From positions 1 to 60,411 of the forward strand of contig JAQYWC010000037.1 in the NCBI GenBank assembly GCA_030145245.1: a stretch of 60,411 nucleotides of DNA, read 5' to 3'. The notes beneath the pieces are model-generated. The model had not been told where the DNA came from, did not search any database, and saw nothing but the letters and a program-made list of their open reading frames with translations. Origin of the DNA: Desulfobacterium sp. (GTDB lineage Bacteria; Desulfobacterota; Desulfobacteria; Desulfobacterales; Desulfobacteraceae). A program made the position numbers and the translations under genes. How positions within the stretch are numbered: position 1 is the stretch's first letter; the number at the start of each line of letters is the position of its first letter. Shown here piece by piece: positions 1 to 60,411 of this stretch.

Positions 1-27
1 ACAGCCCCCCACACGACCTAACCGTTA

Positions 28-1722
28 TTAAAAGGTTCCGGGAAAGAGAACATATATGTAGGTCAGGGCGAGGAAGCCTGCCACGATTCCGTACAGGAGG
101 CAGGGCAGCATTGTTCGCCGGATAATGGTACCTTCCATGCCCACAAGGCCGACCGTTGCCGATGCGGCAACCACGTTGTGCACGCAGATCATGTTACCCA
201 TGGCCGCACCCACGGACTGCATGGCCACGACAATCTGGTGGCTTGAACCGATCTTGGTGGCGATGCCGTACTGGAAGTCGGCAAAGAGAAGGTTGGAAAC
301 CGTGCAGCTTCCGGTGATGAAAGCACCCAGGGCACCCACATAGGAGGCGAACATGGGCCAGACGGACCCTGCAACACCTGCCACAAAGGTGGCCATGGTC
401 AGGGGCATGGAGGCATAGCCAAGGGGATTGTGGGCGGACTGTTTCAGGATTTCAACCATGGCCACGGCAAAGAACATGGCAATGGTGGGGTTCTTCATCT
501 TGACAAAGGAGTCTTTCCAGGCGGTTTTGACCTTGTCCATGGGAATTTTGTGGAGGAAGATTGTGATCACGGCAACGAGCATAAATGGAACCACGCCGGG
601 AAGGTAGAGGGGTTTCATGGCAAAGTTAACGGTTTCATACCCCAGGATATGGGGGAATGAGATCACCCAGGAGGTAACCCATCCCTTAAAGGGAAGGCTT
701 GCGATTCGTGTGAGAACAAGAAGGGCGGCAATCAGGAGGTAGGGCATCCAGGCGGAAAACTGGCTCATGCGGGCCTTGAGTTTGGTTGTGCCGGGCTCAA
801 TTTCTCCCACCCACTCTTTTTCCCAGCCGGAGCGTTCCTCAAAATCCCATACTTCCTCGGGAAGGAACATCTTTTTCTTGGCGCCTGCAACAACCACGGA
901 CAGACCGATCAGGCCGCCTATGAGGGAGGGGAACTCAACACCGATGACAAAGGCTGTGAAAAGGTAGGGGATGGAGAAGGCAACACCGGCAAACAGAGCG
1001 AACTTCCAGGCGCCAAGACCTTCGGACCAGGATTTGTTCTTACCAAAGAAACGGGTCATGAAGCAGACAACAAAGAGGGGCAGGAGGATGGCCACTACAG
1101 AGTGGGTCAGGGCGGAAAACGCGCCCACGTTTTTCATGAAGGCGTCAAACGAAGCAACCGTGGCCTCAGGTCCGTTGGCTGCAATGGCTGCTTCAACGTT
1201 GGTTCGAAGGGTCTTGAGACCGAACCACACCGGGGTTCCCACGGCACCAAAGGTAACGGGGATGGAGTTGAGAATCAGGCTGACGCACACTGCGGCAAGG
1301 GCAGGGAAGCCGAGGCCGAGAAGGAGGGGGGCACAGATGGCGGCCGGGGTGCCAAAACCTGCGGAACCTTCTATAAAGGCACCGAATAAAAAGGCGATGA
1401 TGATGGTCTGAACCCGACGGTCAGGGGAGATGGTTGTGAAACCGTAACTGATGGTTTCCATGGCGCCGCTCTCACGCAGGGTGTATAAGATAATGATGGC
1501 GCCAAATACGATGATAAGAACGTTAATTGCACTGCCGAACCCGCTGAGGGTTGCTGCGGCAACAAGGCCTGCCGGCATTTTCCAGGCAGCAACACCCAGG
1601 ATGGCGCTGGCCAGCCAGGCAAGGGGCATGGCCTTTGTTGCGGGCCACCTCAGGCCTACCATAAATACCAGTACAATCGCGATGGGTATAAACGCTATTA
1701 ACGCAAGCACTCCTAAAGACAT
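28..1722 (-). CDS. lctP: L-lactate permease (LctP family)
   Basis: A 564-residue integral membrane protein, the usual length for the LctP/LldP lactate permease family. It is hydrophobic throughout, with about a dozen predicted membrane helices and the family's glycine-rich stretches, such as [13 protein letters not shown] near residue 115 and the C-terminal [14 protein letters not shown] region. Family members bring in L-lactate (often also D-lactate or glycolate) with protons across the inner membrane. Lactate is a classic electron donor for sulfate reducers. The gene stands alone on the minus strand and ends 27 bases from the window edge. It diverges from a histidine kinase/sigma-54 regulator pair and has a -24/-12-type promoter about 60 bases upstream of its ATG, so control by that pair is likely (inference). 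The family call is firm; the exact 2-hydroxy acid is not shown. Confidence 0.93.
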
Positions 1723-1783
1723 CCGATCCTCCTAACTCTTATGTTATTATAAAAAACCTCATGCTTTTCTCATATCCTATATT

Positions 1784-1798
1784 ACAATTTGCGTGCCA
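1784..1798 (-). promoter_or_regulatory. Sigma-54 promoter candidate for lctP
   Basis: On the minus strand the sequence TGGCACG-CAAA-TTGTA matches the sigma-54 consensus TGGCACR-N4-TTGCW except for GT in place of the -12 GC. The GG-to-G(C) spacing is correct. Transcription would begin about 60 bases before the permease ATG. A GAFTGA-containing sigma-54 activator is encoded close by. Confidence 0.6.
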
Positions 1799-2090
1799 TG
1801 GTTGTTATCTGGTTGGAATTACAGGGGATACCAGTGTTCGCTCTTGTTTTTCAGACACCGGGCTTAAAAAAAACCGGGCCGGAGTCTGAAAAAACGGAAT
1901 GGCAAAGGGTGACGTTAGGGGAATGTTTCTGCTTATTTGTGTTATTTTAAGGTGTTATTTATGAAGTCCTTTTTTTCGGACCCTTTCCTGTTCCTTGGCC
2001 GGGGTGGGAAAAAAAGGTGGAATTCTTTCAAAATGAGGGGATATTCATTGGATGGTTGCCGTGATGGCGTCCCGGGGCTGGCTTTTTTTA

Positions 2091-2106
2091 TGGTACAATA
2101 GTTGCT
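2091..2106 (+). promoter_or_regulatory. Sigma-54 promoter candidate for kinase-regulator genes
   Basis: TGGTAC-AATAG-TTGCT matches the sigma-54 -24/-12 consensus at every conserved base except T for C at the fourth position, with correct GG/GC spacing. The predicted start is near 2117, about 50 bases before the kinase ATG. This suggests the two-component genes are themselves sigma-54 dependent and perhaps autoregulated. Confidence 0.6.
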
Positions 2107-2169
2107 AATGATTTCTCTTTTGAAATTATTTCATTTATAATCCATGGAAAGCATACTAAAAGAGTCTGA

Positions 2170-4833
2170 ATGAAACCAAAAATTTTTACATATATTATGG
2201 TGATCATCATAGCCATGGTCGTTACCGGACCCGCATTTGCCGGCAATGACCCACTGCAAAGCCGACGCATCCTCTACCTTAACTCATACCAGAGCGGCTA
2301 TGCCTGGTCAGACGGCATCCTCAACGGCATACGGTCGGAGTTGTCCAAAAGAATAGAAAACCTGGATCTCCAGGTGGAGTTCATGGATTCCAAGAAATAT
2401 TATGGCAAGAAGATCCTGGAGATGCTCCACGGCTATTACCAGTACAAGTTCAAGGACGTTCGTTTTGATGTTGTGATCACCTCGGACAACAGCGCCTTTG
2501 AGTTTGCATTGAAATACAGGGACTCATTGTTTCCAGGGGTTCCCATCGTTTTTTGCGGATTGAACAATTATAATCCCGCCATGCTGGGGGGCCAAAAAGG
2601 GATCACCGGCATCGAGGAGAGCGTCGATTTTGCCGAGAACCTTGGGATTGCACGGCGTCTGCATCCCAATGCCACACAGATGGTGGTGATCGGCAACCGT
2701 ACCTTGACCTCCCTTGCCATCATCCGTGAGATCAAGAAGACCATCAAAGAGAAGGCCATTGATTTCAAGGTGTCGTTTATCTCAGGTTTTAAGACAAGCC
2801 ATCTTCAAGCCGGTAAAAAATCCTTCCTTGAAGACATTCCCAAGGATTCTTTGATTTACATCGTGCCCACCCATGAAGCCACCGGGGAAAAGTTCTACAC
2901 GCCGGAGGATATAAGCCGCATGGTGTGCAGGGCCACAAGTCTTCCGGTCTACAGCTCCTGGGTTTTTCTGACCGGTACCGGTATCGTGGGCGGCAAACTT
3001 GCCAGCGGGTTTGAGCACGGCAAAACAGCGGGAAGCGTTGCCGCACGAATCTTGAACGGAGAGAATCCGGATGCCATTCCCGTGGTCACCGGCGGCGGTC
3101 ACACCTATGTTTTTGACCACAACGTGCTCACCCGGTTCAATATAGAAAAGGAGCGGCTGCCCGAGGCCAGCGTTATCATCAACGAGCCCTACAACTTTTA
3201 TAAGCTGAACCGGCATATCTTCTGGGTGATCATTGCAAGCGTCATCATCCTCTCCGCCATGGTGATTCTCCTGGTCCTCAACATGGTCCAGAAAAGAAGG
3301 GCCAACTTTGCCATGCGGGAGTCCAAAAAGAAACTGCGGCTCATTCTGGACAACATTCCCCAGCTGGTGTTCTGGCAGGACCATGACCTGAACTTCGTTG
3401 ATGTGAACAACTCGTTCATGAAGTTTTTCAAGATCTCGGACAAGCGCAGCATCATTGGGTCCGCTATCACCAGCATCCCCAATCTGGGGGAGGCGGCCAA
3501 GGTTTCAAGGGAGCTTGGACTGAGGGTGCTTTCCACAAACAAGCCCAGCTACTCCTGTCCCTGGAAAATACGCATAAACGACCAGGAGTCGATCTGGCTT
3601 GAGATGAGCAAAATTCCCCTCCATGATGAAAACGGGAACGTCATCGGCGTGCTGAGTACGGCCGAGGACATCACCAAGAAGATCAATCTCAAAAAGCAGC
3701 TGACCCAGGCCCAGAAGATGGAGGCCCTGGGCATATTGTCGGGGGGGATTGCCCATGATTTCAACAATATCCTGACATCCATCATCAACTCCACCGAGCT
3801 TGCCATTGAAGATGTGCCCGTTGATTCCATCACCCGCAAGGATCTGGAACGGGTCTTGAACGCCGGAAACCGGGGCGCCAATCTTGTCAAGCAGATCCTG
3901 ACCTTTTCACGGCCCGGGCATATGCAGTTCAGGAACATGAGCATGACCGGCATTGTCACCGATGCCATGGAACTGTTGAAGACGTCTCTGCCGGGGAACC
4001 TTGAGATCATCACCGATATCGGTAAGATCCGGTCCCACTGCCACGGTGACCCTACCCAGATTCACCAGGTGGTCATGAACCTTTGCACCAACTCCTTCCA
4101 GGCCATGAACGGTTTGGGCGGAAGGCTCCGGGTCGGACTCAGGGAGCGGACCGTCTTTGCCGGTGAAGCCGAAAAGGTGAACCTGCTCCCCGGCAGCTAT
4201 GTGGAACTGACCGTTGCAGACAACGGTCCGGGCATCGATCCTGACATCATTGACAAGATTTTTGATCCCTTCTTTTCCACCAAGAGCAAGAACATCGGGA
4301 CGGGGCTCGGGCTCTCCATGGTCCATGGTATTGTCCAGGGCCACAACGGTGCCATCACGGTGACAAGTCTTCCCTTTGAACAGACCCAATTTACCATTTT
4401 GATTCCCCAGATCGACAGGGGTGATGATGATGAGGTCACAGGAGATACCGGTTCTCAAAGGGGCGAGGGCACTATCCTCTTTGTGGAGGATGATGCGGAT
4501 CAGCGGGAGAGCGTGCCAAGGACCCTGGAAAAACTGGGATACAGGGTCACCCCGGTCAACGATGCCCAAGAGGCCATGGAGCGCCTTTCCCTGGAGCCTG
4601 GAAAGTTCGATCTTGTGATCACCGATTATGACATGCCCAGAACCAGCGGCCTGGACCTGGCAAAGCAGATTAAAAAAATCCTGCCCGATCTTCCCTTGAT
4701 CATGGTGTCCGGGCGGAACGTGGATTTTTGTGTCCAGGAATCGGACAACATCCGGAAATTTGTTGTCAAACCCTACAACAAGACCATCCTGTCCGAAGCC
4801 ATCAACCAGGTGATGCACGGCCAGGATTTTTAA
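2170..4833 (+). CDS. Hybrid sensor histidine kinase with ABC-type periplasmic sensor
   Basis: An 887-residue membrane sensor kinase. It has an N-terminal signal/anchor (residues 1-24), then a periplasmic domain of about 300 residues resembling ABC substrate-binding proteins of the ABC_sub_bind type (RILYLNSYQSGYAWSDG at about 34). A membrane helix follows at about 350-374 (HIFWVIIASVIILSAMVILL), then a PAS domain at about 390-510. The HisKA phosphoacceptor is H529 in GGIAHDFNNIL, followed by an ATPase domain with NLCTNSFQAM and GTGLGLSMV. A C-terminal receiver has its phosphoacceptor aspartate at about 819 (VITDYDMP). It presumably senses a periplasmic small molecule and phosphorylates the sigma-54 regulator encoded 125 bases downstream. 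The divergent lactate permease suggests lactate or another organic acid as signal (inference). The spare receiver implies a branched phosphorelay. Confidence 0.9.
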   Translation: MKPKIFTYIMVIIIAMVVTGPAFAGNDPLQSRRILYLNSYQSGYAWSDGILNGIRSELSKRIENLDLQVEFMDSKKYYGKKILEMLHGYYQYKFKDVRFDVVITSDNSAFEFALKYRDSLFPGVPIVFCGLNNYNPAMLGGQKGITGIEESVDFAENLGIARRLHPNATQMVVIGNRTLTSLAIIREIKKTIKEKAIDFKVSFISGFKTSHLQAGKKSFLEDIPKDSLIYIVPTHEATGEKFYTPEDISRMVCRATSLPVYSSWVFLTGTGIVGGKLASGFEHGKTAGSVAARILNGENPDAIPVVTGGGHTYVFDHNVLTRFNIEKERLPEASVIINEPYNFYKLNRHIFWVIIASVIILSAMVILLVLNMVQKRRANFAMRESKKKLRLILDNIPQLVFWQDHDLNFVDVNNSFMKFFKISDKRSIIGSAITSIPNLGEAAKVSRELGLRVLSTNKPSYSCPWKIRINDQESIWLEMSKIPLHDENGNVIGVLSTAEDITKKINLKKQLTQAQKMEALGILSGGIAHDFNNILTSIINSTELAIEDVPVDSITRKDLERVLNAGNRGANLVKQILTFSRPGHMQFRNMSMTGIVTDAMELLKTSLPGNLEIITDIGKIRSHCHGDPTQIHQVVMNLCTNSFQAMNGLGGRLRVGLRERTVFAGEAEKVNLLPGSYVELTVADNGPGIDPDIIDKIFDPFFSTKSKNIGTGLGLSMVHGIVQGHNGAITVTSLPFEQTQFTILIPQIDRGDDDEVTGDTGSQRGEGTILFVEDDADQRESVPRTLEKLGYRVTPVNDAQEAMERLSLEPGKFDLVITDYDMPRTSGLDLAKQIKKILPDLPLIMVSGRNVDFCVQESDNIRKFVVKPYNKTILSEAINQVMHGQDF

Positions 4834-4958
4834 CCATGGATGTTTGCATTCGAATGGATACCTGCTGTCACTGTCAGGTGGTCTCGATTCATATGCAAGG
4901 TGCTGCAAAAAGCTTTTTTTTATTGCTTAACCCGGATCACTCCTTATTATAGACGACT

Positions 4959-6335
4959 ATGGCATTAATACTGATAATAGATGACGACAACAACTTCTGC
5001 GGGACCATGGAAAGCCTGATCCTGCGCATGGGACACGACTGTCTCAAGGCCGAAACCCTGAACCAGGGCATGGCGTTCCTTGCCACCCGGGATGTGGACA
5101 TCCTGCTTCTGGACGTGCGGCTGCCCGACGGCAACGGCCTTGAGTTTCTTCCCCAGATCAAGGAAAAGAGCATCTCCAATCCTGAGATTTTCATTGTAAC
5201 GGGACTGGGTGACCCGGATGGTGCCGAGGCCGCCATCAGGGAAGGGGTGTGGGATTATATTGTGAAGCCCACCTCGGTGAAGCAGACCAAGTTGAGCCTG
5301 ACCCGGGCATTGAAATACAGGGAGGAGAAAAAAAGCAAAAAGCAGACCGTGGCCATCGATCTTGACCGGATCATCGGCGAGTCACCCGTGATCAAGCAGT
5401 GCTTTGAAAGCCTTACCCGGGCCTCCGTGTCAAACGCCCCTGTCCTCATCACCGGTGAGACCGGCACCGGCAAGGAGCTTTTTGCCAATACCATCCATGA
5501 AAACAGCGTCAGGGGCCGGAACAATTTTGTTGTGGTGGACTGTGCCGCCCTGACCGAATCCCTGCTGGAGAGCACCCTGTTCGGCCATAAAAAAGGGGCT
5601 TTCACCGGGGCTGCGGACAAGCGGACAGGCCTTGTGAAGCTTGCGGACAAGGGAACCCTGTTCCTTGACGAGGTGGGCGAGATGCCGCTTTCCACCCAAA
5701 AATCCTTTTTGCGGGTGCTCCAGGAAAAACGGTTCCGCCCGGTGGGGGACAGCCTGGAAATCAGCAGCGACTTCCGCCTGATCGCCGCAACCAACCGGGA
5801 CCTTGACGCCATGGTCAAAAAAGGGGAGTTCCGCCAGGACCTGCTCTACAGGCTGTGCGCCGTCCAGCTCAGGATCCCCCCCTTGCGCAAGCGGGGAGGT
5901 GATATCAAACAACTTGCCATTTTCCATGTCAACCGGCTCTGTGATGACTACCAGATTCCCAACAAGGGATTTGAACAGGTTTTCTTTGACACCCTCAATG
6001 CTTACCACTGGCCCGGCAATGTGCGTGAGCTGTTCAATGTCCTGGAGACCGCCTTTGTGGCATCCGGTTATGAAAAAACCCTATACGCCATGCACCTTCC
6101 CAGGGAGATCCGCATCCAGGTGGCCAAGGCCTCCATGCAGAAGGGAACCGGCCGGCCGGATGAACCGGAAATGAGCCTCCCCTCCTTTAAGGAGTTCAAG
6201 AATCTCATGGAGATCAAGTACCTCAAGCAGATAATAGCGGAGAACCGGGGGGATGTGCAGACCATCCTGAAACGGTCCGGGCTCTCAAAATCCCATTTCT
6301 ACAGCCTGCTCAAAAAGTACGACATCAAAATATGA
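4959..6335 (+). CDS. Sigma-54-dependent response regulator (NtrC family)
   Basis: A 458-residue transcription activator with the standard NtrC layout. The receiver (residues 1-120) has phosphoacceptor D52 in LLLDVRLPDG. The AAA+ domain has Walker A GETGTGKE from about residue 166, the sigma-54 contact loop GAFTGA at 213-218 and FLDEVGEM as Walker B. The C-terminus carries a Fis-type helix-turn-helix (RGDVQTILKRSGLSKSHFYS). When phosphorylated it should hydrolyse ATP to open sigma-54 promoters. Its obvious partner is the histidine kinase just upstream. Likely targets are the two -24/-12 elements in the region between lctP and the kinase gene. Confidence 0.95.
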   Translation: MALILIIDDDNNFCGTMESLILRMGHDCLKAETLNQGMAFLATRDVDILLLDVRLPDGNGLEFLPQIKEKSISNPEIFIVTGLGDPDGAEAAIREGVWDYIVKPTSVKQTKLSLTRALKYREEKKSKKQTVAIDLDRIIGESPVIKQCFESLTRASVSNAPVLITGETGTGKELFANTIHENSVRGRNNFVVVDCAALTESLLESTLFGHKKGAFTGAADKRTGLVKLADKGTLFLDEVGEMPLSTQKSFLRVLQEKRFRPVGDSLEISSDFRLIAATNRDLDAMVKKGEFRQDLLYRLCAVQLRIPPLRKRGGDIKQLAIFHVNRLCDDYQIPNKGFEQVFFDTLNAYHWPGNVRELFNVLETAFVASGYEKTLYAMHLPREIRIQVAKASMQKGTGRPDEPEMSLPSFKEFKNLMEIKYLKQIIAENRGDVQTILKRSGLSKSHFYSLLKKYDIKI

Positions 6336-6443
6336 GAGCGCATTTGCACGAACACGCATGCCCTCTTTTTTTGGGGGAACAGCTAAAAGGATTGTGCCTG
6401 CGGAGGGATGGTTGCGTCTGCGGGAAACAGCGGTTGGGGTGCG

Positions 6444-7112
6444 TTATTTTTTGTATACATCTATCCCGTAGCGGGCCATGCGTTCGCCCGAATCAAAATA
6501 ATGTTTTCTGATCTGATATTCCACGTCCCTTGGTACCCCTGATTTAAGGGCATCAACAATTACCCGGTGGCGCTGGTGGATCTCCTGGGCTGTGAACAGT
6601 TTTATCCAGTGTCTGAAAAGAAGAAATTTCGAAATTCCCTGGCAGGATCTGTGGCAGAGTTCGGAGAGCAGTTCGTTGTTTACCCTGGAAAAGAGGATCT
6701 GGTGAAATTCGTTGTCAAGCTCCGTATTGTCTTCAATGGGCGCCTGGGTATCCGCAATGGTTTTCATTTCCTGGACAAGGGTTTCCAATCTTGCAATATC
6801 CTTGTCTGTATAAAGGACAAGGGCTGCGGCCACAGCAGCCCCTTCCAGAATCCCGCCGGTAAAGTAGCTGTCCCTGATCTGTTTGGCGGTGAGGGTGGTT
6901 ACATATTTACCCTTCTGGGGCACGGAAACGATGAGCCCCTCCTTGGCAAGAATCTGGAGGGCTTCACGTATGGGGGCTCGACTGATGGAGAGTTTTTTAG
7001 CCAGGTTTACTTCTTTGATCTTTGTACCCGGCTGAAATTCTCCGTTCAGGATTCCCTTTTTTATATAGCTAACGACTTGGTCACTATAGGTTTGCTTCTT
7101 TATTTCAGGCAT
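6444..7112 (-). CDS. GntR-family transcriptional regulator (FCD type)
   Basis: A 222-residue regulator. Residues 1-75 form a GntR winged helix-turn-helix (YIKKGILNGEFQPGTKIKEV and LSISRAPIREALQILAKEGL). The rest is an all-helical FCD ligand domain with the expected metal/ligand residues scattered through ELDNEFHQILF and the C-terminal RKHYFDSG region. It is the last gene of the minus-strand cluster that starts with ridA, and an AAAGGA ribosome site precedes its ATG. FCD regulators usually bind short GT..AC palindromes and release them on binding an organic or amino acid. The two identical AATGTCGACATT palindromes upstream of ridA are the best candidate operators, which would make it the local repressor (inference). 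Confidence 0.9.
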   Translation of the reverse strand: MPEIKKQTYSDQVVSYIKKGILNGEFQPGTKIKEVNLAKKLSISRAPIREALQILAKEGLIVSVPQKGKYVTTLTAKQIRDSYFTGGILEGAAVAAALVLYTDKDIARLETLVQEMKTIADTQAPIEDNTELDNEFHQILFSRVNNELLSELCHRSCQGISKFLLFRHWIKLFTAQEIHQRHRVIVDALKSGVPRDVEYQIRKHYFDSGERMARYGIDVYKK

Positions 7113-7197
7113 TTACTGTCCTTTGTTTGCTCCGTGCTGTTGGTGGTGATACAAAAGTAAAAAGGTTGTAGATGGATTTTCATTTTTTTGCAAGTCA

Positions 7198-8442
7198 TCA
7201 TGGTTGTTTGCCGGTGAAAAGAAAGTTGAAATCATCTTCCCTGAAAGAAAAACGTTCTTCCATCTCCTGCCGGGCGTTTTCAATGTCTGCGGCAAGAACG
7301 GGCAGTGTTTTTTTGATGATGGCAATGTATTTGTCCGCATCCTGGGCCACGAAGGCGGGAATTTTCCATATTTTGATGGAGTGTTCCGAAACGGTCATGG
7401 AGAGGACCGCTGCCGTGCCGGGCATCAGCCCTCCGCCGGCCACCACATTGTGAAGATCCGAGGACATGAAGGTCACTCCGCCCGCATCCTGGCTGACAAT
7501 AACGGCCAGTTTTCCCATGATGGCAACTTTTTCCCGGGCGGTTGCGGCCCGGGCCAAATCCTTGCCAAGGGAGGTGATGCGTTCCCCCAGTTCCCGGGTG
7601 TTTGCTGCCATTTCATTGGTTCCCCGGGGGTAGGCCGTGTCGGAGCATGTGCAGGGAAGGCCCGTGGCATGGATTCCCTTGACCAAGGCGTTGTAGACCG
7701 CCCGGTTGTCCACATCCTTGTTCATCCTCACCCAGAACCGGTTGTCTTCCTGGTCTTTGCACATGGCGGGTACATATGCCTTGCTTTCGAGAATGATGGT
7801 GGGAAGCCGGTCAAGGCCAAGGGCTTTCATGGCGCGCCCTTTGTCCCCTAACATGATGTTTCCTTCCAGGTCTTCGTCCGGTCCGAGGCCCTGGTCATTG
7901 GCATTGAGCAGCGCCATGACGGAGACGGGAATTGAATTGATTTCCAGGACGGCCCCCATGGTCCTGCCGATCTTGCCGGGCATATCTTCATCGCCGGTGA
8001 CAAGTTTGCCTGGGTATTTTTTCTCAAAGGTGTCGATGACCGCAAGACAGGTGGCGGTCTGAAGGGCCACGGGCAGTTCCATAACGCCTTGGCCGTAGAT
8101 CCGGCCAAAGGCCGCAAAGGCGGCTTTCTGGCTGTATACGGCGTCAAGTCCAATGGCGAGCCGTACAAGGGTGGCCTCGTAGGGGGTGATGCCCCGGCGG
8201 GTCCGGGCGATTCCCTTGCCGCCGTCCTGGGTGCGGACCGTAACGGTACCGGTATCGATATCCGCATCCACCGAGGAGATGGTGGTGCACACAGGAAAGG
8301 CCCGGCGCAAAAGGCATGCGACCACGGCAAAGCCGGCCGTATCGTCCTGGACAAATCCGAAATTGCTGTGAACGTGTCCTGCGCCTGCATGGCCCATGAT
8401 ACCTATAATACCCTTGGACCGGCTGCTTTTTTCAACTTTCAT
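7198..8442 (-). CDS. Unrecognised 414-aa conserved-looking protein of the TRAP/PLP operon
   Basis: The ATG at 8442 was chosen because AAAGGAG sits eight bases upstream; longer reading would run back through a terminator hairpin. I do not recognise a family. The protein is soluble, with no signal peptide. Near its N-terminus it has a glycine/histidine-rich segment GHAGAGHVHSNFGF, and later motifs GLDAVYSQKAAFAAFGR, VLEINSIPVSVMALLNANDQ, CTCSDTAYPRG and GGVTFMSSDLHNVVAGGG. The conserved-looking histidines and glycines suggest an enzyme or a nucleotide/metal binder, but this is not proven. It lies between dctM and gntR on the same strand, so it probably acts on the imported substrate or its product. 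A hairpin terminator between dctM and this gene would set its expression below that of the transporter. Confidence 0.75.
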   Translation of the reverse strand: MKVEKSSRSKGIIGIMGHAGAGHVHSNFGFVQDDTAGFAVVACLLRRAFPVCTTISSVDADIDTGTVTVRTQDGGKGIARTRRGITPYEATLVRLAIGLDAVYSQKAAFAAFGRIYGQGVMELPVALQTATCLAVIDTFEKKYPGKLVTGDEDMPGKIGRTMGAVLEINSIPVSVMALLNANDQGLGPDEDLEGNIMLGDKGRAMKALGLDRLPTIILESKAYVPAMCKDQEDNRFWVRMNKDVDNRAVYNALVKGIHATGLPCTCSDTAYPRGTNEMAANTRELGERITSLGKDLARAATAREKVAIMGKLAVIVSQDAGGVTFMSSDLHNVVAGGGLMPGTAAVLSMTVSEHSIKIWKIPAFVAQDADKYIAIIKKTLPVLAADIENARQEMEERFSFREDDFNFLFTGKQP

Positions 8443-8469
8443 TGTGGTCGGATCTCCTTTGTATTCAAG

Positions 8470-8498
8470 AAAAGGCCCGGCAATGCCGGGCCTTTTTT
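8470..8498 (-). terminator. Intrinsic terminator after dctM, with T-runs on both strands
   Basis: Perfect 8-bp GC arms (GGCCCGGC at 8474-8481 and GCCGGGCC at 8485-8492) close a three-base loop. The stem is flanked by A and T runs on either side, so it could work in both directions. On the minus strand it lies just after the dctM stop and before the 414-aa gene, probably as a partial terminator. Confidence 0.75.
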
Positions 8499-8511
8499 CC
8501 ATATTTTTGTT

Positions 8512-9792
8512 CTACATTCCCGGGAGCCACAGGGTGAGCGCCGGAATAAAGACGATGGCAAGCAGGGCCATAACCATGGTCAACAGGAACGGCATCACTG
8601 CCACGCTGAGTTTCTCAATGGACAGGTTGCTGATGCTGCAGCCCACAAAAAGGTTTACACCCACCGGCGGGGTCAAAAAGCCCATGGAAGAGGTTACGAT
8701 CATGACGATACCAAAATGGATCGGGTCCATGCCAAGGTGTTTTACCACGGGCAGGAGCAGGGGGGTCAGGATCAGAATGTTGGCAAGGGCATCCATAAAG
8801 GTTCCCATGACCAGCAGGAATACCAGGATGATGGGAAGCAATACATACCGGTTGTCTGAAATACTGGAAAGAATCTCAACCAGCTGATTCGGCAGGTTGT
8901 AGAACAACAGGATCTGTCCCAAAGCGGTGGCGGTGGCGACCACAAGGAAGATGGATGAGGTTGTCAGGGCTGTGCCCTTGAAAACCTGGGCGATTTTTTC
9001 AAGGCTGAGGGTCTTCAGGAAGAGCCCTTCCACGATGAGGGAGTAGATAACGGCGATGACGCCCGCTTCCGTGGGCGTGGTGAATCCGCCGTAAATGCCG
9101 CCCAGAACAATTAAAGGCACCATGAGGGCCGGCAGTGCCGCCTTAAGGGAGGTGAATATCTCGGAGAGAGGTGCCCTTTTACCTGTGCCGGTAAATCCGT
9201 ATTTTTTGGACAGAATATAACTGCACAGCATCAGGCAGAGGCCCACAAAGATACCTGGGATGACGCCTGCGATAAAAAGATCGCCAACCGACACACCGGC
9301 AGTGGTGCCGTAAATGATCAGGGGAACACTTGGGGGAATGATGACGCCCAGGCAGCCGGCTGCGGTATTTACCGCGGTTGAAAAGGATTTACTGTACCCC
9401 TCTTTTTCCATGGAGGGAACCATGATGCCGCCAACGGCTGCCACCGTGGCAGGTGCAGACCCTGAGAGGGCGCCGTAGAACATGCTGGTGAGTACGGAGA
9501 TATGCGCCATGCCGCCGGTAACGTGGCCGACAAGGGCCCGGGATACGGCGAGCAGCCGCTGGGCCATGCTTCCCTTCTGCATGATCTCACCTGCCATGAT
9601 GAAAAACGGAACAGCCATCAGGGGAAACACATCCAGGGAGGTTACCATCTTCTGGATTAAGAATTCATAGGGAAGCATGTCACTGAAGGTCATGCCCACG
9701 GTGACACTCAGGCCGATGGCGATACCGATGGGTACACTCAAGAGCAGGAATGCCGCAAGGGAAACAAAGGTTAGAATAATTGCCAGGTCCAT
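8512..9792 (-). CDS. dctM: TRAP transporter large membrane subunit (DctM)
   Basis: A 426-residue, very hydrophobic protein of normal DctM length, with about 12 membrane helices. Family signatures include FPLMAVPFFIMAGEIM near residue 55, the GALSGSAPATVAAVG loop and the helix-breaking PTEAGVIAVIYSL. In TRAP systems this subunit forms the sodium-driven elevator channel that accepts substrate from the periplasmic DctP. It follows dctQ by 15 bases in the same minus-strand operon and is followed by a hairpin terminator. The substrate cannot be read from this subunit. The neighbouring PLP enzyme and RidA point to an amino acid or aminosulfonate. Confidence 0.95.
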   Translation of the reverse strand: MDLAIILTFVSLAAFLLLSVPIGIAIGLSVTVGMTFSDMLPYEFLIQKMVTSLDVFPLMAVPFFIMAGEIMQKGSMAQRLLAVSRALVGHVTGGMAHISVLTSMFYGALSGSAPATVAAVGGIMVPSMEKEGYSKSFSTAVNTAAGCLGVIIPPSVPLIIYGTTAGVSVGDLFIAGVIPGIFVGLCLMLCSYILSKKYGFTGTGKRAPLSEIFTSLKAALPALMVPLIVLGGIYGGFTTPTEAGVIAVIYSLIVEGLFLKTLSLEKIAQVFKGTALTTSSIFLVVATATALGQILLFYNLPNQLVEILSSISDNRYVLLPIILVFLLVMGTFMDALANILILTPLLLPVVKHLGMDPIHFGIVMIVTSSMGFLTPPVGVNLFVGCSISNLSIEKLSVAVMPFLLTMVMALLAIVFIPALTLWLPGM

Positions 9793-9807
9793 TTGCTCGG
9801 ATACTCC

Positions 9808-10308
9808 TTAATTAAGATCGATTGTTGGCGGTTTGATTTTGCCTGTGATCAGGCCGTAAATTCGTTCCGCAGTTCTTAACGCCATCAGTCCCATTCCCAC
9901 CGGAACACTTAAAAAGACCCAGTACGCCTGGATTTCAAGGGCAGGGGTTTTCTGGCCGGTGGAGGATAAAAACATGACAAACTGGATGCCCCATACGGTG
10001 GCGCAGACGCAGAAGACAATGGTGCAGACATAGGCGGCAATGGTAATCGGTTTGGCAAATTTGCCCCCGGCCATGTTCCGGACAACCGTGACTTCCAGGT
10101 GACGGTTCATCTGGGAGGCGTAACTGCAACCTACATAAACAGCCCATATAAAAAGGTAGCGGGCAACCTCTTCGGACCAGTCAAGGGAGCTCTGGAGTAC
10201 ATACCTGTTAAATACTTGTATAACTGTAATGCCGGTCATCATTACCAGGGAAACCGAGGAAAAAATCTCCTCGGTTCGGTTGATGACGGATTTTATGGAT
10301 TGGGTCAT
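9808..10308 (-). CDS. dctQ: TRAP transporter small membrane subunit (DctQ)
   Basis: A 166-residue protein with four predicted membrane helices, the standard DctQ shape. It carries the typical WSEEVARYLFIWAVYVG motif after the second helix and a short polar C-terminus. It pairs with DctM in the inner membrane. The start is supported by CAGGAG shortly before the ATG. A strong GC hairpin separates it from dctP upstream, which probably lets the binding protein be made in excess over the membrane subunits. Confidence 0.93.
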   Translation of the reverse strand: MTQSIKSVINRTEEIFSSVSLVMMTGITVIQVFNRYVLQSSLDWSEEVARYLFIWAVYVGCSYASQMNRHLEVTVVRNMAGGKFAKPITIAAYVCTIVFCVCATVWGIQFVMFLSSTGQKTPALEIQAYWVFLSVPVGMGLMALRTAERIYGLITGKIKPPTIDLN

Positions 10309-10333
10309 GGGAAGTTCTCCTGGAGTAGGATTT

Positions 10334-10358
10334 GCCGGGCAGGTTGCGTCTGCCCGGC
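10334..10358 (-). promoter_or_regulatory. Intercistronic hairpin between dctP and dctQ
   Basis: GCCGGGCAG at 10334-10342 pairs perfectly with CTGCCCGGC at 10350-10358 around a 7-base loop. No T-run follows on the minus strand, so it is better read as an mRNA-stabilising or processing element at the 3' end of dctP than as a full terminator. Confidence 0.6.
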
Positions 10359-10376
10359 GTATTCAGATGGTCTATA

Positions 10377-11369
10377 TTACTCGGCCATGGTTGCCCTGGC
10401 ACGGTCAATCAGATCTTTACCGATGCGTTTCTCAAACTTTTTGTAAACGTCAGCAGTTGCTTCCGCCCATCGTTTTCGCTCTTCAGGGGAGAGAACTGTT
10501 ACGGAAACGCCCTTGTCTTTCAGTTTTGCCATGATCTCTTTTTCGCCGTCGCGGATAAGTTTTCTTTCGTAGAGCTTTACTTCGTCAAATGTCGTCAGGA
10601 CAAGTTCTCTCTGGACCGGGGTAAGGCCGTCCAGGAAGCGTTTGGAGATCATCACGAGATGGGGGCTGTAGAGGCTGTTGACAATGGTGACATTGTTGTT
10701 TACTTCCGGGAAGTTGTTGTGCCATGCAAGGTTGAGATCGATGTCGATGCCGTCTACGGTTTTCTGCTGAAGGGCGGTGTAGACCTCACCCCAGGAGATG
10801 GGAGTGGGGTTCATGCCCAGTTCCTTCAGGGTTGCAATATGGGCTTTGGAGGGGGTGGATCGAATTTTAAGACCCTTGGCATCTGCCAGGGTGGAGACGG
10901 TTTTTTTGTTGTTCCAGAGGTTCCGGAAACCGATTTCAATATAGCCAAGGCCAATGATGCCGCTTTTTTCAAGGGCTTTGGTGGCGTTCATGCCGATGGG
11001 ACCGTCGGTGATTTTATCGGCTGAAGGGTAATCGGGGAAGAGAAAGGGGAGGTCAAAAATCAGGAATTCATCGGAAAAGGGAGCCAGGTTGGGGGTGGCT
11101 GCTGATCCCATTTGAAGCATGTTAAACTGTAGGCCTTGTACAACACTGTCGAAGTTTCCGAATTTGGAGCTGTCGAAGATATCCACGCGAAATTCGCCGT
11201 TGCTCCGGGATTCGATAAGCTCTTTGAACTTTTCAAACGCTTGTCCCATGGGGTGCTGGGGGACGTTGGGGTGGGCTAATTTAATAACGATGGGGCCTGC
11301 AACTGCGTAAGTGGTGGCCATGAAGATTGCGATCATAAGTGCTGCAAAAAATGTTTTGAATCTGGTCAT
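10377..11369 (-). CDS. dctP: TRAP transporter substrate-binding protein (DctP)
   Basis: A 330-residue periplasmic binding protein. The signal peptide (residues 1-24) ends at VAGPIV; the mature part opens with the family pattern IKLAHPNVPQHPMGQAFEKF. It also has the IEIGFRNLWNNKKTV segment containing the arginine/asparagine usually used to hold a carboxylate, and SWGEVYTALQQKTVDGID. AAAGGAG precedes the ATG. It should capture a carboxylate-bearing substrate and deliver it to DctQM. Its position between a PLP lyase and dctQM suggests the ligand is the lyase's substrate (inference). Confidence 0.95.
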   Translation of the reverse strand: MTRFKTFFAALMIAIFMATTYAVAGPIVIKLAHPNVPQHPMGQAFEKFKELIESRSNGEFRVDIFDSSKFGNFDSVVQGLQFNMLQMGSAATPNLAPFSDEFLIFDLPFLFPDYPSADKITDGPIGMNATKALEKSGIIGLGYIEIGFRNLWNNKKTVSTLADAKGLKIRSTPSKAHIATLKELGMNPTPISWGEVYTALQQKTVDGIDIDLNLAWHNNFPEVNNNVTIVNSLYSPHLVMISKRFLDGLTPVQRELVLTTFDEVKLYERKLIRDGEKEIMAKLKDKGVSVTVLSPEERKRWAEATADVYKKFEKRIGKDLIDRARATMAE

Positions 11370-11391
11370 CAGTTACTCCTTTGATATTAAT

Positions 11392-11486
11392 GATCCCGGA
11401 GCCTCACCTTTGGCTCCCGGGTGTTACTCCCATACAACAATCTGAGAGTAACGGGGGCCGCACCGACCCCGGGGGGGCGGTGCGAA
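11392..11486 (-). other. Three consecutive hairpins between the PLP-enzyme gene and dctP
   Basis: The 128-bp gap holds three inverted repeats in a row: CCCGGAGCC/GGCTCCCGGG (11395-11421, one bulge), GTTACTC/GAGTAAC (11423-11452) and GCACCG/CGGTGC (about 11461-11485). None has a clear T-run on the minus strand. They may attenuate or protect the transcript between the enzyme and transporter parts of the operon. Confidence 0.45.
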
Positions 11487-11497
11487 ATTCTTCCCTG

Positions 11498-12496
11498 TTA
11501 CCTGAAGGTATCAAGGTATGCATAAAGGGCTGGGGAGCCACCGGTATGAAGGAACAGGACGTTTGATCCTTCTTCAAAGTGCCCTTTTCTAACAAGGTCG
11601 ACAAGGCCGGCCATGGCCTTTCCGGAATAAACCGGGTCAAGGAGGATGCTTTCGGTGCTGGCCAGCAGTTTTACCGCTTCTACCATGCTTTCGGTGGGAA
11701 GGGAATAGCCGGGGCCGACATAACCGTCAAAACAGGTGATGGCTTCAGCCGGGATGGCTTCCTTCACGCCAACGTGGGCAGCGGTTTCAGTGGCAAGCTT
11801 GTGAACGAGGGCTTCCTGGACATCCTTGGTGCGGCTGACGTTGATGCCGGAGACGGGGATACCGGAGTTGGTGCCCACCATGCCGACGACCATACCTGCA
11901 TGGGTGCCGGCACTGCCGCTGGGAACAACCATGTGATCGATGTTGAGTTTCATCTCGAAAAGCTGCTGCTGAAGCTCCTGGGCACATGCCACATATCCGG
12001 TGGCGCCGATGGTGTTGGATGCACCGCCAGGGATGATGTAGGGATTTTTTCCCTCAGCTTTGAGTTTCTCTGCAAGTTTCTCCATTTCGCCCATCATGTC
12101 GGAGCCGCCGGCTGCAACGGCGACGCTTTTTACACCCATCATCTGGAACAGGAAGTTGTTGCCGGACGCCTCTTCCTTATAGCTTCCCTTTACACGCTCT
12201 TCCAGGATCAGGTGGCAGTCCATTCCCTCTTTTACAGCCCAGGAGAGGGTCAGACGGCAGTGGTTGGACTGAACTGCGCCGCAGGTGATGATGGTGTCAG
12301 CGCCTTTTTCAAGGGCATCTGCAATACAGAAATCAAGTTTTCGGGTCTTGTTTCCGCCGGCGCAACCGGGAAGCAGGTCGTCACGTTTGATATAAAGGTT
12401 GACTTTTCCACCCAATGCTTTGGAAAATGCGGGCATTGCTTCGATGGGGGTGGAACCCTGGAGATAACCTCTTCTGGGGAATTTTGAAAGATTCAT
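11498..12496 (-). CDS. PLP-dependent D-cysteine desulfhydrase / L-cysteate sulfo-lyase family enzyme
   Basis: A 332-residue fold-type II PLP enzyme of the DcyD/CuyA/ACC-deaminase group. The PLP lysine is K50 in AGGNKTRKL. The substrate-carboxylate loop is TCGAVQSNHCR, and phosphate-binding and C-terminal segments PSGSAGTHAG and FLHTGGSPALYAY are present. The family catalyses beta-elimination: D-cysteine to pyruvate, ammonia and sulfide (DcyD), or L-cysteate to pyruvate, ammonia and sulfite (CuyA). Both release 2-aminoacrylate, the substrate of the RidA encoded just upstream. The TRAP transporter downstream would supply the substrate. Sequence reading alone cannot choose between D-cysteine and L-cysteate. 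In a sulfate reducer, sulfite release would feed dissimilatory sulfite reductase directly, so the sulfonate option is attractive. ACC deaminase is less likely given the RidA pairing. Confidence 0.85.
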   Translation of the reverse strand: MNLSKFPRRGYLQGSTPIEAMPAFSKALGGKVNLYIKRDDLLPGCAGGNKTRKLDFCIADALEKGADTIITCGAVQSNHCRLTLSWAVKEGMDCHLILEERVKGSYKEEASGNNFLFQMMGVKSVAVAAGGSDMMGEMEKLAEKLKAEGKNPYIIPGGASNTIGATGYVACAQELQQQLFEMKLNIDHMVVPSGSAGTHAGMVVGMVGTNSGIPVSGINVSRTKDVQEALVHKLATETAAHVGVKEAIPAEAITCFDGYVGPGYSLPTESMVEAVKLLASTESILLDPVYSGKAMAGLVDLVRKGHFEEGSNVLFLHTGGSPALYAYLDTFR

Positions 12497-12532
12497 GGTC
12501 GTGGTAGTCCTTTTTTGTATTGTATCTGTTTT

Positions 12533-12931
12533 TTATTTTGTAAGAATGATAGCTTCTACTTCGATATCCGCACCCAGGGGAAGGGCTGCCACTTGGAAGG
12601 CACTTCGCGCGGGGTAGGGGGCCTTGAAGTACTCTGCGTATACTTCATTTACCGCCTGAAAATCCTTGATGTCAGCGAGAAGAACTGTGGTTTTGACCAC
12701 ATCTTCAAGTGTTGCGCCAGCCTCTTGGGCGATTGCCTGGAGGTTCTTGAATACCTGGTGGGCGCGAACGGCGATGGGGCCTTCGGGCATCTTTCCGGTT
12801 TCAGGATCGATGGGCAACTGACCCGAAGAGAATACAAGGTTGCCCGCCATAATGGCCTGCGAGTATGGTCCTACGGCGCCGGGCGCCTTGTCAGTGGAGA
12901 GTACTTTTTTTTCCATTGTCGCTTCAGACAT
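12533..12931 (-). CDS. ridA: RidA family enamine/imine deaminase
   Basis: A RidA (YjgF/YER057c/UK114) protein of about 132 residues. It has the characteristic N-terminal PGAVGPYSQA, SGQLPIDPETG and C-terminal PYPARSAFQVAALPLGADIEVEAI; the arginine in PARSAFQV is the catalytic carboxylate-binding residue. The start at 12931 is preferred because AAGGAA lies at good spacing; an ATG at 12952 is also in frame. RidA hydrolyses reactive 2-aminoacrylate/imines to keto acids and ammonia, protecting PLP enzymes. It is the first gene of the minus-strand operon and sits 36 bases before the PLP lyase that would generate such an intermediate. Confidence 0.93.
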   Translation of the reverse strand: MSEATMEKKVLSTDKAPGAVGPYSQAIMAGNLVFSSGQLPIDPETGKMPEGPIAVRAHQVFKNLQAIAQEAGATLEDVVKTTVLLADIKDFQAVNEVYAEYFKAPYPARSAFQVAALPLGADIEVEAIILTK

Positions 12932-13015
12932 TGTTTTTTCCTTTTCGTTCATTTTTATTCATTCCGGTTGCTGCTGTTCTTAATATCTGTCAGCAAGGCG
13001 GGGGAGTAAGTGTCG

Positions 13016-13027
13016 AATGTCGACATT
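13016..13027. promoter_or_regulatory. Operator palindrome 1 (AATGTCGACATT)
   Basis: A perfect 12-bp palindrome within a 15-bp block GAATGTCGACATTTG that recurs at 13114-13128. It is about 85 bases upstream of the ridA start. GT..AC palindromes of this size are typical of GntR/FCD regulators, one of which ends the downstream operon. Confidence 0.6.
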
Positions 13028-13114
13028 TGTGACTCGCCACAGCTATATTTCGAACAGCTGGCAGGAACCTGCGGTTCCCCATTTAGTCAACAAACTTTCT
13101 TGTAGAAATGTAAG

Positions 13115-13126
13115 AATGTCGACATT
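13115..13126. promoter_or_regulatory. Operator palindrome 2 (AATGTCGACATT)
   Basis: A second exact copy of the 12-bp palindrome, centred 99 bp from the first (between nine and ten helical turns). This spacing would allow looping or cooperative binding by a dimeric regulator. Confidence 0.6.
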
Positions 13127-13288
13127 TGCTGCATTTAACCCCAATGATTGGTGGATGTCAATAAAAAAAAATAAAATGTCGAGAACATCGTTTCACCGGC
13201 TATGTTGATGGCATCGTCATTTGTAAAGCGAGTCTGTCCGGCAGTCAAAAAGGCCGGGACGTGGCAACAGAATTTCGAAAATCATCGA

Positions 13289-13302
13289 TTGACATTTGTC
13301 AA
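13289..13302. promoter_or_regulatory. Inverted repeat TTGACA-TT-TGTCAA upstream of the exporter
   Basis: Perfect 6-bp arms sharing GACATTTG with the two palindromes nearer ridA. It is about 75 bases upstream of the LysE-type gene and overlaps a -35-like TTGACA. It may be a third, weaker site for the same regulator. Confidence 0.4.
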
Positions 13303-13374
13303 AAGGAAGCGTAGTAGATGACAGTTTTTAAAAGAGAGAGTTTTGTTTGTTTGATTTATCCTTGAGGAACCGCC

Positions 13375-13986
13375 ATGAATAACTATGTTCTCTATCTCAT
13401 CATCGCGTCCGTCACCATTGCCAGCCCGGGTCCCGGGGTGTTGCTGACCGTTTCCAATTCCCTGCGTCACGGTTTTTCCGGTGCCATCCGAAGCATTCTG
13501 GGGGTGGCTGCCGGCATCTTGATCGTCGCTGTGGTTTCCGCAACGGGCCTGGGGCTGATGCTTGCCGCCTCCGCCATGGCCTTTTCAGTCATCAAGTATA
13601 TTGGTGCGGCCTATCTTGTTTGGCTCGGCATCAAGTTATGGCGGTCTCCAGCAGGGGTTCTTGGGCCGGATATGCCTGAAAACGAAAGCCGGGGCGGCCG
13701 TTTTGTGGAAGGAATTTCAATCACGCTTTTAAATCCCAAGGCGATCTTCTTCTTTATGTCCCTCTTTCCACAGTTTATCGATCATTCCGCGGCGTATGCA
13801 GGCCAGTTTGCACTGCTTTCGCTCTCCTACTGCGTGCTCGTGGTCATCATCCACAGCGTCTATGCCCTGGGAGCAAAATCGATCCGGGGCTGGGTGGCCA
13901 CCCCCCGTGGGAACAGTATCGTCAAAAAAGTGGCCGGAGGCGCGTTTATGGCATTTGGCGCTGCGCTGGCCACATCCGGGAGATAG
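13375..13986 (+). CDS. LysE/RhtB-family amino-acid exporter
   Basis: A 203-residue inner-membrane protein with six predicted helices and the LysE-superfamily N-terminal signature SVTIASPGPGVLLTVSNSLRHG. It also has SATGLGLML, KYIGAAYLVWLGIKLWRS and the conserved ITLLNPKAIFFFMSLFPQF. Family members export amino acids or related small molecules. TTGAGGA precedes the ATG. It is divergent from the ridA/PLP-lyase/TRAP operon and shares an operator-like element with it, so export of an excess amino acid or by-product of that pathway is plausible but unproven. Confidence 0.9.
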   Translation: MNNYVLYLIIASVTIASPGPGVLLTVSNSLRHGFSGAIRSILGVAAGILIVAVVSATGLGLMLAASAMAFSVIKYIGAAYLVWLGIKLWRSPAGVLGPDMPENESRGGRFVEGISITLLNPKAIFFFMSLFPQFIDHSAAYAGQFALLSLSYCVLVVIIHSVYALGAKSIRGWVATPRGNSIVKKVAGGAFMAFGAALATSGR

Positions 13987-14292
13987 CTCCAGCCTTTCAG
14001 GGTGCTCCTGTCAAACAGATAGATAAAAAACAATCGTCCTAAAAAAACTTTTCGGAGTACTCCGGGAGAATTTCCCATGGTTGACGATTTGACCTGTTGT
14101 ACCTTTTGTCTTTATAACGTTGACATATTTCGCGCTTTTTTGTAGTGCATTATCTTAAGGCGCGCTCAAATCATCTTCCGTTGTTGCCTTAGCAGTCCTT
14201 GCGATCTTTTCTCATATATGGGCCATTGATCCGGTCCGGCCTGGATTGGGCTTGAATCTGTATTGCTGTTAACAATTTGGAATGGAGGGAGT
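13987..14292 (+). promoter_or_regulatory. Promoter region of the Dpp-type ABC operon
   Basis: A 306-bp gap without a gene. It contains a perfect 12-bp palindrome CGGAGTACTCCG (14053-14064), then a sigma-70-like TTGACC (14089-14094) with TATAAC (14113-14118) at 18-bp spacing. A further TTGACA at 14120 lacks a good -10. The palindrome just upstream of the -35 could be an activator or repressor site. Confidence 0.4.
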
Positions 14293-16026
14293 ATGAAAAA
14301 GAGTGCTTTTCTTCTTTGTTTTTGTCTTCTGATCACTGTCGCCGACGTATCTGCCAAGGGTACGGATACCTTTGTAAAAGCGACATACGGTACGGTAAGA
14401 ACCCTTGATCCGGCATGTGCCTACGACACCACAAGCGGCATGAGGCTTTATAACCTCTATGACAGGCTGGTGGCTTTTGACGGAGGCTCTACCCAGGATT
14501 TCATCCCGGAACTGGCCGTGGACGTTCCCACCGTTGCAAACGGCGGTATCTCCGGGGACGGAAAGACCTACCGGTTTAAAATTCGCAAAGGCGTCAGGTT
14601 CCATGACGGTTCCATCCTGACCCCTGAAGATGTGGAGTACTCCTTTGAGCGCGGCATGATCTGCGATCAGGCGGGCGGCCCCCAGTGGATGATTCTTGAA
14701 GCCCTGACCGGACAAGGAGCAACCAGGGATGGTGAGAATAAGATCATTCCCGGCGTATTTGAAAAGATCGTCAAGGCGGTTGAGGTTGAAGGTGGTGAGG
14801 TGGTTTTCAGGCTTCACGCAGCTTATCCTCCCCTGATGGCTATTCTCCAGTACGTAAGTTCTTCGGTTATCAATAAGAAATGGGCCATAGCCACCGGATG
14901 CTGGGATGGAAAGATCGAAAATGCCGCAAAATATAACAACCCGGATTTTAACACCGAGCCCCTGCATAAAACAGAGAACGGAACCGGTCCCTATGTGATG
15001 AAAGAGTGGGTTCCCTCCAACCAGTTTGTTTTCGAACGTTTTGACGGGTACTGGGAAAAGAAACCCGCCATCAGGACCGCAATCGTCAAGTATGTTCCCG
15101 AGTGGACCACCCGGAAGCTGATGCTCCGGAACGGCGATGCGGACCAGGTGGACCTGGATGCAACCTACCTTCCTGAAGTTGAAACCATGAAGGATGTGAC
15201 CATTCACAGATTTCCCCTGCTCGATTACTCTGCTGCGATCTTCTGCCAGAACATCAACCCGGCCGGAAACCCCGATATCGGCAGCGGAAAACTTGACGGC
15301 AACGGGATTCCGCCGGACTTCTTCTCTGACATTCACGTGAGAAGAGCCTTTTCCCATTCCATCAACTGGACGGCCATGAAGGCGGATGTGGGCAACAACC
15401 TGATCGAGCTTCCCGGATCTCCCAACTGCATCGGGCTTCCTTACTACAAGGAGGTCCCCCTCCACGAATACAGTCAGGAAAAAGCGGCTGCCGAGATGAA
15501 AAAAGCCTGGGCCGGTAAAGTGTGGGATAAAGGGTTCAAGATGACCATCACCCATAATACGGGCAATGCCCTCCGGGAGGCTGCGGCCCAGATGATGGCG
15601 GAGAACATCATGGAACTGAACCCCAAATTCCAAATCGAAGTGAGAAACGTGGACTGGAAGGATTACACCGTTAAATATCGCCAGTTCTCCTATCCCATGT
15701 TCATCATCGGATGGGGAGCGGATTTTCCGGATCCCCACAATTTCCTTTACACCTTTATGCACTCCAACGGTGTTTACGGAAAATATGCGGGCTTCAGGGA
15801 TGAAGAGGTGGACCGCCTGTGTAATGCGGGAATCAAGAATGTAGACCCCGCCAAACGAAGGGAGATTTACTCAAAACTCCAGGACAGGTGGCATGAACTG
15901 GCGGTGGGGAACACGGTTTATCAGAAAATCGGACTGAAAACCTACCGTTCAAACGTGAAAGGGTTTGTTCCCAACCCCATGTTCGACATGTCCCATGAGT
16001 ATCTGAAGAACCTGTATATGGAATAG
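14293..16026 (+). CDS. ABC transporter substrate-binding protein, family 5 (peptide type)
   Basis: A 577-residue periplasmic binding protein of the DppA/OppA (SBP family 5) type. The ATG at 14293 is preceded by GGAGGGAG. A signal peptide (residues 1-22) ends at ADVSAKG. Family motifs include GKTYRFKIRKGVRFHDGS, ILTPEDVEYSFERG, GTGPYVMKEW and the C-terminal DPHNFLYTFMHS region. It is somewhat longer than typical DppA (about 510). It begins a five-gene operon with two permeases and two ATPases, a complete dipeptide/oligopeptide-type importer. The ligand could be a peptide, nickel complex or another organic compound. Confidence 0.93.
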   Translation: MKKSAFLLCFCLLITVADVSAKGTDTFVKATYGTVRTLDPACAYDTTSGMRLYNLYDRLVAFDGGSTQDFIPELAVDVPTVANGGISGDGKTYRFKIRKGVRFHDGSILTPEDVEYSFERGMICDQAGGPQWMILEALTGQGATRDGENKIIPGVFEKIVKAVEVEGGEVVFRLHAAYPPLMAILQYVSSSVINKKWAIATGCWDGKIENAAKYNNPDFNTEPLHKTENGTGPYVMKEWVPSNQFVFERFDGYWEKKPAIRTAIVKYVPEWTTRKLMLRNGDADQVDLDATYLPEVETMKDVTIHRFPLLDYSAAIFCQNINPAGNPDIGSGKLDGNGIPPDFFSDIHVRRAFSHSINWTAMKADVGNNLIELPGSPNCIGLPYYKEVPLHEYSQEKAAAEMKKAWAGKVWDKGFKMTITHNTGNALREAAAQMMAENIMELNPKFQIEVRNVDWKDYTVKYRQFSYPMFIIGWGADFPDPHNFLYTFMHSNGVYGKYAGFRDEEVDRLCNAGIKNVDPAKRREIYSKLQDRWHELAVGNTVYQKIGLKTYRSNVKGFVPNPMFDMSHEYLKNLYME

Positions 16027-16044
16027 GAAAAGAGGGGTGGGGCT

Positions 16045-17073
16045 TTGGCGGCGTTCATAGCAAGAAGATTAATATTTCTGATTTTTGTAATGTTCGGGGT
16101 TTCGATTCTGATTTTCGGCCTGATGCTGACCTTCAGTCCGGAAAGAAGGGCCGCAGCTTTCGTCACCACCCCTCAGATGGCAAAGGATATTCCCGTTTTG
16201 ATCAAAAAATACGGGTTTGACCGGCCCTACCACGAGCAGTATTTCACCTGGTTCAGGCAGGTCACCTCCGGCAACCTGGGGTATTCCCTGGTGGCCTCCC
16301 GGTCGGTCCTCGAAGCCTTCTGGTACTATTTTCCCATCACCCTGGAGCTCAACCTCTATGCCGCCCCGTGTATTATCCTGTTCGGCATCTGGATGGGGAC
16401 CATTGCCGGCAGAAAACCCAACTCCTTTTTTGATCATTTCTCGCGCATCTTTTCCATTGTCGGCTGGTCCCTTCCCACCTTTCTTTTTGCCCTGGTCCTG
16501 CTCATGATCTTTTACGGATATTTTTCCTGGTTTCCGCCGGGGATTGTCAGTGACGGGTTTACCATGCTGGTGAGGGATCCTGCCCGGTTCAATCAAATCA
16601 CCGGTATGTATACCATCGACGGCATTTTGAACGGCCGCCCGGATGTGACGTTCAATGCCCTGAAACATCTTGTACTTCCGGTGATTACCGAGACCATCGT
16701 GATCTGTGCCCTGCTCATGCGCGTGATGCGATCGGGGATGCTCGAGGAGATGAATAAGGATTATGTGATCACGGCCAGGGCCAAGGGGGTGGATGAAAAA
16801 ACCATCTGCCTGAAGCACGCAAGGCCCAATGCCCTGATACCGGTGATCACCATTGCCGGCCAGCTGGTGGCGTCCCTGATGGAGGGCAGCATTGCCGTGG
16901 AGATCGTCTTTAACCGTCAGGGGCTCGGATGGTGGCTGGCAAGTTCCGCCACCCAGCTCGACATGCCGGTGTTGATGAGTATGTGCCTGTTTATGGCCAT
17001 GGTGTTTGTTCTGGTAAACCTGGTTGTAGACATTTTATATGCCTATATTGATCCAAGAATCCGCTTAAGCTGA
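16045..17073 (+). CDS. ABC transporter permease, DppB type
   Basis: A 342-residue inner-membrane permease with a TTG start at 16045 supported by an upstream GAGGGGTGG. It shows the DppB N-terminal layout (FIARRLIFLIFVMFGVSILIFGLML), the DRPYHEQYFTWFRQVTSGNLGYS segment and the EAA loop (VITARAKGVDEKTICLKHARPNALIP) that docks on the ATPases. It sits 18 bases after the binding-protein gene. With DppC it forms the channel. Confidence 0.93.
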   Translation: MAAFIARRLIFLIFVMFGVSILIFGLMLTFSPERRAAAFVTTPQMAKDIPVLIKKYGFDRPYHEQYFTWFRQVTSGNLGYSLVASRSVLEAFWYYFPITLELNLYAAPCIILFGIWMGTIAGRKPNSFFDHFSRIFSIVGWSLPTFLFALVLLMIFYGYFSWFPPGIVSDGFTMLVRDPARFNQITGMYTIDGILNGRPDVTFNALKHLVLPVITETIVICALLMRVMRSGMLEEMNKDYVITARAKGVDEKTICLKHARPNALIPVITIAGQLVASLMEGSIAVEIVFNRQGLGWWLASSATQLDMPVLMSMCLFMAMVFVLVNLVVDILYAYIDPRIRLS

Positions 17074-17086
17074 AAGACGACTGATT

Positions 17087-17992
17087 ATGCTGGAAAATCA
17101 TCCGAAATTAAAAGAACTGAGATACACGCTGTACCGGATTTTCAGGAACCCGACTGCGGTTATGGGGTTTACCCTGCTTTTTGGATTTCTGCTGGTGGCG
17201 ATCTTTGCCCCCTGGCTTGCGCCGCCGAAAAACATGGACAAACCGTACAAGATGCCCCGGAGCGGTTATGGCGTGACGCCAAAGCCCCCAAGTGAAAAGC
17301 ACATTTTCGGAACAACATCCGGACAGTACGATATCTATTACGGCGCGGTATGGGGGACCAGGACCGCTTTTAAAATCGGGATCTTCGTGATCAGCACCGC
17401 CCTGGTGATCGGGGTGACCCTGGGGACCCTGGCCGGGTATTACGGCGGGTTTGTGGACGAGTTGATCATGCGCTTTGTGGACGTGGTTTTTGCCATACCG
17501 TTCCTGGTGCTTGCCATGGCCATTGTGGTCGCCTTTGGCCGGGGGCTGGAAAATGTGATGATCGCCATTGCCGCCGTGGCCTGGCGGAATTACGTTCGGG
17601 TGATCCGGTCGGGGATTTTGACTGTACGGGAGCAGGATTTTGTCCATGCTGCCAGGGTGATGGGGGTGTCTGATTTTAAGATCATGATCCGTCATATTAT
17701 TCCCAACGCCATCTATCCGGTGATGGTGATCGCCTTTATGGAATGCGGTTCTGTGGTTCTGACCGCGGCGTTCATGGGTTTTCTGGGGCTTGGCGCTCCC
17801 AAGGGGTATGCGGACTGGGGTCAGATGGTGGCCATGGCCCGGAACTACATTGTCGGGCCTCCTGACGATCCCCTTAGATACTGGTATACCATCGTGATCC
17901 CGGGCGGCTGTATCATATTGTTCGTGCTTGCATGGAATCTGATTGGTGATGCCCTTCGTGATGCATTCGATCCCAAGCTGCGACGTCAATAA
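17087..17992 (+). CDS. ABC transporter permease, DppC type
   Basis: A 301-residue permease with the DppC pattern. An N-terminal helix (FRNPTAVMGFTLLFGFLLVA) is followed by a periplasmic insert with HIFGTTSGQYDIYYGAVWG. The EAA loop is VHAARVMGVSDFKIMIRHIIPNA, and the C-terminus shows IGDALRDAFDPKLRR. It pairs with the DppB-type subunit encoded 13 bases upstream. Confidence 0.93.
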   Translation: MLENHPKLKELRYTLYRIFRNPTAVMGFTLLFGFLLVAIFAPWLAPPKNMDKPYKMPRSGYGVTPKPPSEKHIFGTTSGQYDIYYGAVWGTRTAFKIGIFVISTALVIGVTLGTLAGYYGGFVDELIMRFVDVVFAIPFLVLAMAIVVAFGRGLENVMIAIAAVAWRNYVRVIRSGILTVREQDFVHAARVMGVSDFKIMIRHIIPNAIYPVMVIAFMECGSVVLTAAFMGFLGLGAPKGYADWGQMVAMARNYIVGPPDDPLRYWYTIVIPGGCIILFVLAWNLIGDALRDAFDPKLRRQ

Positions 17993-18000
17993 GATAAGAG
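17087..18000 (+). other. Short intercistronic context of dppC/dppD
   Basis: The permease gene that occupies 17087-17992 ends 31 bases before the ATG of the first ATPase gene. The ribosome site before that ATG is weak (CGGAAACGACCGA), which suggests translational coupling or a modest level of the ATPase. Confidence 0.35.
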
Positions 18001-18023
18001 AAGCAAAATACGGAAACGACCGA

Positions 18024-19178
18024 ATGTCCAAGTTAATTGAAATAAAAGACCTTGTAACTAATTTTTATACCTATGAAGGGGTGGTCAACGCCTTGAACGG
18101 GGTCAGTCTTGATGTGGAGGAAGGGATGACCCTCGGGCTTGTGGGGGAGTCCGGTTGCGGAAAGAGTGTGACGGTGCGCTCCATGATGCGTATCATTCAG
18201 GCGCCCGGGGTGATTGAAAGCGGCCGGGTGATCTTTCACACGGAAGAGAACGGGAAAAAGGTGGCCGTTGATCTTTTGCAGCAGTCTGAAGCGTATATGC
18301 AGAAACTTCGCGGGAACCGGATCTCCATGATCTTCCAGGAGCCCAACGCTGCCCTGAACCCGATCATGAGCATCGGAGACCAGGTCTCCGAGAGTTTTCT
18401 CCTCCACCGGAAAGAGGAGATCTGCAAGAAGGTGCTGAAGGATATTGAATCTCCCGGAGACAAGACAAATCCGGTATTGCAACCCTGGCTCAGGTTCGTT
18501 TATGGGCTGGCGGCCGGGAATCCCGGTTCGCCCCTGCTGAAACTGATCAACAGGATACCTGTTCTCAACCGGTGGGACACCCGGCTGAAAAAGGAAGCTC
18601 TGGAGCGGTCTGTTGAAATCATCAGAAAACTTTCCATTCCCAATCCGGAAGAGGTGATTCTCAGTTACCCCCACAACCTTTCGGGGGGGATGAAACAACG
18701 GATTGTCATTGCCATGGCCCTGGCCTGCAATCCGGTTCTGCTGGTGGCCGACGAATCCACCTCCAACCTGGATGTGACGATCCAGGCCCAGATCCTTGCG
18801 CTTTTCAACACGCTGAAAAAAGATGTGATCTCATCCATCCTCCTGATTACCCATGACCTGGGGGTCGTGGCTGAAACCTGTGACCGGGTCGGTGTGATGT
18901 ATGCCGGAAATCTCTGCGAAGTTGCCCAAGTGAGAGATCTGTTCAAGAATCCGAAACATCCCTACACCCGGGCGCTTTTAAGATCGGTACCGCAAAAGCA
19001 CCAGGCGGAACGCCTTGAAACCATTGAAGGCAGTGTTCCCAATCTTGTTACCCCTCCGCTGGGCTGTCGTTTCCATCCAAGGTGCAGGTATGTGATGGAA
19101 AAATGCAGGCAGGAGATACCGGCGTTGACCCATATGGGAAACAATCACCTGGTCGCATGCTATTGGGTGAATCCGTGA
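18024..19178 (+). CDS. ABC transporter ATP-binding protein, DppD type
   Basis: A 384-residue ATPase. The ATG at 18024 begins [11 protein letters not shown], in line with family starts. It has Walker [10 protein letters not shown]-loop [10 protein letters not shown], signature LSGGMKQR, Walker B LLVADEST and the H-loop ITHDLG. An insert of about 60 residues between the Q-loop and the signature makes it longer than E. coli DppD (about 327). The C-terminal oligopeptide/dipeptide domain carries the cysteine cluster [14 protein letters not shown] seen in many DppD/OppD proteins. Its stop overlaps the start of the next ATPase gene. Confidence 0.93.
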
Positions 19179-20197
19179 TGCCGGAAAAAATATTAGAGCT
19201 TAAAAACCTGAAAAAACATTATCCGGTTCTGGGAGGCATACTCCGCAGGCAGGTGAATTCGGTCAGGGCACTTGACGGCATCGATCTGGATCTTTACAGG
19301 GGGGAATGCCTGGGGCTTGTGGGGGAATCCGGTTGTGGAAAAACAACCACCGGAAAGGCAGTCATACGCCTTCACGATGCAACCTGCGGAAAGATCAACT
19401 TTTATCCTAAAGGCTCCGATATTCCCGTGGATATTGCCCGGATGGGCAGGGGGGAGATGAAAAAACGGGATATCAGAAGAAAGTTGCAGATGGTGTTTCA
19501 GGATCCCACCACCTCCATGAATCCCAGGATGCTGGTAAAGAATATCATTGCAGAACCCATAAGGGCGTGTGAAACGCTCAGCAGCAGGGAGCTGGATGAA
19601 AGGGTCAGATCCCTGCTCCGGCTTGTGGGGCTGAACGATCATCATCTTCTGCGGTATCCCCATGAGTTCTCCGGTGGACAGCGGCAGCGTCTTGCCATTG
19701 CCCGGGCCGTGGCAGCAAATCCCGAATTTATCGTTCTGGATGAGCCCACCTCTGCCCTGGATGTCTCTGTTCAGGCCCAGATTCTCAACCTTTTAAAGGA
19801 TCTGCAGCAGAAACTTGATATGACCTACCTGTTTATTACCCACCATCTGTTGGTGGTCAGGTATATCAGTACGCGGCTGGCTGTAATGTATCTGGGTAAG
19901 GTGGTTGAGATTGCAGAGACCGACGGGTTGTTCAACAACCCCATGCATCCATATACCCATGCGCTTTTGTCAGCCATACCGGATATGGATGTTGATGCGG
20001 CGTTGAAACGGATTGTACTGACCGGGGATGTGCCGAGCCCCCTGGATCCGCTTGACGGGTGCCGGTTTCATCCCCGGTGCCCCTTTGCCACAGACCTGTG
20101 CCGTAAAGATGAACCGGTTCTGGAGGAGGTGGGTGGGGGACACAAGGTGGCCTGTCACAGAAAATTTGAACTGGTTGGATCGGATTTGCTCTTCTGA
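19178..20197 (+). CDS. ABC transporter ATP-binding protein, DppF type
   Basis: A 339-residue ATPase starting at the ATG that overlaps the upstream stop (TGATG). It has Walker A GESGCGKT, Q-loop FQDPTTSMNPR, signature FSGGQRQR, Walker B FIVLDEPT and H-loop ITHHLL; the last replaces the more usual THD with THH. The C-terminal domain has CRFHPRCPFATDLC. It is the second ATPase of the importer and closes the operon, ending eight bases from the convergent glycosyltransferase gene. Confidence 0.93.
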   Translation: MPEKILELKNLKKHYPVLGGILRRQVNSVRALDGIDLDLYRGECLGLVGESGCGKTTTGKAVIRLHDATCGKINFYPKGSDIPVDIARMGRGEMKKRDIRRKLQMVFQDPTTSMNPRMLVKNIIAEPIRACETLSSRELDERVRSLLRLVGLNDHHLLRYPHEFSGGQRQRLAIARAVAANPEFIVLDEPTSALDVSVQAQILNLLKDLQQKLDMTYLFITHHLLVVRYISTRLAVMYLGKVVEIAETDGLFNNPMHPYTHALLSAIPDMDVDAALKRIVLTGDVPSPLDPLDGCRFHPRCPFATDLCRKDEPVLEEVGGGHKVACHRKFELVGSDLLF

Positions 20198-20205
20198 TTC
20201 TTTGT

Positions 20206-21306
20206 CTACAGGATCTCATGGTAAAGGGCAATCGTCTTTTCCACGGTCTGCTCGATGGAGAATTTTTTAACCGATGCCAGCCCTCCCTGGCTCAGCTGTT
20301 CCCGCAGGGCAGGCTGATCGATCAACCGGGAGAGTTTTTCTGCAAAATCATTTAAATTTCCTGCTTCCGCCAGAAGTCCGCTTACACCGTCTTCGATAAT
20401 TTCAGGAATCCCACCGACCCTGGATGCAAGCACCGGAAGCCCGACGGACTGGGCATCAAGGATGGAGGTTCCCAGCCCCTCCATATGGGATGCCAGAACA
20501 AAAACATCAAAAATATGTAAAAACGCCCCCACATCCTTACGAAAACCCATAAACCGGAAACGGTCCCCCAGGCCCAGTTCATCCACCTGGCGAAGAAGCG
20601 CCTCCCTGCCGGAACCGTCTCCCAGGGCGCAGAAGGTGACCTTTTCATGTTTGCTTAAAACCTCTGCTGCTGCCGCAAGAAGTGTGGGATACCCTTTTTC
20701 AGGGGTCAAAGCGGCCACTATTCCAACGATCAGATGGTCTTCCGGGATCCCGGTGCTTTTTCGGAAACCGTCCCGGGGCTCCTCCTGCACCAGCCGCTGG
20801 GTATCCACCCCGCTGTGGATGGTGGAGATGCGGTCGGGCGCAATCCCATCTGCAATCATCACCTGGCGAATGCCCTCAGAAACGGCAATATGCCGGGTCA
20901 TGCGGGAGCTTGTGTACTTGTATCGACTCAAGCGATTTTTGCGAATGGGCGACGCCACCCTTCTCGCACCGACCAGTTTCAGCTTTTTATTAAAAAGCGA
21001 GGCCCACAAGCCAATGGCCAGGGCATGGGCCGAGTGCAGATGCAGAATGGATACCCGCCGCTCCGTGGCCGCCCTGGCAATCTGCCATCCCGCAATAAAA
21101 TCCCCCTCATTTCGCATGGGAATGGAAAGATGGGGAAGGCGCTTGGATTCCAGATGTTTCTCAAAGGGAGAGCCCGGACGGCAGATGACCCAACTGTCGT
21201 TCCCCCGGGCCACCAACCCTTGATGGAGGTAAGAGGCCTGTTGCTGACCGCCCCGCCAGCACTTCTCAGGATCAATGTGAAATACGCCTGGTAAGCTGTT
21301 ATGCAT
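20206..21306 (-). CDS. Glycosyltransferase family 4 (GT-B fold)
   Basis: A 366-residue GT4-type glycosyltransferase. The N-terminal acceptor domain starts with a glycine motif (CWRGGQQQASYLHQGL). The donor domain has STIHSGVDTQRL, VGIVAALTPEKGYPTLL and the EX7E-type region SHMEGLGTSILDAQSVGLPVLA. Such enzymes move a sugar from an NDP- or lipid-linked donor to a growing glycan. It overlaps by eight bases with a family 2 glycosyltransferase gene on the same strand, so the pair probably acts on one envelope glycan, perhaps LPS core. No Wzx/Wzy or O-antigen genes accompany them. Confidence 0.88.
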   Translation of the reverse strand: MHNSLPGVFHIDPEKCWRGGQQQASYLHQGLVARGNDSWVICRPGSPFEKHLESKRLPHLSIPMRNEGDFIAGWQIARAATERRVSILHLHSAHALAIGLWASLFNKKLKLVGARRVASPIRKNRLSRYKYTSSRMTRHIAVSEGIRQVMIADGIAPDRISTIHSGVDTQRLVQEEPRDGFRKSTGIPEDHLIVGIVAALTPEKGYPTLLAAAAEVLSKHEKVTFCALGDGSGREALLRQVDELGLGDRFRFMGFRKDVGAFLHIFDVFVLASHMEGLGTSILDAQSVGLPVLASRVGGIPEIIEDGVSGLLAEAGNLNDFAEKLSRLIDQPALREQLSQGGLASVKKFSIEQTVEKTIALYHEIL

Positions 21307-22051
21307 GATGATTCTCCCTAGGATTTAATTCCCAGAGTTGTAAGTATTTGAGCGTCACTCCAAAAGAGGAGATAACGGCCAGAATAAAGCCTTCTTTTCC
21401 GTCGAGGAACCCGAGTTTTAAAAGGTACATTTTAATAAATCTTCCCAGCCCCCTGAGACTGGCGAAAACAGGATTTGTTTTTTTTCCCTTTTCCAGAAGC
21501 TGTTTTGCTCCAAGCCCGGAATAGCTGCCGATCTTTTCGAAATGGGAGGAGATGGTGGGGTAGGTATAGTGGCGCATATGGGAGCTGATTTTTCCGGGTT
21601 TGCTATCCATCTCAACCGATTCATGGAGGATTTTACCGTTAAACCTGCCATGGTTCCTGTTGAACAACCGCAAGGGGGCATCATTCCGCCAACCGGAAAA
21701 TCGGACTGGCCGGTCAAGGTAGTTGGAACGCCGGGCAATCCGATATCCCTGTTTTCGGGGGGCTTCCAGAATGACCATAATCTCCAGGGCCAGGTGCACC
21801 GATACCTCTTCGTCGGCATCGATGGAAAGCACCCAATCGTGGGACGCAGCGTCCACTGCCAGCTGCTTGGTTTTTCCAAAACCGAGCCAGGGGGGTTTGA
21901 TGACCCTTGCGCCATATTCCCGGGCAACCTCCATGGTGCGGTCCGTGGAGCCTGAGTCCACAACAACAATTTCATCTGCCCAGCCCAGGGATTTCAGGCA
22001 CCGGCCAATATTGTGTTCTTCGTTCTTCGTTATAATCACTGCTGAAAGCAT
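21299..22051 (-). CDS. Glycosyltransferase family 2 (WaaE/KdtX-like)
   Basis: A 250-residue GT-A glycosyltransferase. It opens with LSAVIITKNEEHNIGRCLKS, then DEIVVVDSGSTDRT. The DXD-type metal site is LSIDADEEV. The R-rich middle YRIARRSNYLDRPVRFSGW resembles LPS-core beta-1,4-glucosyltransferases of the WaaE/KdtX type. The C-terminus carries one hydrophobic segment. It is the first gene of a two-gene minus-strand unit. The exact sugar and acceptor are not readable from sequence. Confidence 0.87.
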   Translation of the reverse strand: MLSAVIITKNEEHNIGRCLKSLGWADEIVVVDSGSTDRTMEVAREYGARVIKPPWLGFGKTKQLAVDAASHDWVLSIDADEEVSVHLALEIMVILEAPRKQGYRIARRSNYLDRPVRFSGWRNDAPLRLFNRNHGRFNGKILHESVEMDSKPGKISSHMRHYTYPTISSHFEKIGSYSGLGAKQLLEKGKKTNPVFASLRGLGRFIKMYLLKLGFLDGKEGFILAVISSFGVTLKYLQLWELNPRENHHA

Positions 22052-22409
22052 CGAATCCGCCTCTTATATAAGTATCCCGGTATCCCCCCACCTGCTGAAC
22101 CCATGGGAAGTTACTTCTTGTCAACAAAACCATATTCACAGGGAGGTTTATACATCATGAACATGACAGGGAAATGACAGCCACATTAAAAAAAACTAAT
22201 CCGGCATCCCGTGGCCTTTGTGATAATGGCGGTCATCTTTTTCATGCAGCGGGTCCGCAAAACAAAAGAAAGTGATACGGAGATGCTTGGGTTTGATAAG
22301 AATGTCCGGTAAAAAAGGGTGTCATTTTTTTTTATAGGGAGTATCCTTTTGAAAAGGATACTCCCTGAAACACAACATGAGACATTAAAATTTAAGAAAG
22401 GAGTGATGA
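22052..22409. other. Intergenic region before the LRR protein, with perfect hairpin
   Basis: A 358-bp AT-rich gap. A perfect inverted repeat at 22336-22366 (AGGGAGTATCC with GGATACTCCCT around a TTTTGAAAA centre) lies 44 bases before the LRR-protein start. It has no T-run after it on either strand, so it is not a standard terminator. It would sit in the 5' untranslated region and could control stability or translation. A 33-codon reading frame (22211-22312, GTG start) encodes a hydrophobic stretch and a charged tail but lacks a ribosome site. No other gene is seen. Confidence 0.45.
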
Positions 22410-25400
22410 ATGAAACAGGATGGAAATGTCTTTAAACTTGTCATGGCATTGGGAATTGGGATTATCCTTTGTGTTGATTTATCTTTCGCATCCACAGAGG
22501 GTGATTTTGGATCTTCATACAAAGCCCTCCCCCATCAATTACAAGGTATAATGAATACAGGTGAGAATCTTCAGCATTTATATTTAACCCAGACACAGGT
22601 TTCCCAGCTTTATGTTTCGATTTTAGGGCGGGCATCGGAAGGTGCCGGCAATTCCTACTGTAGGAGTTCTCAAGGCGGCATGGTGGAAACGGCTGAAAAT
22701 ATTTTAGCAACTGAGGAGGCAAACGCTTACTTTAAAGATGCCCTGGAAAACAATTACGAGTTCATCACGCATATTTATAAAAATGTCCTGGGGAAAACGT
22801 ATGATGAAGATAGTGGCGAAATCGACCACTGGGTTGCATCCCTGGAAAGTGGCATGTCAAAAGGAGCTGTTGTCGTTGCCTTAATCAATGCCGTCATGGA
22901 TCCCCAATATGCAGATATGGCAGCACAGGATCAATTCATCAATAAGGTTGGAGTATCGAATTATACGGCTGATACACTGTTCAAAATTACAAATAGGGTG
23001 GACTTCAAGTGGTTTCTTGATGGTGTTAGTAATGCCCCTTCAACTGTTCTGGATGCTAAAATCAATGTGGATGAATACGGTGAAAATGATCAATCCGATT
23101 TGACCCAAACACAGGTTTCCCAGCTTTATGTTATGCTTTTGGGAAGGGCCTCGGAAGGTGCTGGCAATTCCTACTGGAGGAGTTCTCAAGGCGGCATGGT
23201 GGAAACGGCTGAAGCTATTTTAGCAACAGATGAAGCAAAGGCATATTTTAAAGATGCCCTGGAAGACAACCACGAATTTATCACGTATATTTATAAAAAT
23301 ACCCTGGGGAAAACTTATGATGAAGATCGTGGCGGAATCGACTACTGGGTTGCAGCACTGGAAAGTGGCATGTCAAAAGGGGCTGTTGTCGTTTCGTTAA
23401 TTAATACCGTCATGGACCTGCAACATGTTGGCATGGCAATACAGGATCAATTCGTCAATAAAGTTGAGATATCGAACTATACGGATGATATCTTTTTCAA
23501 TATTATGGACAGGGTGGCATTCAAGTGGTTTATCCGTGATATTACCGATCTGCCTTCAACGCTTACACATGCTAGAAGAACGGTGGATGAGTACCATGAA
23601 GTATCTGATGGGGCGGTACTCATATGGGAAGGTGATTATAAAATCACTGATATTGACGATATTAAAAAACTCTCGGGTTATTTCGCTATAACTGGAAACC
23701 TGGCTGTTGGAGAATGGTTTTTGAATCCAACTGCCATAACAAGCTTGACAGGACTGGAGAGTTTAAAAATCATTTCCGGCACCCTTAGTATTAACGGGAA
23801 TCCTTCCCTGTCAAGCCTTAAAGGGCTTGACAACCTCATTTCAGTCGAGTCACTTTACATCGTTTCCAACGATTCCCTTACCAGCCTTGAAGGGCTTGGT
23901 AACATTAATTCTTTAAAATCACTCTGGATCGACGACAATCCTTTCCTGGCAAGCCTTGAGGGACTTGAGAATATTACATCAATCGATTACCTTTCCATCT
24001 GGAATAACCCTTCCCTTGAGAATCTCAAGCAGCTTGATGGCATAACCGCAGTTAAGAGTCTTAGTCTTCACGGGGGGATAAGCCTTGAAGGGCTTGATCA
24101 TATTGTTTCAGTTGGGGGAGATCTCTCCATTTGGTTTATGGCTTCCCAGGCAAGCCTTGAAGGGCTCGGTAATATAGCGTCGGTTGGCGGGAACCTGTCC
24201 ATCAATTTCTGCAATGGCCTGACAAGCCTTGAAGGGCTTGATAGCCTCACTTTGATTGGCGGGAATCTCTCTATTGAAAAATGCGATGCCCTGAAAACCC
24301 TTAAAGGACTTGAAAAGCTTACCTCGGTTGGCGGTGCCTTGTCCATCCGTTACAACGACTCCCTGGAAAACATTGGATTTTTCAACAATTTAAGTTTGGT
24401 CAATCGGCTTTATATCACCGGCAATCATTCACTGACAAGCCTTGAAATGTCCAGCAATCTTACTTCCCTTGATACCCTTTTAATCAGCGAAATGGACAGA
24501 GTTAACGACTTTGACGACCTTACTTCAGTTCAAAAGCTTCACATCAGGGATGTGGAACATTTTGAAGGACTTGAAAATATTACTTTCGTTAAGAACCTTC
24601 ACATCGATGGAGTGACCTCTTTTGCCGGACTTAACAGCCTTACGTCTGTTGAGAATCTTACCATCAGCAATATGACAAATCTTAAAGGGTTTGATGGCCT
24701 TACGTCGATCAATAATTTATTTATGAGCAACATGGGTGATATTGAAGGCCTCAACCATATTACATCTGTAGAAAATCTAGCCGTCACAAACATGACAAGC
24801 CTTAAGGGTCTTGAGCATTTTACTTCAATTGGCAGGAATCTTGAAATCTCTGGCAGCGCTTCCCTCAAAACCCTTGACGGACTTAATAATATTGTTTCTG
24901 TTGGCGGAAATATTTTCATTGCTTACTACAATAATTCCCTTATCAATCTTAAAGGGTTGGACAATCTTATCTCGGCCGGTGGGATAAGTTTACTCGGAAA
25001 CGCTTCCATAAAGAATTTTGAAGGATTGTACAGCCTTACTTCGCTCGGATCTGTTTCTGCGTACCGCAACGATTCCCTGATAAATTTTTCAGGGCTTGAG
25101 AACATCACCTCGGTTACAGGCATTGGGGCAAGCAACAACGCTTCTCTATCAAGCTTTGAAGGGCTTGATAACATTACTTCGGTTGGGGCGCTGGGAATCA
25201 AAATATCAAGTAACGGTTCTCTCACCAGCCTTGCAGGACTTAACAATATTGTTTCCACCGAGGAGCTTACCATAGATCGCAACGATTCCCTCACAAGCCT
25301 TGATCTTGACAGCCTTAACTCAGTTGGCAACCATTTAGGCGAAGAGTATAGAAAAACATTTTTCATCACCAATAATAAAGAGCTGTGCACCTATCATGCA

Positions 25401-25481
25401 GAAAGCTTAAAAGACCAGGTACAAAAAGGTGAAGGCCTTAACGCAGAGATCCGGATTACCGGCAACAAAACATGTCCTTGA
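22410..25481 (+). CDS. Secreted protein with tandem DUF4214-like units and leucine-rich repeats
   Basis: A 1023-residue exported protein. AAAGGAG precedes the ATG. A signal peptide lies at about residues 8-29, ending LSFAST. Residues about 60-231 and 232-403 are two 172-residue copies of a DUF4214-like unit (VSQLYVSILGRASEGAGNSY, GMSKGAVVVALIN). Residues about 410-1010 are some two dozen leucine-rich repeats of about 20-25 residues with the theme LxSLEGLxNITSVGGxLxI, similar to receptor-L-domain/BspA-like bacterial LRRs. The tail holds two cysteines (ELCTYH and NKTCP). DUF4214 is common in large surface or S-layer-associated proteins, and LRRs of this kind usually bind proteins or glycans. 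A surface adhesion role is inferred. Base composition is visibly more AT-rich than the flanking genes, which suggests acquisition. Confidence 0.85.
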   Translation: MKQDGNVFKLVMALGIGIILCVDLSFASTEGDFGSSYKALPHQLQGIMNTGENLQHLYLTQTQVSQLYVSILGRASEGAGNSYCRSSQGGMVETAENILATEEANAYFKDALENNYEFITHIYKNVLGKTYDEDSGEIDHWVASLESGMSKGAVVVALINAVMDPQYADMAAQDQFINKVGVSNYTADTLFKITNRVDFKWFLDGVSNAPSTVLDAKINVDEYGENDQSDLTQTQVSQLYVMLLGRASEGAGNSYWRSSQGGMVETAEAILATDEAKAYFKDALEDNHEFITYIYKNTLGKTYDEDRGGIDYWVAALESGMSKGAVVVSLINTVMDLQHVGMAIQDQFVNKVEISNYTDDIFFNIMDRVAFKWFIRDITDLPSTLTHARRTVDEYHEVSDGAVLIWEGDYKITDIDDIKKLSGYFAITGNLAVGEWFLNPTAITSLTGLESLKIISGTLSINGNPSLSSLKGLDNLISVESLYIVSNDSLTSLEGLGNINSLKSLWIDDNPFLASLEGLENITSIDYLSIWNNPSLENLKQLDGITAVKSLSLHGGISLEGLDHIVSVGGDLSIWFMASQASLEGLGNIASVGGNLSINFCNGLTSLEGLDSLTLIGGNLSIEKCDALKTLKGLEKLTSVGGALSIRYNDSLENIGFFNNLSLVNRLYITGNHSLTSLEMSSNLTSLDTLLISEMDRVNDFDDLTSVQKLHIRDVEHFEGLENITFVKNLHIDGVTSFAGLNSLTSVENLTISNMTNLKGFDGLTSINNLFMSNMGDIEGLNHITSVENLAVTNMTSLKGLEHFTSIGRNLEISGSASLKTLDGLNNIVSVGGNIFIAYYNNSLINLKGLDNLISAGGISLLGNASIKNFEGLYSLTSLGSVSAYRNDSLINFSGLENITSVTGIGASNNASLSSFEGLDNITSVGALGIKISSNGSLTSLAGLNNIVSTEELTIDRNDSLTSLDLDSLNSVGNHLGEEYRKTFFITNNKELCTYHAESLKDQVQKGEGLNAEIRITGNKTCP
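22587..23618 (+). repeat. 516-bp tandem duplication inside the LRR-protein gene
   Basis: Two direct copies offset by exactly 516 bp (172 codons) encode the DUF4214-like units. Long stretches are nearly identical at the DNA level, such as the block encoding SSQGGMVETAE. One difference changes the conserved Trp of NSYWRSS in unit 2 to Cys in unit 1. Confidence 0.85.
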
Positions 25482-25489
25482 TCTTTTTT

Positions 25490-25525
25490 ACAACGTGGGT
25501 GCGTAAAAAACCGTACCCACGTTGT
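25490..25525 (+). terminator. Hairpin after the LRR-protein gene
   Basis: ACAACGTGGGT pairs perfectly with ACCCACGTTGT around an A-rich loop, eight bases after the stop codon. A T-run precedes the stem and TTGTTTGCTT follows, so it may end transcription from either side. Confidence 0.6.
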
Positions 25526-25929
25526 TTGCTTATGGGTAGTGAAATTTGCTGCTTTCATTTTTTAATGTGTGTTTGCAGTTATTTATGCTATGGTTCAATA
25601 TCCTGTATCCTAACCTGGACAAGCCAGAGCCAAAGAGGCTCTCTGATTCTCTTACCAAAATTACACGATAATCAGAGCTAAGAAGCTAAAAGCCAGAACT
25701 GTGTTAGTTCCTCCCCTGGGCGAATCTGTACCTATGATTTTTTATGCCTTTTCCATGAAGCCAAACCATTAAACCATTTCATTTTTTAAAATTATTCAAA
25801 AAAACATATAGGGGAGGGCATGCCAATGGGCTTTTAAGCGGTGGTTGCTGTTAGGAATCCGTGGTGGCAAAAACAAGTGTTAAACCGTCTTTGTTTGAAC
25901 GATGACCGTTTTGAAAAAGGAGGGTTGTT
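25526..25929. other. Intergenic region without a recognisable gene
   Basis: About 400 bases with scattered stops in all frames. The short reading frames here have no ribosome site or familiar content. The last 15 bases carry the AAAGGAGGG ribosome site of the lipoprotein gene. No clear promoter was picked out. Confidence 0.4.
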
Positions 25930-27177
25930 ATGGGAAGAGGTAAGATCTTGTTCGTTTTTCTGCTTTTTTTCGTGCCATTTTTGCTTGTCGGATGCGATGA
26001 AGAGATGCAGTATTACAAATGGAATCTCGTTACGTTGACCGACGACGGTTGCCAGTGCGGTAACGGTACTCCCTACAAATTTTTCGTGAACCCGTCCATG
26101 ACCTCAAAAAATGTTCTCATCTATTTTGAGGCCGGCGGCGCATGCTGGGATTATCCCAGCTGTTCTGGCCAGGCAGGCATCCGGGGGGCGGCAAACCCCA
26201 ACGGAATTCCGGATGATTACATGGAGGGGTTTTCAATACCTGCCCTTATGTCGCCGTTTGTTTTCCGGCTCCATCCCTGGGACAGCGTTCCCACCAAAGA
26301 CTGGACCATTGTTTTTATTCCCTACTGCACGGGAGACATTCATATCGGCAACAACGATATGGAATACGAGATCCCGGGGGAAGAGGGGACCTTTACCTGG
26401 CACCATGCCGGATACAATAATGTGCAGGGTGTGCTGGAATGGATGAAGAACGGAAAGTACAGCGAATACTTTGACACGATTCCCAATCTGATGGTCACCG
26501 GATGCAGCGCCGGAGGTGCCGGCGCTTTCCTGAATTACCATTTTATCCGTGAGGGTCTGGGGAACCGTGTTGAAAACGCTATCCTGCTGAACGACTCAGG
26601 ACCCATATATTATACGGGCGATGGTACGCCCGGCCATTCCTCACCACTTCACCAGAAGATAAAAAGTGCCTGGAACGTCGACACTGTGCTTGATGTGCTT
26701 GGAAACGAATTTTCCAGCTGGTTTGATCGTGACAATTTCGGTACTCTGAACACCGCGTTGTCCAATACATACCCTGGGGACAGGCTTGCCCATACACAGT
26801 TCACCATGGATGCGATCTATTCCGGGTACTCCTACGAAAATTTCCATGACGGCATAACCGTTGACGAAATTCATCAATACTGGGCAGAAGACCAGGAGTA
26901 CCTGCTCAGGATGTACGAAGATCTCCAGGGCAATAATATGGGGTATTTTGTTCCCTACTACCGGCCGTTTAATGAGAGCCACTGCACCTGTGTCCTTTCC
27001 TTTGACGACACCGACATCACCGGAACCGGCATGGACATGGGAAGTTATGTGGAAGACCTCATGGACGGCAATGTCACCATGGGAGCCATGCGGTATTATG
27101 AGACCCCGGATCCTGGTGAACTGACAAAGCCCTATTGGGGCTGGGAGTTGCTTGATCTGCTGATGGAGATGATCTGA
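25930..27177 (+). CDS. Pectinacetylesterase (Notum)-family lipoprotein
   Basis: A 415-residue exported alpha/beta-hydrolase. The N-terminal signal ends in a lipobox, FLLVGC, with the lipidation cysteine near residue 22. The catalytic domain shows the family hallmarks: an early CQCGNGTPYKFFV, YFEAGGACWDYPSC as the oxyanion region, IPYCTGDIHIG, and the nucleophile serine in VTGCSAGGAGAFLNYH. A C-terminal FNESHCTC provides the likely catalytic histidine. Family members remove acetyl (plants) or palmitoleoyl (Notum) esters; bacterial substrates are mostly unknown. It sits between two large secreted-protein genes, suggesting work on an extracellular glycan or lipid-modified polymer (inference). 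Confidence 0.85.
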   Translation: MGRGKILFVFLLFFVPFLLVGCDEEMQYYKWNLVTLTDDGCQCGNGTPYKFFVNPSMTSKNVLIYFEAGGACWDYPSCSGQAGIRGAANPNGIPDDYMEGFSIPALMSPFVFRLHPWDSVPTKDWTIVFIPYCTGDIHIGNNDMEYEIPGEEGTFTWHHAGYNNVQGVLEWMKNGKYSEYFDTIPNLMVTGCSAGGAGAFLNYHFIREGLGNRVENAILLNDSGPIYYTGDGTPGHSSPLHQKIKSAWNVDTVLDVLGNEFSSWFDRDNFGTLNTALSNTYPGDRLAHTQFTMDAIYSGYSYENFHDGITVDEIHQYWAEDQEYLLRMYEDLQGNNMGYFVPYYRPFNESHCTCVLSFDDTDITGTGMDMGSYVEDLMDGNVTMGAMRYYETPDPGELTKPYWGWELLDLLMEMI

Positions 27178-27274
27178 TCAGTTCATTTAACCTTAAATTC
27201 GCCGGTGCTCCCTACGCTCTGCTTAAACAGCCGCCTGCAGGGGGTATGGAGGCCGGCGAAATCTAACCTGATGG

Positions 27275-27871
27275 TTATTGGTTCTCACCGGATCGCAATC
27301 TTGCAACGGCTTCGGCTTCCTTTATCGGGATATATTCGAGGCGTTTTTTGAACTGAGCAAGCAGGAATTTGTGTTTTTTCATGTTTTTTTCACTGAACCG
27401 GCTCCCGTATTCGGCCAGGACAAATTCAAGGATCTGTCTGCTGTCTTCAGACAGACGCCGCTGGTGGTCATAATAGGCCAGAATCTCCTGTTCTGTTGAT
27501 TTGTTTGCGCTGATTTTTCCAAAATCCAGATTCCTTTTATTTCGCTCCAGCTTTTTTTGTTCCCGGTCTTCATCCGTTATTGGGGGAAGTGCCAGGTTCC
27601 CGGGAAAGGTATCTGCCAGCAGTTGCGGGTCTACAAAATCATTTTCAGCCATTTTTGAATCCGGTTGGGCCTCTGTTTCCAAGGGGCCGGCCTCATTAAG
27701 GCTGTGCACAGGTGTTGAATCGTTTTTTCCCAGACCCGGGGCAGGGGATTGGGGCATCTCAGTTCTGTTCTCCCTGGCAACAACTTGTTTTTGTGGGGAG
27801 TCATGGTACAGGCTGCTTAAAAAGAAACCTGCCAGAATGCCGGCAGCAAGAAACGCTATTCTGAATTTCAT
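27275..27871 (-). CDS. Small anchored protein of unknown function
   Basis: A 198-residue protein with an N-terminal membrane anchor or signal (KFRIAFLAAGILAGFFLSSL). A proline/glutamate/serine-rich linker follows at about 30-95. The C-terminal half is highly charged and helical (KKLERNKRNLDFGKIS, FSEKNMKKHKFLLAQFKKR). No family recognised. The layout suggests a periplasmic, membrane-tethered helical protein. CAAAGGAGACAAGG precedes the ATG. It converges with the pectinacetylesterase gene; an inverted repeat TTCGCCGG/CCGGCGAA lies in the gap. Confidence 0.65.
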   Translation of the reverse strand: MKFRIAFLAAGILAGFFLSSLYHDSPQKQVVARENRTEMPQSPAPGLGKNDSTPVHSLNEAGPLETEAQPDSKMAENDFVDPQLLADTFPGNLALPPITDEDREQKKLERNKRNLDFGKISANKSTEQEILAYYDHQRRLSEDSRQILEFVLAEYGSRFSEKNMKKHKFLLAQFKKRLEYIPIKEAEAVARLRSGENQ

Positions 27872-28051
27872 CCTTGTCTCCTTTGTTTTTGTTGTCGATC
27901 ACGGTAACGACCGCAACTGTAAACGTGGCTGGATGTTGACAAATCTGTGTGCAAGCGGGGATAATAATAGTTATATTACCTGTTGCTGGAAATAGTTCAA
28001 GTGTTAAATAATGTTGATTCGAATTGAAAAAACGGTTATCAAAGATCTGTC

Positions 28052-28894
28052 ATGAACAGAAGAGAATTTATAAAAGGAACGATTTTTGCCGTAGCCGCAG
28101 CCGCAGGACTTTGTCCTCCGGCGTTCGGCCGCTCCCTGGCCTTGCCCAAGGGGGAGTGCCGGGACTCGGCCGTGAGGGATAACCTTCCGGAGTTACTTGG
28201 CATCAACGATATCCGTGAGGCGGATGTGTTTCTGGATACCGGGGATTTGCCGGTCCTTGCGTCCGTGGTGGCACGGCTGAAGCGGCTTCGGCGCACCATG
28301 GGGTACGGCAACTTTTCCCTGATGGGGTTTGATGATGCCATGTCCAACGCCGCAGCCTATTCATCCATTGGCGCCTTTACCCGTAACGAGGTGGTGTTCC
28401 TGGAGAGACTTTTTTACGAGGATGCTTCTTTATACGGGTTCCTGGGCGAGAAAAAGCTTTCAGGGATTACGGACACCATCCGCCTGAAACGGATCGTTAA
28501 GATCCAGGGAACCGGGAACTGCCTGTACAACGGAAAACCCCTTGCGACCTATGAAAAAATCAAGGCTGATGTGGGCAAGGATGCCGTGCTCACATCCGGA
28601 ATAAGGGGCATTGTCAAGCAGATGCTCCTGTTCCTGGACAAGGCGGTGAACCATGGGGGAAACCTCTCCCTTGCCTCAAGATCTTTGGCACCGCCCGGAT
28701 ACTCCTACCACGGGGTCGGGGATTTCGATGTGGGCAAGATCGGGTTTGGCGTTGCCAATTTTACGGAAAGGTTCACCACCACCCGGGTCTACTCGAGCCT
28801 GGTCGACACCGGGTATGTGAAGTTGCGGTACACCCGGGGCAACCGTTTGGGTGTCAGGTTCGAGCCTTGGCATATCAAGGTCGTGGCCTCATGA
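28052..28894 (+). CDS. Tat-exported D-alanyl-D-alanine carboxypeptidase (VanY/M15 type)
   Basis: A 280-residue exported peptidase. The N-terminus MNRREFIKG has a twin-arginine motif followed by a hydrophobic stretch, so Tat export is likely. The C-terminal half carries the M15 zinc-peptidase pattern: YSYHGVGDFDVG supplies the first His and Asp, and FEPWHIKV supplies the second metal histidine. LTSGIRGIVKQM and NLSLASRSLAPPG surround the catalytic cleft. VanY-type enzymes trim the terminal D-Ala of peptidoglycan stems. The ribosome site is weak. Its stop overlaps the next gene's start (ATGA), so the two are translationally coupled. Confidence 0.82.
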   Translation: MNRREFIKGTIFAVAAAAGLCPPAFGRSLALPKGECRDSAVRDNLPELLGINDIREADVFLDTGDLPVLASVVARLKRLRRTMGYGNFSLMGFDDAMSNAAAYSSIGAFTRNEVVFLERLFYEDASLYGFLGEKKLSGITDTIRLKRIVKIQGTGNCLYNGKPLATYEKIKADVGKDAVLTSGIRGIVKQMLLFLDKAVNHGGNLSLASRSLAPPGYSYHGVGDFDVGKIGFGVANFTERFTTTRVYSSLVDTGYVKLRYTRGNRLGVRFEPWHIKVVAS

Positions 28895-29772
28895 CCCCGG
28901 GAATGTTCATCACCGATCTTGACGGCACCCTGCTGCGGGATGACAAGCGGCTGGCAGATGCCGATATCAGCGCACTTGAGGCGCTGGGCGCAAGGGGGAT
29001 CCCAAGGATTGTTGCCACGGGGCGCTCCTGGGACTCCTTCAGGGAGATCATGGAAAAACTGGGGTTTATGGGCCCGGGCAGGGTCCTGCCCGTGGATTAT
29101 GTGATTTTCTCCACCGGTGCCGGCATCATGGCGTTTCCCCAGGCAGACCTGATCCGACAGTCTTCCCTGGATGGGTCAGATGTTGACCGCATTATCCGCT
29201 ATTTCGAGGAGCAGGGCCTGGACTACATGGTTCACAAGGCGATTCCCCGCACCAGGGAGTTTGTGTTCCGCTCCCATGGGCGCTCCAATCCGGATTTCTG
29301 GTCCAGGATCGAACTGTACAGGCATTGTGCTTCAGCCATGGGGCCCGGGAAAATCAACGGGTTTGGCAGGGCCACCCAGGTGCTTGCCATCGTACCAAAG
29401 AGCGAGGCCCCGGGCGTTGTAACAAAGGCACTGCAGGCGCTGACCGGTTTCAGCGTGATCAAGGCCACTTCACCTCTGGATAACCAATCGGTCTGGATCG
29501 AGGTTTTTCCCCGGTGTGTATCCAAGAGCCAGACGGCTTCCTGGCTTGGAACGCGCCTGGGCGTGGACCCGGCCAATGTGGTTGCCCTGGGCAATGATTA
29601 CAACGACCTGGATCTTTTGGATTGGGCAGGCCGGGGATTTGTGGTGGACAATGCGCCCGCGGATCTTAAATCCCGGTTCAGGAGCGTTTCCTCGAACAAC
29701 CGATGCGGTGTTGCCCAGGTTATTTCCGAGGTCTGGGGCGCGCTTCCGGTTCCTTGTCAGGCCTGCAGGTGA
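28891..29772 (+). CDS. HAD-superfamily (Cof-like) phosphatase
   Basis: A 293-residue cytosolic HAD hydrolase that starts at the ATG overlapping the upstream stop. Motif I is FITDLDGTLLRDD (nucleophile Asp). Motif II Thr/Ser is in VATGRSW. The type IIB cap occupies the middle. Motif IV is VVALGNDYNDLDLL. The Cof/sucrose-phosphatase subgroup removes phosphate from sugar phosphates, nucleotides or vitamin phosphates; the substrate here is unknown. Pairing with a peptidoglycan peptidase gene may be fortuitous. Confidence 0.87.
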   Translation: MTPGMFITDLDGTLLRDDKRLADADISALEALGARGIPRIVATGRSWDSFREIMEKLGFMGPGRVLPVDYVIFSTGAGIMAFPQADLIRQSSLDGSDVDRIIRYFEEQGLDYMVHKAIPRTREFVFRSHGRSNPDFWSRIELYRHCASAMGPGKINGFGRATQVLAIVPKSEAPGVVTKALQALTGFSVIKATSPLDNQSVWIEVFPRCVSKSQTASWLGTRLGVDPANVVALGNDYNDLDLLDWAGRGFVVDNAPADLKSRFRSVSSNNRCGVAQVISEVWGALPVPCQACR

Positions 29773-29802
29773 CCCCGGTCCCGGATATCATGCACATAAA
29801 AC

Positions 29803-29906
29803 TTGACGGTTATCATTTAATTTACTATTAGTCCGCCTTGCTATTTCGATCTTTTCCCCGAAAAATCGTATAAACCATGCCTGATTAAAGGATAGCATTC
29901 CTTTAA
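29803..29906 (+). promoter_or_regulatory. Promoter and inverted repeat upstream of the hydrogenase gene
   Basis: TTGACG (29803-29808) and TATTAG (29826-29831) at 17-bp spacing form a fair sigma-70-type promoter. A perfect inverted repeat TTAAAGGA-TAGCAT-TCCTTTAA (29885-29906) follows in the leader about 50 bases before the ATG and could be an operator or an RNA hairpin. Confidence 0.4.
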
Positions 29907-29954
29907 TTGTCGTATATTTAAGAGAACTTGAAAACGAGGAAGAATAAAAGCAAC

Positions 29955-31373
29955 ATGAAGTACATGAATAACGCTACGCTGATCCGGCGCGAACTGATAA
30001 CGCGCCTTGCCGGACTTTACTATGAAAACCGGCTTGATGATATAGACCGCATTCCTCTGATGATGACACCCAAAAAGGACCGGAAGCAGCTGCGATGTTG
30101 CATACACAAAGAGAGGGCCATTCTCAAATACAGGCTCATGGCTCTTCTTGGTGTGAGTGTGGAACAGGAGGAAGATGAGCTGACCCCCCTCAAAGAATAT
30201 CTGGAAAAGCGAAACGAGCTGTCCTCCGGTGATCCCGTGCTTACGGTGATTGACGAAGCGTGCAGTAGCTGTGTTAAAATCAACTATTTCATAACCAATG
30301 CCTGCCAGGGGTGTGTTGCCCGTCCCTGTACCCTCACCTGCCGGAAGGATGCCATAGAGATAAAAAACGGCAGGGCTGAAATAGACCATGAAAAGTGCGT
30401 GAACTGCGGACTCTGCATGGAGAAATGCCCCTACCACGCCATCATCTACATGCCGGTTCCCTGTGAGGAAGCGTGCCCGGTCGGGGCAATTTCACGAAAC
30501 AGCTCCAACCGTGAAGAGATTGATTTTGAAAAATGTATCCACTGCGGAAAGTGCATGCGGGAATGCCCGTTTGGTGCGGTTATGGAACGGTCACAAATTT
30601 TGAGCGTTCTTCAAGCCATATCATCGGAGACAAAGGTTGTTGCCATGATTGCACCGGCCATTGTCGGGCAATTCTCCGGCGAACCCGAACAGGTGTATGC
30701 TGCCGTAAAAGAGCTTGGTTTTGATGAGGTTGCTGAAGTTGCGTGGGGAGCGGAAGTCACCACTGAAAAAGAGGCCCGGGAATTTATAGAAAAAATGGAG
30801 AACGGGGAACCGTTTATGACCACCTCATGCTGCCCGGCATATACGGAGACGGTCAATAAGCAGATCCCGGGACTTAAGCCATTTATTTCCCATACCAGAA
30901 CCCCCATGCACTATACGGCACAACACATTGCCGAAACCATACCCGGGGCCATCAGGGTGTTCATTGGTCCCTGTGTCGCTAAAAAGAAAGAGGCCCTCGA
31001 AGATTCATACGTGGACTTTGTTCTCAGCTTTGAAGAGCTTGGGTCCATGTTAGCTGCCAGGGGGATTGAGGTTAAGGCCTGTGAGTCCTATGAGGCACCT
31101 GCAAAAGGGTCAAATGGCGGACGTGGTTTTCCCGTGACCGGAGGTGTTTCCAGTGCGGTCATCAAAAAAATCGACGGAAAGGTTGAGGTCAACCCCGTTG
31201 CCATTAACGGGCTTACCCGAAAATCGCTGAAGGAGATGAAGCGATTTGAAAAGAGATGTCCGGGAAACCTTGTTGAGGTCATGGCTTGCGAAGGCGGATG
31301 CATTGCCGGCCCGAATGTGATCGGCAATCCCCGGTTGGCTGCAAAGCACCTGAAAAAATATCTCGGCAAATAA
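29955..31373 (+). CDS. Monomeric [FeFe]-hydrogenase, group B-like
   Basis: A 472-residue cytosolic iron-sulfur protein. A cysteine-rich N-terminal half includes CVKINYFITNACQGC and two ferredoxin clusters (CVNCGLCMEKC and CIHCGKCMREC). The H-cluster domain has L1 TSCCPAY with C292/C293, L2 IGPCVAKKKE with C340, and L3 MACEGGCIAGP with C445 and C449. All four cysteines that hold the H-cluster are present. L2 reads GPC rather than the MPC of the best-studied enzymes, as in group B or sensory forms. Likely roles are fermentative or electron-bifurcation-linked H2 turnover, or redox sensing. No maturases (HydEFG) lie nearby. The ATG at 29955 is preferred over a TTG at 29928, though the GAGGA site is rather far upstream. 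Confidence 0.88.
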   Translation: MKYMNNATLIRRELITRLAGLYYENRLDDIDRIPLMMTPKKDRKQLRCCIHKERAILKYRLMALLGVSVEQEEDELTPLKEYLEKRNELSSGDPVLTVIDEACSSCVKINYFITNACQGCVARPCTLTCRKDAIEIKNGRAEIDHEKCVNCGLCMEKCPYHAIIYMPVPCEEACPVGAISRNSSNREEIDFEKCIHCGKCMRECPFGAVMERSQILSVLQAISSETKVVAMIAPAIVGQFSGEPEQVYAAVKELGFDEVAEVAWGAEVTTEKEAREFIEKMENGEPFMTTSCCPAYTETVNKQIPGLKPFISHTRTPMHYTAQHIAETIPGAIRVFIGPCVAKKKEALEDSYVDFVLSFEELGSMLAARGIEVKACESYEAPAKGSNGGRGFPVTGGVSSAVIKKIDGKVEVNPVAINGLTRKSLKEMKRFEKRCPGNLVEVMACEGGCIAGPNVIGNPRLAAKHLKKYLGK

Positions 31374-31397
31374 GTCCGGGCCAGTGGTTTTACAGTG

Positions 31398-31433
31398 AAA
31401 AGGCCCGAAGTCGAAACTTCGGGCCTTTTTTTT
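31398..31433 (+). terminator. Strong intrinsic terminator after the hydrogenase gene
   Basis: AGGCCCGAAGT (31401-31411) and ACTTCGGGCCT (31416-31426) pair perfectly around a CGAA tetraloop and are followed by a run of eight T. The arsR promoter -35 begins one base further on. Confidence 0.92.
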
Positions 31434-31434
31434 A

Positions 31435-31463
31435 TTGACCATATCGAAATAATGCGATATCTA
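31435..31463 (+). promoter_or_regulatory. arsR promoter overlapped by palindromic operator
   Basis: TTGACC (31435-31440) and TATCTA (31458-31463) have exact 17-bp spacing. The palindrome ATATCG-N8-CGATAT (31441-31460) fills the spacer and the edge of the -10. The predicted transcript start is at or next to the arsR ATG (31471), with no ribosome site, so the mRNA may be leaderless. The same palindrome recurs before the ene-reductase gene. Confidence 0.65.
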
Positions 31464-31470
31464 TGTCCAC

Positions 31471-31782
31471 ATGAATATGGATGCAATTTTCAAAGTACTG
31501 GCAAATCCGGTGCGGGTTCGAATTCTGACCTGGCTGAAAGATCCGGACACTAACTTTCCCCCCATGATCCATCTTCCGGAGGAGGAAAAGGGGAAGGGAT
31601 ATGTTTGTGTCGGGGTGATCCAGGAAAAGGCTGGTGTGACCCAATCCACGGTTTCCCATTACCTGAACCTGATGAAACAGGCGGAGCTGCTGTCCTGCAA
31701 ACGGATCGGGCAATGGACCTATTACCGCAGGAATGAAGAAACGTTGCAAACAACCGCCGATTACATCGCCAAACATCTTTAG
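31471..31782 (+). CDS. ArsR-family transcriptional regulator
   Basis: A 103-residue winged-helix regulator. MDAIFKVLANPVRVRILTWL is a classic ArsR opening, and the recognition helix region is GVTQSTVSHYLNLMKQAELL. A central insert with YVCVGVIQEK replaces the ELCVCDL metal box of classical ArsR; only one cysteine sits there and another at LSCKRIG, so the signal may be redox or organic rather than arsenite. It is flanked by a terminator and by palindromes that also precede the ene-reductase gene, so it probably represses itself and that gene. An ATG two codons downstream is an alternative start. Confidence 0.87.
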   Translation: MNMDAIFKVLANPVRVRILTWLKDPDTNFPPMIHLPEEEKGKGYVCVGVIQEKAGVTQSTVSHYLNLMKQAELLSCKRIGQWTYYRRNEETLQTTADYIAKHL

Positions 31783-31826
31783 TTAGTGAATTAGGGTAGA
31801 GCTGTATAATTTTTTTAGGATTAAAT

Positions 31827-31865
31827 ATATCGAGTTTTTGCGATATCTCAATTAATAGATATATA
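31827..31865 (+). promoter_or_regulatory. Promoter and two overlapping operators before the ene-reductase gene
   Basis: Site A is ATATCG-N8-CGATAT (31827-31846), the same palindrome as at arsR. Site B, ATATCT-N8-AGATAT (31843-31862), has the same geometry and lies 16 bp downstream. A promoter TTGCGA (31837-31842), 17-bp spacer, TATATA (31860-31865) is embedded in them. Binding would occlude RNA polymerase. Confidence 0.65.
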
Positions 31866-31878
31866 GAAAGGAATCACA

Positions 31879-32982
31879 ATGAAAACACTGTTTGAATCAA
31901 CCACCATCGGATCCATGAACCTGAAAAACCGCCTGTGGCGCTCCGCCACCTGGATGAATATGGCCGACGGGAAAGGTCACCTGACCGACCGCCTTGAGAA
32001 GGTCTACCTGGATCTGGCAAAGGGCGGCGTGGGAACGATTATCACAGGTTATGCCTTTGTGCTTGAAGGGGAGCAGCCCAACCCCGGTATGCTAGGAATC
32101 TATGATGATTCCTTTATCCCCGGGTACCGGAAATTCACTGAAAAAATCAAGGCTGAAGGGGCGAACATCATCATGCAGATCGTCTATGGCGGGTCCAGCA
32201 CATCCTTCCAGCCGGAAAACCGTGTGATATGGGGGCCCTCAGCCGTTCCCCACCCCCTGTTTAAGGTGGTGCCCACCGAGATGACGAAAGGGAATATCAA
32301 CACGGTGATTACAGCATTCACCCAGGCTGCAGCCCGGGCAAAAGCTGCCGGGTTTGATGGGATTCAGATCCACGGCGCCCACACCTACCTCTTCAGCCAG
32401 TTCCTTTCCCCCTACTACAACCGCCGCCAGGATGAATATGGCGGTTCCATCGAAAACCGGGCCAGGATCATCTGTGAAACACTTGAGGCCGTCCGGAAAG
32501 AGGTGGGACCCGAATACCCGGTATTTATCAAAATGCACTGTTCCGATGACTGGGAGGAAAAAGGGCTCACGGAAGAGGAAAGCCTTTATGTGGCCCTGGA
32601 ACTTGAAAAAAGAGGTATCACCGGGATTGAGTTCAGCGGGGGCAACCTGGATACCCAAAATTATCCCAATGCCGGCCCTGCAAGGAGCAAGATCCTGAAA
32701 CCGGAAAATCAGTCCTACTTTGCCGAAAAAACCGCCAGGATTGCAGAGCACTTGAATGTCCCTGTCATTTCCGTTGGCGGGCACCGAACTCCGGAAAAAC
32801 TGGAACATTTTCTAAACACCACCCCCATCGGTTATTTCTCCATGTCACGTCCCCTGCTGTCCGAGCCCGGTTTGGTCAACCGGTGGAAAAACGGAGACCT
32901 TGGAAAACCGCGCTGCGTTGCCTGTGGCAAGTGCTGGGGTGAAGACGGAAACGTATGTATTTTGGATCGCAAGCAGCGATAA
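31879..32982 (+). CDS. Old-yellow-enzyme-type flavin oxidoreductase with C-terminal Cys cluster
   Basis: A 367-residue FMN-binding TIM-barrel protein of the NADH:flavin oxidoreductase/OYE group. It has the N-terminal MNLKNRLWRSATW, active-site IQIHGAHTYLFSQFLSPYYNRRQDEYGGS and FMN-phosphate segments VPVISVGGHRTPE and FSMSRPLL. The C-terminus CVACGKCWGEDGNVC resembles the [4Fe-4S] site of 2-enoate/2,4-dienoyl-CoA reductases. The chain stops there and lacks their second, FAD/NAD-binding half. It should reduce activated C=C bonds or electrophiles, drawing electrons from a separate partner. AAAGGAA precedes the ATG. Shared operators indicate ArsR control. Confidence 0.88.
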   Translation: MKTLFESTTIGSMNLKNRLWRSATWMNMADGKGHLTDRLEKVYLDLAKGGVGTIITGYAFVLEGEQPNPGMLGIYDDSFIPGYRKFTEKIKAEGANIIMQIVYGGSSTSFQPENRVIWGPSAVPHPLFKVVPTEMTKGNINTVITAFTQAAARAKAAGFDGIQIHGAHTYLFSQFLSPYYNRRQDEYGGSIENRARIICETLEAVRKEVGPEYPVFIKMHCSDDWEEKGLTEEESLYVALELEKRGITGIEFSGGNLDTQNYPNAGPARSKILKPENQSYFAEKTARIAEHLNVPVISVGGHRTPEKLEHFLNTTPIGYFSMSRPLLSEPGLVNRWKNGDLGKPRCVACGKCWGEDGNVCILDRKQR

Positions 32983-32990
32983 AACCAGAT

Positions 32991-33052
32991 AACGGGCTTA
33001 CCGGAAATCGTTGAAGGAGATGAAGCGATTTATAGCTAACTGTCCGGGAAAT
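32991..33052 (+). pseudogene. Decayed fragment of an [FeFe]-hydrogenase gene
   Basis: This 62-bp stretch matches 31206-31267 inside the intact hydrogenase gene with only a few changes. Shared blocks include AACGGGCTTACC, GAAGGAGATGAAGCGATTT and TGTCCGGGAA. The matching part encodes NGLTRKSLKEMKRF followed by CPGN. Here stops interrupt the frame. It follows the ene-reductase stop by eight bases and is best read as the scar of a duplication. Confidence 0.75.
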
Positions 33053-33107
33053 AACTACGGGCGATCGCTTTTTAGCCATACAGGCCCTGGAACGGTCCAC
33101 ATTAAAG

Positions 33108-33133
33108 ATAAGTTTCCCTGGGGGAACTTATCA
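33108..33133. other. Imperfect hairpin in the 5' region of the dockerin-like protein gene
   Basis: GATAAGTTTCCC and GGGGGAACTTATC pair with a small bulge around TGG. It lies in the 276-bp gap between the ene-reductase and the secreted protein. There is no T-run immediately after, and its role is unclear. Confidence 0.35.
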
Positions 33134-33258
33134 GGGCTTTTCCAGGTCCGTTAAAAGCAATTCCTTCCGAATGCCAGGGCTTTCTTGACTTCCGGGACCA
33201 TCGATGATAGGCAAATTGGTTCGGGTAATTCTTTTTAAATTTTAGGAGAGAGCTGAAC

Positions 33259-35973
33259 ATGATGAGGAAATTTGTTGTATTTCTGGCAACAGGGTTGCTG
33301 CTGTTTACGACGTTTGGCGTCGTTCATGCGAACAATTTAACCGAAACCCAAGTTTCACAGCTTTATGTTTCCATCTTTGGTAGGGCTTCAGAGGGAAGCG
33401 GAAATGCTTTCTGGATGAATGCTCCCAGTATGGTAGAGGCAGCCGAATCCATGTTGGATTCTTCACGTGCAAAAGCATATTTTGGAAATTCTCTGAACAC
33501 CAATCAGGCGTTTATCGAGCATATTTATCTGAATACCCTTGGTAAAACCTATTTAGACGACCCCAAAGGTATTAACTTTTGGGTTGGAGCACTTGATGGT
33601 GGGATGTCAAAGGGTAAAATCATTACCAGCATGATTCAAGCCGCCCAAAAAACCGCTACCGCGGGTGCTGCCCAAGACCGATTTAACAATAAAGTAGCTG
33701 TATCCGACTATACTGCGACCATAATTGATAAAGTTCCCGATGTTAATGATCTGTCAGCATTTGTAGGGTTTATTTCCGGTGTAACCGATGAGTCTGCTAC
33801 GATGACATCGGCTAAAGATGATGTTCGTACATTTGGAGTAGATAATCCCGCCGTAAAAAAACACCCGAAATTCAATTATAATGAAGATGGCAGCAGCATT
33901 CGGGAATTATCCAATAAAAATGTCAACAACTATCTGAAAACCCAGGAGAGTCTGCTTGAAAAGATCAATGGCAACGATAGCGGGTCATTTCATAATCTCT
34001 TTGAAAATTACGTTAACGGGCTTCTGGAGGATAGTTACTTAACCGATTCCATTCCATCCTATGCGCCCCGTGGAGAATCAAAAGAAATTACAATCAATGT
34101 CGCCAATGGGCAGATCGATTATTCAAATTATATTCTCAAAGGTGACATTAATTTAGACTCCAAAGTTGATTTCACCGATCTTAACGAACTGAAAATGGCC
34201 CTGTTCACAGGATCAGAGGAATCAATATACGATCTTAATTCAGACAATGTCATTGACACCCGGGATATGATATTCCTTGTTGCCAGAATAGGATCAGAGG
34301 TCAGCTATTTTGATTTTTACACCACCGCCGGCGAAAAGATATCAGATATTCCGACCCGGGAAGCGTCCGATCCAAGGGCTTTCAGCTATACCGGCACTGA
34401 AACACAAGTGATGGTTGTGCCCAAAGATATTAATAAAGCCAGTGGGTTTACATCCGGTCTGAATGACTTGGACGATGTCTGGTATAAAAAGACAGACTGG
34501 ACGTATCAAGATGATGATGGCTGGGTTGTAGAGGACGGAGCCAACGGTCAGGATAGTGATACCTGGTTCAGGAACGCAAGTTCTGCATCTCAGGATGATG
34601 GTGTTTTGAGAAGAAGCGCCGGCCAGGAGGCGCCTGCCGCTGAAAAAGGTAAAGGCGAAATTTTTAAATATATTTTAGATAAATTACTCGATTTCGATAA
34701 AGTTAAAAGCACCCCTTATCTGGTTGGATGGCACCTTGATCTTCGATATGTCAATGCCGGGACATTTAAAGCGCTGGATAATTATGGTATGGACGGTTCA
34801 AGATCCTATATGCTCCCCTATGAAAACAGAATCAGAAACCCCCATTTTGCAAAAACGAAAATGATGTATGAAAATATATCCGTCACGAAAACGGCATATG
34901 TCTTCCACCTTGGAATTGAAAGAGACCCGGTGCATGTCCGATCTGTACGTCAACCGATAAAAAGGAAGATCATAGTAGACGGTCAAGAGATTATTGTTCG
35001 CCAGATCGTCCATGCGCAGTCCCAGACGTTTACCTCCAATGAAGAACATACGCTGTCCGCTGATATATGGAGTAGCAATAACAACCTTGAAGGAAATGTG
35101 AAGCTCTACCGGATAGGGCCTTATCCCGATGAAAAGGATTATGGCTCAGCCGAAGTGAAAAATAATAGTTTTAGTGTTCCCAATCTGCCCTATGGCGCAT
35201 ACAAAATGGATTTTGAAAACAAATGCGGCTGCTCGACTTCAATAGATGACAGCTACATCTTTAAAGATGACGATACTTATATTCTTGAAATGGAAGAGGT
35301 GGCGAAAAATGTGAGGGTGGGGCTCACCATTGTGGATGGTTCCGATAACCCATTGTCCACTTCAACGGTTACAATAACATCCGCCGAGTGTGTTTCCGAA
35401 GCAAAAAGCGCCAGCGGCACAACCAATGGGGAGGGATTTGTCGCATTTACCGATATGCCCATTGGAAAATATAATGTGTCTGTTGACGGTGCGGGGGCCG
35501 GTAGTATTACATTTTGTGACAACTATAACAGCACTGTCGTTGTTGCAATCGATCGGTTATGGGAATTCAGTGTTACCTATAACAGTCCCTATGGTAGTGG
35601 AACAATTACAGCGAGTGATTTTCGTATCGATTTTGACGCTGAGACCGACCCCGGCGGCATCAAGGTCTATGCCATAGCAGACAGCACCTGTGGAGGGCGT
35701 TTGTGGGGCTGTGGCGATTTTTTAATATTAAGTGATAACATTGTAAGGCCCGGATCAAAATGGGTGTCATTCAGTTCAATGATAACAATTGAAAAAGAGG
35801 CAAGGGAGATGATCTCAGGGGAGATCGATTACGGCATGAACGGCCTGGTTTGTGACGGTCACCTTCCTGCTGGTTTTAATGCTGATTCAGGTGCGACAAC
35901 CTGGACCTACTCAAACGGTTTTAGCTCATGGACGATGACATTAACGCCTTGTGACGCAGGCGGGTGTGATTAA
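33259..35973 (+). CDS. Secreted protein with DUF4214-like and dockerin-like segments
   Basis: A 904-residue exported protein. AGGAGAG precedes the ATG. The signal peptide (residues 1-24) ends at VVHANN. Residues about 27-195 are a DUF4214-like unit close to those in the LRR protein (LTETQVSQLYVSIFGRASEG). Residues about 295-345 look like a type I dockerin: two calcium-loop repeats, GDINLDSKVDFTDLNEL and YDLNSDNVIDTRDMIFL. The middle is unassigned. Residues about 685-745 resemble a carboxypeptidase-regulatory/Ig-like beta domain (TSGTTNGEGFVAF-type pattern, here ASGTTNGEGFVAF). The tail is cysteine- and glycine-rich. Dockerins bind cohesins, but no cohesin is visible in the window. A role in a surface complex is inferred. 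AT-rich composition suggests transfer. Confidence 0.82.
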   Translation: MMRKFVVFLATGLLLFTTFGVVHANNLTETQVSQLYVSIFGRASEGSGNAFWMNAPSMVEAAESMLDSSRAKAYFGNSLNTNQAFIEHIYLNTLGKTYLDDPKGINFWVGALDGGMSKGKIITSMIQAAQKTATAGAAQDRFNNKVAVSDYTATIIDKVPDVNDLSAFVGFISGVTDESATMTSAKDDVRTFGVDNPAVKKHPKFNYNEDGSSIRELSNKNVNNYLKTQESLLEKINGNDSGSFHNLFENYVNGLLEDSYLTDSIPSYAPRGESKEITINVANGQIDYSNYILKGDINLDSKVDFTDLNELKMALFTGSEESIYDLNSDNVIDTRDMIFLVARIGSEVSYFDFYTTAGEKISDIPTREASDPRAFSYTGTETQVMVVPKDINKASGFTSGLNDLDDVWYKKTDWTYQDDDGWVVEDGANGQDSDTWFRNASSASQDDGVLRRSAGQEAPAAEKGKGEIFKYILDKLLDFDKVKSTPYLVGWHLDLRYVNAGTFKALDNYGMDGSRSYMLPYENRIRNPHFAKTKMMYENISVTKTAYVFHLGIERDPVHVRSVRQPIKRKIIVDGQEIIVRQIVHAQSQTFTSNEEHTLSADIWSSNNNLEGNVKLYRIGPYPDEKDYGSAEVKNNSFSVPNLPYGAYKMDFENKCGCSTSIDDSYIFKDDDTYILEMEEVAKNVRVGLTIVDGSDNPLSTSTVTITSAECVSEAKSASGTTNGEGFVAFTDMPIGKYNVSVDGAGAGSITFCDNYNSTVVVAIDRLWEFSVTYNSPYGSGTITASDFRIDFDAETDPGGIKVYAIADSTCGGRLWGCGDFLILSDNIVRPGSKWVSFSSMITIEKEAREMISGEIDYGMNGLVCDGHLPAGFNADSGATTWTYSNGFSSWTMTLTPCDAGGCD

Positions 35974-36033
35974 CCGGCAGTTGCTGTTTGTCAACAAAAG
36001 CATATAAACAATCCAAAGGCTGAAAGATACGCC

Positions 36034-36075
36034 AAGCCCGGCACAGGCACTCCATGTTGTGTGCATGCCGGGCTT
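36034..36075 (+). terminator. Possible terminator after the dockerin-like protein gene
   Basis: AAGCCCGGCA (36034-36043) pairs perfectly with TGCCGGGCTT (36066-36075). The loop is 22 bases and only TTTT occurs, eight bases beyond the stem, so it would be a weak terminator or a 3'-end protector. Confidence 0.4.
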
Positions 36076-36081
36076 CGGTGC

Positions 36082-36140
36082 TTTTATCCCATGGATAAGC
36101 GTGTGATTGACGGGCTTCTGCTGAACCGTCATGTAGGGCT
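36082..36140 (-). pseudogene. Remnant of an mltF-like gene
   Basis: Read on the minus strand, this segment encodes KPYMTVQQKPVNHTLIHGIK. MltF in this window has NPYMTVQQKLIHHKLLYGVK at the matching place, and the two share more than 20 identical consecutive bases with the mltF gene near 43385-43407. No other part of mltF is recognisable here. It is a gene scrap between the dockerin-like protein gene and tRNA-Arg. Confidence 0.6.
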
Positions 36141-36227
36141 TTGCCTTGTTTCTCTGAAAAAAGGTTGGCTCTGTTGAAGAATTTATTGGACATAAAGGGA
36201 TTGGCTTGATATAAGGCTTCTTTGTTT

Positions 36228-36304
<77 letters not shown>

Positions 36305-36317
36305 CTTAGATTTTTAA

Positions 36318-36353
36318 GGGCTTTCAGCTTCGGTTGAAAGCCCTTTTTGTTTT
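36318..36353 (+). terminator. Terminator of tRNA-Arg
   Basis: GGGCTTTCA (36318-36326) and TGAAAGCCC (36335-36343) form a perfect 9-bp stem, followed by TTTTTGTTTTG. Confidence 0.9.
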
Positions 36354-36616
36354 GTTCCATTCCTGAAACCCTTTATTCACTATGCTTTCAGTTCGTGGTA
36401 TCCACATCAATTAATCTGGACGTACATTAACAAACTGAGCCGGAAAAGCGAGGACGGAATCTATTTAGAACCGACGCCCCCTCCAATCCAAAGGCTTCAA
36501 ATCGATTCAATCCTGCTCAGGCTTTCTTTTTTGATGGAAAAAATTGGTTCTATGATTGGGAATTCATCATTCTCAATTGCTTTCAGGGAGGGGCAGAATG
36601 AACCCTCTCATTAATG
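36354..36616. other. Gap between tRNA-Arg terminator and broken chemoreceptor gene
   Basis: No gene, promoter or clear repeat was recognised in this stretch. Taken with the tRNA terminator it forms a 312-bp non-coding interval. No second copy of the tRNA 3' end (attachment-site repeat) was seen. Confidence 0.4.
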
Positions 36617-37299
36617 TTATATGGTAAACTCCCTGACCATTTCATTGAGACTCTTGGCTACTTCAGACAGATCCGAAGCCCTGGAATTTACCTGGTGTCC
36701 GCCAATTTTTATCTCTTCGGCAGCCTGGCTTACATTTGTTGAAATCTCCTGGGTTGTTAACGACTGCTCTTCAATGGCGGTTGCCACTGTTCTAACAATC
36801 TCGTTAATCTCATTAATGATGGAAACAATGGATCCTATGGCTTCCACAGACTCTTTTGTTGTCGTCTGAACCCCAGCAATCTTAGTGTTGACCTCATTGG
36901 TCGCCTCGGCTGTCTGCAAGGCAAGGGCCTTGATTTCTCCTGCAACAACGGCAAACCCTTTACCGGCTTTTCCAGCTCTGGCCGCTTCAATGGTTGCGTT
37001 GAGAGCAAGTAAGTTTGTCTGCTCTGAAATATCTGCAATGGTGTCTGTCACCTTATTGATTTCTGAAGCGGCTTTTTCAAGTTCATCAACTTTACCGGAT
37101 CAAGCTCGGCGGTTTTAACGGCCTTTAAGGTTGTCTCACTCCCCTTAGCCGTATTGCTGGCAATCTTGTTAATGGTAACAGCTATAAGACTGATGATTGT
37201 TATAGCCTTTTGTTCTGATGCCTGCAGTCGGAGACTTAATTCATCCTGATTTTTTATAAGTACCCATATAAAAATTTTACACATATAGTATATATGCAT
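36617..37299 (-). pseudogene. Truncated, frameshifted methyl-accepting chemotaxis protein
   Basis: The C-terminal part encodes the conserved MCP hairpin ([36 protein letters not shown]) and ends normally. The upstream part, in another frame, encodes [25 protein letters not shown]. The frames should join around [18 protein letters not shown], so a single-base loss lies at about 37090-37105. The periplasmic sensor, membrane helices and HAMP are missing; the 5' end runs into MHIYYMCKIF with no receptor features. Almost certainly non-functional. Confidence 0.85.
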
Positions 37300-37455
37300 C
37301 GTGTTGATATTCTATCCATATTAAAAACAACCATAGGTAAGATTCTCACGCCACCTACTTACGTAGTAAAGAATCATATGGGCCGTTGGAATGATTGGAG
37401 TATAGTAGCAAAAAAAATATCTGAACCATTTCTTGCTGAATAGTTAAAGTTCCTC

Positions 37456-37484
37456 TTGACAAAAAATAATTTCTCACTTATATG
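37456..37484 (+). promoter_or_regulatory. Sigma-70 promoter for the binding-protein/chemoreceptor pair
   Basis: TTGACA (37456-37461), a 17-bp spacer and TATATG (37479-37484) make a near-consensus housekeeping promoter about 80 bases before the GTG start of the PhnD-like gene. Confidence 0.7.
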
Positions 37485-37564
37485 AGCTATTGCTCAATAA
37501 AGAAAGGTATAAAACCCTAAATCTAATCTCATTGCTATGAGAAATGCAATCAGGAGGATTGACT

Positions 37565-38371
37565 GTGAAAAAGTTTTTTTTAACTCTGTTAATGTTGCTC
37601 ATGATGACCGTAAACACGAAGGCTGACATCGTCTTTGGCGTAATTCCATTGGAAGACAAGGACGTCATGACACAAAAATTCACCCCCCTGGCCCACTATC
37701 TTACCACTCAACTTGGAGAGCCCGTTACTCTACAGGTCGGAAAAGATTACAATGAAATCGAAACCGGCATCAGCAATGGCGTCATCCAGCTCGCCTACCT
37801 CGGACCAGCGGGTGCGGTCAAAGTGAACAAACAGAATCCTTTTATTTTTCCCCTTGTCAAAGTGGTTAAAGGGGGAAAGCCTTTCTATAAATCCTATGTG
37901 ATTGCAAAAAAAAATTCTCCTCTTAACAGCCCGTCGGATATAAAGGGAAAGGTTTTTGCCTTTGGCGACAAAGGATCAACCTCATCCTATCTTGTCCCCA
38001 GATACCTTCTGGCCAAAAATGGTGTCACCCTTGACGACCTGCAGGAGCACGTGCTCACCGGGTCTCACTCCAATGTTATAAGGGCAGTGCTTGAAGGTCG
38101 CGCAGCCGCTGGCGGGGTCAAGGAAAGTGTTGCCCTCAAGAACAAAGATAAAGTCAAGTTCCTTGAGATCTCTAATCCAATCCCCAATTTCCCAATCTGT
38201 GTCAATGTAAAGGCGCTTGGTAAGGAAAAAGCAAAAAAACTGCAACAAGCTCTTGTTTCTCTGCCGGAAAAATCCGCTGAAATCACTGGGATCAATAAGA
38301 AGTATGACAAATTTGCCAAGGCAACAATCACCGATTATCAGATCATTGAAGCCATTATGAAACAGCAGTAA
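37565..38371 (+). CDS. PhnD-like phosphate/phosphonate-type binding protein
   Basis: A 268-residue periplasmic binding protein. The GTG at 37565 is chosen because AGGAGG lies seven bases upstream. The signal peptide ends at NTKADIVFG. Family features are FGVIPLEDKDVMTQKFTPLAHYL, NGVIQLAYLGPAGAV, FAFGDKGSTSSYLVPRYLL and GSHSNVIRAVLEGRAAAGGV, typical of PhnD/PtxB-like family proteins. There is no partner permease or ATPase. Instead a chemoreceptor gene follows by 128 bases, so it may present a ligand (phosphonate, phosphite or another small anion) to that receptor rather than serve uptake. Confidence 0.87.
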   Translation: MKKFFLTLLMLLMMTVNTKADIVFGVIPLEDKDVMTQKFTPLAHYLTTQLGEPVTLQVGKDYNEIETGISNGVIQLAYLGPAGAVKVNKQNPFIFPLVKVVKGGKPFYKSYVIAKKNSPLNSPSDIKGKVFAFGDKGSTSSYLVPRYLLAKNGVTLDDLQEHVLTGSHSNVIRAVLEGRAAAGGVKESVALKNKDKVKFLEISNPIPNFPICVNVKALGKEKAKKLQQALVSLPEKSAEITGINKKYDKFAKATITDYQIIEAIMKQQ

Positions 38372-38499
38372 GAGAAGATGGTTACAGTTATTGCATCCCA
38401 TCAATTACAGAAATCCTTTTGAGTATTTAAACCACAAAAGCATTCGCTCTGCATGTCTTACCCCATTCCGGGAGACTAAAACTAATAGGGCTGTATATT

Positions 38500-40518
38500 A
38501 TGAAAATTCGATGGAAACTTCTTTTTTCTATGGTCGCCATTTCAATTCTGCCGGCGCTCCTGATTGCCGGTTTTTCAAGCTATAAAATTTCCAACTATCT
38601 TGAAGTCCGTCAGAGGCTGACCTTAGAAAAGGAAAGCATTGCTGCCAGTGAACATCTTGAAAATTTTATGCGGCTTAGACACCGCGATCTGCGCCTGTTG
38701 CAGGCCTATCCAGTATTAGCCCGATCCCTTATCACTGACTTTGATTACAGCGATGTTGATACCTTGCTTGCGCAACTTGTTGCAGATAAGGACAATCCGT
38801 TCTCTTTTTATATGTTAACCAGGGAAGATGGGATCTGTGTGGGTGCAAGCACACCCAAGCTGATCGGGAAAAAAAACGCACAGAAGAAATGGCACCAGGA
38901 AACCTTGACCCAGGGTTGCTACGTCTCGGACTGGAACAAACGTCCAGACAACGCTCTACTCTCCAACCCGCCGTTTGGGGGCGACTACCGCTATACAATA
39001 GTCTTTTCCTCTGTGATTAAGGATGATCAGGGAAAAAAACTGGGAACGATCAATACCAGAATGAAATGGCAGTTAATTCAGCAATGGCTGGAGTCTCAAA
39101 TCAACAATTTTCGTCAAACAGGTTGGAAAAGCAAAAGCCTGACGCTTATCCGTGAAGATGGCACGGTCATAGCACACGAGCAGAGCAGTTCATATTATGA
39201 AAAAAAGATTAAAGAATTCATCACAGATGAAAAAAGTATCCAGCTCCTTTTCAACAAAGAGAATGGCAGCTTTAGTGATCCAGGCCACGGTTCTTCCCGG
39301 ATATGGGCCTTTGCAACCGTTCATCTGGACGGATTTAAGTGGAAGGTCCTGACGAGCGTGGATAAGGAGGAATTCTATCAGGTACAGAATGATTTCACCA
39401 AGACTTTTACAATTGTTTTCCTATTCTGTATAGCTGGATCTGTTATTATCGGGATAGTAACAGGTAATTCCATAGTACGGCCATTGAATCATACGGTTGC
39501 CGTACTGCAGGACATTGCCGCCGGAGACGGTGATTTAACTGCCCGGTTGCCTGCCCTGACCAGCGGCAAAAAAGGAGATGAAATCAATGAACTATCAGTG
39601 GCTTTCAATACATTTGTTGGAAAGCTGCAAACCATATTCAAAAAAATCACTGCAAATGTAGAGACCCTTAATAATTCTTCTTCGGATTTAACGGATATTG
39701 CCGACACTTTTGCAGCCGGATCGCAGCAGGCTTCCGATTGTTCGGAGACGGTAGCCAGTGCTGCTGACGAATTGAGCAACAAGATGAACAGCATTAGCGC
39801 CGCAGAGGAGGAGGCATCGATAAATATCAGCCAGGTGGCTGACGCGTCCGAGGAGGTCAACTCTACCTTTAGTGATATTGCCGATCAGACAAAAACGGCG
39901 ACAAAAGTGACCAACGAGGCAGTTCAGCAGGCCAGGACAGCGACAACTAAGGTTGCCGAACTTGGCCAGGCAGCCAGCAAGGTCGGCAAGGTTGTGGAGA
40001 CGATTACAGAAATTTCGGAAAAGACCAGCCTGCTGGCCTTGAATGCCACCATTGAAGCGGCGCGTGCAGGTGAGGCTGGCAAGGGTTTTGCCGTGGTGGC
40101 AAATGAAATCAAAGAGCTTGCCAGCCAGACCTTCTCGGCAACCAATGAGATAGAAACAAGGATTTCCGGAATTCTATCCTCTGTTGATGGAACTGTCACA
40201 ACCATCGATCAGATAAGCTCGGTTATCGACAGGGTAAACGAAATTGTTTCAACTATAGCAACCTCCATTGCAAAGCACTCCGAAACAATGGTGGAAATCA
40301 CCAACAATGTCAGCCATGTTTCAGGCGGGATCATTGAGATTACGGGAAATGTGGCTCAAAGTTCTACTTTAGCAAAACAGGTCGCTGCTGATATCTTTGA
40401 AGTGAATACTTCGGCAGACGGAATAAACCGAAGCAGCAGTCAGTTAAAACACAACGCCGAGGACTTGGCAAACCTGGCTACGGAAATCAAAGGACTTGTT
40501 GATAATTTTAAGTTATAA
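38500..40518 (+). CDS. Methyl-accepting chemotaxis protein with Cache-type sensor
   Basis: A 672-residue transmembrane chemoreceptor. The first helix (residues about 6-28) is followed by a large periplasmic dCache-like domain to about residue 300 ([33 protein letters not shown]). The second helix is [18 protein letters not shown], then HAMP ([29 protein letters not shown]). The MA signalling domain has the tip motif [32 protein letters not shown]. It should control CheA. The tip has S where most receptors have N (KTSLLALN). Its gene follows that of a PhnD-like binding protein, a possible ligand adaptor. Confidence 0.93.
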
Positions 40519-40734
40519 AAAATTGATTCAAAAGCGTAAGCAAAATCATTTTATCAAGTGATCAGCATCCGGGCCAGCCGGTTCATTCATTCACTGCATC
40601 TATAAGCTGCACGTGGATTTCCAGGTGTCCCTCGCAAAAAAAAGCTCCACGTTAAAGTTATTGACTTTTTCGAATAGACTTGTAATGTATGCCTCTATGA
40701 TGAGGATGAAACCTAAAACACTTTTAGACATATT

Positions 40735-41085
40735 TTGGGATTCAAAAAGACCTCCGATCTTGTTCTGGAAAACCTTGCACTCCGCCAGCAGTTGGCCATC
40801 ATGAAACAATCTATACAGCGGCCCCAAATTCGCTGTATAGACCGTTTCTTCTGGGTTTTGCTTTCCCGTATCTGGGGTCACCGGCGTGACGCTTTGGTCG
40901 TCGTGAAACCTGAGGCTGTAATTCGGTGGCACAAAAAAGGTTTCAAGCTGTTTTGGAAGTTTAAGTCCCGGCACAAAAGTCCTGGACGACCTCAGATAAG
41001 GCCTGAGATCCGCGATCTTGTTCGCAGAATGGCAAAGGCTATTCGCCCTAAGGCGCCGCCAGCGGCTTCAGGCCTGTTGCATTAA
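40735..41085 (+). mobile_element. Truncated IS transposase (integrase-like N-terminal part)
   Basis: A 116-codon fragment whose LVLENLALRQQLAIMKQ, CIDRFFWVLLSRIWGHRRDALVVVKPEAVIRWH and SPGRPQIRPEIRDLVRRMAKA are typical of the N-terminal region of rve-type transposases found in IS3/IS481-like elements. The DDE catalytic core is missing: the frame ends 20 bases before the cytochrome gene on the other strand. No ribosome site or terminal inverted repeats were found. A dead remnant. Confidence 0.8.
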
Positions 41086-41104
41086 ATTTTGCGAAGGGCG
41101 CCCC

Positions 41105-41821
41105 TTATTTTTTTGGATGGCATTTGTTGCAGCTTGCCGGGGCATCCTTGGTATTGTTCTTTTTATTGTACGCTTTGTGGCAACTGATGCAGTTGGCATG
41201 GAGGGCCTCGGTATGGTATTCAAAACGCTCTGAATCCGAGAGCTTCCTATCTTTTGATTTTGGCGCTTTGCCGGGATCACTATGACATTCTGCGCAACCG
41301 ACCACCTCATCCCCTATATTTAAATCAACCAGGGGCTCGCCGCTGTCATCATGGTGACAATCTCCGCACGCGATTTCATAATCCTTTAAATGCTTCTGGT
41401 GGGTAAACTGAACGATACCCTTTTTGTGGATTTCGTAAATTGGGTTATCCATGGCAATGATATCTGCCATATCGGAATCTGAACCGGTAGGAACCGTCTT
41501 TTCAGCAACTGTTTTTTCTTCGTTTGCGGGAGATTCTTCCAGTGCCGGCAGCTCCTCTACCGAAGATGCTTTGGGCGAAGATGCTTCAGGCACTTCTTCC
41601 ACATGCTCTTCTAAAACCGTATTATCCTTGGAAGCCACATCTTCTGTTCGATCTTCCTCGACAGCATCCGTTTCATGATCAGCATTCTGGTGCTCCAGGT
41701 ATTCTGTCACATGGACTTGGGATGTCTTATCCTTGGAAGGGATAGAGCAATAGCTTAAAAAAAGAATTAAGACAAGATTAACAATTAAAATGAGATTTTG
41801 CCCGTCAAATTTTTTACGCAT
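41105..41821 (-). CDS. Anchored tetraheme cytochrome c3-type protein
   Basis: A 238-residue exported c-type cytochrome. The ATG at 41821 has GGAGG just upstream. An N-terminal hydrophobic segment (NLILIVNLVLILFLSYC) anchors it; the Cys could be lipidated although Tyr at -1 is unusual. Residues about 30-130 are a very acidic low-complexity linker (EEVPEASS, EESPANEEK). The C-terminal 110 residues hold four heme-binding CXXCH motifs (CGDCH, CAECH, CISCH, CNKCH) with HKKGIVQFTHQKHL histidines as axial ligands, matching class III cytochrome c3. It likely carries electrons in the periplasm. An IS remnant abuts its 3' end. Confidence 0.9.
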   Translation of the reverse strand: MRKKFDGQNLILIVNLVLILFLSYCSIPSKDKTSQVHVTEYLEHQNADHETDAVEEDRTEDVASKDNTVLEEHVEEVPEASSPKASSVEELPALEESPANEEKTVAEKTVPTGSDSDMADIIAMDNPIYEIHKKGIVQFTHQKHLKDYEIACGDCHHDDSGEPLVDLNIGDEVVGCAECHSDPGKAPKSKDRKLSDSERFEYHTEALHANCISCHKAYNKKNNTKDAPASCNKCHPKK

Positions 41822-41983
41822 GAATAACCTCCGGTTCCGCATGATTGTAAATTAATTTACACCGTTTTTTGCAAACAGCCATTGGTTTTCTGGATAATCA
41901 AAAGAAACGTTATACAAAAAAGTACAGGGATGCAACATCTTTGTGGCTTTTTTCGGTTCCGGTTTTATCTGCTTCAAATCCCT

Positions 41984-42280
41984 TTATTTTCCCAGGATCT
42001 GTATTGTCATAATATTATCAATTGGTATAACGGCTTTTTTAATATGTATTGAAAAGAAAAAATATTTTTTTATATGCACGTTTTTTAATATCAGATGGGT
42101 TCCGATTTCTGACAAGTCGACAACATCGGCGTTAAAAACTTTTTTGGTGTTTAATGTGGGGTCTTTTTCCTGGAATACCAGCTTAACCTTTTTATCTATT
42201 AATTTAAGGTAATCACCAACTGTATTTAATTTGATCAGGCCGTCTATTTTGAATTGTATTTTATTGTTGGCTTTACCCAT
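41984..42280 (-). CDS. Small protein of unknown function, beta-rich
   Basis: A 98-residue, lysine-rich protein with alternating hydrophobic residues (KKVKLVFQEKD, VFNADVVDLSEIGTHLILKN), suggestive of a small beta-barrel such as a PilZ-like fold. The RxxxR and D/NxSxxG PilZ signatures are not clearly present. GGGA before the ATG is a weak ribosome site. It stands alone between the cytochrome and mltF genes. Confidence 0.5.
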   Translation of the reverse strand: MGKANNKIQFKIDGLIKLNTVGDYLKLIDKKVKLVFQEKDPTLNTKKVFNADVVDLSEIGTHLILKNVHIKKYFFFSIHIKKAVIPIDNIMTIQILGK

Positions 42281-42397
42281 TATTTATCCCAATTAATAAG
42301 ATTTTTTTTGTGGTTGTTCCTAAGACAGGAAAAAAGGTGACCTGGTCAAGTAACAGCGGATATTCCTGTTCATTTGACAGCTACCCTACCACCTTCA

Positions 42398-43786
42398 TTA
42401 TGCCCTGGGTTTCTGCTTCAGAATATCATAGTAGGTGAGTATCTGTTTTATGTAGTGGACCGGTTCCCGGCCCCTGGCATAGCCGTATTGGGTGGTTTTG
42501 TAGTAGCGCTTCTTGGTTAACAGGGGCAGGGTCTTTTCCATGGTGTGCCAGCGGTTCTTGTCCCATCCCAGCTCCTGGGCAATGGTCTGGGCGTCCCGGA
42601 TGTGGCCGTAGCCGATGTTGTAGGAGCCAAGGGCAAAGAGCAGCCTCTGGTGGGGGTCCGTGATTTCGTCGAACCGCTGGTAGAGCTTGTCCAGGTATTG
42701 GATGCCGGCCTTGAGGCTCTGTTCGGGGTTGAGGCGGTTGGTGATGCCCATCTCGTGTGCCGTATTCATGGTGACCTGCATGAGCCCCCGGACGCCGGTG
42801 CGGCTCCTGGCCCAGGGGTTGAAGTGGGACTCCTGGTAGACCACGGCCGCGATCATCCGCCAGTCAAATCCATATTTGAGGGATTCTCTTTCAATGATCT
42901 CCTGGTAGCGGGGAAGCCGTGTCTCGATGCGTTCGTGGAACTTTTTCAGGTCAAAATAATCAAAGGATTCCACGTTGGTGTAGTATTTCTTATAGAGCCT
43001 CTCCTGGATCTCCTGGGTCTTGGCGGATGCCAGGAATTGATTCATGGTCTCCAGGAATTTGGGGTCCTTTGACCGGACGGCCCAGGCCAGGGGTTGCTCC
43101 TGTGTAATGTCGAGGCCGATGGCGATATCGGGATGGTACCTGCGGTTGAGCAGGGCGATGTTCGAGTCGGCCACCGTGTATTTTATCTTCCGGTCTGCGA
43201 CCATGCGGATCAGTTCATCCGTGGAGGTGTCGTCGTGGAGGACGATGTTGATGTCCACCCCGCTTTGCCTGATCTGTTCAAGCCTTGTATGGTAGGAGGT
43301 GCCCCGGCGCACATGGATGGTCTTTGCGGCAAGGGCCTCGATGCTCTTTACCCCGTAAAGGAGCTTGTGATGGATGAGTTTCTGCTGAACCGTCATGTAG
43401 GGGTTGGAAAAGGTGATCACCTTTTCTCTGTCTTCTGTGATGGTGAGGCCCGCGGCAATGAAGTCGCCCCAACCTTCTTTAAGGAAGCGGGTCATGCTGC
43501 TCCATCCCGGTGTGACCACTTCGAGATCGAGGTTGAGATAATCGGCAAAGGCCTTTGCCATCTCATACTCGAATCCCATGGGCATGCCCTGGTAGAGGTA
43601 GTAGGAGTTGGCATTGGCAGAGGTGATCATGCGGATGGTCTTTGCCTTGTTTATCTTATACAGGGTGGTGCCGCCGATAAAGAGGTTGCCGTGCTTTTTC
43701 TTCTGAACGCAGATGAAGGCAAGCTCCAGGCAGAGGATCACCATGAACCCGGAAACAAAGAGTATGAAAATCGTTTTTTTTAACAT
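42398..43786 (-). CDS. mltF: Membrane-bound lytic murein transglycosylase F (MltF-like)
   Basis: A 462-residue envelope enzyme. The N-terminal anchor (IFILFVSGFMVILCLELAF) precedes an amino-acid-type binding domain (SBP family 3) at about residues 50-275 (GMPMGFEYEMAKAFADYLNLDLEVV). The SLT/lysozyme-like domain at about 290-440 has the catalytic glutamate in AAVVYQESHFNPWARS, then GVRGLMQVT and ALGSYNIGYGH. MltF cleaves peptidoglycan with formation of 1,6-anhydro-muramyl ends, regulated by muropeptide binding to the first domain. It lies 13 bases after parC and is probably co-transcribed with parE-parC. Confidence 0.92.
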   Translation of the reverse strand: MLKKTIFILFVSGFMVILCLELAFICVQKKKHGNLFIGGTTLYKINKAKTIRMITSANANSYYLYQGMPMGFEYEMAKAFADYLNLDLEVVTPGWSSMTRFLKEGWGDFIAAGLTITEDREKVITFSNPYMTVQQKLIHHKLLYGVKSIEALAAKTIHVRRGTSYHTRLEQIRQSGVDINIVLHDDTSTDELIRMVADRKIKYTVADSNIALLNRRYHPDIAIGLDITQEQPLAWAVRSKDPKFLETMNQFLASAKTQEIQERLYKKYYTNVESFDYFDLKKFHERIETRLPRYQEIIERESLKYGFDWRMIAAVVYQESHFNPWARSRTGVRGLMQVTMNTAHEMGITNRLNPEQSLKAGIQYLDKLYQRFDEITDPHQRLLFALGSYNIGYGHIRDAQTIAQELGWDKNRWHTMEKTLPLLTKKRYYKTTQYGYARGREPVHYIKQILTYYDILKQKPRA

Positions 43787-43799
43787 AGGCTTTGTCGGG

Positions 43800-46061
43800 T
43801 TACTCTTCCGGCTGTATTATTTCGATGCTGCTGACATTCTGGAAGCCCCTGGGAAGCTTCTTCCCCCTGTACCCCCGTTTGGACCTGTAGTTATCCTGGT
43901 TCCCGGCAGAGAGTTTCAAAAAATGTTTACCCGCATAAATAACAAGGGTGGCGTTTTCCGGCAACAGTTTTAATATCTTGATCCGTTCGGTTCCGGGCAC
44001 GGAGTGCTGGTCCTTTGGGATGCCGATGATCTTGTTGCCCTTGCCTTTTTCCATGATGGGCATCTCACTTACGGGAAAGATGATCAGCCGGCCGGCGGTG
44101 GTGATGGCGGCCAGGAGGTCGGTCTCGGGATTCATGATCTGTTGGGGGGCCATGAACTGGGCAAGGTCGCTTAAGTTCAGGACGGCCTTGCCGGTTCTGC
44201 TCTTTGCAATGAGATTGGAGAAGTGGGTGATGAAACCAAAGCCCGTGTCTGTGTAAAGGAGAAAGAGGTCGTCATCGTCCCCGGTGACAAGACTTGTGAT
44301 AGGGGTGTTTGGCTGCAGGGTCAACCGACCGGTCAGCGGTTCCCCCATGCCCCGGGCCGATGGCAGGGTGTGGGATGCGATGGAGTAGCTCCTGCCGCTT
44401 GCGTCAAAAAAGGCGGCAGGCCGGTTGCTCATGGTGGGGGCCACGGACAGCAGGGAGTCCCCGGATTTGAACTTGAGCTTTGCGGTATCGATGTCATGTC
44501 CCTTTGCCGAACGAATCCATCCGTTCTTGGACAGGATCACAGATACGGCCTCGGTCTGGATCACCTCTTCCTCTGAGAAGGCCTCGGATTCTTTCCTTTC
44601 CGTGATGGGAGACCGCCGCTTGTCCCCGTGTTTTTTTGCATCCTCCCGGATCTCTTTCTTGATGAGGTTCTTGAGCAGTTTTTCCGAGGCAAGGGTCTTT
44701 TCCAGCTGCTCCCGCTCAAGGTCGAGTTCATCCCTTTCCGCCTGGATCTTGATCTCTTCTAACCTTGCAAGGTTGCGAAGCTTGATCTCGAGAATGGCGG
44801 TTGCCTGGCGCTCGCTGAGCTTGAATGCTTCCATGAGATCGGGTTTTGGCTCGTCGCTGTTCCGGATGATCGCGATGATCTCATCGATGTTGAGAAATGC
44901 AATGAGCAGGCCTTCGAGGATGTGAAGCCGGTCGTTGACCTTTTCGAGCCGGTGCTCCAGGCGTTTCCGTACGGTCTCGGTCCTGAACCCCAGCCACTCG
45001 GACAAAACGGTGAGCAGGGGTTTTACCTCGGGTTTGCCGTTGATGCCGATCATGTTCATGTTGACCCGGTAGGAGCGCTCAAGATCCGTGGTGGCAAAGA
45101 GGTGGTCCATGAGGGCGTCCGTGTTGGTCCTGGCCTTGGGTATGATGACCAGGCGGGTGGGATCTTCGTGGTCGGATTCGTCCCGGAGATCCACCACCAT
45201 GGGAAGCCGTTTTGCCTGCATCTGGGCCGCAATCTGTTCCAGGATCTTCTCCCCGGAGGAATGATGGGGCAGGGCGGTCACAACGATGTCGCCGTCGTCC
45301 ACATGGTACTTTGCCCTCATTTTGATTCTGCCGTTGCCGGTTTTGTACATCTCCTTGATTTCAGACGGGGAGGTGATGATTTCGGCCTCGGTGGGATAAT
45401 CCGGCCCATGGATGAAGTCGCAGATCTTGTCGAGCCCGGCATTGGGGTGGTCAAGCAGATAGACCAGGGCATGGGCCACCTCGGTGAGGTTGTGGGGGGC
45501 AATGTCGGTTGCCATTCCCACGGCAATGCCGGTGGTGCCGTTAAGCAGGATATTGGGAAGCCGTGCCGGCAGCAGGGCCGGCTCCTTCAGGGTGCCGTCA
45601 AAGTTGGGATTCCACTCGGTGGCCCCGAGATCCAGCTCGGACAGGAGAAGATCTGCGTACTTTGAGAGCCTTGATTCGGTGTAACGCATGGCTGCAAATG
45701 ATTTCGGGTCGTCCTGGGCGCCCCAGTTGCCCTGGCCGTCCAGGAGGGGGTAGCGGCAGGAAAAGGGCTGGGCCAACAGGACCATGGCCTCGTAGCAGGC
45801 AGAGTCCCCATGGGGATGGAATTTTCCCAGAACATCCCCGACGGTTCTGGCCGATTTCTTGTATTTTGCCGTGGCAGAGAGCCCCAGTTGGCTCATGGCG
45901 TAGACGATTCTTCGCTGTACCGGTTTGAGGCCGTCCCCGATATAGGGCAGGGCCCTGTCCAGGATGACATACATGGAGTAGTTGAGGTATGCGTTTTCGG
46001 CAAAATCTTCAAAGGGCTGTTTCTCAAAACCCTCAAGGCTTGTAACTGAACTTGTTCCCAT
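43800..46061 (-). CDS. parC: DNA topoisomerase IV subunit A (ParC)
   Basis: A 753-residue type IIA topoisomerase cleavage subunit. It opens with [31 protein letters not shown]. The catalytic tyrosine is Y127 in [11 protein letters not shown]. The quinolone-region residues are in [14 protein letters not shown]. The coiled-coil gate is rich in Glu/Leu at about 420-480, and a shortened beta-pinwheel C-terminus lacks the GyrA box, supporting ParC over GyrA. Its ATG overlaps the parE stop (TAATG). It decatenates daughter chromosomes. Confidence 0.93.
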
Positions 46062-48019
46062 TATGATTCAATCTCTCTGAGGTTTCCCTTTGTTTCGATC
46101 CACCTGCGTCTGTCCGACGCCCGTTTTTTTCCAAGAAGCATGTCCATCATTTTGAATACCCTGTCTTCGGCGGTTGTCTCATCTTCATCCCCTTCATCAT
46201 GGTTGATCACCAGCTGGACAAGCCGCCGGGTGTCTGGCGCGATGGTGGTCTCCCTCAGCTGCACCGGGTTCATCTCGCCAAGACCCTTGAACCGCTGGAC
46301 ATTGATTTTGCCGTGTCTTTTTTTATTCTGGATCCGTTTGATGATGCTCTCCCGTTCGTCGTCGTCCAGGGCGTAAAACACCTCCTTGCCCACATCGATG
46401 CGGAACAGGGGGGGCATGGCCATGAAGATGTGTCCTTCCCTTACCACCTGCCTGAAATGCCTGAAAAAGAGGGCGCACAGGAGGGTGGCAATGTGGAGGC
46501 CGTCCGAGTCCGCATCGGCCAGGATGCAGATCTTGTTGTACCGCAGCTCCGAGATGTCGTCGGAGTCAGGATCCACGCCCATGGCCACCGAGATGTCGTG
46601 GATCTCTTTGGAGCTTAAAATCATGGACGGATCCGTGTCCCAGGTGTTGAGAATCTTACCCTTCAGGGGCATGATGGCCTGGAACCGCCTGTCCCTTGCC
46701 TGTTTTGCCGAGCCCCCTGCAGAGTCTCCCTCCACAAGAAAGAGTTCGCTCTTTTCCGGGTCGCTGCTGGTGCAGTCGCTCAGCTTGCCCGGGAGAGCCG
46801 GGCCGCTGGTCACCCGTTTCCGGGTCACCTTTCTTGCCTTTTTGAGTCGGTCCCTTGCATTTTCCACGGCAAGTTCGGCCAGCTTCTCTCCCACGTCCGT
46901 GTTCTGGTTGAGCCAGAGGCTGAAAGCGTCCTTGACGGCCGAGTTCACGATGGCCGTGCAGTGGCGGGAGGAGAGCCTCTCCTTGGTCTGGCCCGAGAAC
47001 TGGGCGTCAACAAGCTTGACCGAGAGGATGAAGCCGATGTTCTCCCAGATATCCTCGGGGGCGAGGTTGACCCCCTTGGGCAAAAGATCCCTGAACCGGC
47101 AGAACTCCCTGATCGATTCCAGAAGCCCTGACCTGAAACCATTGACATGGGTGCCCCCCAGGGGGGTGGGAATAAGATTGACATAGCTCTCGCAGGGATT
47201 GGTATGTTTCTCCTCGGTCCAGTCCACGGCCCAGGCCACAGTGGCCTCTTCACCTTTGATATCCCCTGTGAAGGGCAACCCAAACACCGTGGGAACGTCA
47301 TCCAGGGCCTCGGCCAGGTAGTCCCTTAAACCGAATTCGAATTTCCACTCGAATTTTTCCTTGGTCGCCTCGTCGAGAAAGGTGATCAAAAGACCGGGAC
47401 AGAGCACTGCCTTGGCCTTTAGCGCATGCATGAGCACCTTTTTAGAGAAGGTGGGGCGGTCAAAGTAGTCTGTGTCGGGATAGAACTTGAGGCTGGTGCC
47501 CGTGTTGTTCTTTCCCACCTTTTTGATTTCGGTGAGTTCCTGGTCCCTGTACCCGTTTTTAAAGGTGATTCTGTGGACTGCAGCGTCCCTACGGATATTG
47601 ACTTCGAGATAGGTTGACAGGGCATTGACCACGGAGACGCCGACTCCGTGGAGGCCCCCTGAAAAGTTGTAATCCTTGCTGGAAAACTTTGCCCCGGCAT
47701 GGAGCCGGGTCAGGATCAGTTCAACACCGGAGATCCCCTCTTCGGGATGGATATCCACGGGCATGCCCCTGCCGTTGTCGGTCACCTCGATGGCGTTGTC
47801 CGTGTGGAGGACCACGTCGATCTTGTTGGCATACCCTGCAATGGCTTCGTCAACGCTGTTGTCAATGACCTCGTGGGCCAGGTGGTCCGGGCTTGAGGTG
47901 TCCGTGTACATGCCCGGCCTTTTTCTTACGGGATCAAGCCCTTTAAGGACCTCAATGGATCCGGCGTTGTACTGGCTTCCGTGTTTTATGCTCTCTGTTT
48001 CTCTATCAAATAGTTTCAT
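46061..48019 (-). CDS. parE: DNA topoisomerase IV subunit B (ParE)
   Basis: A 652-residue ATPase subunit. The GHKL fold has [30 protein letters not shown] and [15 protein letters not shown]. The transducer contains the QTKERL segment. The TOPRIM domain has [18 protein letters not shown] and the metal aspartates in [15 protein letters not shown], ending with [16 protein letters not shown]. The length fits ParE rather than the longer proteobacterial GyrB. It leads a parE-parC-mltF unit and works with ParC on catenated DNA. Confidence 0.93.
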
Positions 48020-48173
48020 TGGGTTTCATAAATACGGTATTAGGTTCAGGGTCAAATCTGCTATAATATACAATTTGAGCATAAATTCAATTGATTTTAT
48101 TAGGTTGCAAATTCTTTCTGTTCAAAATATAAGTGGTAGTATCTTTTAAATTCGACAGAGAAGTGAAAAAAAT

Positions 48174-48485
48174 ATGCGCCTGAAACTCAACCTTGACAAC
48201 CATTGCGTGGAGACGGAAATCCGGCGGATCTACAATGCAAGAGTAAGGAAATGCCTGGGTCACGGCCGGGTTTCAGCGGAAGATGAGGAACTCATCGAAC
48301 TGTTGAAAATCATGTTGGAAACCATGGATTTTTCGAGCCTTCGTTCCGCCTGGAAGGAACTTGCCGGCGGCTCTGGAAGGGATGCCATTCTTTTCAAGGA
48401 GAATGGCATCCAGGTGTGGATAGAAATTAATAACAAACGAATCAGTATGGACGGTCCATGGGAGAGAATCACAAAAACGGGTTAG
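48174..48485 (+). CDS. Small conserved-looking protein before the adenylate cyclase
   Basis: A 103-residue, soluble, helix-rich protein (DEELIELLKIMLETMDFSSL, RSAWKELAGG). No family recognised. The ribosome site is weak (AGAGAAGTG). Its 3' end overlaps the start of the class-I adenylate cyclase gene by 28 bases in another frame, implying translational coupling and a related job, for instance a partner or regulator of the cyclase. It diverges from parE across a 154-bp AT-rich gap. Confidence 0.65.
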   Translation: MRLKLNLDNHCVETEIRRIYNARVRKCLGHGRVSAEDEELIELLKIMLETMDFSSLRSAWKELAGGSGRDAILFKENGIQVWIEINNKRISMDGPWERITKTG

Positions 48486-51400
48486 ATCTGAACGGGTTTG
48501 ACCGGGAGTGGAGCAGTGCCAGCGAGGCAACCCAGCTCGATATTATCAAACGGGCGGCTGACCTCTCTCCTGCCCGGGGGATCGTTCCTGTTCTTGCAGG
48601 AATAAACTCCTTACATTATTCCGTTCGAAACCGGGCCAGGATGAGCCTTAATTCGCTGAAGGCTAAGGCTGTTGAGTTCCAGCACCTTCAAAAACATCGC
48701 CTGTACGGAGGCCTGTCCGATTCCATCAAGGAGTCCTCGGTGTTCTGTGCCAGGATTCATGAGGTACTGAAACCGGATCTTCCGGTTCAGGAGATCCGGT
48801 TGTATATGGAGATTCTTCTGGAATCCGGAGGGCGGGGACCGTTCTATGCCTGGCGGTTCTGCCAGAGCGGTGTCATCTCGATTCATAATTTGAGAAAGGT
48901 TGTGACCACGATTTCCGAGCCAGCCGGGCTCGCCCTTGTGGCCCAGTACCTGAAAGCGACTCCCTGTGTGAGACGACGCTTTGCCCGGGAGTTCAAGTTG
49001 ATCCTGAAGGGAATCAGCACCCGCAAGCCTGTGATTCAGTTCCTTGCCCATCTCTTTGACTGGAAATGTCCATCCGATCCGATTCTGTTTTACCTGGACC
49101 CGGAGCTGAGAGACCCCGGCACCCTGGTCACCCGGGAATTGGCCTCTTCTGATCCTGAAGAGCGGGCCACCGCCATAAAAGCCCTGGCCATGATGATCCC
49201 CCGTATCGATTCAGGCCTTATTCGATCCCTGCTGTCCCCCCGGGAGGACGGGGTGGTCCACCATGCCGTTCTGGCCGTTCTTGAAGCCTCTCCCCGGGAC
49301 ACCTATCCCGAACTGTTCGAGACCCTGGTCGACCGGGTCTGCACCCAGAAGGGGGAGGATCTCTCCTGTTTCAGGGCACTGGTGGTTTTAACCTCATCTC
49401 CCCTGCTCGCGCTTTTAGACACCATCCGGCAGAGGGCTCCCCGGCTCATGGGAACCATCCTTGATGATCTTTCCACCCTGTCAAGGATCTCGTTTCTCTT
49501 TGTCCAGGAGATAGCCGTGGACAGACGGGGCTGGCTCCATGCAAACGATGACGTATACAAGGCCCTTGTCTATGGGATGATCAAAAAAAGACCGGAACGG
49601 GTTATCAAGCTGCTTGAGTCCTGTGAGAACCATTTCAACGACGTCCAGAAACCGGTTGTGCGAAATCTTGTTCAAAAGATTCAGAGCGCCCTGTCAAAGG
49701 AGAAGCAGGAGATTGCGGCCAACGGTGAGGCGTTGATGCTTAAGCTGAAGCAGAACAACGGCAGAAAACTTGGCTTTTTAGGAAAGGTGCTTTCCGTGCC
49801 CGTGGAAAAGCGGCTCTTGAGTCTCAAGCAGGGCACTGCAACAGAGGTGCTGGATTTCAGCAATGAGACCATCGACGATGTTGACCTGTCCTCGGGAATC
49901 TTTTTTTCCGCCACGATCTTTAACCGTTGTACCTTGCTGAATTCGGACCTGTCCTTTTCTTCCTTTGTCAACACCTCGTTCCGGGGCACCTGTTTCCACA
50001 AGGTTAATCTGAACGGGGCCAGGTTTGACTCCATCTGCTTTGACGATGCAGTGTTTATAAACGTGTCTGCCAAGGGCGCGACCTTTATCAACTGCAGCTT
50101 TGAAAACGCCTCGATCTTTAAAACAAGCTTTGAAGCCACCCAGATGATCGATTGCATCTTTGCCGGTGCCGGAATTTCAACCTCCTTGTTTCTGAAAACA
50201 GATCTTTCCGGTTCAACTTTTGCCTGCACCAGGACTGCCAATGTTTCGTTTGTCGATTCCAACCTGCGGAATGCCGATTTTTCCGGGGTCCGGGCCAGGT
50301 TCACCCGGTTTCCTTCTTACACCGTGGCATCACTTGAGGCGGAGTTTTCCGATTTTAATGCCCGGTCGTTTCCGTTTGATAAAAAGGATCTGCCCGACTC
50401 CCTGTTTGATCCGCTGGTCAGCGAGCCCCATCTCCTTGATGAGCTGGATCTCTTGCTCCTTACCGATCTTGTCCATTCAGGGAAAAAGAAGTTTTTAAAG
50501 CAGAACAAGTTCTCCCTGCTGACCGCCTTTGACCTTTTTGATCCAAAACAGGCGGATCTTTTTGAGATCGTTCCCCTGCTTCTCCACGAGAATATCGATT
50601 TTCCAGGGTTTGACGCTGACCGTGAAAACGCTCCCTGCGGAATATCGGGCTACTGCCCGTCCCAGCAGACGGGCGTCAGCGCAGCACCCCATGTGGATCC
50701 GGAAAAGATATTGTACCGGTTCAACTATTCTCCCCATGTGGAGGCGCTGTTCACCATCGGAAGCATTGGCTCCATTGCCCAGACTCCGGACTCGGATATA
50801 GACTACTGGGTATGTGTCCGGGACCATGACCATCGAAGCCCGGAAACAGAGAGATTCCAGAAAAAACTAACCCTTCTTGAGCGGTGGGCTGAAGACTATT
50901 TTAAAACTGAGATCCACTTTTTTATCGTGGATGTGGACAGGGCCAGGAACGACGATTTTGGTGATTCCACAACGGAGAGTTCGGGCTCGGCCCAGGGGCG
51001 GATCCTCAAGGAGGAGTTTTACAGGACCATGATCCATGTGGCAGGAAAACTGCCGCTTTGGTGCACGCTTCCCGTCTCCATCAGCCGGCCCTATTACAAA
51101 AGGCTCCATGAACGGATCTGCAGCAATCCGGTCCTGTGCCGGTTTATCGATCTTGGCGATATCCATGAAATTCCTTCGGAAGAGTATTTTGGCGCATCCA
51201 TCTGGCAGCTGTTCAAGTGGTTGAAGAGTCCGTTCAAGTCGGTGATCAAGATGGCACTCCTGGAGGAGTTCATCAATGCCAGCGGCAAAAAACAACTGCT
51301 GTGCAACCGGTTCAAGGATGAGTGGATGGATACCGGTCCCCGCCCGGTCCTCGGGAAAATCGATCCCTATTACACCCTAATCACAAGCCTTGTGGACTAT

Positions 51401-52339
51401 TACCAGCAGGAGGGGTATTCCGAGGCTGCAAGGCTTATCCAGCTTTGTTATTTTCTCAAAACCGGCATATCCAAGGATTCGGACCTGGACCACACCCATT
51501 TTGGTTTTCGGTCGGTATTCATCTCCCGGTGTATGGAAGAGTGGGCCTGGGACCGGACCAGGGTGTTCGAGGTCGGCAGTTTCAAGGAGTGGAGTTATGC
51601 CAAGATTACACGGTTGAGCCTGTTGGTGGAACGCTACATGATCAAGACATATAAGCGGGTAAACCAGGCCCTGGACAGTGGCAAACGCGCCATGATAACC
51701 CCGGAGGACAGAACCATTCTGGGTAGGAAGATGTTTGTGGAGTTTTCCAGGCAGGATGAAAAAAAGGTCTCTAAAATTCTGCTGGTGTCAAGGAGTGATC
51801 GCCTTTTTACGGGGCTGGCATTGCAGTATGTTTCCAAGCCGGGCCGTCCAAATGTGTGGGAGCTTGTTCACCGGTCCGGACGGGAGCGGGGAGAACTCCT
51901 GAAAAGGGCAGGAAGCATCGAGGAGATCGCAGCGTGGTTTATCAATAACCAGCTCTTTTCCACCTCCACCATCATTAACCTTGTTCCCAACCCGACGCCG
52001 GTCTCCTCGGATGACGTTCGGAGGCTGTTCCATGCCCTTTACCTCTTTTTTCGCCATGACCATGGCGACTCCATCAGTTTTGGGAGTCTGCTGGCCAAGG
52101 ATACGCTCAAGGCGATTTTTATTTCCCTGAATCTCTGCGTGCCAAGGAAAAGCAAGCGCATCCACGAGTTCTGTATCGTCCATCTCAACTCCTGGGGGGA
52201 GATGTTCTGCACCCGGGTTGCAAGTGGGGAGGGATTTGCCACGGTGGACGATGTCCTGGAGCAGGTGAAAATCAAACTTGAGGTGAAGGAACTTCCCGAG
52301 AGGATTCTTCTCCACTTTCCAAAGCCGCTTAATTTGTGA
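48458..52339 (+). CDS. cyaA: Class-I adenylate cyclase with HEAT-like and pentapeptide-repeat N-terminus
   Basis: A 1293-residue protein. Residues 1-440 look like helical HEAT/armadillo repeats (EERATAIKALAMMIPR, HHAVLAVLEASPRD). Residues about 465-630 are pentapeptide repeats (LSFSSFVNTSFRGTCF, LRNADFSGVRARF). From about 750 the chain matches class-I adenylate cyclase: the nucleotidyltransferase core FTIGSIGSIAQTPDSDIDYW with its metal aspartates near 778-782, and EYFGASIWQLFKWLKSPFKS near 909. E. coli CyaA is about 850 residues and has no such N-terminus. The product is cAMP made in the cytosol. The repeats probably bind a partner or regulate activity (inference). The gene overlaps the 103-aa ORF. 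Confidence 0.88.
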   Translation: MGENHKNGLDLNGFDREWSSASEATQLDIIKRAADLSPARGIVPVLAGINSLHYSVRNRARMSLNSLKAKAVEFQHLQKHRLYGGLSDSIKESSVFCARIHEVLKPDLPVQEIRLYMEILLESGGRGPFYAWRFCQSGVISIHNLRKVVTTISEPAGLALVAQYLKATPCVRRRFAREFKLILKGISTRKPVIQFLAHLFDWKCPSDPILFYLDPELRDPGTLVTRELASSDPEERATAIKALAMMIPRIDSGLIRSLLSPREDGVVHHAVLAVLEASPRDTYPELFETLVDRVCTQKGEDLSCFRALVVLTSSPLLALLDTIRQRAPRLMGTILDDLSTLSRISFLFVQEIAVDRRGWLHANDDVYKALVYGMIKKRPERVIKLLESCENHFNDVQKPVVRNLVQKIQSALSKEKQEIAANGEALMLKLKQNNGRKLGFLGKVLSVPVEKRLLSLKQGTATEVLDFSNETIDDVDLSSGIFFSATIFNRCTLLNSDLSFSSFVNTSFRGTCFHKVNLNGARFDSICFDDAVFINVSAKGATFINCSFENASIFKTSFEATQMIDCIFAGAGISTSLFLKTDLSGSTFACTRTANVSFVDSNLRNADFSGVRARFTRFPSYTVASLEAEFSDFNARSFPFDKKDLPDSLFDPLVSEPHLLDELDLLLLTDLVHSGKKKFLKQNKFSLLTAFDLFDPKQADLFEIVPLLLHENIDFPGFDADRENAPCGISGYCPSQQTGVSAAPHVDPEKILYRFNYSPHVEALFTIGSIGSIAQTPDSDIDYWVCVRDHDHRSPETERFQKKLTLLERWAEDYFKTEIHFFIVDVDRARNDDFGDSTTESSGSAQGRILKEEFYRTMIHVAGKLPLWCTLPVSISRPYYKRLHERICSNPVLCRFIDLGDIHEIPSEEYFGASIWQLFKWLKSPFKSVIKMALLEEFINASGKKQLLCNRFKDEWMDTGPRPVLGKIDPYYTLITSLVDYYQQEGYSEAARLIQLCYFLKTGISKDSDLDHTHFGFRSVFISRCMEEWAWDRTRVFEVGSFKEWSYAKITRLSLLVERYMIKTYKRVNQALDSGKRAMITPEDRTILGRKMFVEFSRQDEKKVSKILLVSRSDRLFTGLALQYVSKPGRPNVWELVHRSGRERGELLKRAGSIEEIAAWFINNQLFSTSTIINLVPNPTPVSSDDVRRLFHALYLFFRHDHGDSISFGSLLAKDTLKAIFISLNLCVPRKSKRIHEFCIVHLNSWGEMFCTRVASGEGFATVDDVLEQVKIKLEVKELPERILLHFPKPLNL

Positions 52340-52360
52340 ATTCTTTGGGGATGCCGTGCA

Positions 52361-53743
52361 TCAGTCCAGTGCCCTTTGCTCGGTGATCCCCTGTTGCCGG
52401 TAGGTGTGGAACCGGGAGGTCGCAGACGCTTTGAATACCGGGTTGTTGACATCCACAAAGTCGATGATGGTCGCCTTAACCTTCTCTTTTGACGGTCTCA
52501 GGATCCGGCCGACATACTGGATCACCCTGCCTGGAAACTTCACCGGCGTGGTCAGGTAGAGGGTGGACAGCCTTGGCAGATCAAACCCTTCACCGATCAA
52601 TTGGCCGGTTGCGATGAGCACGGTAAAGTAACCTTTGTTAAGGTTTTCCATGATTTTGGCCCGCTGCTTTGCGGTTTTGTCACCGGTCAGGACGGCGGGT
52701 TTTGCCAATCCTGTTTGTTCAAGCAACCGCCCCAGCACCAGGCAGTGCTCCCTGCGGTCGGAGAGAACGAGATCGATGCCGGTGCCTGTGTGGGTGGCCA
52801 CCGTGTCGCAGATGAGCCGGTTCCGTTTGTGATCCTTTGTCAGGGCCGACAGGGCCTGGGAGTAGTTGTTGGAGGTGTCTATATCCGTATCAAACTCTGT
52901 CTTGACCCAGATCACTTCGGCCTGGCAGAGATGGTTGGTTTCTATAAGCGCCTGCTTGTCGATTTTTCCGGTTATGTCTCCGATGTGCCAGAAGATGGCC
53001 TTTGAAAGCTTGTCCCTCCTCGAGGGGGTGGCCGTGAGGCCGGTCATGTAATTGCAGTCAAACTGCTTGATGGCCTCGATATACTGCATGGCCGGAGCCC
53101 GGTGGCATTCGTCCAGGATAAGGTAGCCCACCTGGGGCACCACCTTGTCTGTCCGTTTTACAAGGCTCTGGATCGTTGCAACGGTGACCTCCCTGCCGAT
53201 CCTGAATTTGCCGTCTCCGATGATGCCGATCTCTTTTCTGGGGATGTGCAGAAACTCTTCTGTCCTGTCAATCCACTGATTGAGCAGCTCCCTGGTATGG
53301 ACAACCACCAGGGCCGGCTGTTTCCTGTGGGCAATGAGCCATAGGGCGATAACGGTTTTACCGCCTCCGGTGGGGATGTGCAGAACGCCAAAGTCCTTTT
53401 TCAGGAGACTTTTGACCGCAGTCAGCTGAAGGGAGCGCAACTTGCCGTAAAAGGAGATCTCCCGGGGCGATAGCATCCTTCGCCGATCGTTGATGTTACA
53501 GTTAACACCGGCCTTTTTTGCGAGCTGCTTGAGCTGATGGATAAATCCCCTGGGAAGCTCCATGCCATCGTCGTCGTTCTCCTCGTAAAAGGTCAGCTCG
53601 GTGGGGATGTTGGCGGTTCTTCTGCCACGTTTTTCAGCCTCGGCATATTTAGGGTTTTTCATGGTGAGGCGGGACTTGATTTCATGGGCCAGCTCCTCGT
53701 CCATGCCCGAGAGTGTCAAGGTGTTGTGAACAATTATCTCCAT
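52361..53743 (-). CDS. XPB/SSL2-like superfamily II DNA helicase
   Basis: A 460-residue SF2 helicase. An N-terminal 100-residue region precedes the core. Motif I is HIPTGGGKT, motif Ia VVVHTREL, motif II LDECHRA, motif III LTATPSR, motif V LIATGQLIGEGFDLP and motif VI QYVGRILRPSK. The type resembles bacterial XPB-like or Type III-restriction-like helicases and may act in DNA repair. No methylase or nuclease gene is adjacent, so a restriction role is unlikely. It converges with the cyclase gene. Confidence 0.88.
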   Translation of the reverse strand: MEIIVHNTLTLSGMDEELAHEIKSRLTMKNPKYAEAEKRGRRTANIPTELTFYEENDDDGMELPRGFIHQLKQLAKKAGVNCNINDRRRMLSPREISFYGKLRSLQLTAVKSLLKKDFGVLHIPTGGGKTVIALWLIAHRKQPALVVVHTRELLNQWIDRTEEFLHIPRKEIGIIGDGKFRIGREVTVATIQSLVKRTDKVVPQVGYLILDECHRAPAMQYIEAIKQFDCNYMTGLTATPSRRDKLSKAIFWHIGDITGKIDKQALIETNHLCQAEVIWVKTEFDTDIDTSNNYSQALSALTKDHKRNRLICDTVATHTGTGIDLVLSDRREHCLVLGRLLEQTGLAKPAVLTGDKTAKQRAKIMENLNKGYFTVLIATGQLIGEGFDLPRLSTLYLTTPVKFPGRVIQYVGRILRPSKEKVKATIIDFVDVNNPVFKASATSRFHTYRQQGITEQRALD

Positions 53744-53920
53744 ATCTCTCTTTGTTTCTCTATTGTTTTTGTTGGCTTACGTTCTGGTAAAGGCAGAATA
53801 CCATACCTGGGCAGGCTTTGTCTTGAATTCACTTGTTCTTTTTGTTGTATCTGATAAATTTAAAACAGGTCCTAACACATTCCCATCGTATCCGAATTTT
53901 ATTTTGATCAGGAGAGTACC

Positions 53921-54730
53921 ATGGCCGGGATGATAAAAAAAATCCTTGGAATCGTCCTTGTCCTTACAATGGTACCCCTTGGCGCAGACGGGTTTGAACT
54001 TGAACTCTCAAAAGAGAATAAGGTGTTGCTGACCAATGGGGCCGGTCTCCTTGCCATCACCGGATGGGGGGTCGCCAATTGGGACTATTTCACCAACAGC
54101 CCGACCCGGGGGGACGAACGTTGGTTTTCAAAAAACACGGACCATGGCGGTGTTGATAAGCTTGGGCACTTCTATTTCACTTACACCCTATCCCACATCC
54201 TTGGCGCAAGCTATGAACGCTGGGGGTATTCCCATGAAAGGGCGTCGTTCCTGGGGGCACTCTCCTCCGTTACCCTGATGGGCGCAATGGAGGCTGGTGA
54301 CTCGTTCAGCGACTTTGGGTTCTCCCATGAAGATTTCATCATGAATGCCCTTGGCGGTATTGCCGGCTATTACTTCAGGGTCAGCCCGGAGCTTGCAAGA
54401 AAAATCGATCTCAGGGTGGAGTACCGCCCGGACTTCACAGAACCGGATATCTTTACCGACTATGAAAGAACCAGGTATCTTGTGGCGATCAAGCTGGACG
54501 GTTTTGACGCCGTCGAACACCGGTATCTCAAATTTATAGAGATTCATTTTGGGTATTTTACCCGGGGGTATTCCGACAACGAAACAAACCGGTCCAGAAA
54601 CATTTATCTTGGGGTCGGCATCAATATTCCCAGGATTTTTAAGTATGCTTCCTTGAACAGGATTTCAAAACTTACCAACTACGTTCAAATCCCTTACACA
54701 AGCCTGAACCTTGAAAAGGATTTGAATTAG
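53921..54730 (+). CDS. DUF2279 exported protein
   Basis: A 269-residue protein with a signal peptide (ILGIVLVLTMVPLGADG) and the DUF2279 pattern. This shows ITGWGVANWDYF, WFSKNTDHGGVDKLGHFYFTYTLSHI, AMEAGDSFSDFGFSHEDFIMNALGGIAGYYF and a beta-rich C-terminus. The conserved GGVDKLGH and FSHEDFIMN histidine/aspartate residues resemble a lipid- or metal-site motif; the function is not established. GGAGAG precedes the ATG. Likely periplasmic or outer-membrane associated. Confidence 0.83.
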   Translation: MAGMIKKILGIVLVLTMVPLGADGFELELSKENKVLLTNGAGLLAITGWGVANWDYFTNSPTRGDERWFSKNTDHGGVDKLGHFYFTYTLSHILGASYERWGYSHERASFLGALSSVTLMGAMEAGDSFSDFGFSHEDFIMNALGGIAGYYFRVSPELARKIDLRVEYRPDFTEPDIFTDYERTRYLVAIKLDGFDAVEHRYLKFIEIHFGYFTRGYSDNETNRSRNIYLGVGINIPRIFKYASLNRISKLTNYVQIPYTSLNLEKDLN

Positions 54731-54954
54731 CCCTGTCTCCTGTCCCTTCTTGCCCGCCTGTCATTTGTGGAGGAGAGAAGAACCACAACTCCGTCCCTCA
54801 CTTCTTTTCGCCGGTCCCGTCTGTTTTTTCGTCTGTCCCGTCTCAGCTTTCGGCCTTTTGCGATTCTTCTCTCTCTGTTTGACTCTTCACCAACCGATAC
54901 AGCAGCGTTTACAGGTCCCTTTTTCAGAGGTGTGATCAAAGGTGCGCCGGTCAT
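54727..54954 (-). CDS. Small Arg/Asp-rich protein
   Basis: A 75-residue, very basic protein with repeated DRR/RRDRR blocks (KLRRDRRKNRRDRR, TNDRRARRDRR). GGAG lies ten bases before the ATG. The repeat pattern and ribosome site argue for a real gene, possibly RNA or nucleic-acid binding or an acidic-surface ligand. Low complexity could also arise by chance. It overlaps the DUF2279 stop by four bases. Confidence 0.45.
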   Translation of the reverse strand: MTGAPLITPLKKGPVNAAVSVGEESNRERRIAKGRKLRRDRRKNRRDRRKEVRDGVVVLLSSTNDRRARRDRRQG

Positions 54955-55047
54955 TTTATCTTAACTCCAGTTACAGGGTTAATTGGTTGAAAAGCTTTTT
55001 ACTCCATTTCTCTTGAATATCGTCATCTAAGAAAAAATCTTTAATTT

Positions 55048-55479
55048 CTATTTTTTGCAATCCTTGATGTAGTTGGTTGTTCGCAAAAACGGGACATAGA
55101 GAAGGTCGCTGGTCATGATGTGCTCCACAAGCCAGTCCCGCAGCTGTTCGATCACCTCGTAGTTCAAGTTGTCCTTGTCCTCTGTTACCAGGCGCCGGAG
55201 GCTGACCGTGTTCTTGATAAACTTGCGGTGCTCCTTGGCGTGGTAATCGATTTCGGGGTAGCCGCATTTTCTCAGGTACTCTTCCTCTTTGCTGAAGAAA
55301 TACCTGCTGTATTCATTGAGTTCGGCAACCATGTTGGAGCACTCCTTGCCGTCCTTGTTATTGTCCTTCAGGTCAATCAATACGTTCAAGAGGGCAAACA
55401 TTTTTTTTTGCAGCTCGTCGATCTCAGGAATGTCAACGCTCAGCTCTTCATTCCACTCAAATGCTTCTATTTTATCCAT
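55048..55479 (-). CDS. Hemerythrin-like protein lacking one iron site
   Basis: A 143-residue four-helix protein of the bacteriohemerythrin family. The start FEWNEELSVDIPEIDELQKK aligns with the usual W-x-IDxQHK helix, and YFFSKEEEYLRKCGYPEIDY with HFxxEE...GYP. Ligands kept: E65, H80, H84, H120 and D125, which make the three-His iron site and both bridging carboxylates. Lost: the helix-A His is Q24 and the helix-B His is F61, exactly the two His of the second iron. It should therefore bind a single iron or none, and may act as a sensor or NO/O2-responsive protein rather than an O2 carrier. It lies near a small membrane protein gene and mpl. Confidence 0.85.
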   Translation of the reverse strand: MDKIEAFEWNEELSVDIPEIDELQKKMFALLNVLIDLKDNNKDGKECSNMVAELNEYSRYFFSKEEEYLRKCGYPEIDYHAKEHRKFIKNTVSLRRLVTEDKDNLNYEVIEQLRDWLVEHIMTSDLLYVPFLRTTNYIKDCKK

Positions 55480-55508
55480 ATCTATAATCCTTTTTTATAA
55501 ATTTATTA

Positions 55509-55700
55509 TCAACGTTTTTTGCCGATAAAGAGGGTGGCGATAACCGCCACAGAGACGAGGACCGCCACAGCAACGGTCATCTTCAGTCCACTATCTCCAA
55601 ATCTGGGGTAAATTACAAAGGGTACCAGCCACAGGTAAAGAAACATGTGAAAGGTTCCGATTCCAACAATTCTCAGGACAGCACTTTTTTTTTTCATCAA
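55509..55700 (-). CDS. Small inner-membrane protein
   Basis: A 63-residue protein with two predicted membrane helices (IGTFHMFLYLWLVPFVIY and VAVAVLVSVAVIATLFIG) and a basic C-terminus GKKR. No family recognised. Its ATG overlaps the mpl stop by four bases (ATGA-type), a strong sign that it is translated with mpl. Function unknown. Confidence 0.65.
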   Translation of the reverse strand: MMKKKSAVLRIVGIGTFHMFLYLWLVPFVIYPRFGDSGLKMTVAVAVLVSVAVIATLFIGKKR

Positions 55701-57115
55701 AGGCTCTCCAGCAATCTGTCATGGATGTTGTCAAAACCGCCATTTGACATGATAAGCATGAGATCGTTTTTTTCAGCCCTTTGGGTGAGAAAATTTATGA
55801 TGGCATCGGTGTCGTCAAAAAGATGGGCATCCGTTCCCCTTTCACAAATGTCTGCAACCAGTTTTTCCGGGGAGAGTCTCTCCCCGGGGGGGATTTTTTC
55901 AATCTTCGACGGCCGGCGGACACATACCATGTCGGCCCCGTCAAAGGATGCAGGATAGACTTTTTGAAAAACAGCACGCATGCTGGAATTGGTTCGGGGT
56001 TCAAACACGGCAATGATTCTTCCATCCTTGTAAAACGGACCCACAGCCTTCAGAGTCTCCCTCACTGCGGTGGGGTGATGGGCAAAGTCATCCATCACGG
56101 TGATACCGTTCTTAACGCCCCTTACTTCCTGGCGTCTTTTGACCCCGGCAAAGCTGTCCAGGGCTGCGGCCAGGCTCTCATCCGGAATATTGATTCGTTT
56201 TGAGGCTGCGATCACGGCAAGGGCGTTCATGATGTTGTGGTGTCCCATCATGGGGGTGGTGAACGTGAGTTCCTTTGCTTTGGGATCTATTACACTGAAA
56301 ACGCTTTTTCCATCCACTGCCTTTAGGTCAACACAGGACCAGTCCCCGGCATCATCACCATAGCGCTGGATGCCGCACTTCCCAGACCCAAGGATCTCGT
56401 CAAGGTTCCGGTCGTCATCAAAGGCAATGGCCAGGCTCTCCGGAGCAAGCTTCTTCACGAAGTTTGTGAACACCTCCTTGACGTGGTCAAGATCCCTGAA
56501 GATATCGGCATGGTCAAACTCAACCCCTGTCATGATGGTGACATGGGGGTCGTAATGCATGAACTTGGGGCCTTTGTCGAAAAAGGCCGTGTCATACTCA
56601 TCGCCCTCGATGACAATGTGGTCGCCTTTTCCGATCCTGTAGTTGCCGTTGAAATCCTTGACAATTCCGCCGATCATGAACGAGGGGTCCAGGCCTGCTT
56701 CATTCAGGACATGGGCCATGAGTGAGGCCGTGGTTGTCTTGCCGTGGGTGCCCGTGACCAGAATGATCTTTTTGCCGGCTGCGGCAAACCGGTTCAACGC
56801 CTGGGGCATGGAGCAGTAAGGGATCTTCCGCTCTATTGTGGCCACTGCCTCGGGATTGGTTCTGAAAACGGCATTTCCCACAATCACAAGATCGGTTTCC
56901 GGATCAATGTTGTCCGGATGAAATCCCTTAATCAGCCGGATCCCCTTATGTTCAAGGAAATCACTCATGGGCGGATAGACGTCCTGGTCCGACCCTGTCA
57001 CTTCATACCCCATCTCCTGGAGCATGCAGGCAAGGGCACCCATACCGGTGCCGCAGGCGGCGATCATGTGAATCTTTTTTACCGTTTCCGGGATGTAGTT
57101 CCCCATATCAGGCAA
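55697..57115 (-). CDS. mpl: UDP-MurNAc:L-Ala-gamma-D-Glu-meso-Dap ligase (Mpl)
   Basis: A 472-residue Mur ligase. The start [20 protein letters not shown] matches the Mpl-specific glycine loop. The ATP site is [13 protein letters not shown]. The Mpl hallmark [16 protein letters not shown] follows and distinguishes it from MurC. Then come [14 protein letters not shown] and [14 protein letters not shown]. It reattaches the recycled tripeptide L-Ala-gamma-D-Glu-meso-Dap to UDP-MurNAc in peptidoglycan recycling. It overlaps hemL by eight bases and the small membrane protein gene by four. Confidence 0.93.
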
Positions 57116-58394
57116 GACCTTTCATAACCTCAGCTGCGGCGTTGATTGTGGCTTCTATATCCTCGTCACTGTGTGCGGCAGAGACAAACACGGCTTCGAA
57201 CTGGGATGGGGCAAGGTAGATCCCCCGCTTGCGCATCTCAATATAGTAGGTGGCAAACCGTTCAAGGTTGCTGGTTTTGGCCTCATCAAAATTGGTTATC
57301 AGTGTTTTTGTGAAAAACATTCCCGCCATTGATCCGATATGTCCGGCGGAAAAGTCGATGCCTGCCTTGTCTGCGGCATTCCGAAGGCCTGCGACCAGCT
57401 TTTCGGTCTTGGCGTCCAGGGCTTCATAGAACCCGGGTTTGCTGATCTCTTCCAGGGTCGCAATCCCGGCTGCCATGGCCAATGGGTTGCCCGACAGGGT
57501 GCCTGCCTGGTATACCGGTCCCACAGGGGCGATGTGGTCCATGATCTCCCGTTTTCCGCCATAGGCTCCCACGGGAAGGCCGCCACCGATGATCTTTCCA
57601 AAACAGGTGAGATCCGGGGTGATCCCGAAAAGGCCCTGGGCAGATCCCCTGGCCACCCTGAAACCTGTCATCACCTCGTCAAAGATGAGAAGGGCACCAT
57701 GTTTTGTGGCTTCGCTCCGAAGGGTCTCAAGGAAACCCTCAACCGGCGGAACCATGCCCATGTTGCCGGCCACAGGCTCCACAATGATGCCGGCAACCTT
57801 GTCGCCTTTGGTCTCCATGATCTGCTTGAAACCGTCAATATCATTATATGTGATGCTCAGGGTGTGGGTGACGACGGACTCTGGAATTCCGGGGCTTCCG
57901 GGAATCCCTAATGTTGCAACCCCTGAACCTGCGGCAACAAGAAGTGTATCTGCATGGCCGTGGTAGCATCCGTCAAATTTGATGATGATGTCCCTGCCCG
58001 TATATCCCCTGGCAAGCCGGATGGCGCTCATGGTCGCCTCGGTACCGGAGTTGACCATTCTCACCTTTTCCACCGACGGAACCGCCGCTGTGACAAGCTT
58101 TGACAGCTCGCTTTCAAGGGCGGTGGGTGCACCAAAGCTTGTTCCGGACGCCAAAGCCTTGGTCAGCGCCTCAATGACCCTGGGATGGCGGTGCCCCAGG
58201 ATCATGGGACCCCATGATCCTATGTAATCTATGTATGTGTTACCGTCGGCATCAACAATCTTGCTGCCATCGGCCTTTTCTATAAAAAGAGGGCTGCCGC
58301 CCACGGACCCGCAAGCTCTAACAGGTGAGTTCACACCTCCGGGAATAAGTTCGGCCGCCTCAGTGAACAGCGCCTCAGATCTGGTTGTATCCAT
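57108..58394 (-). CDS. hemL: Glutamate-1-semialdehyde 2,1-aminomutase
   Basis: A 428-residue PLP fold-type I enzyme of expected length. It has [13 protein letters not shown] and [12 protein letters not shown] near the start, [30 protein letters not shown] and the PLP lysine in [17 protein letters not shown]. It converts glutamate-1-semialdehyde to 5-aminolevulinate in the C5 route of tetrapyrrole synthesis. That pathway feeds heme, siroheme and corrinoids, in demand in a cytochrome-rich anaerobe. It leads a minus-strand unit with mpl. Confidence 0.96.
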
Positions 58395-58589
58395 GATATT
58401 TAATCCTTGAATAATTTATTAACACTTGAAACCCTCAAGATATACACCCTAAACAAACTTACTTTTTTATCAAACAGGTAAAATCAGGTCAATATCTTTA
58501 TGCCTTTAGGGCCAAATCCATTTTTTTAAAAAAAAGGTTTGACAGGTGACCCGATTGCTGGTACTTTCGCCTTGTTTCTTGCTTCGGCA

Positions 58590-58665
<76 letters not shown>

Positions 58666-58676
58666 TTTAAAAAGCT

Positions 58677-58712
58677 AAGGCTTTCAGTGTTTTTCGCTGA
58701 AAGCCTTTTTGT
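58677..58712 (+). terminator. Terminator of tRNA-Lys
   Basis: AAGGCTTTCAG (58677-58687) and CTGAAAGCCTT (58697-58707) form a perfect 11-bp stem followed by TTTTTGTTTTTT. Confidence 0.9.
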
Positions 58713-58775
58713 TTTTTCGTCCCCACTATGTCCCCTTTTTTTAGGCTCTACTCTGGAATCTTAATGCAAATAGAA

Positions 58776-59519
58776 TCAAGCTGAATAGCCTACCGGCATG
58801 ACCAGTAAAGGCTCATGTGTGCGGGGAAGGTTCAGAACCTCAGTGAGTTTCATATCATTAAATGCCCCGACAGTTCCGGCCTTGAGTCCCAGAGCTTCGG
58901 CCTGGAGAAAGATGTTTTGGCCAATATGGCCTGCTTCGATCATTGCATATCGAACACCACGTTCCCCGTATTTGACGCCCACCCGGTTGTACTCTGCAGT
59001 GATAACAAGGTTGACCGGCGCCCCGGCCATCCACATCTGGGAACGGGCGGCCCTGGCCATACCAATCCTCAAATCTTTTTTTGCCACCTGTGACAGCATG
59101 TGGCTGTGGGGTTCATAGTGATAAACACCGGCTTCGAGCTGCGCCACACAACCCTGTCCTGCCACAACATATACATCCATGGGAAACAAGGCACCTGCAG
59201 ACGGGGCGGCCCGCTTGACTCCCTTGTTTCCTGTTATGCCTTGGGCAGACCATAGCAATTGTGCCAATTGATCTAAGGGCAACATCTTTGGTATATAGGA
59301 TCGAACCGTTCTTCTTTGGTTAATCGCCTGTTCCACAGAAACGGTTCCTTGTGTTTTTGCTTGTGGCAGTTTCATAACATCCTCCAGGTATGGCTTAATC
59401 GCTTTTGCAACAGCCCATCTAAGTGGCCAGAACAATGCAAGGCCGAAAGGAAAAAATGCTCCGGCAAGACCGGCTATAATTTTTCTTCGTTCTTTTAATT
59501 TGTCCTTTTTATCTTTCAT
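58776..59519 (-). CDS. Nitroreductase-family protein (SagB-like)
   Basis: A 247-residue FMN-binding protein. The ATG at 59519 has GGAAAG upstream and overlaps the preceding gene's stop. An N-terminal hydrophobic stretch (AGLAGAFFPFGLALFWPL) suggests a membrane anchor. The nitroreductase fold begins with QAINQRRTVRSYIPKMLPLDQLAQLLW (FMN Arg), then AAPSAGALFPMDVYVV and a C-terminal AMIEAGHIGQNIFLQAEALGLKAGTVGAF. SagB-type family members oxidise or reduce varied small molecules. Substrate unknown. Confidence 0.88.
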   Translation of the reverse strand: MKDKKDKLKERRKIIAGLAGAFFPFGLALFWPLRWAVAKAIKPYLEDVMKLPQAKTQGTVSVEQAINQRRTVRSYIPKMLPLDQLAQLLWSAQGITGNKGVKRAAPSAGALFPMDVYVVAGQGCVAQLEAGVYHYEPHSHMLSQVAKKDLRIGMARAARSQMWMAGAPVNLVITAEYNRVGVKYGERGVRYAMIEAGHIGQNIFLQAEALGLKAGTVGAFNDMKLTEVLNLPRTHEPLLVMPVGYSA

Positions 59520-60297
59520 GTGTCTTTCCAATTCCGTATTTGAGACAGAATTGCTCTGTGATCTGCCAGAGATCCTCCGTCAGACACTCCTTCACCTTTT
59601 TCAAGATGCGCTGGCTAACAGGACCGTAATAGGCTTCAGCAATGCCTCCTGTGATGCAGGCAAGGGTGTCGCTGTCGCCTCCCAGTGAAATTGCGTTGCG
59701 TACGGCGTCCTCGTAGGAGTCTGAATCTAAAAAGGCAATAATGGCCTCCGGCACTGTTCCCTGGCATGAAATATCAAACGTGTAGGAAGGTCTGATCTCT
59801 TCCACGGTGCGATCGAGATCGTATCCGAACCGACGGGCCACTTCTTTCCTGATCAGTGTTTTGTCATGTGTGGTTCTGGCTAGGTAAATGCTCAACGCTG
59901 TTGCTTGTGCGCCTTTCACACCTTCAGGATGGTTATGGGATATCTCTGCCGTCCGCTCGGCCTCCTCCAGGACTGTGTCAACCGTGTCAAAGGCAAATCC
60001 GACCGGACTTACCCGCATGGCAGATCCGTTGCCCCAGCTGTTGTAGGGTTCGGGGTCGGTCGAATGAAGCCAGTGGATGAATGTCCCGCCGTAGCCGGCG
60101 TGGGGATACTTTCTTCCGGTTTTCCGCACTGCCTTTAAGTAATCCCGGTCGGCTAAGATGGCTTTTGCAATGGCAATGGTAAGAACCGTATCGTCCGTGA
60201 AGCAACACTTTGGATGGAAAAGGGGAAATTCTTTTGTTTTAATGGGGAATTGTTCGTAAACCGATCCGATGATATCTCCTGCGATAGCACCAATCAT
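59509..60297 (-). CDS. ADP-ribosylglycohydrolase (DraG/ARH-like)
   Basis: A 262-residue all-helical dinuclear-magnesium hydrolase. The ATG at 60297 has AAGGGG upstream. Metal-site motifs are GAIAGDIIGSVYE, CFTDDTVLTIA and SLGGDSDTLACITGGIAEAYYG; GNGSAMRVSPVGF lines the ADP-ribose pocket. Family members remove ADP-ribose from proteins or small molecules. The classic DraG target, nitrogenase reductase, and DraT are not in the window, so the target is unknown. It overlaps the nitroreductase gene. Confidence 0.92.
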   Translation of the reverse strand: MIGAIAGDIIGSVYEQFPIKTKEFPLFHPKCCFTDDTVLTIAIAKAILADRDYLKAVRKTGRKYPHAGYGGTFIHWLHSTDPEPYNSWGNGSAMRVSPVGFAFDTVDTVLEEAERTAEISHNHPEGVKGAQATALSIYLARTTHDKTLIRKEVARRFGYDLDRTVEEIRPSYTFDISCQGTVPEAIIAFLDSDSYEDAVRNAISLGGDSDTLACITGGIAEAYYGPVSQRILKKVKECLTEDLWQITEQFCLKYGIGKTHER

Positions 60298-60411
60298 ATG
60301 TTTCCCCTTTCTCTGTCGAACATGCAATCCTCGTATTCTATCCAATATGTTTTTTTATGGAATTAAGTATTGTTCCCTTCAGATTCTATCTTCTCTATTG
60401 GAAGTAGGGGG

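Follow-up and report, generated by a model that had tools for sequence, protein, structure and literature searches.

A probable GntR-controlled operon for cysteate uptake and desulfonation in Desulfobacterium sp. carries an uncharacterised protein in place of the racemase CuyB

Among the described routes of cysteate degradation, the CuyA-CuyB pathway, for which Liu 2024 is reportedly the primary paper, desulfonates its substrate to sulfite, pyruvate and ammonium. CuyA is reported to prefer D-cysteate, which is made by the racemase CuyB (PMC11382572). In Ruegeria pomeroyi, the sulfite exporter gene cuyZ adjoins cuyA and cuyR, as stated in PMC4334477, and for the TRAP-type isethionate uptake system of the sulfate reducer Oleidesulfovibrio, PMC11668362 describes IseP as binding the sulfonate isethionate. 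It is also established that cysteate can donate sulfite to anaerobic respiration (Lie 1996, cited by PMC6278857).

Here, we analysed a window of 60,411 nucleotides, contig JAQYWC010000037.1 of Desulfobacterium sp. (GCA_030145245.1), in which a sequence-only reading had placed a possible operon for uptake and desulfonation of cysteate or D-cysteine at 6444..12931. All parts named there, that is ridA, a PLP lyase, a TRAP transporter, an unknown protein and a GntR regulator, are present as seven collinear genes on the minus strand according to open reading frames and family models, and the transporter is complete, as DctP, DctQ and DctM are each matched by a family model (Table 1). Only the extent of ridA has to be corrected, since 12931 is an internal ATG and the reading frame extends to 12952. 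The window shares with the CuyA-CuyB pathway a CuyA above the curated cut-off as well as RidA, which adjoins CuyA-CuyB in several stretches. In contrast to that pathway, it has no CuyB above cut-off but an unrelated protein in its place, together with its own TRAP subtype, GntR regulator and operator. We consider it likely that the locus is a GntR-controlled operon that takes up cysteate and draws sulfite, carbon and nitrogen from it, a grading that covers the desulfonation reading as a whole and not the racemase step.

Table 1. Genes and candidate sites of the locus, with positions in the window
Feature	Position	Strand	Basis
RidA, enamine/imine deaminase for 2-aminoacrylate	12533..12952	-	TIGR00004 174.4 bits, above cut-off 106.25; PF01042
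CuyA, PLP-dependent D-cysteate sulfo-lyase (predicted)	11498..12496	-	NF052482 531.7 bits, above cut-off 450; K50, S77, Y264, Y290, S291, T318
DctP, TRAP substrate-binding protein, putative cysteate binder	10377..11369	-	PF03480 259.3 bits
DctQ, TRAP small permease	9808..10308	-	PF04290 118.9 bits
DctM, TRAP large permease	8512..9792	-	PF06808 380.6 bits; TIGR00786 above cut-off
Uncharacterised protein, ~414 aa, candidate non-homologous cysteate racemase	7198..8442	-	No family or PDB relative; recurs with CuyA and transporters
GntR/FCD regulator, candidate binder of AATGTCGACATT	6444..7112	-	PF00392 and PF07729
Intrinsic-terminator-like hairpin, 14-pair stem, between dctM and the uncharacterised gene	8468..8498		Region scan
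Candidate operator site 1, AATGTCGACATT, ~64 nt upstream of ridA	13016..13027		Exact genome match; conserved in relatives
Candidate operator site 2, AATGTCGACATT	13115..13126		Other exact genome match

The match of the lyase to the CuyA equivalog model spans its full length (residues 1-331), and the protein stays under the cut-offs of three DcyD equivalog models (278-297 bits, cut-offs 429-610) and of the ACC deaminase model TIGR01274 (260 bits, cut-off 392 bits), so that of the two substrates initially proposed cysteate is favoured by homology and D-cysteine disfavoured. In the alignment we find K50, which we take to be the PLP lysine, together with S77, Y264, Y290, S291 and T318, presumably a lyase-type active site and not the Glu/Leu pair of ACC deaminases. 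Across the CuyA alignment (71 rows), position 291 holds either Ser (44 rows) or Thr (27 rows), and position 318 either Thr (70 rows) or Ser (one row). The assignment as CuyA and not ACC deaminase is therefore supported, and an ACC deaminase operon, which could only appeal to membership in the same PLP superfamily, is highly improbable given the score and the residues Ser291 and Thr318, which correspond to Glu and Leu in 1rqx. An operon for uptake and desulfhydration of D-cysteine, detoxifying or using it under release of sulfide, would agree with the D-cysteine desulfhydrases among the closest solved relatives of the lyase (first in the PDB search is 7ysk, called D-cysteine desulfhydrase, 319.7 bits), with the broad subfamily model TIGR01275 being passed (304.9 vs 289.4 bits) and with a D-cysteine desulfhydrase action that CuyA is said to have as well (PMC10507020). 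Besides the low DcyD scores, this is countered by related lyases that, in seven of the 11 stretches with CuyB and CuyA, are accompanied by DHPS-pathway genes (hpsN-like and DegT aminotransferase), and by a TauE exporter at L014, neighbours which fit sulfonates, and we regard D-cysteine as an unlikely substrate. Both the D-cysteine desulfhydrase and the ACC deaminase assignment were set aside for falling under the curated equivalog cut-offs. A point against the cysteate reading is that Taurinivorans muris, despite encoding a homolog of CuyA, is described as showing no growth with cysteate (PMC10507020).

L-cysteate, which had been named as the source of the sulfite, is probably not the direct substrate of the lyase, because CuyA reportedly prefers the D form (PMC11382572), for which CuyB as its source is absent above cut-off from the operon and the whole genome. 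An operon type without the known racemase but with an orphan protein thus raises the question of how L-cysteate reaches a D-selective lyase. An aspartate/glutamate-type racemase of the genome (117 bits, CuyB cut-off 190) could act on cysteate instead. As no CuyB was found in the genome, the uncharacterised protein is tentatively the most likely isomerising enzyme and may perform the missing first step as a second, non-homologous cysteate racemase. Pfam and NCBIfam scans at E 0.001 gave no match for the window protein, and for 18 relatives only matches of single members (E 0.013 or worse), none of them to a racemase. The CuyB family (NF052483, Asp/Glu racemases) was not matched either, PDB searches with the single sequence and with a profile returned no relative, and hhalign detected no internal repeats, in a search that, like the tree of this protein, omits three of 51 rows (one duplicate, two fragments). 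A 48-sequence alignment contains the invariant residues H18, H23, D34, E190, D191, E193, K201, E219, R239, D245 and R273, which are candidates for a metal or acid-base site.

Our proposal is a new family of cysteine-free racemases of cysteate, and perhaps also of acidic amino acids such as aspartate, which would replace CuyB in sulfate reducers and other anaerobes with direct cysteate import, often within a shared GntR regulon with the operator TGTCnAATGTCGACATTnGACA, and we put it forward as tentative. We give a somewhat better chance, still short of even, to a version in which the cysteate pathway holds but the uncharacterised protein is no racemase. It would then release cysteate, or another acidic amino acid, from a precursor brought into the cell, or assist uptake, and isomerisation would fall to a different enzyme or be dispensable. 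This would be in line with the distribution of the protein over 51 loci (its 51 rows less the duplicate L042, plus L121; L015 and L158 with only a fragment of the gene), where 28 have CuyA nearby and 23 do not, the latter sometimes with CuyB. CuyB and CuyA are both near it in three of the 28 (L033, L137, L138), and CuyB is near it in L012. The surrounding transporters are of unrelated kinds (TRAP, DAACS, ABC, a CitMHS-like permease and a Na+/H+-antiporter-family permease), and asparaginases adjoin the gene in L016, L143, L144 and L148. In addition, no cysteine is conserved across the family (44% in the best column), in contrast to two-thiol racemases. The racemase reading, on the other hand, draws on the complementary occurrence with CuyB: in one class, 54 of the 72 CuyA loci that lack the protein have CuyB within 10 kb, versus one of the six that carry it, and the wider set, which includes these six, has CuyB near three of the 28 loci with CuyA and the protein. 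The raw class counts give a Fisher p of 0.0076 over 78 related CuyA loci above cut-off, with one sub-cut-off fragment in the CuyB list (G361, 179 bits), whereas a sign test corrected by the CuyA tree does not reach significance (median p 1, range 0.25-1) and has just five independent pairs on starred branches. In both of these counts, some CuyA loci scored as having neither gene are located at contig ends, where a neighbour could be missed. The CuyA tree omitted three of the 72 CuyA rows and the complementarity tree six (fragments, duplicates). Three genomes with the protein and CuyA (G000, G474, G767) have no CuyB above cut-off, and a D-selective CuyA would need D-cysteate from some source. 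In favour of the cysteate reading as a whole, a search for CuyA in 16 genomes carrying the uncharacterised gene detected it above cut-off in 14 and as a fragment in one, against a class background of 69 of 389 above cut-off.

For the transporter, a PDB search with DctP ranks 4p47 first (196.5 bits), which is labelled as a dicarboxylate TRAP subunit, and the isethionate-binding IseP 8t9t second (191.6 bits). The resemblance to the IseP system of Oleidesulfovibrio, where a sulfate reducer takes up a sulfonate as would be the case here, extends in the alignment to the paired arginines R149 and R170 as well as N94, W193 and H237, but at several ligand contacts of IseP the residue is replaced (D77 by F, S95 by A, Y153 by I and N217 by I). 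As the arginine pair accommodates carboxylates and sulfonates alike and other contacts have changed, the ligand is not fixed by this comparison; in the proposed reading, the TRAP system would import cysteate.

In the preferred reading as a cysteate operon, imported cysteate would be isomerised to the D form, possibly by the uncharacterised protein, CuyA would eliminate sulfite from D-cysteate to give 2-aminoacrylate, and RidA would help to hydrolyse the latter to pyruvate and ammonium, both steps following the chemistry of their families. DsrA is present in the genome (608 bits, above cut-off), which supports a dissimilatory sulfite reductase in this sulfate reducer, so the released sulfite could be respired via DsrAB, which would reduce it for energy. 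The R. pomeroyi cuyARZ genes likewise combine cuyA with a regulator. Unlike them, the window has no exporter in the operon, which is likely geared to sulfite respiration instead of export; TauE-type sulfite exporter genes adjoin the uncharacterised gene in three other loci (L014, with CuyA, L149 and L153). A CuyA-type lyase also occurs in the DHPS/sulfolactate-type clusters (hpsN-like, DegT, cuyA, cuyB; L160, L161, L164, L166-L168, L171), several with RidA and, as seen, all but L167 with a TRAP system. In contrast to these, the window operon lacks an hpsN-like gene, an aminotransferase and cuyB, and their TRAP proteins are only 25-42% identical to its own.

The order ridA-cuyA-dctPQM-unknown-gntR is found again in G474 (L083), in a Desulfovibrio MAG (L011) and in L011-class loci such as L130-L135 and L139-L142, and therefore recurs beyond chance. 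One point qualifies the idea of a single operon: the hairpin behind dctM may reduce read-through and uncouple the uncharacterised gene. Its stem is the longest among 12 terminator-like sites detected in the region, where shuffled sequences would give 10.5; scanning for sigma-70 promoters yielded no information (six found vs 5.3 expected). The reading frame of the uncharacterised gene is listed as 7198-8502, and a start at 8442 is more likely, as the ATG at this position follows an AAAGGAG stretch, the proteins of several relatives start at the same point and the hairpin lies between both start codons.

The palindrome AATGTCGACATT has exactly two matches in the whole genome of 6.4 Mb, each a short distance upstream of ridA, and the reversed-pattern control has none. 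It is also found in front of ridA or cuyA in relatives that carry this GntR protein. In 72 stretches (1,089,117 bases) its 10-base core occurs 36 times, where equal base frequencies would predict 1.04; 35 of these sites are in stretches carrying cuyA, and the core is present in 23 of the 25 stretches with a GntR relative of at least 40% identity. The core is absent from all 12 CuyB-type stretches (L160-L171), which were chosen from the match list and not at random. Judging from this conservation, AATGTCGACATT is a candidate operator at whose two sites the GntR protein would act, and it could serve to predict cysteate use in sulfate reducers. Regarding the history of the operon, an acquisition from Desulfovibrionia, as read from the CuyA tree, was dropped in favour of a mixed history, because the tree of the uncharacterised protein and the TRAP identities point to Desulfoluna, from the window's own order.

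All seven genes of the operon are collinear on the minus strand, and Pfam and NCBIfam identify RidA (TIGR00004, over its cut-off), a PLP lyase, DctP, DctQ and DctM, and an FCD-domain GntR regulator, which bears out the gene set and the complete TRAP transporter proposed by the sequence-only reading; the uncharacterised protein has no match in either collection. That reading called the lyase DcyD/CuyA-type. With 531.7 bits against the CuyA model NF052482 (D-cysteate sulfo-lyase, cut-off 450), the second half of this label is favoured and the first disfavoured: three D-cysteine desulfhydrase equivalogs give 278-297 bits under cut-offs of 429-610, although the lyase does pass the model of the broad subfamily TIGR01275 (304.9 vs 289.4). 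An ACC deaminase, named earlier as the identity that would speak against desulfonation, is rejected: the model score is 260 bits under a cut-off of 392, and in the alignment Ser and Thr replace the Glu and Leu of ACC deaminase 1rqx. This residue pair distinguishes lyases from deaminases. Across 71 aligned CuyA rows, Ser or Thr always fills the first position, and the second holds Thr in 70 rows and Ser in one.

Positions of features in the window and in loci read in relatives (L-handles)
Stretch	Positions	Strand	Feature
Window	2170-6335	opposite to operon	sensor kinase carrying a receiver domain (by eye), then sigma-54-type response regulator; immediately past the downstream end of the operon
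Window	6444-7112	minus	gntR/FCD
Window	7198-8442	minus	uncharacterised gene
Window	8468-8498		hairpin
Window		minus	dctP, dctQ, dctM
Window	11498-12496	minus	cuyA
Window	12533-12952	minus	ridA
Window	13016-13027, 13115-13126		candidate operator palindromes
Window	13375-13986	divergent	LysE-family exporter gene
L012	2-9176		CuyB (cut by contig end), hpsN-like, DegT-like, Ssu-like ABC transporter (by eye), uncharacterised protein
L016	1-2000		asparaginase-family gene with uncharacterised protein
L032	5507-10909		fragmentary TRAP large permease and uncharacterised gene
L134	13796-15271		DAACS-type permease gene
L139	11893-14869		two nearly identical cuyA copies
L140	369-4737		two nearly identical cuyA copies
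L141	144-4508		two nearly identical cuyA copies

For the uncharacterised ORF, 8442 is a more probable start than 8502: AAAGGAG lies before the ATG at 8442, several relatives start at the matching position, and the two possible starts are separated by a terminator-like hairpin (14-pair stem), which also parts dctM from the uncharacterised gene. This strong hairpin has T tracts on both strands and may reduce expression of the last two genes of the operon.

According to PMC11382572 (2024), which cites Liu et al. 2024 (JBC 300:107371), CuyB converts L-cysteate to D-cysteate and back, D-cysteate is the preferred CuyA substrate, and R. pomeroyi has no known gene for CuyB. The window's genome, listed at 99.61 completeness, yields no CuyB above the cut-off of 190 set for NCBIfam NF052483; a 218-aa piece of the best match (117 bits) scores highest with aspartate/glutamate racemase models. 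Genome searches likewise gave CuyA and the uncharacterised protein, and no CuyB above cut-off, in the genome of locus L083 (G474) and the Desulfovibrio MAG behind locus L011 (G767), as in the window's own (G000), and the best match in genome G768 is slightly below it (184 bits). CuyB lies elsewhere in the genome in G020, G113, G114, G200, G249, four Desulfoluna-type genomes (G264, G292, G299, G326) and Propionigenium G769.

Within the window's class, 12 of 389 genomes have the uncharacterised family, as do 2 of 395 in a phylum sample (the window's own counted) and 33 of 348 in the class of the Desulfovibrio MAG; named records among 10 loci are Desulfoluna, Desulfovibrio MAGs, Propionigenium maris and a spirochaete MAG. 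CuyA lies within 10 kb in 28 of the 51 loci read, with CuyB also near in three of them (L033, L137, L138); none of the 28 has an hpsN-like gene or a DegT aminotransferase gene. CuyB+CuyA stretches without the uncharacterised protein, hand-chosen rather than random, hold both of these genes in 7 of 11 (labels by similarity to the L012 genes, and by Pfam histidinol dehydrogenase and DegT for their L087 relatives). Among 78 above-cut-off CuyA loci of one class, CuyB is within 10 kb in 54 of 72 without the uncharacterised protein vs one of six with it. The window's genus includes a sister species (G187, locus L165) with the order DAACS permease-ridA-cuyA-cuyB, where the window instead has TRAP-unknown-ridA-cuyA. 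By these neighbour counts, genome absences and gene orders, the uncharacterised protein often sits where a CuyB would be required, in clusters whose cysteate seems to be taken up as such. In L012, both pathway types stand side by side.

Whether the protein is itself a cysteate racemase has to be weighed against other observations. CuyA is missing near it in 23 of the 51 loci, mostly with TRAP alone as neighbour, otherwise with DAACS (L015, L030) or ABC (L012, also with CuyB, hpsN-like and DegT-like genes); in L016, L143, L144 and L148 it pairs, with no CuyA nearby, with an asparaginase-family gene, which may point to a more general role with acidic amino acids. In the tree of CuyA, the position beside the uncharacterised protein requires at least five changes on starred branches, and a paired test for mutual exclusion with CuyB was not significant. 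Asp/Glu racemases use a two-cysteine mechanism, which is closed to this protein because cysteine reaches at most 44% in every column of 48 aligned family sequences; the invariant residues include H18, H23, D34, E190, D191, E193, K201, E219, R239, D245 and R273. Because of the CuyA-free loci, the non-significant test and the lack of a conserved cysteine, we regard the cysteate racemase as a possible function, though less likely than not. Titles and abstracts of the open-licence papers listed for cysteate, CuyA, racemase, sulfo-lyase and TRAP mention neither this protein nor the operator, although an unnamed protein is hard to find and absence is thereby unproven.

The palindrome AATGTCGACATT has just two exact matches in the 6,418,480 bases of the genome, both in the region that separates ridA from the divergent LysE-type gene, and the reversed control pattern has none. 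Its 10-base core ATGTCGACAT has 36 sites in 72 stretches (1,089,117 bases, some near-copies) vs 1.04 expected at equal base frequencies, and 35 of them fall in cuyA-carrying stretches. Most of these 35 lie upstream of ridA, at a distance of up to about 300 bases, or, where ridA is absent or the site belongs to a second copy, within about 400 bases of cuyA; six are just inside the longest possible ridA ORF, and many flanks lengthen the core towards TGTCnAATGTCGACATTnGACA. A GntR relative at 40% identity or higher is found in 25 stretches, and 23 of them carry the core (exceptions L032, L161). It is also present in three where no such regulator is visible (L136, L138, L147) and in none of the 12 CuyB-type stretches L160-L171; L138, with CuyB and the uncharacterised protein, does carry it. 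The LysE-family exporter gene shares the intergenic region and both palindromes with ridA and may belong to the regulon. In L134 the DAACS-type permease gene adjoining the cuy operon has a palindrome copy of its own some 240 bases ahead of it, which would suit a member of the same regulon.

For transport, the top solved relative of DctP is 4p47 (196.5 bits), followed by the isethionate-binding IseP (191.6 bits). Of the IseP ligand contacts described in PMC11668362, the sequence alignment retains two arginines, Asn98, Trp200 and His244, and not Asp77, Ser95, Tyr153 and Asn217, which fits an anionic substrate without fixing cysteate as the ligand. The genome encodes DsrA (608 bits) and, adjoining it, a second match that is DsrB-like, and PMC6278857 lists cysteate among organic sulfite donors for respiration. 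Propionigenium has TauE together with CuyA, RidA and the uncharacterised protein, so in other organisms the sulfite may simply be exported.

Identities and trees give the operon a mixed history. CuyA of the window shares 87% identity with its L130 counterpart and clusters with L083 (97, starred) within an 11-row set mainly from the class of L011 (support 87, not starred). The Desulfoluna-type loci L007-L010, from the window's own taxonomic order, share 78-92% identity with it in the TRAP proteins and 71-74% in the uncharacterised protein, and in the uncharacterised-protein tree the window groups with these loci (96, starred, with L083). The uncharacterised gene is absent from both sampled genus mates, and some horizontal transfer, in one direction or the other, is likely. 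In L032 (genome G064, no CuyA-level match, best E 2.7e-7), the TRAP and uncharacterised genes are flanked by two near-identical transposase-like genes (by eye). Between the cuyA copies of L140 and L141 lies a gene resembling (by eye) the Na+/H+-antiporter-family gene of L155, and in L139 both cuyA units are preceded by a palindrome site.
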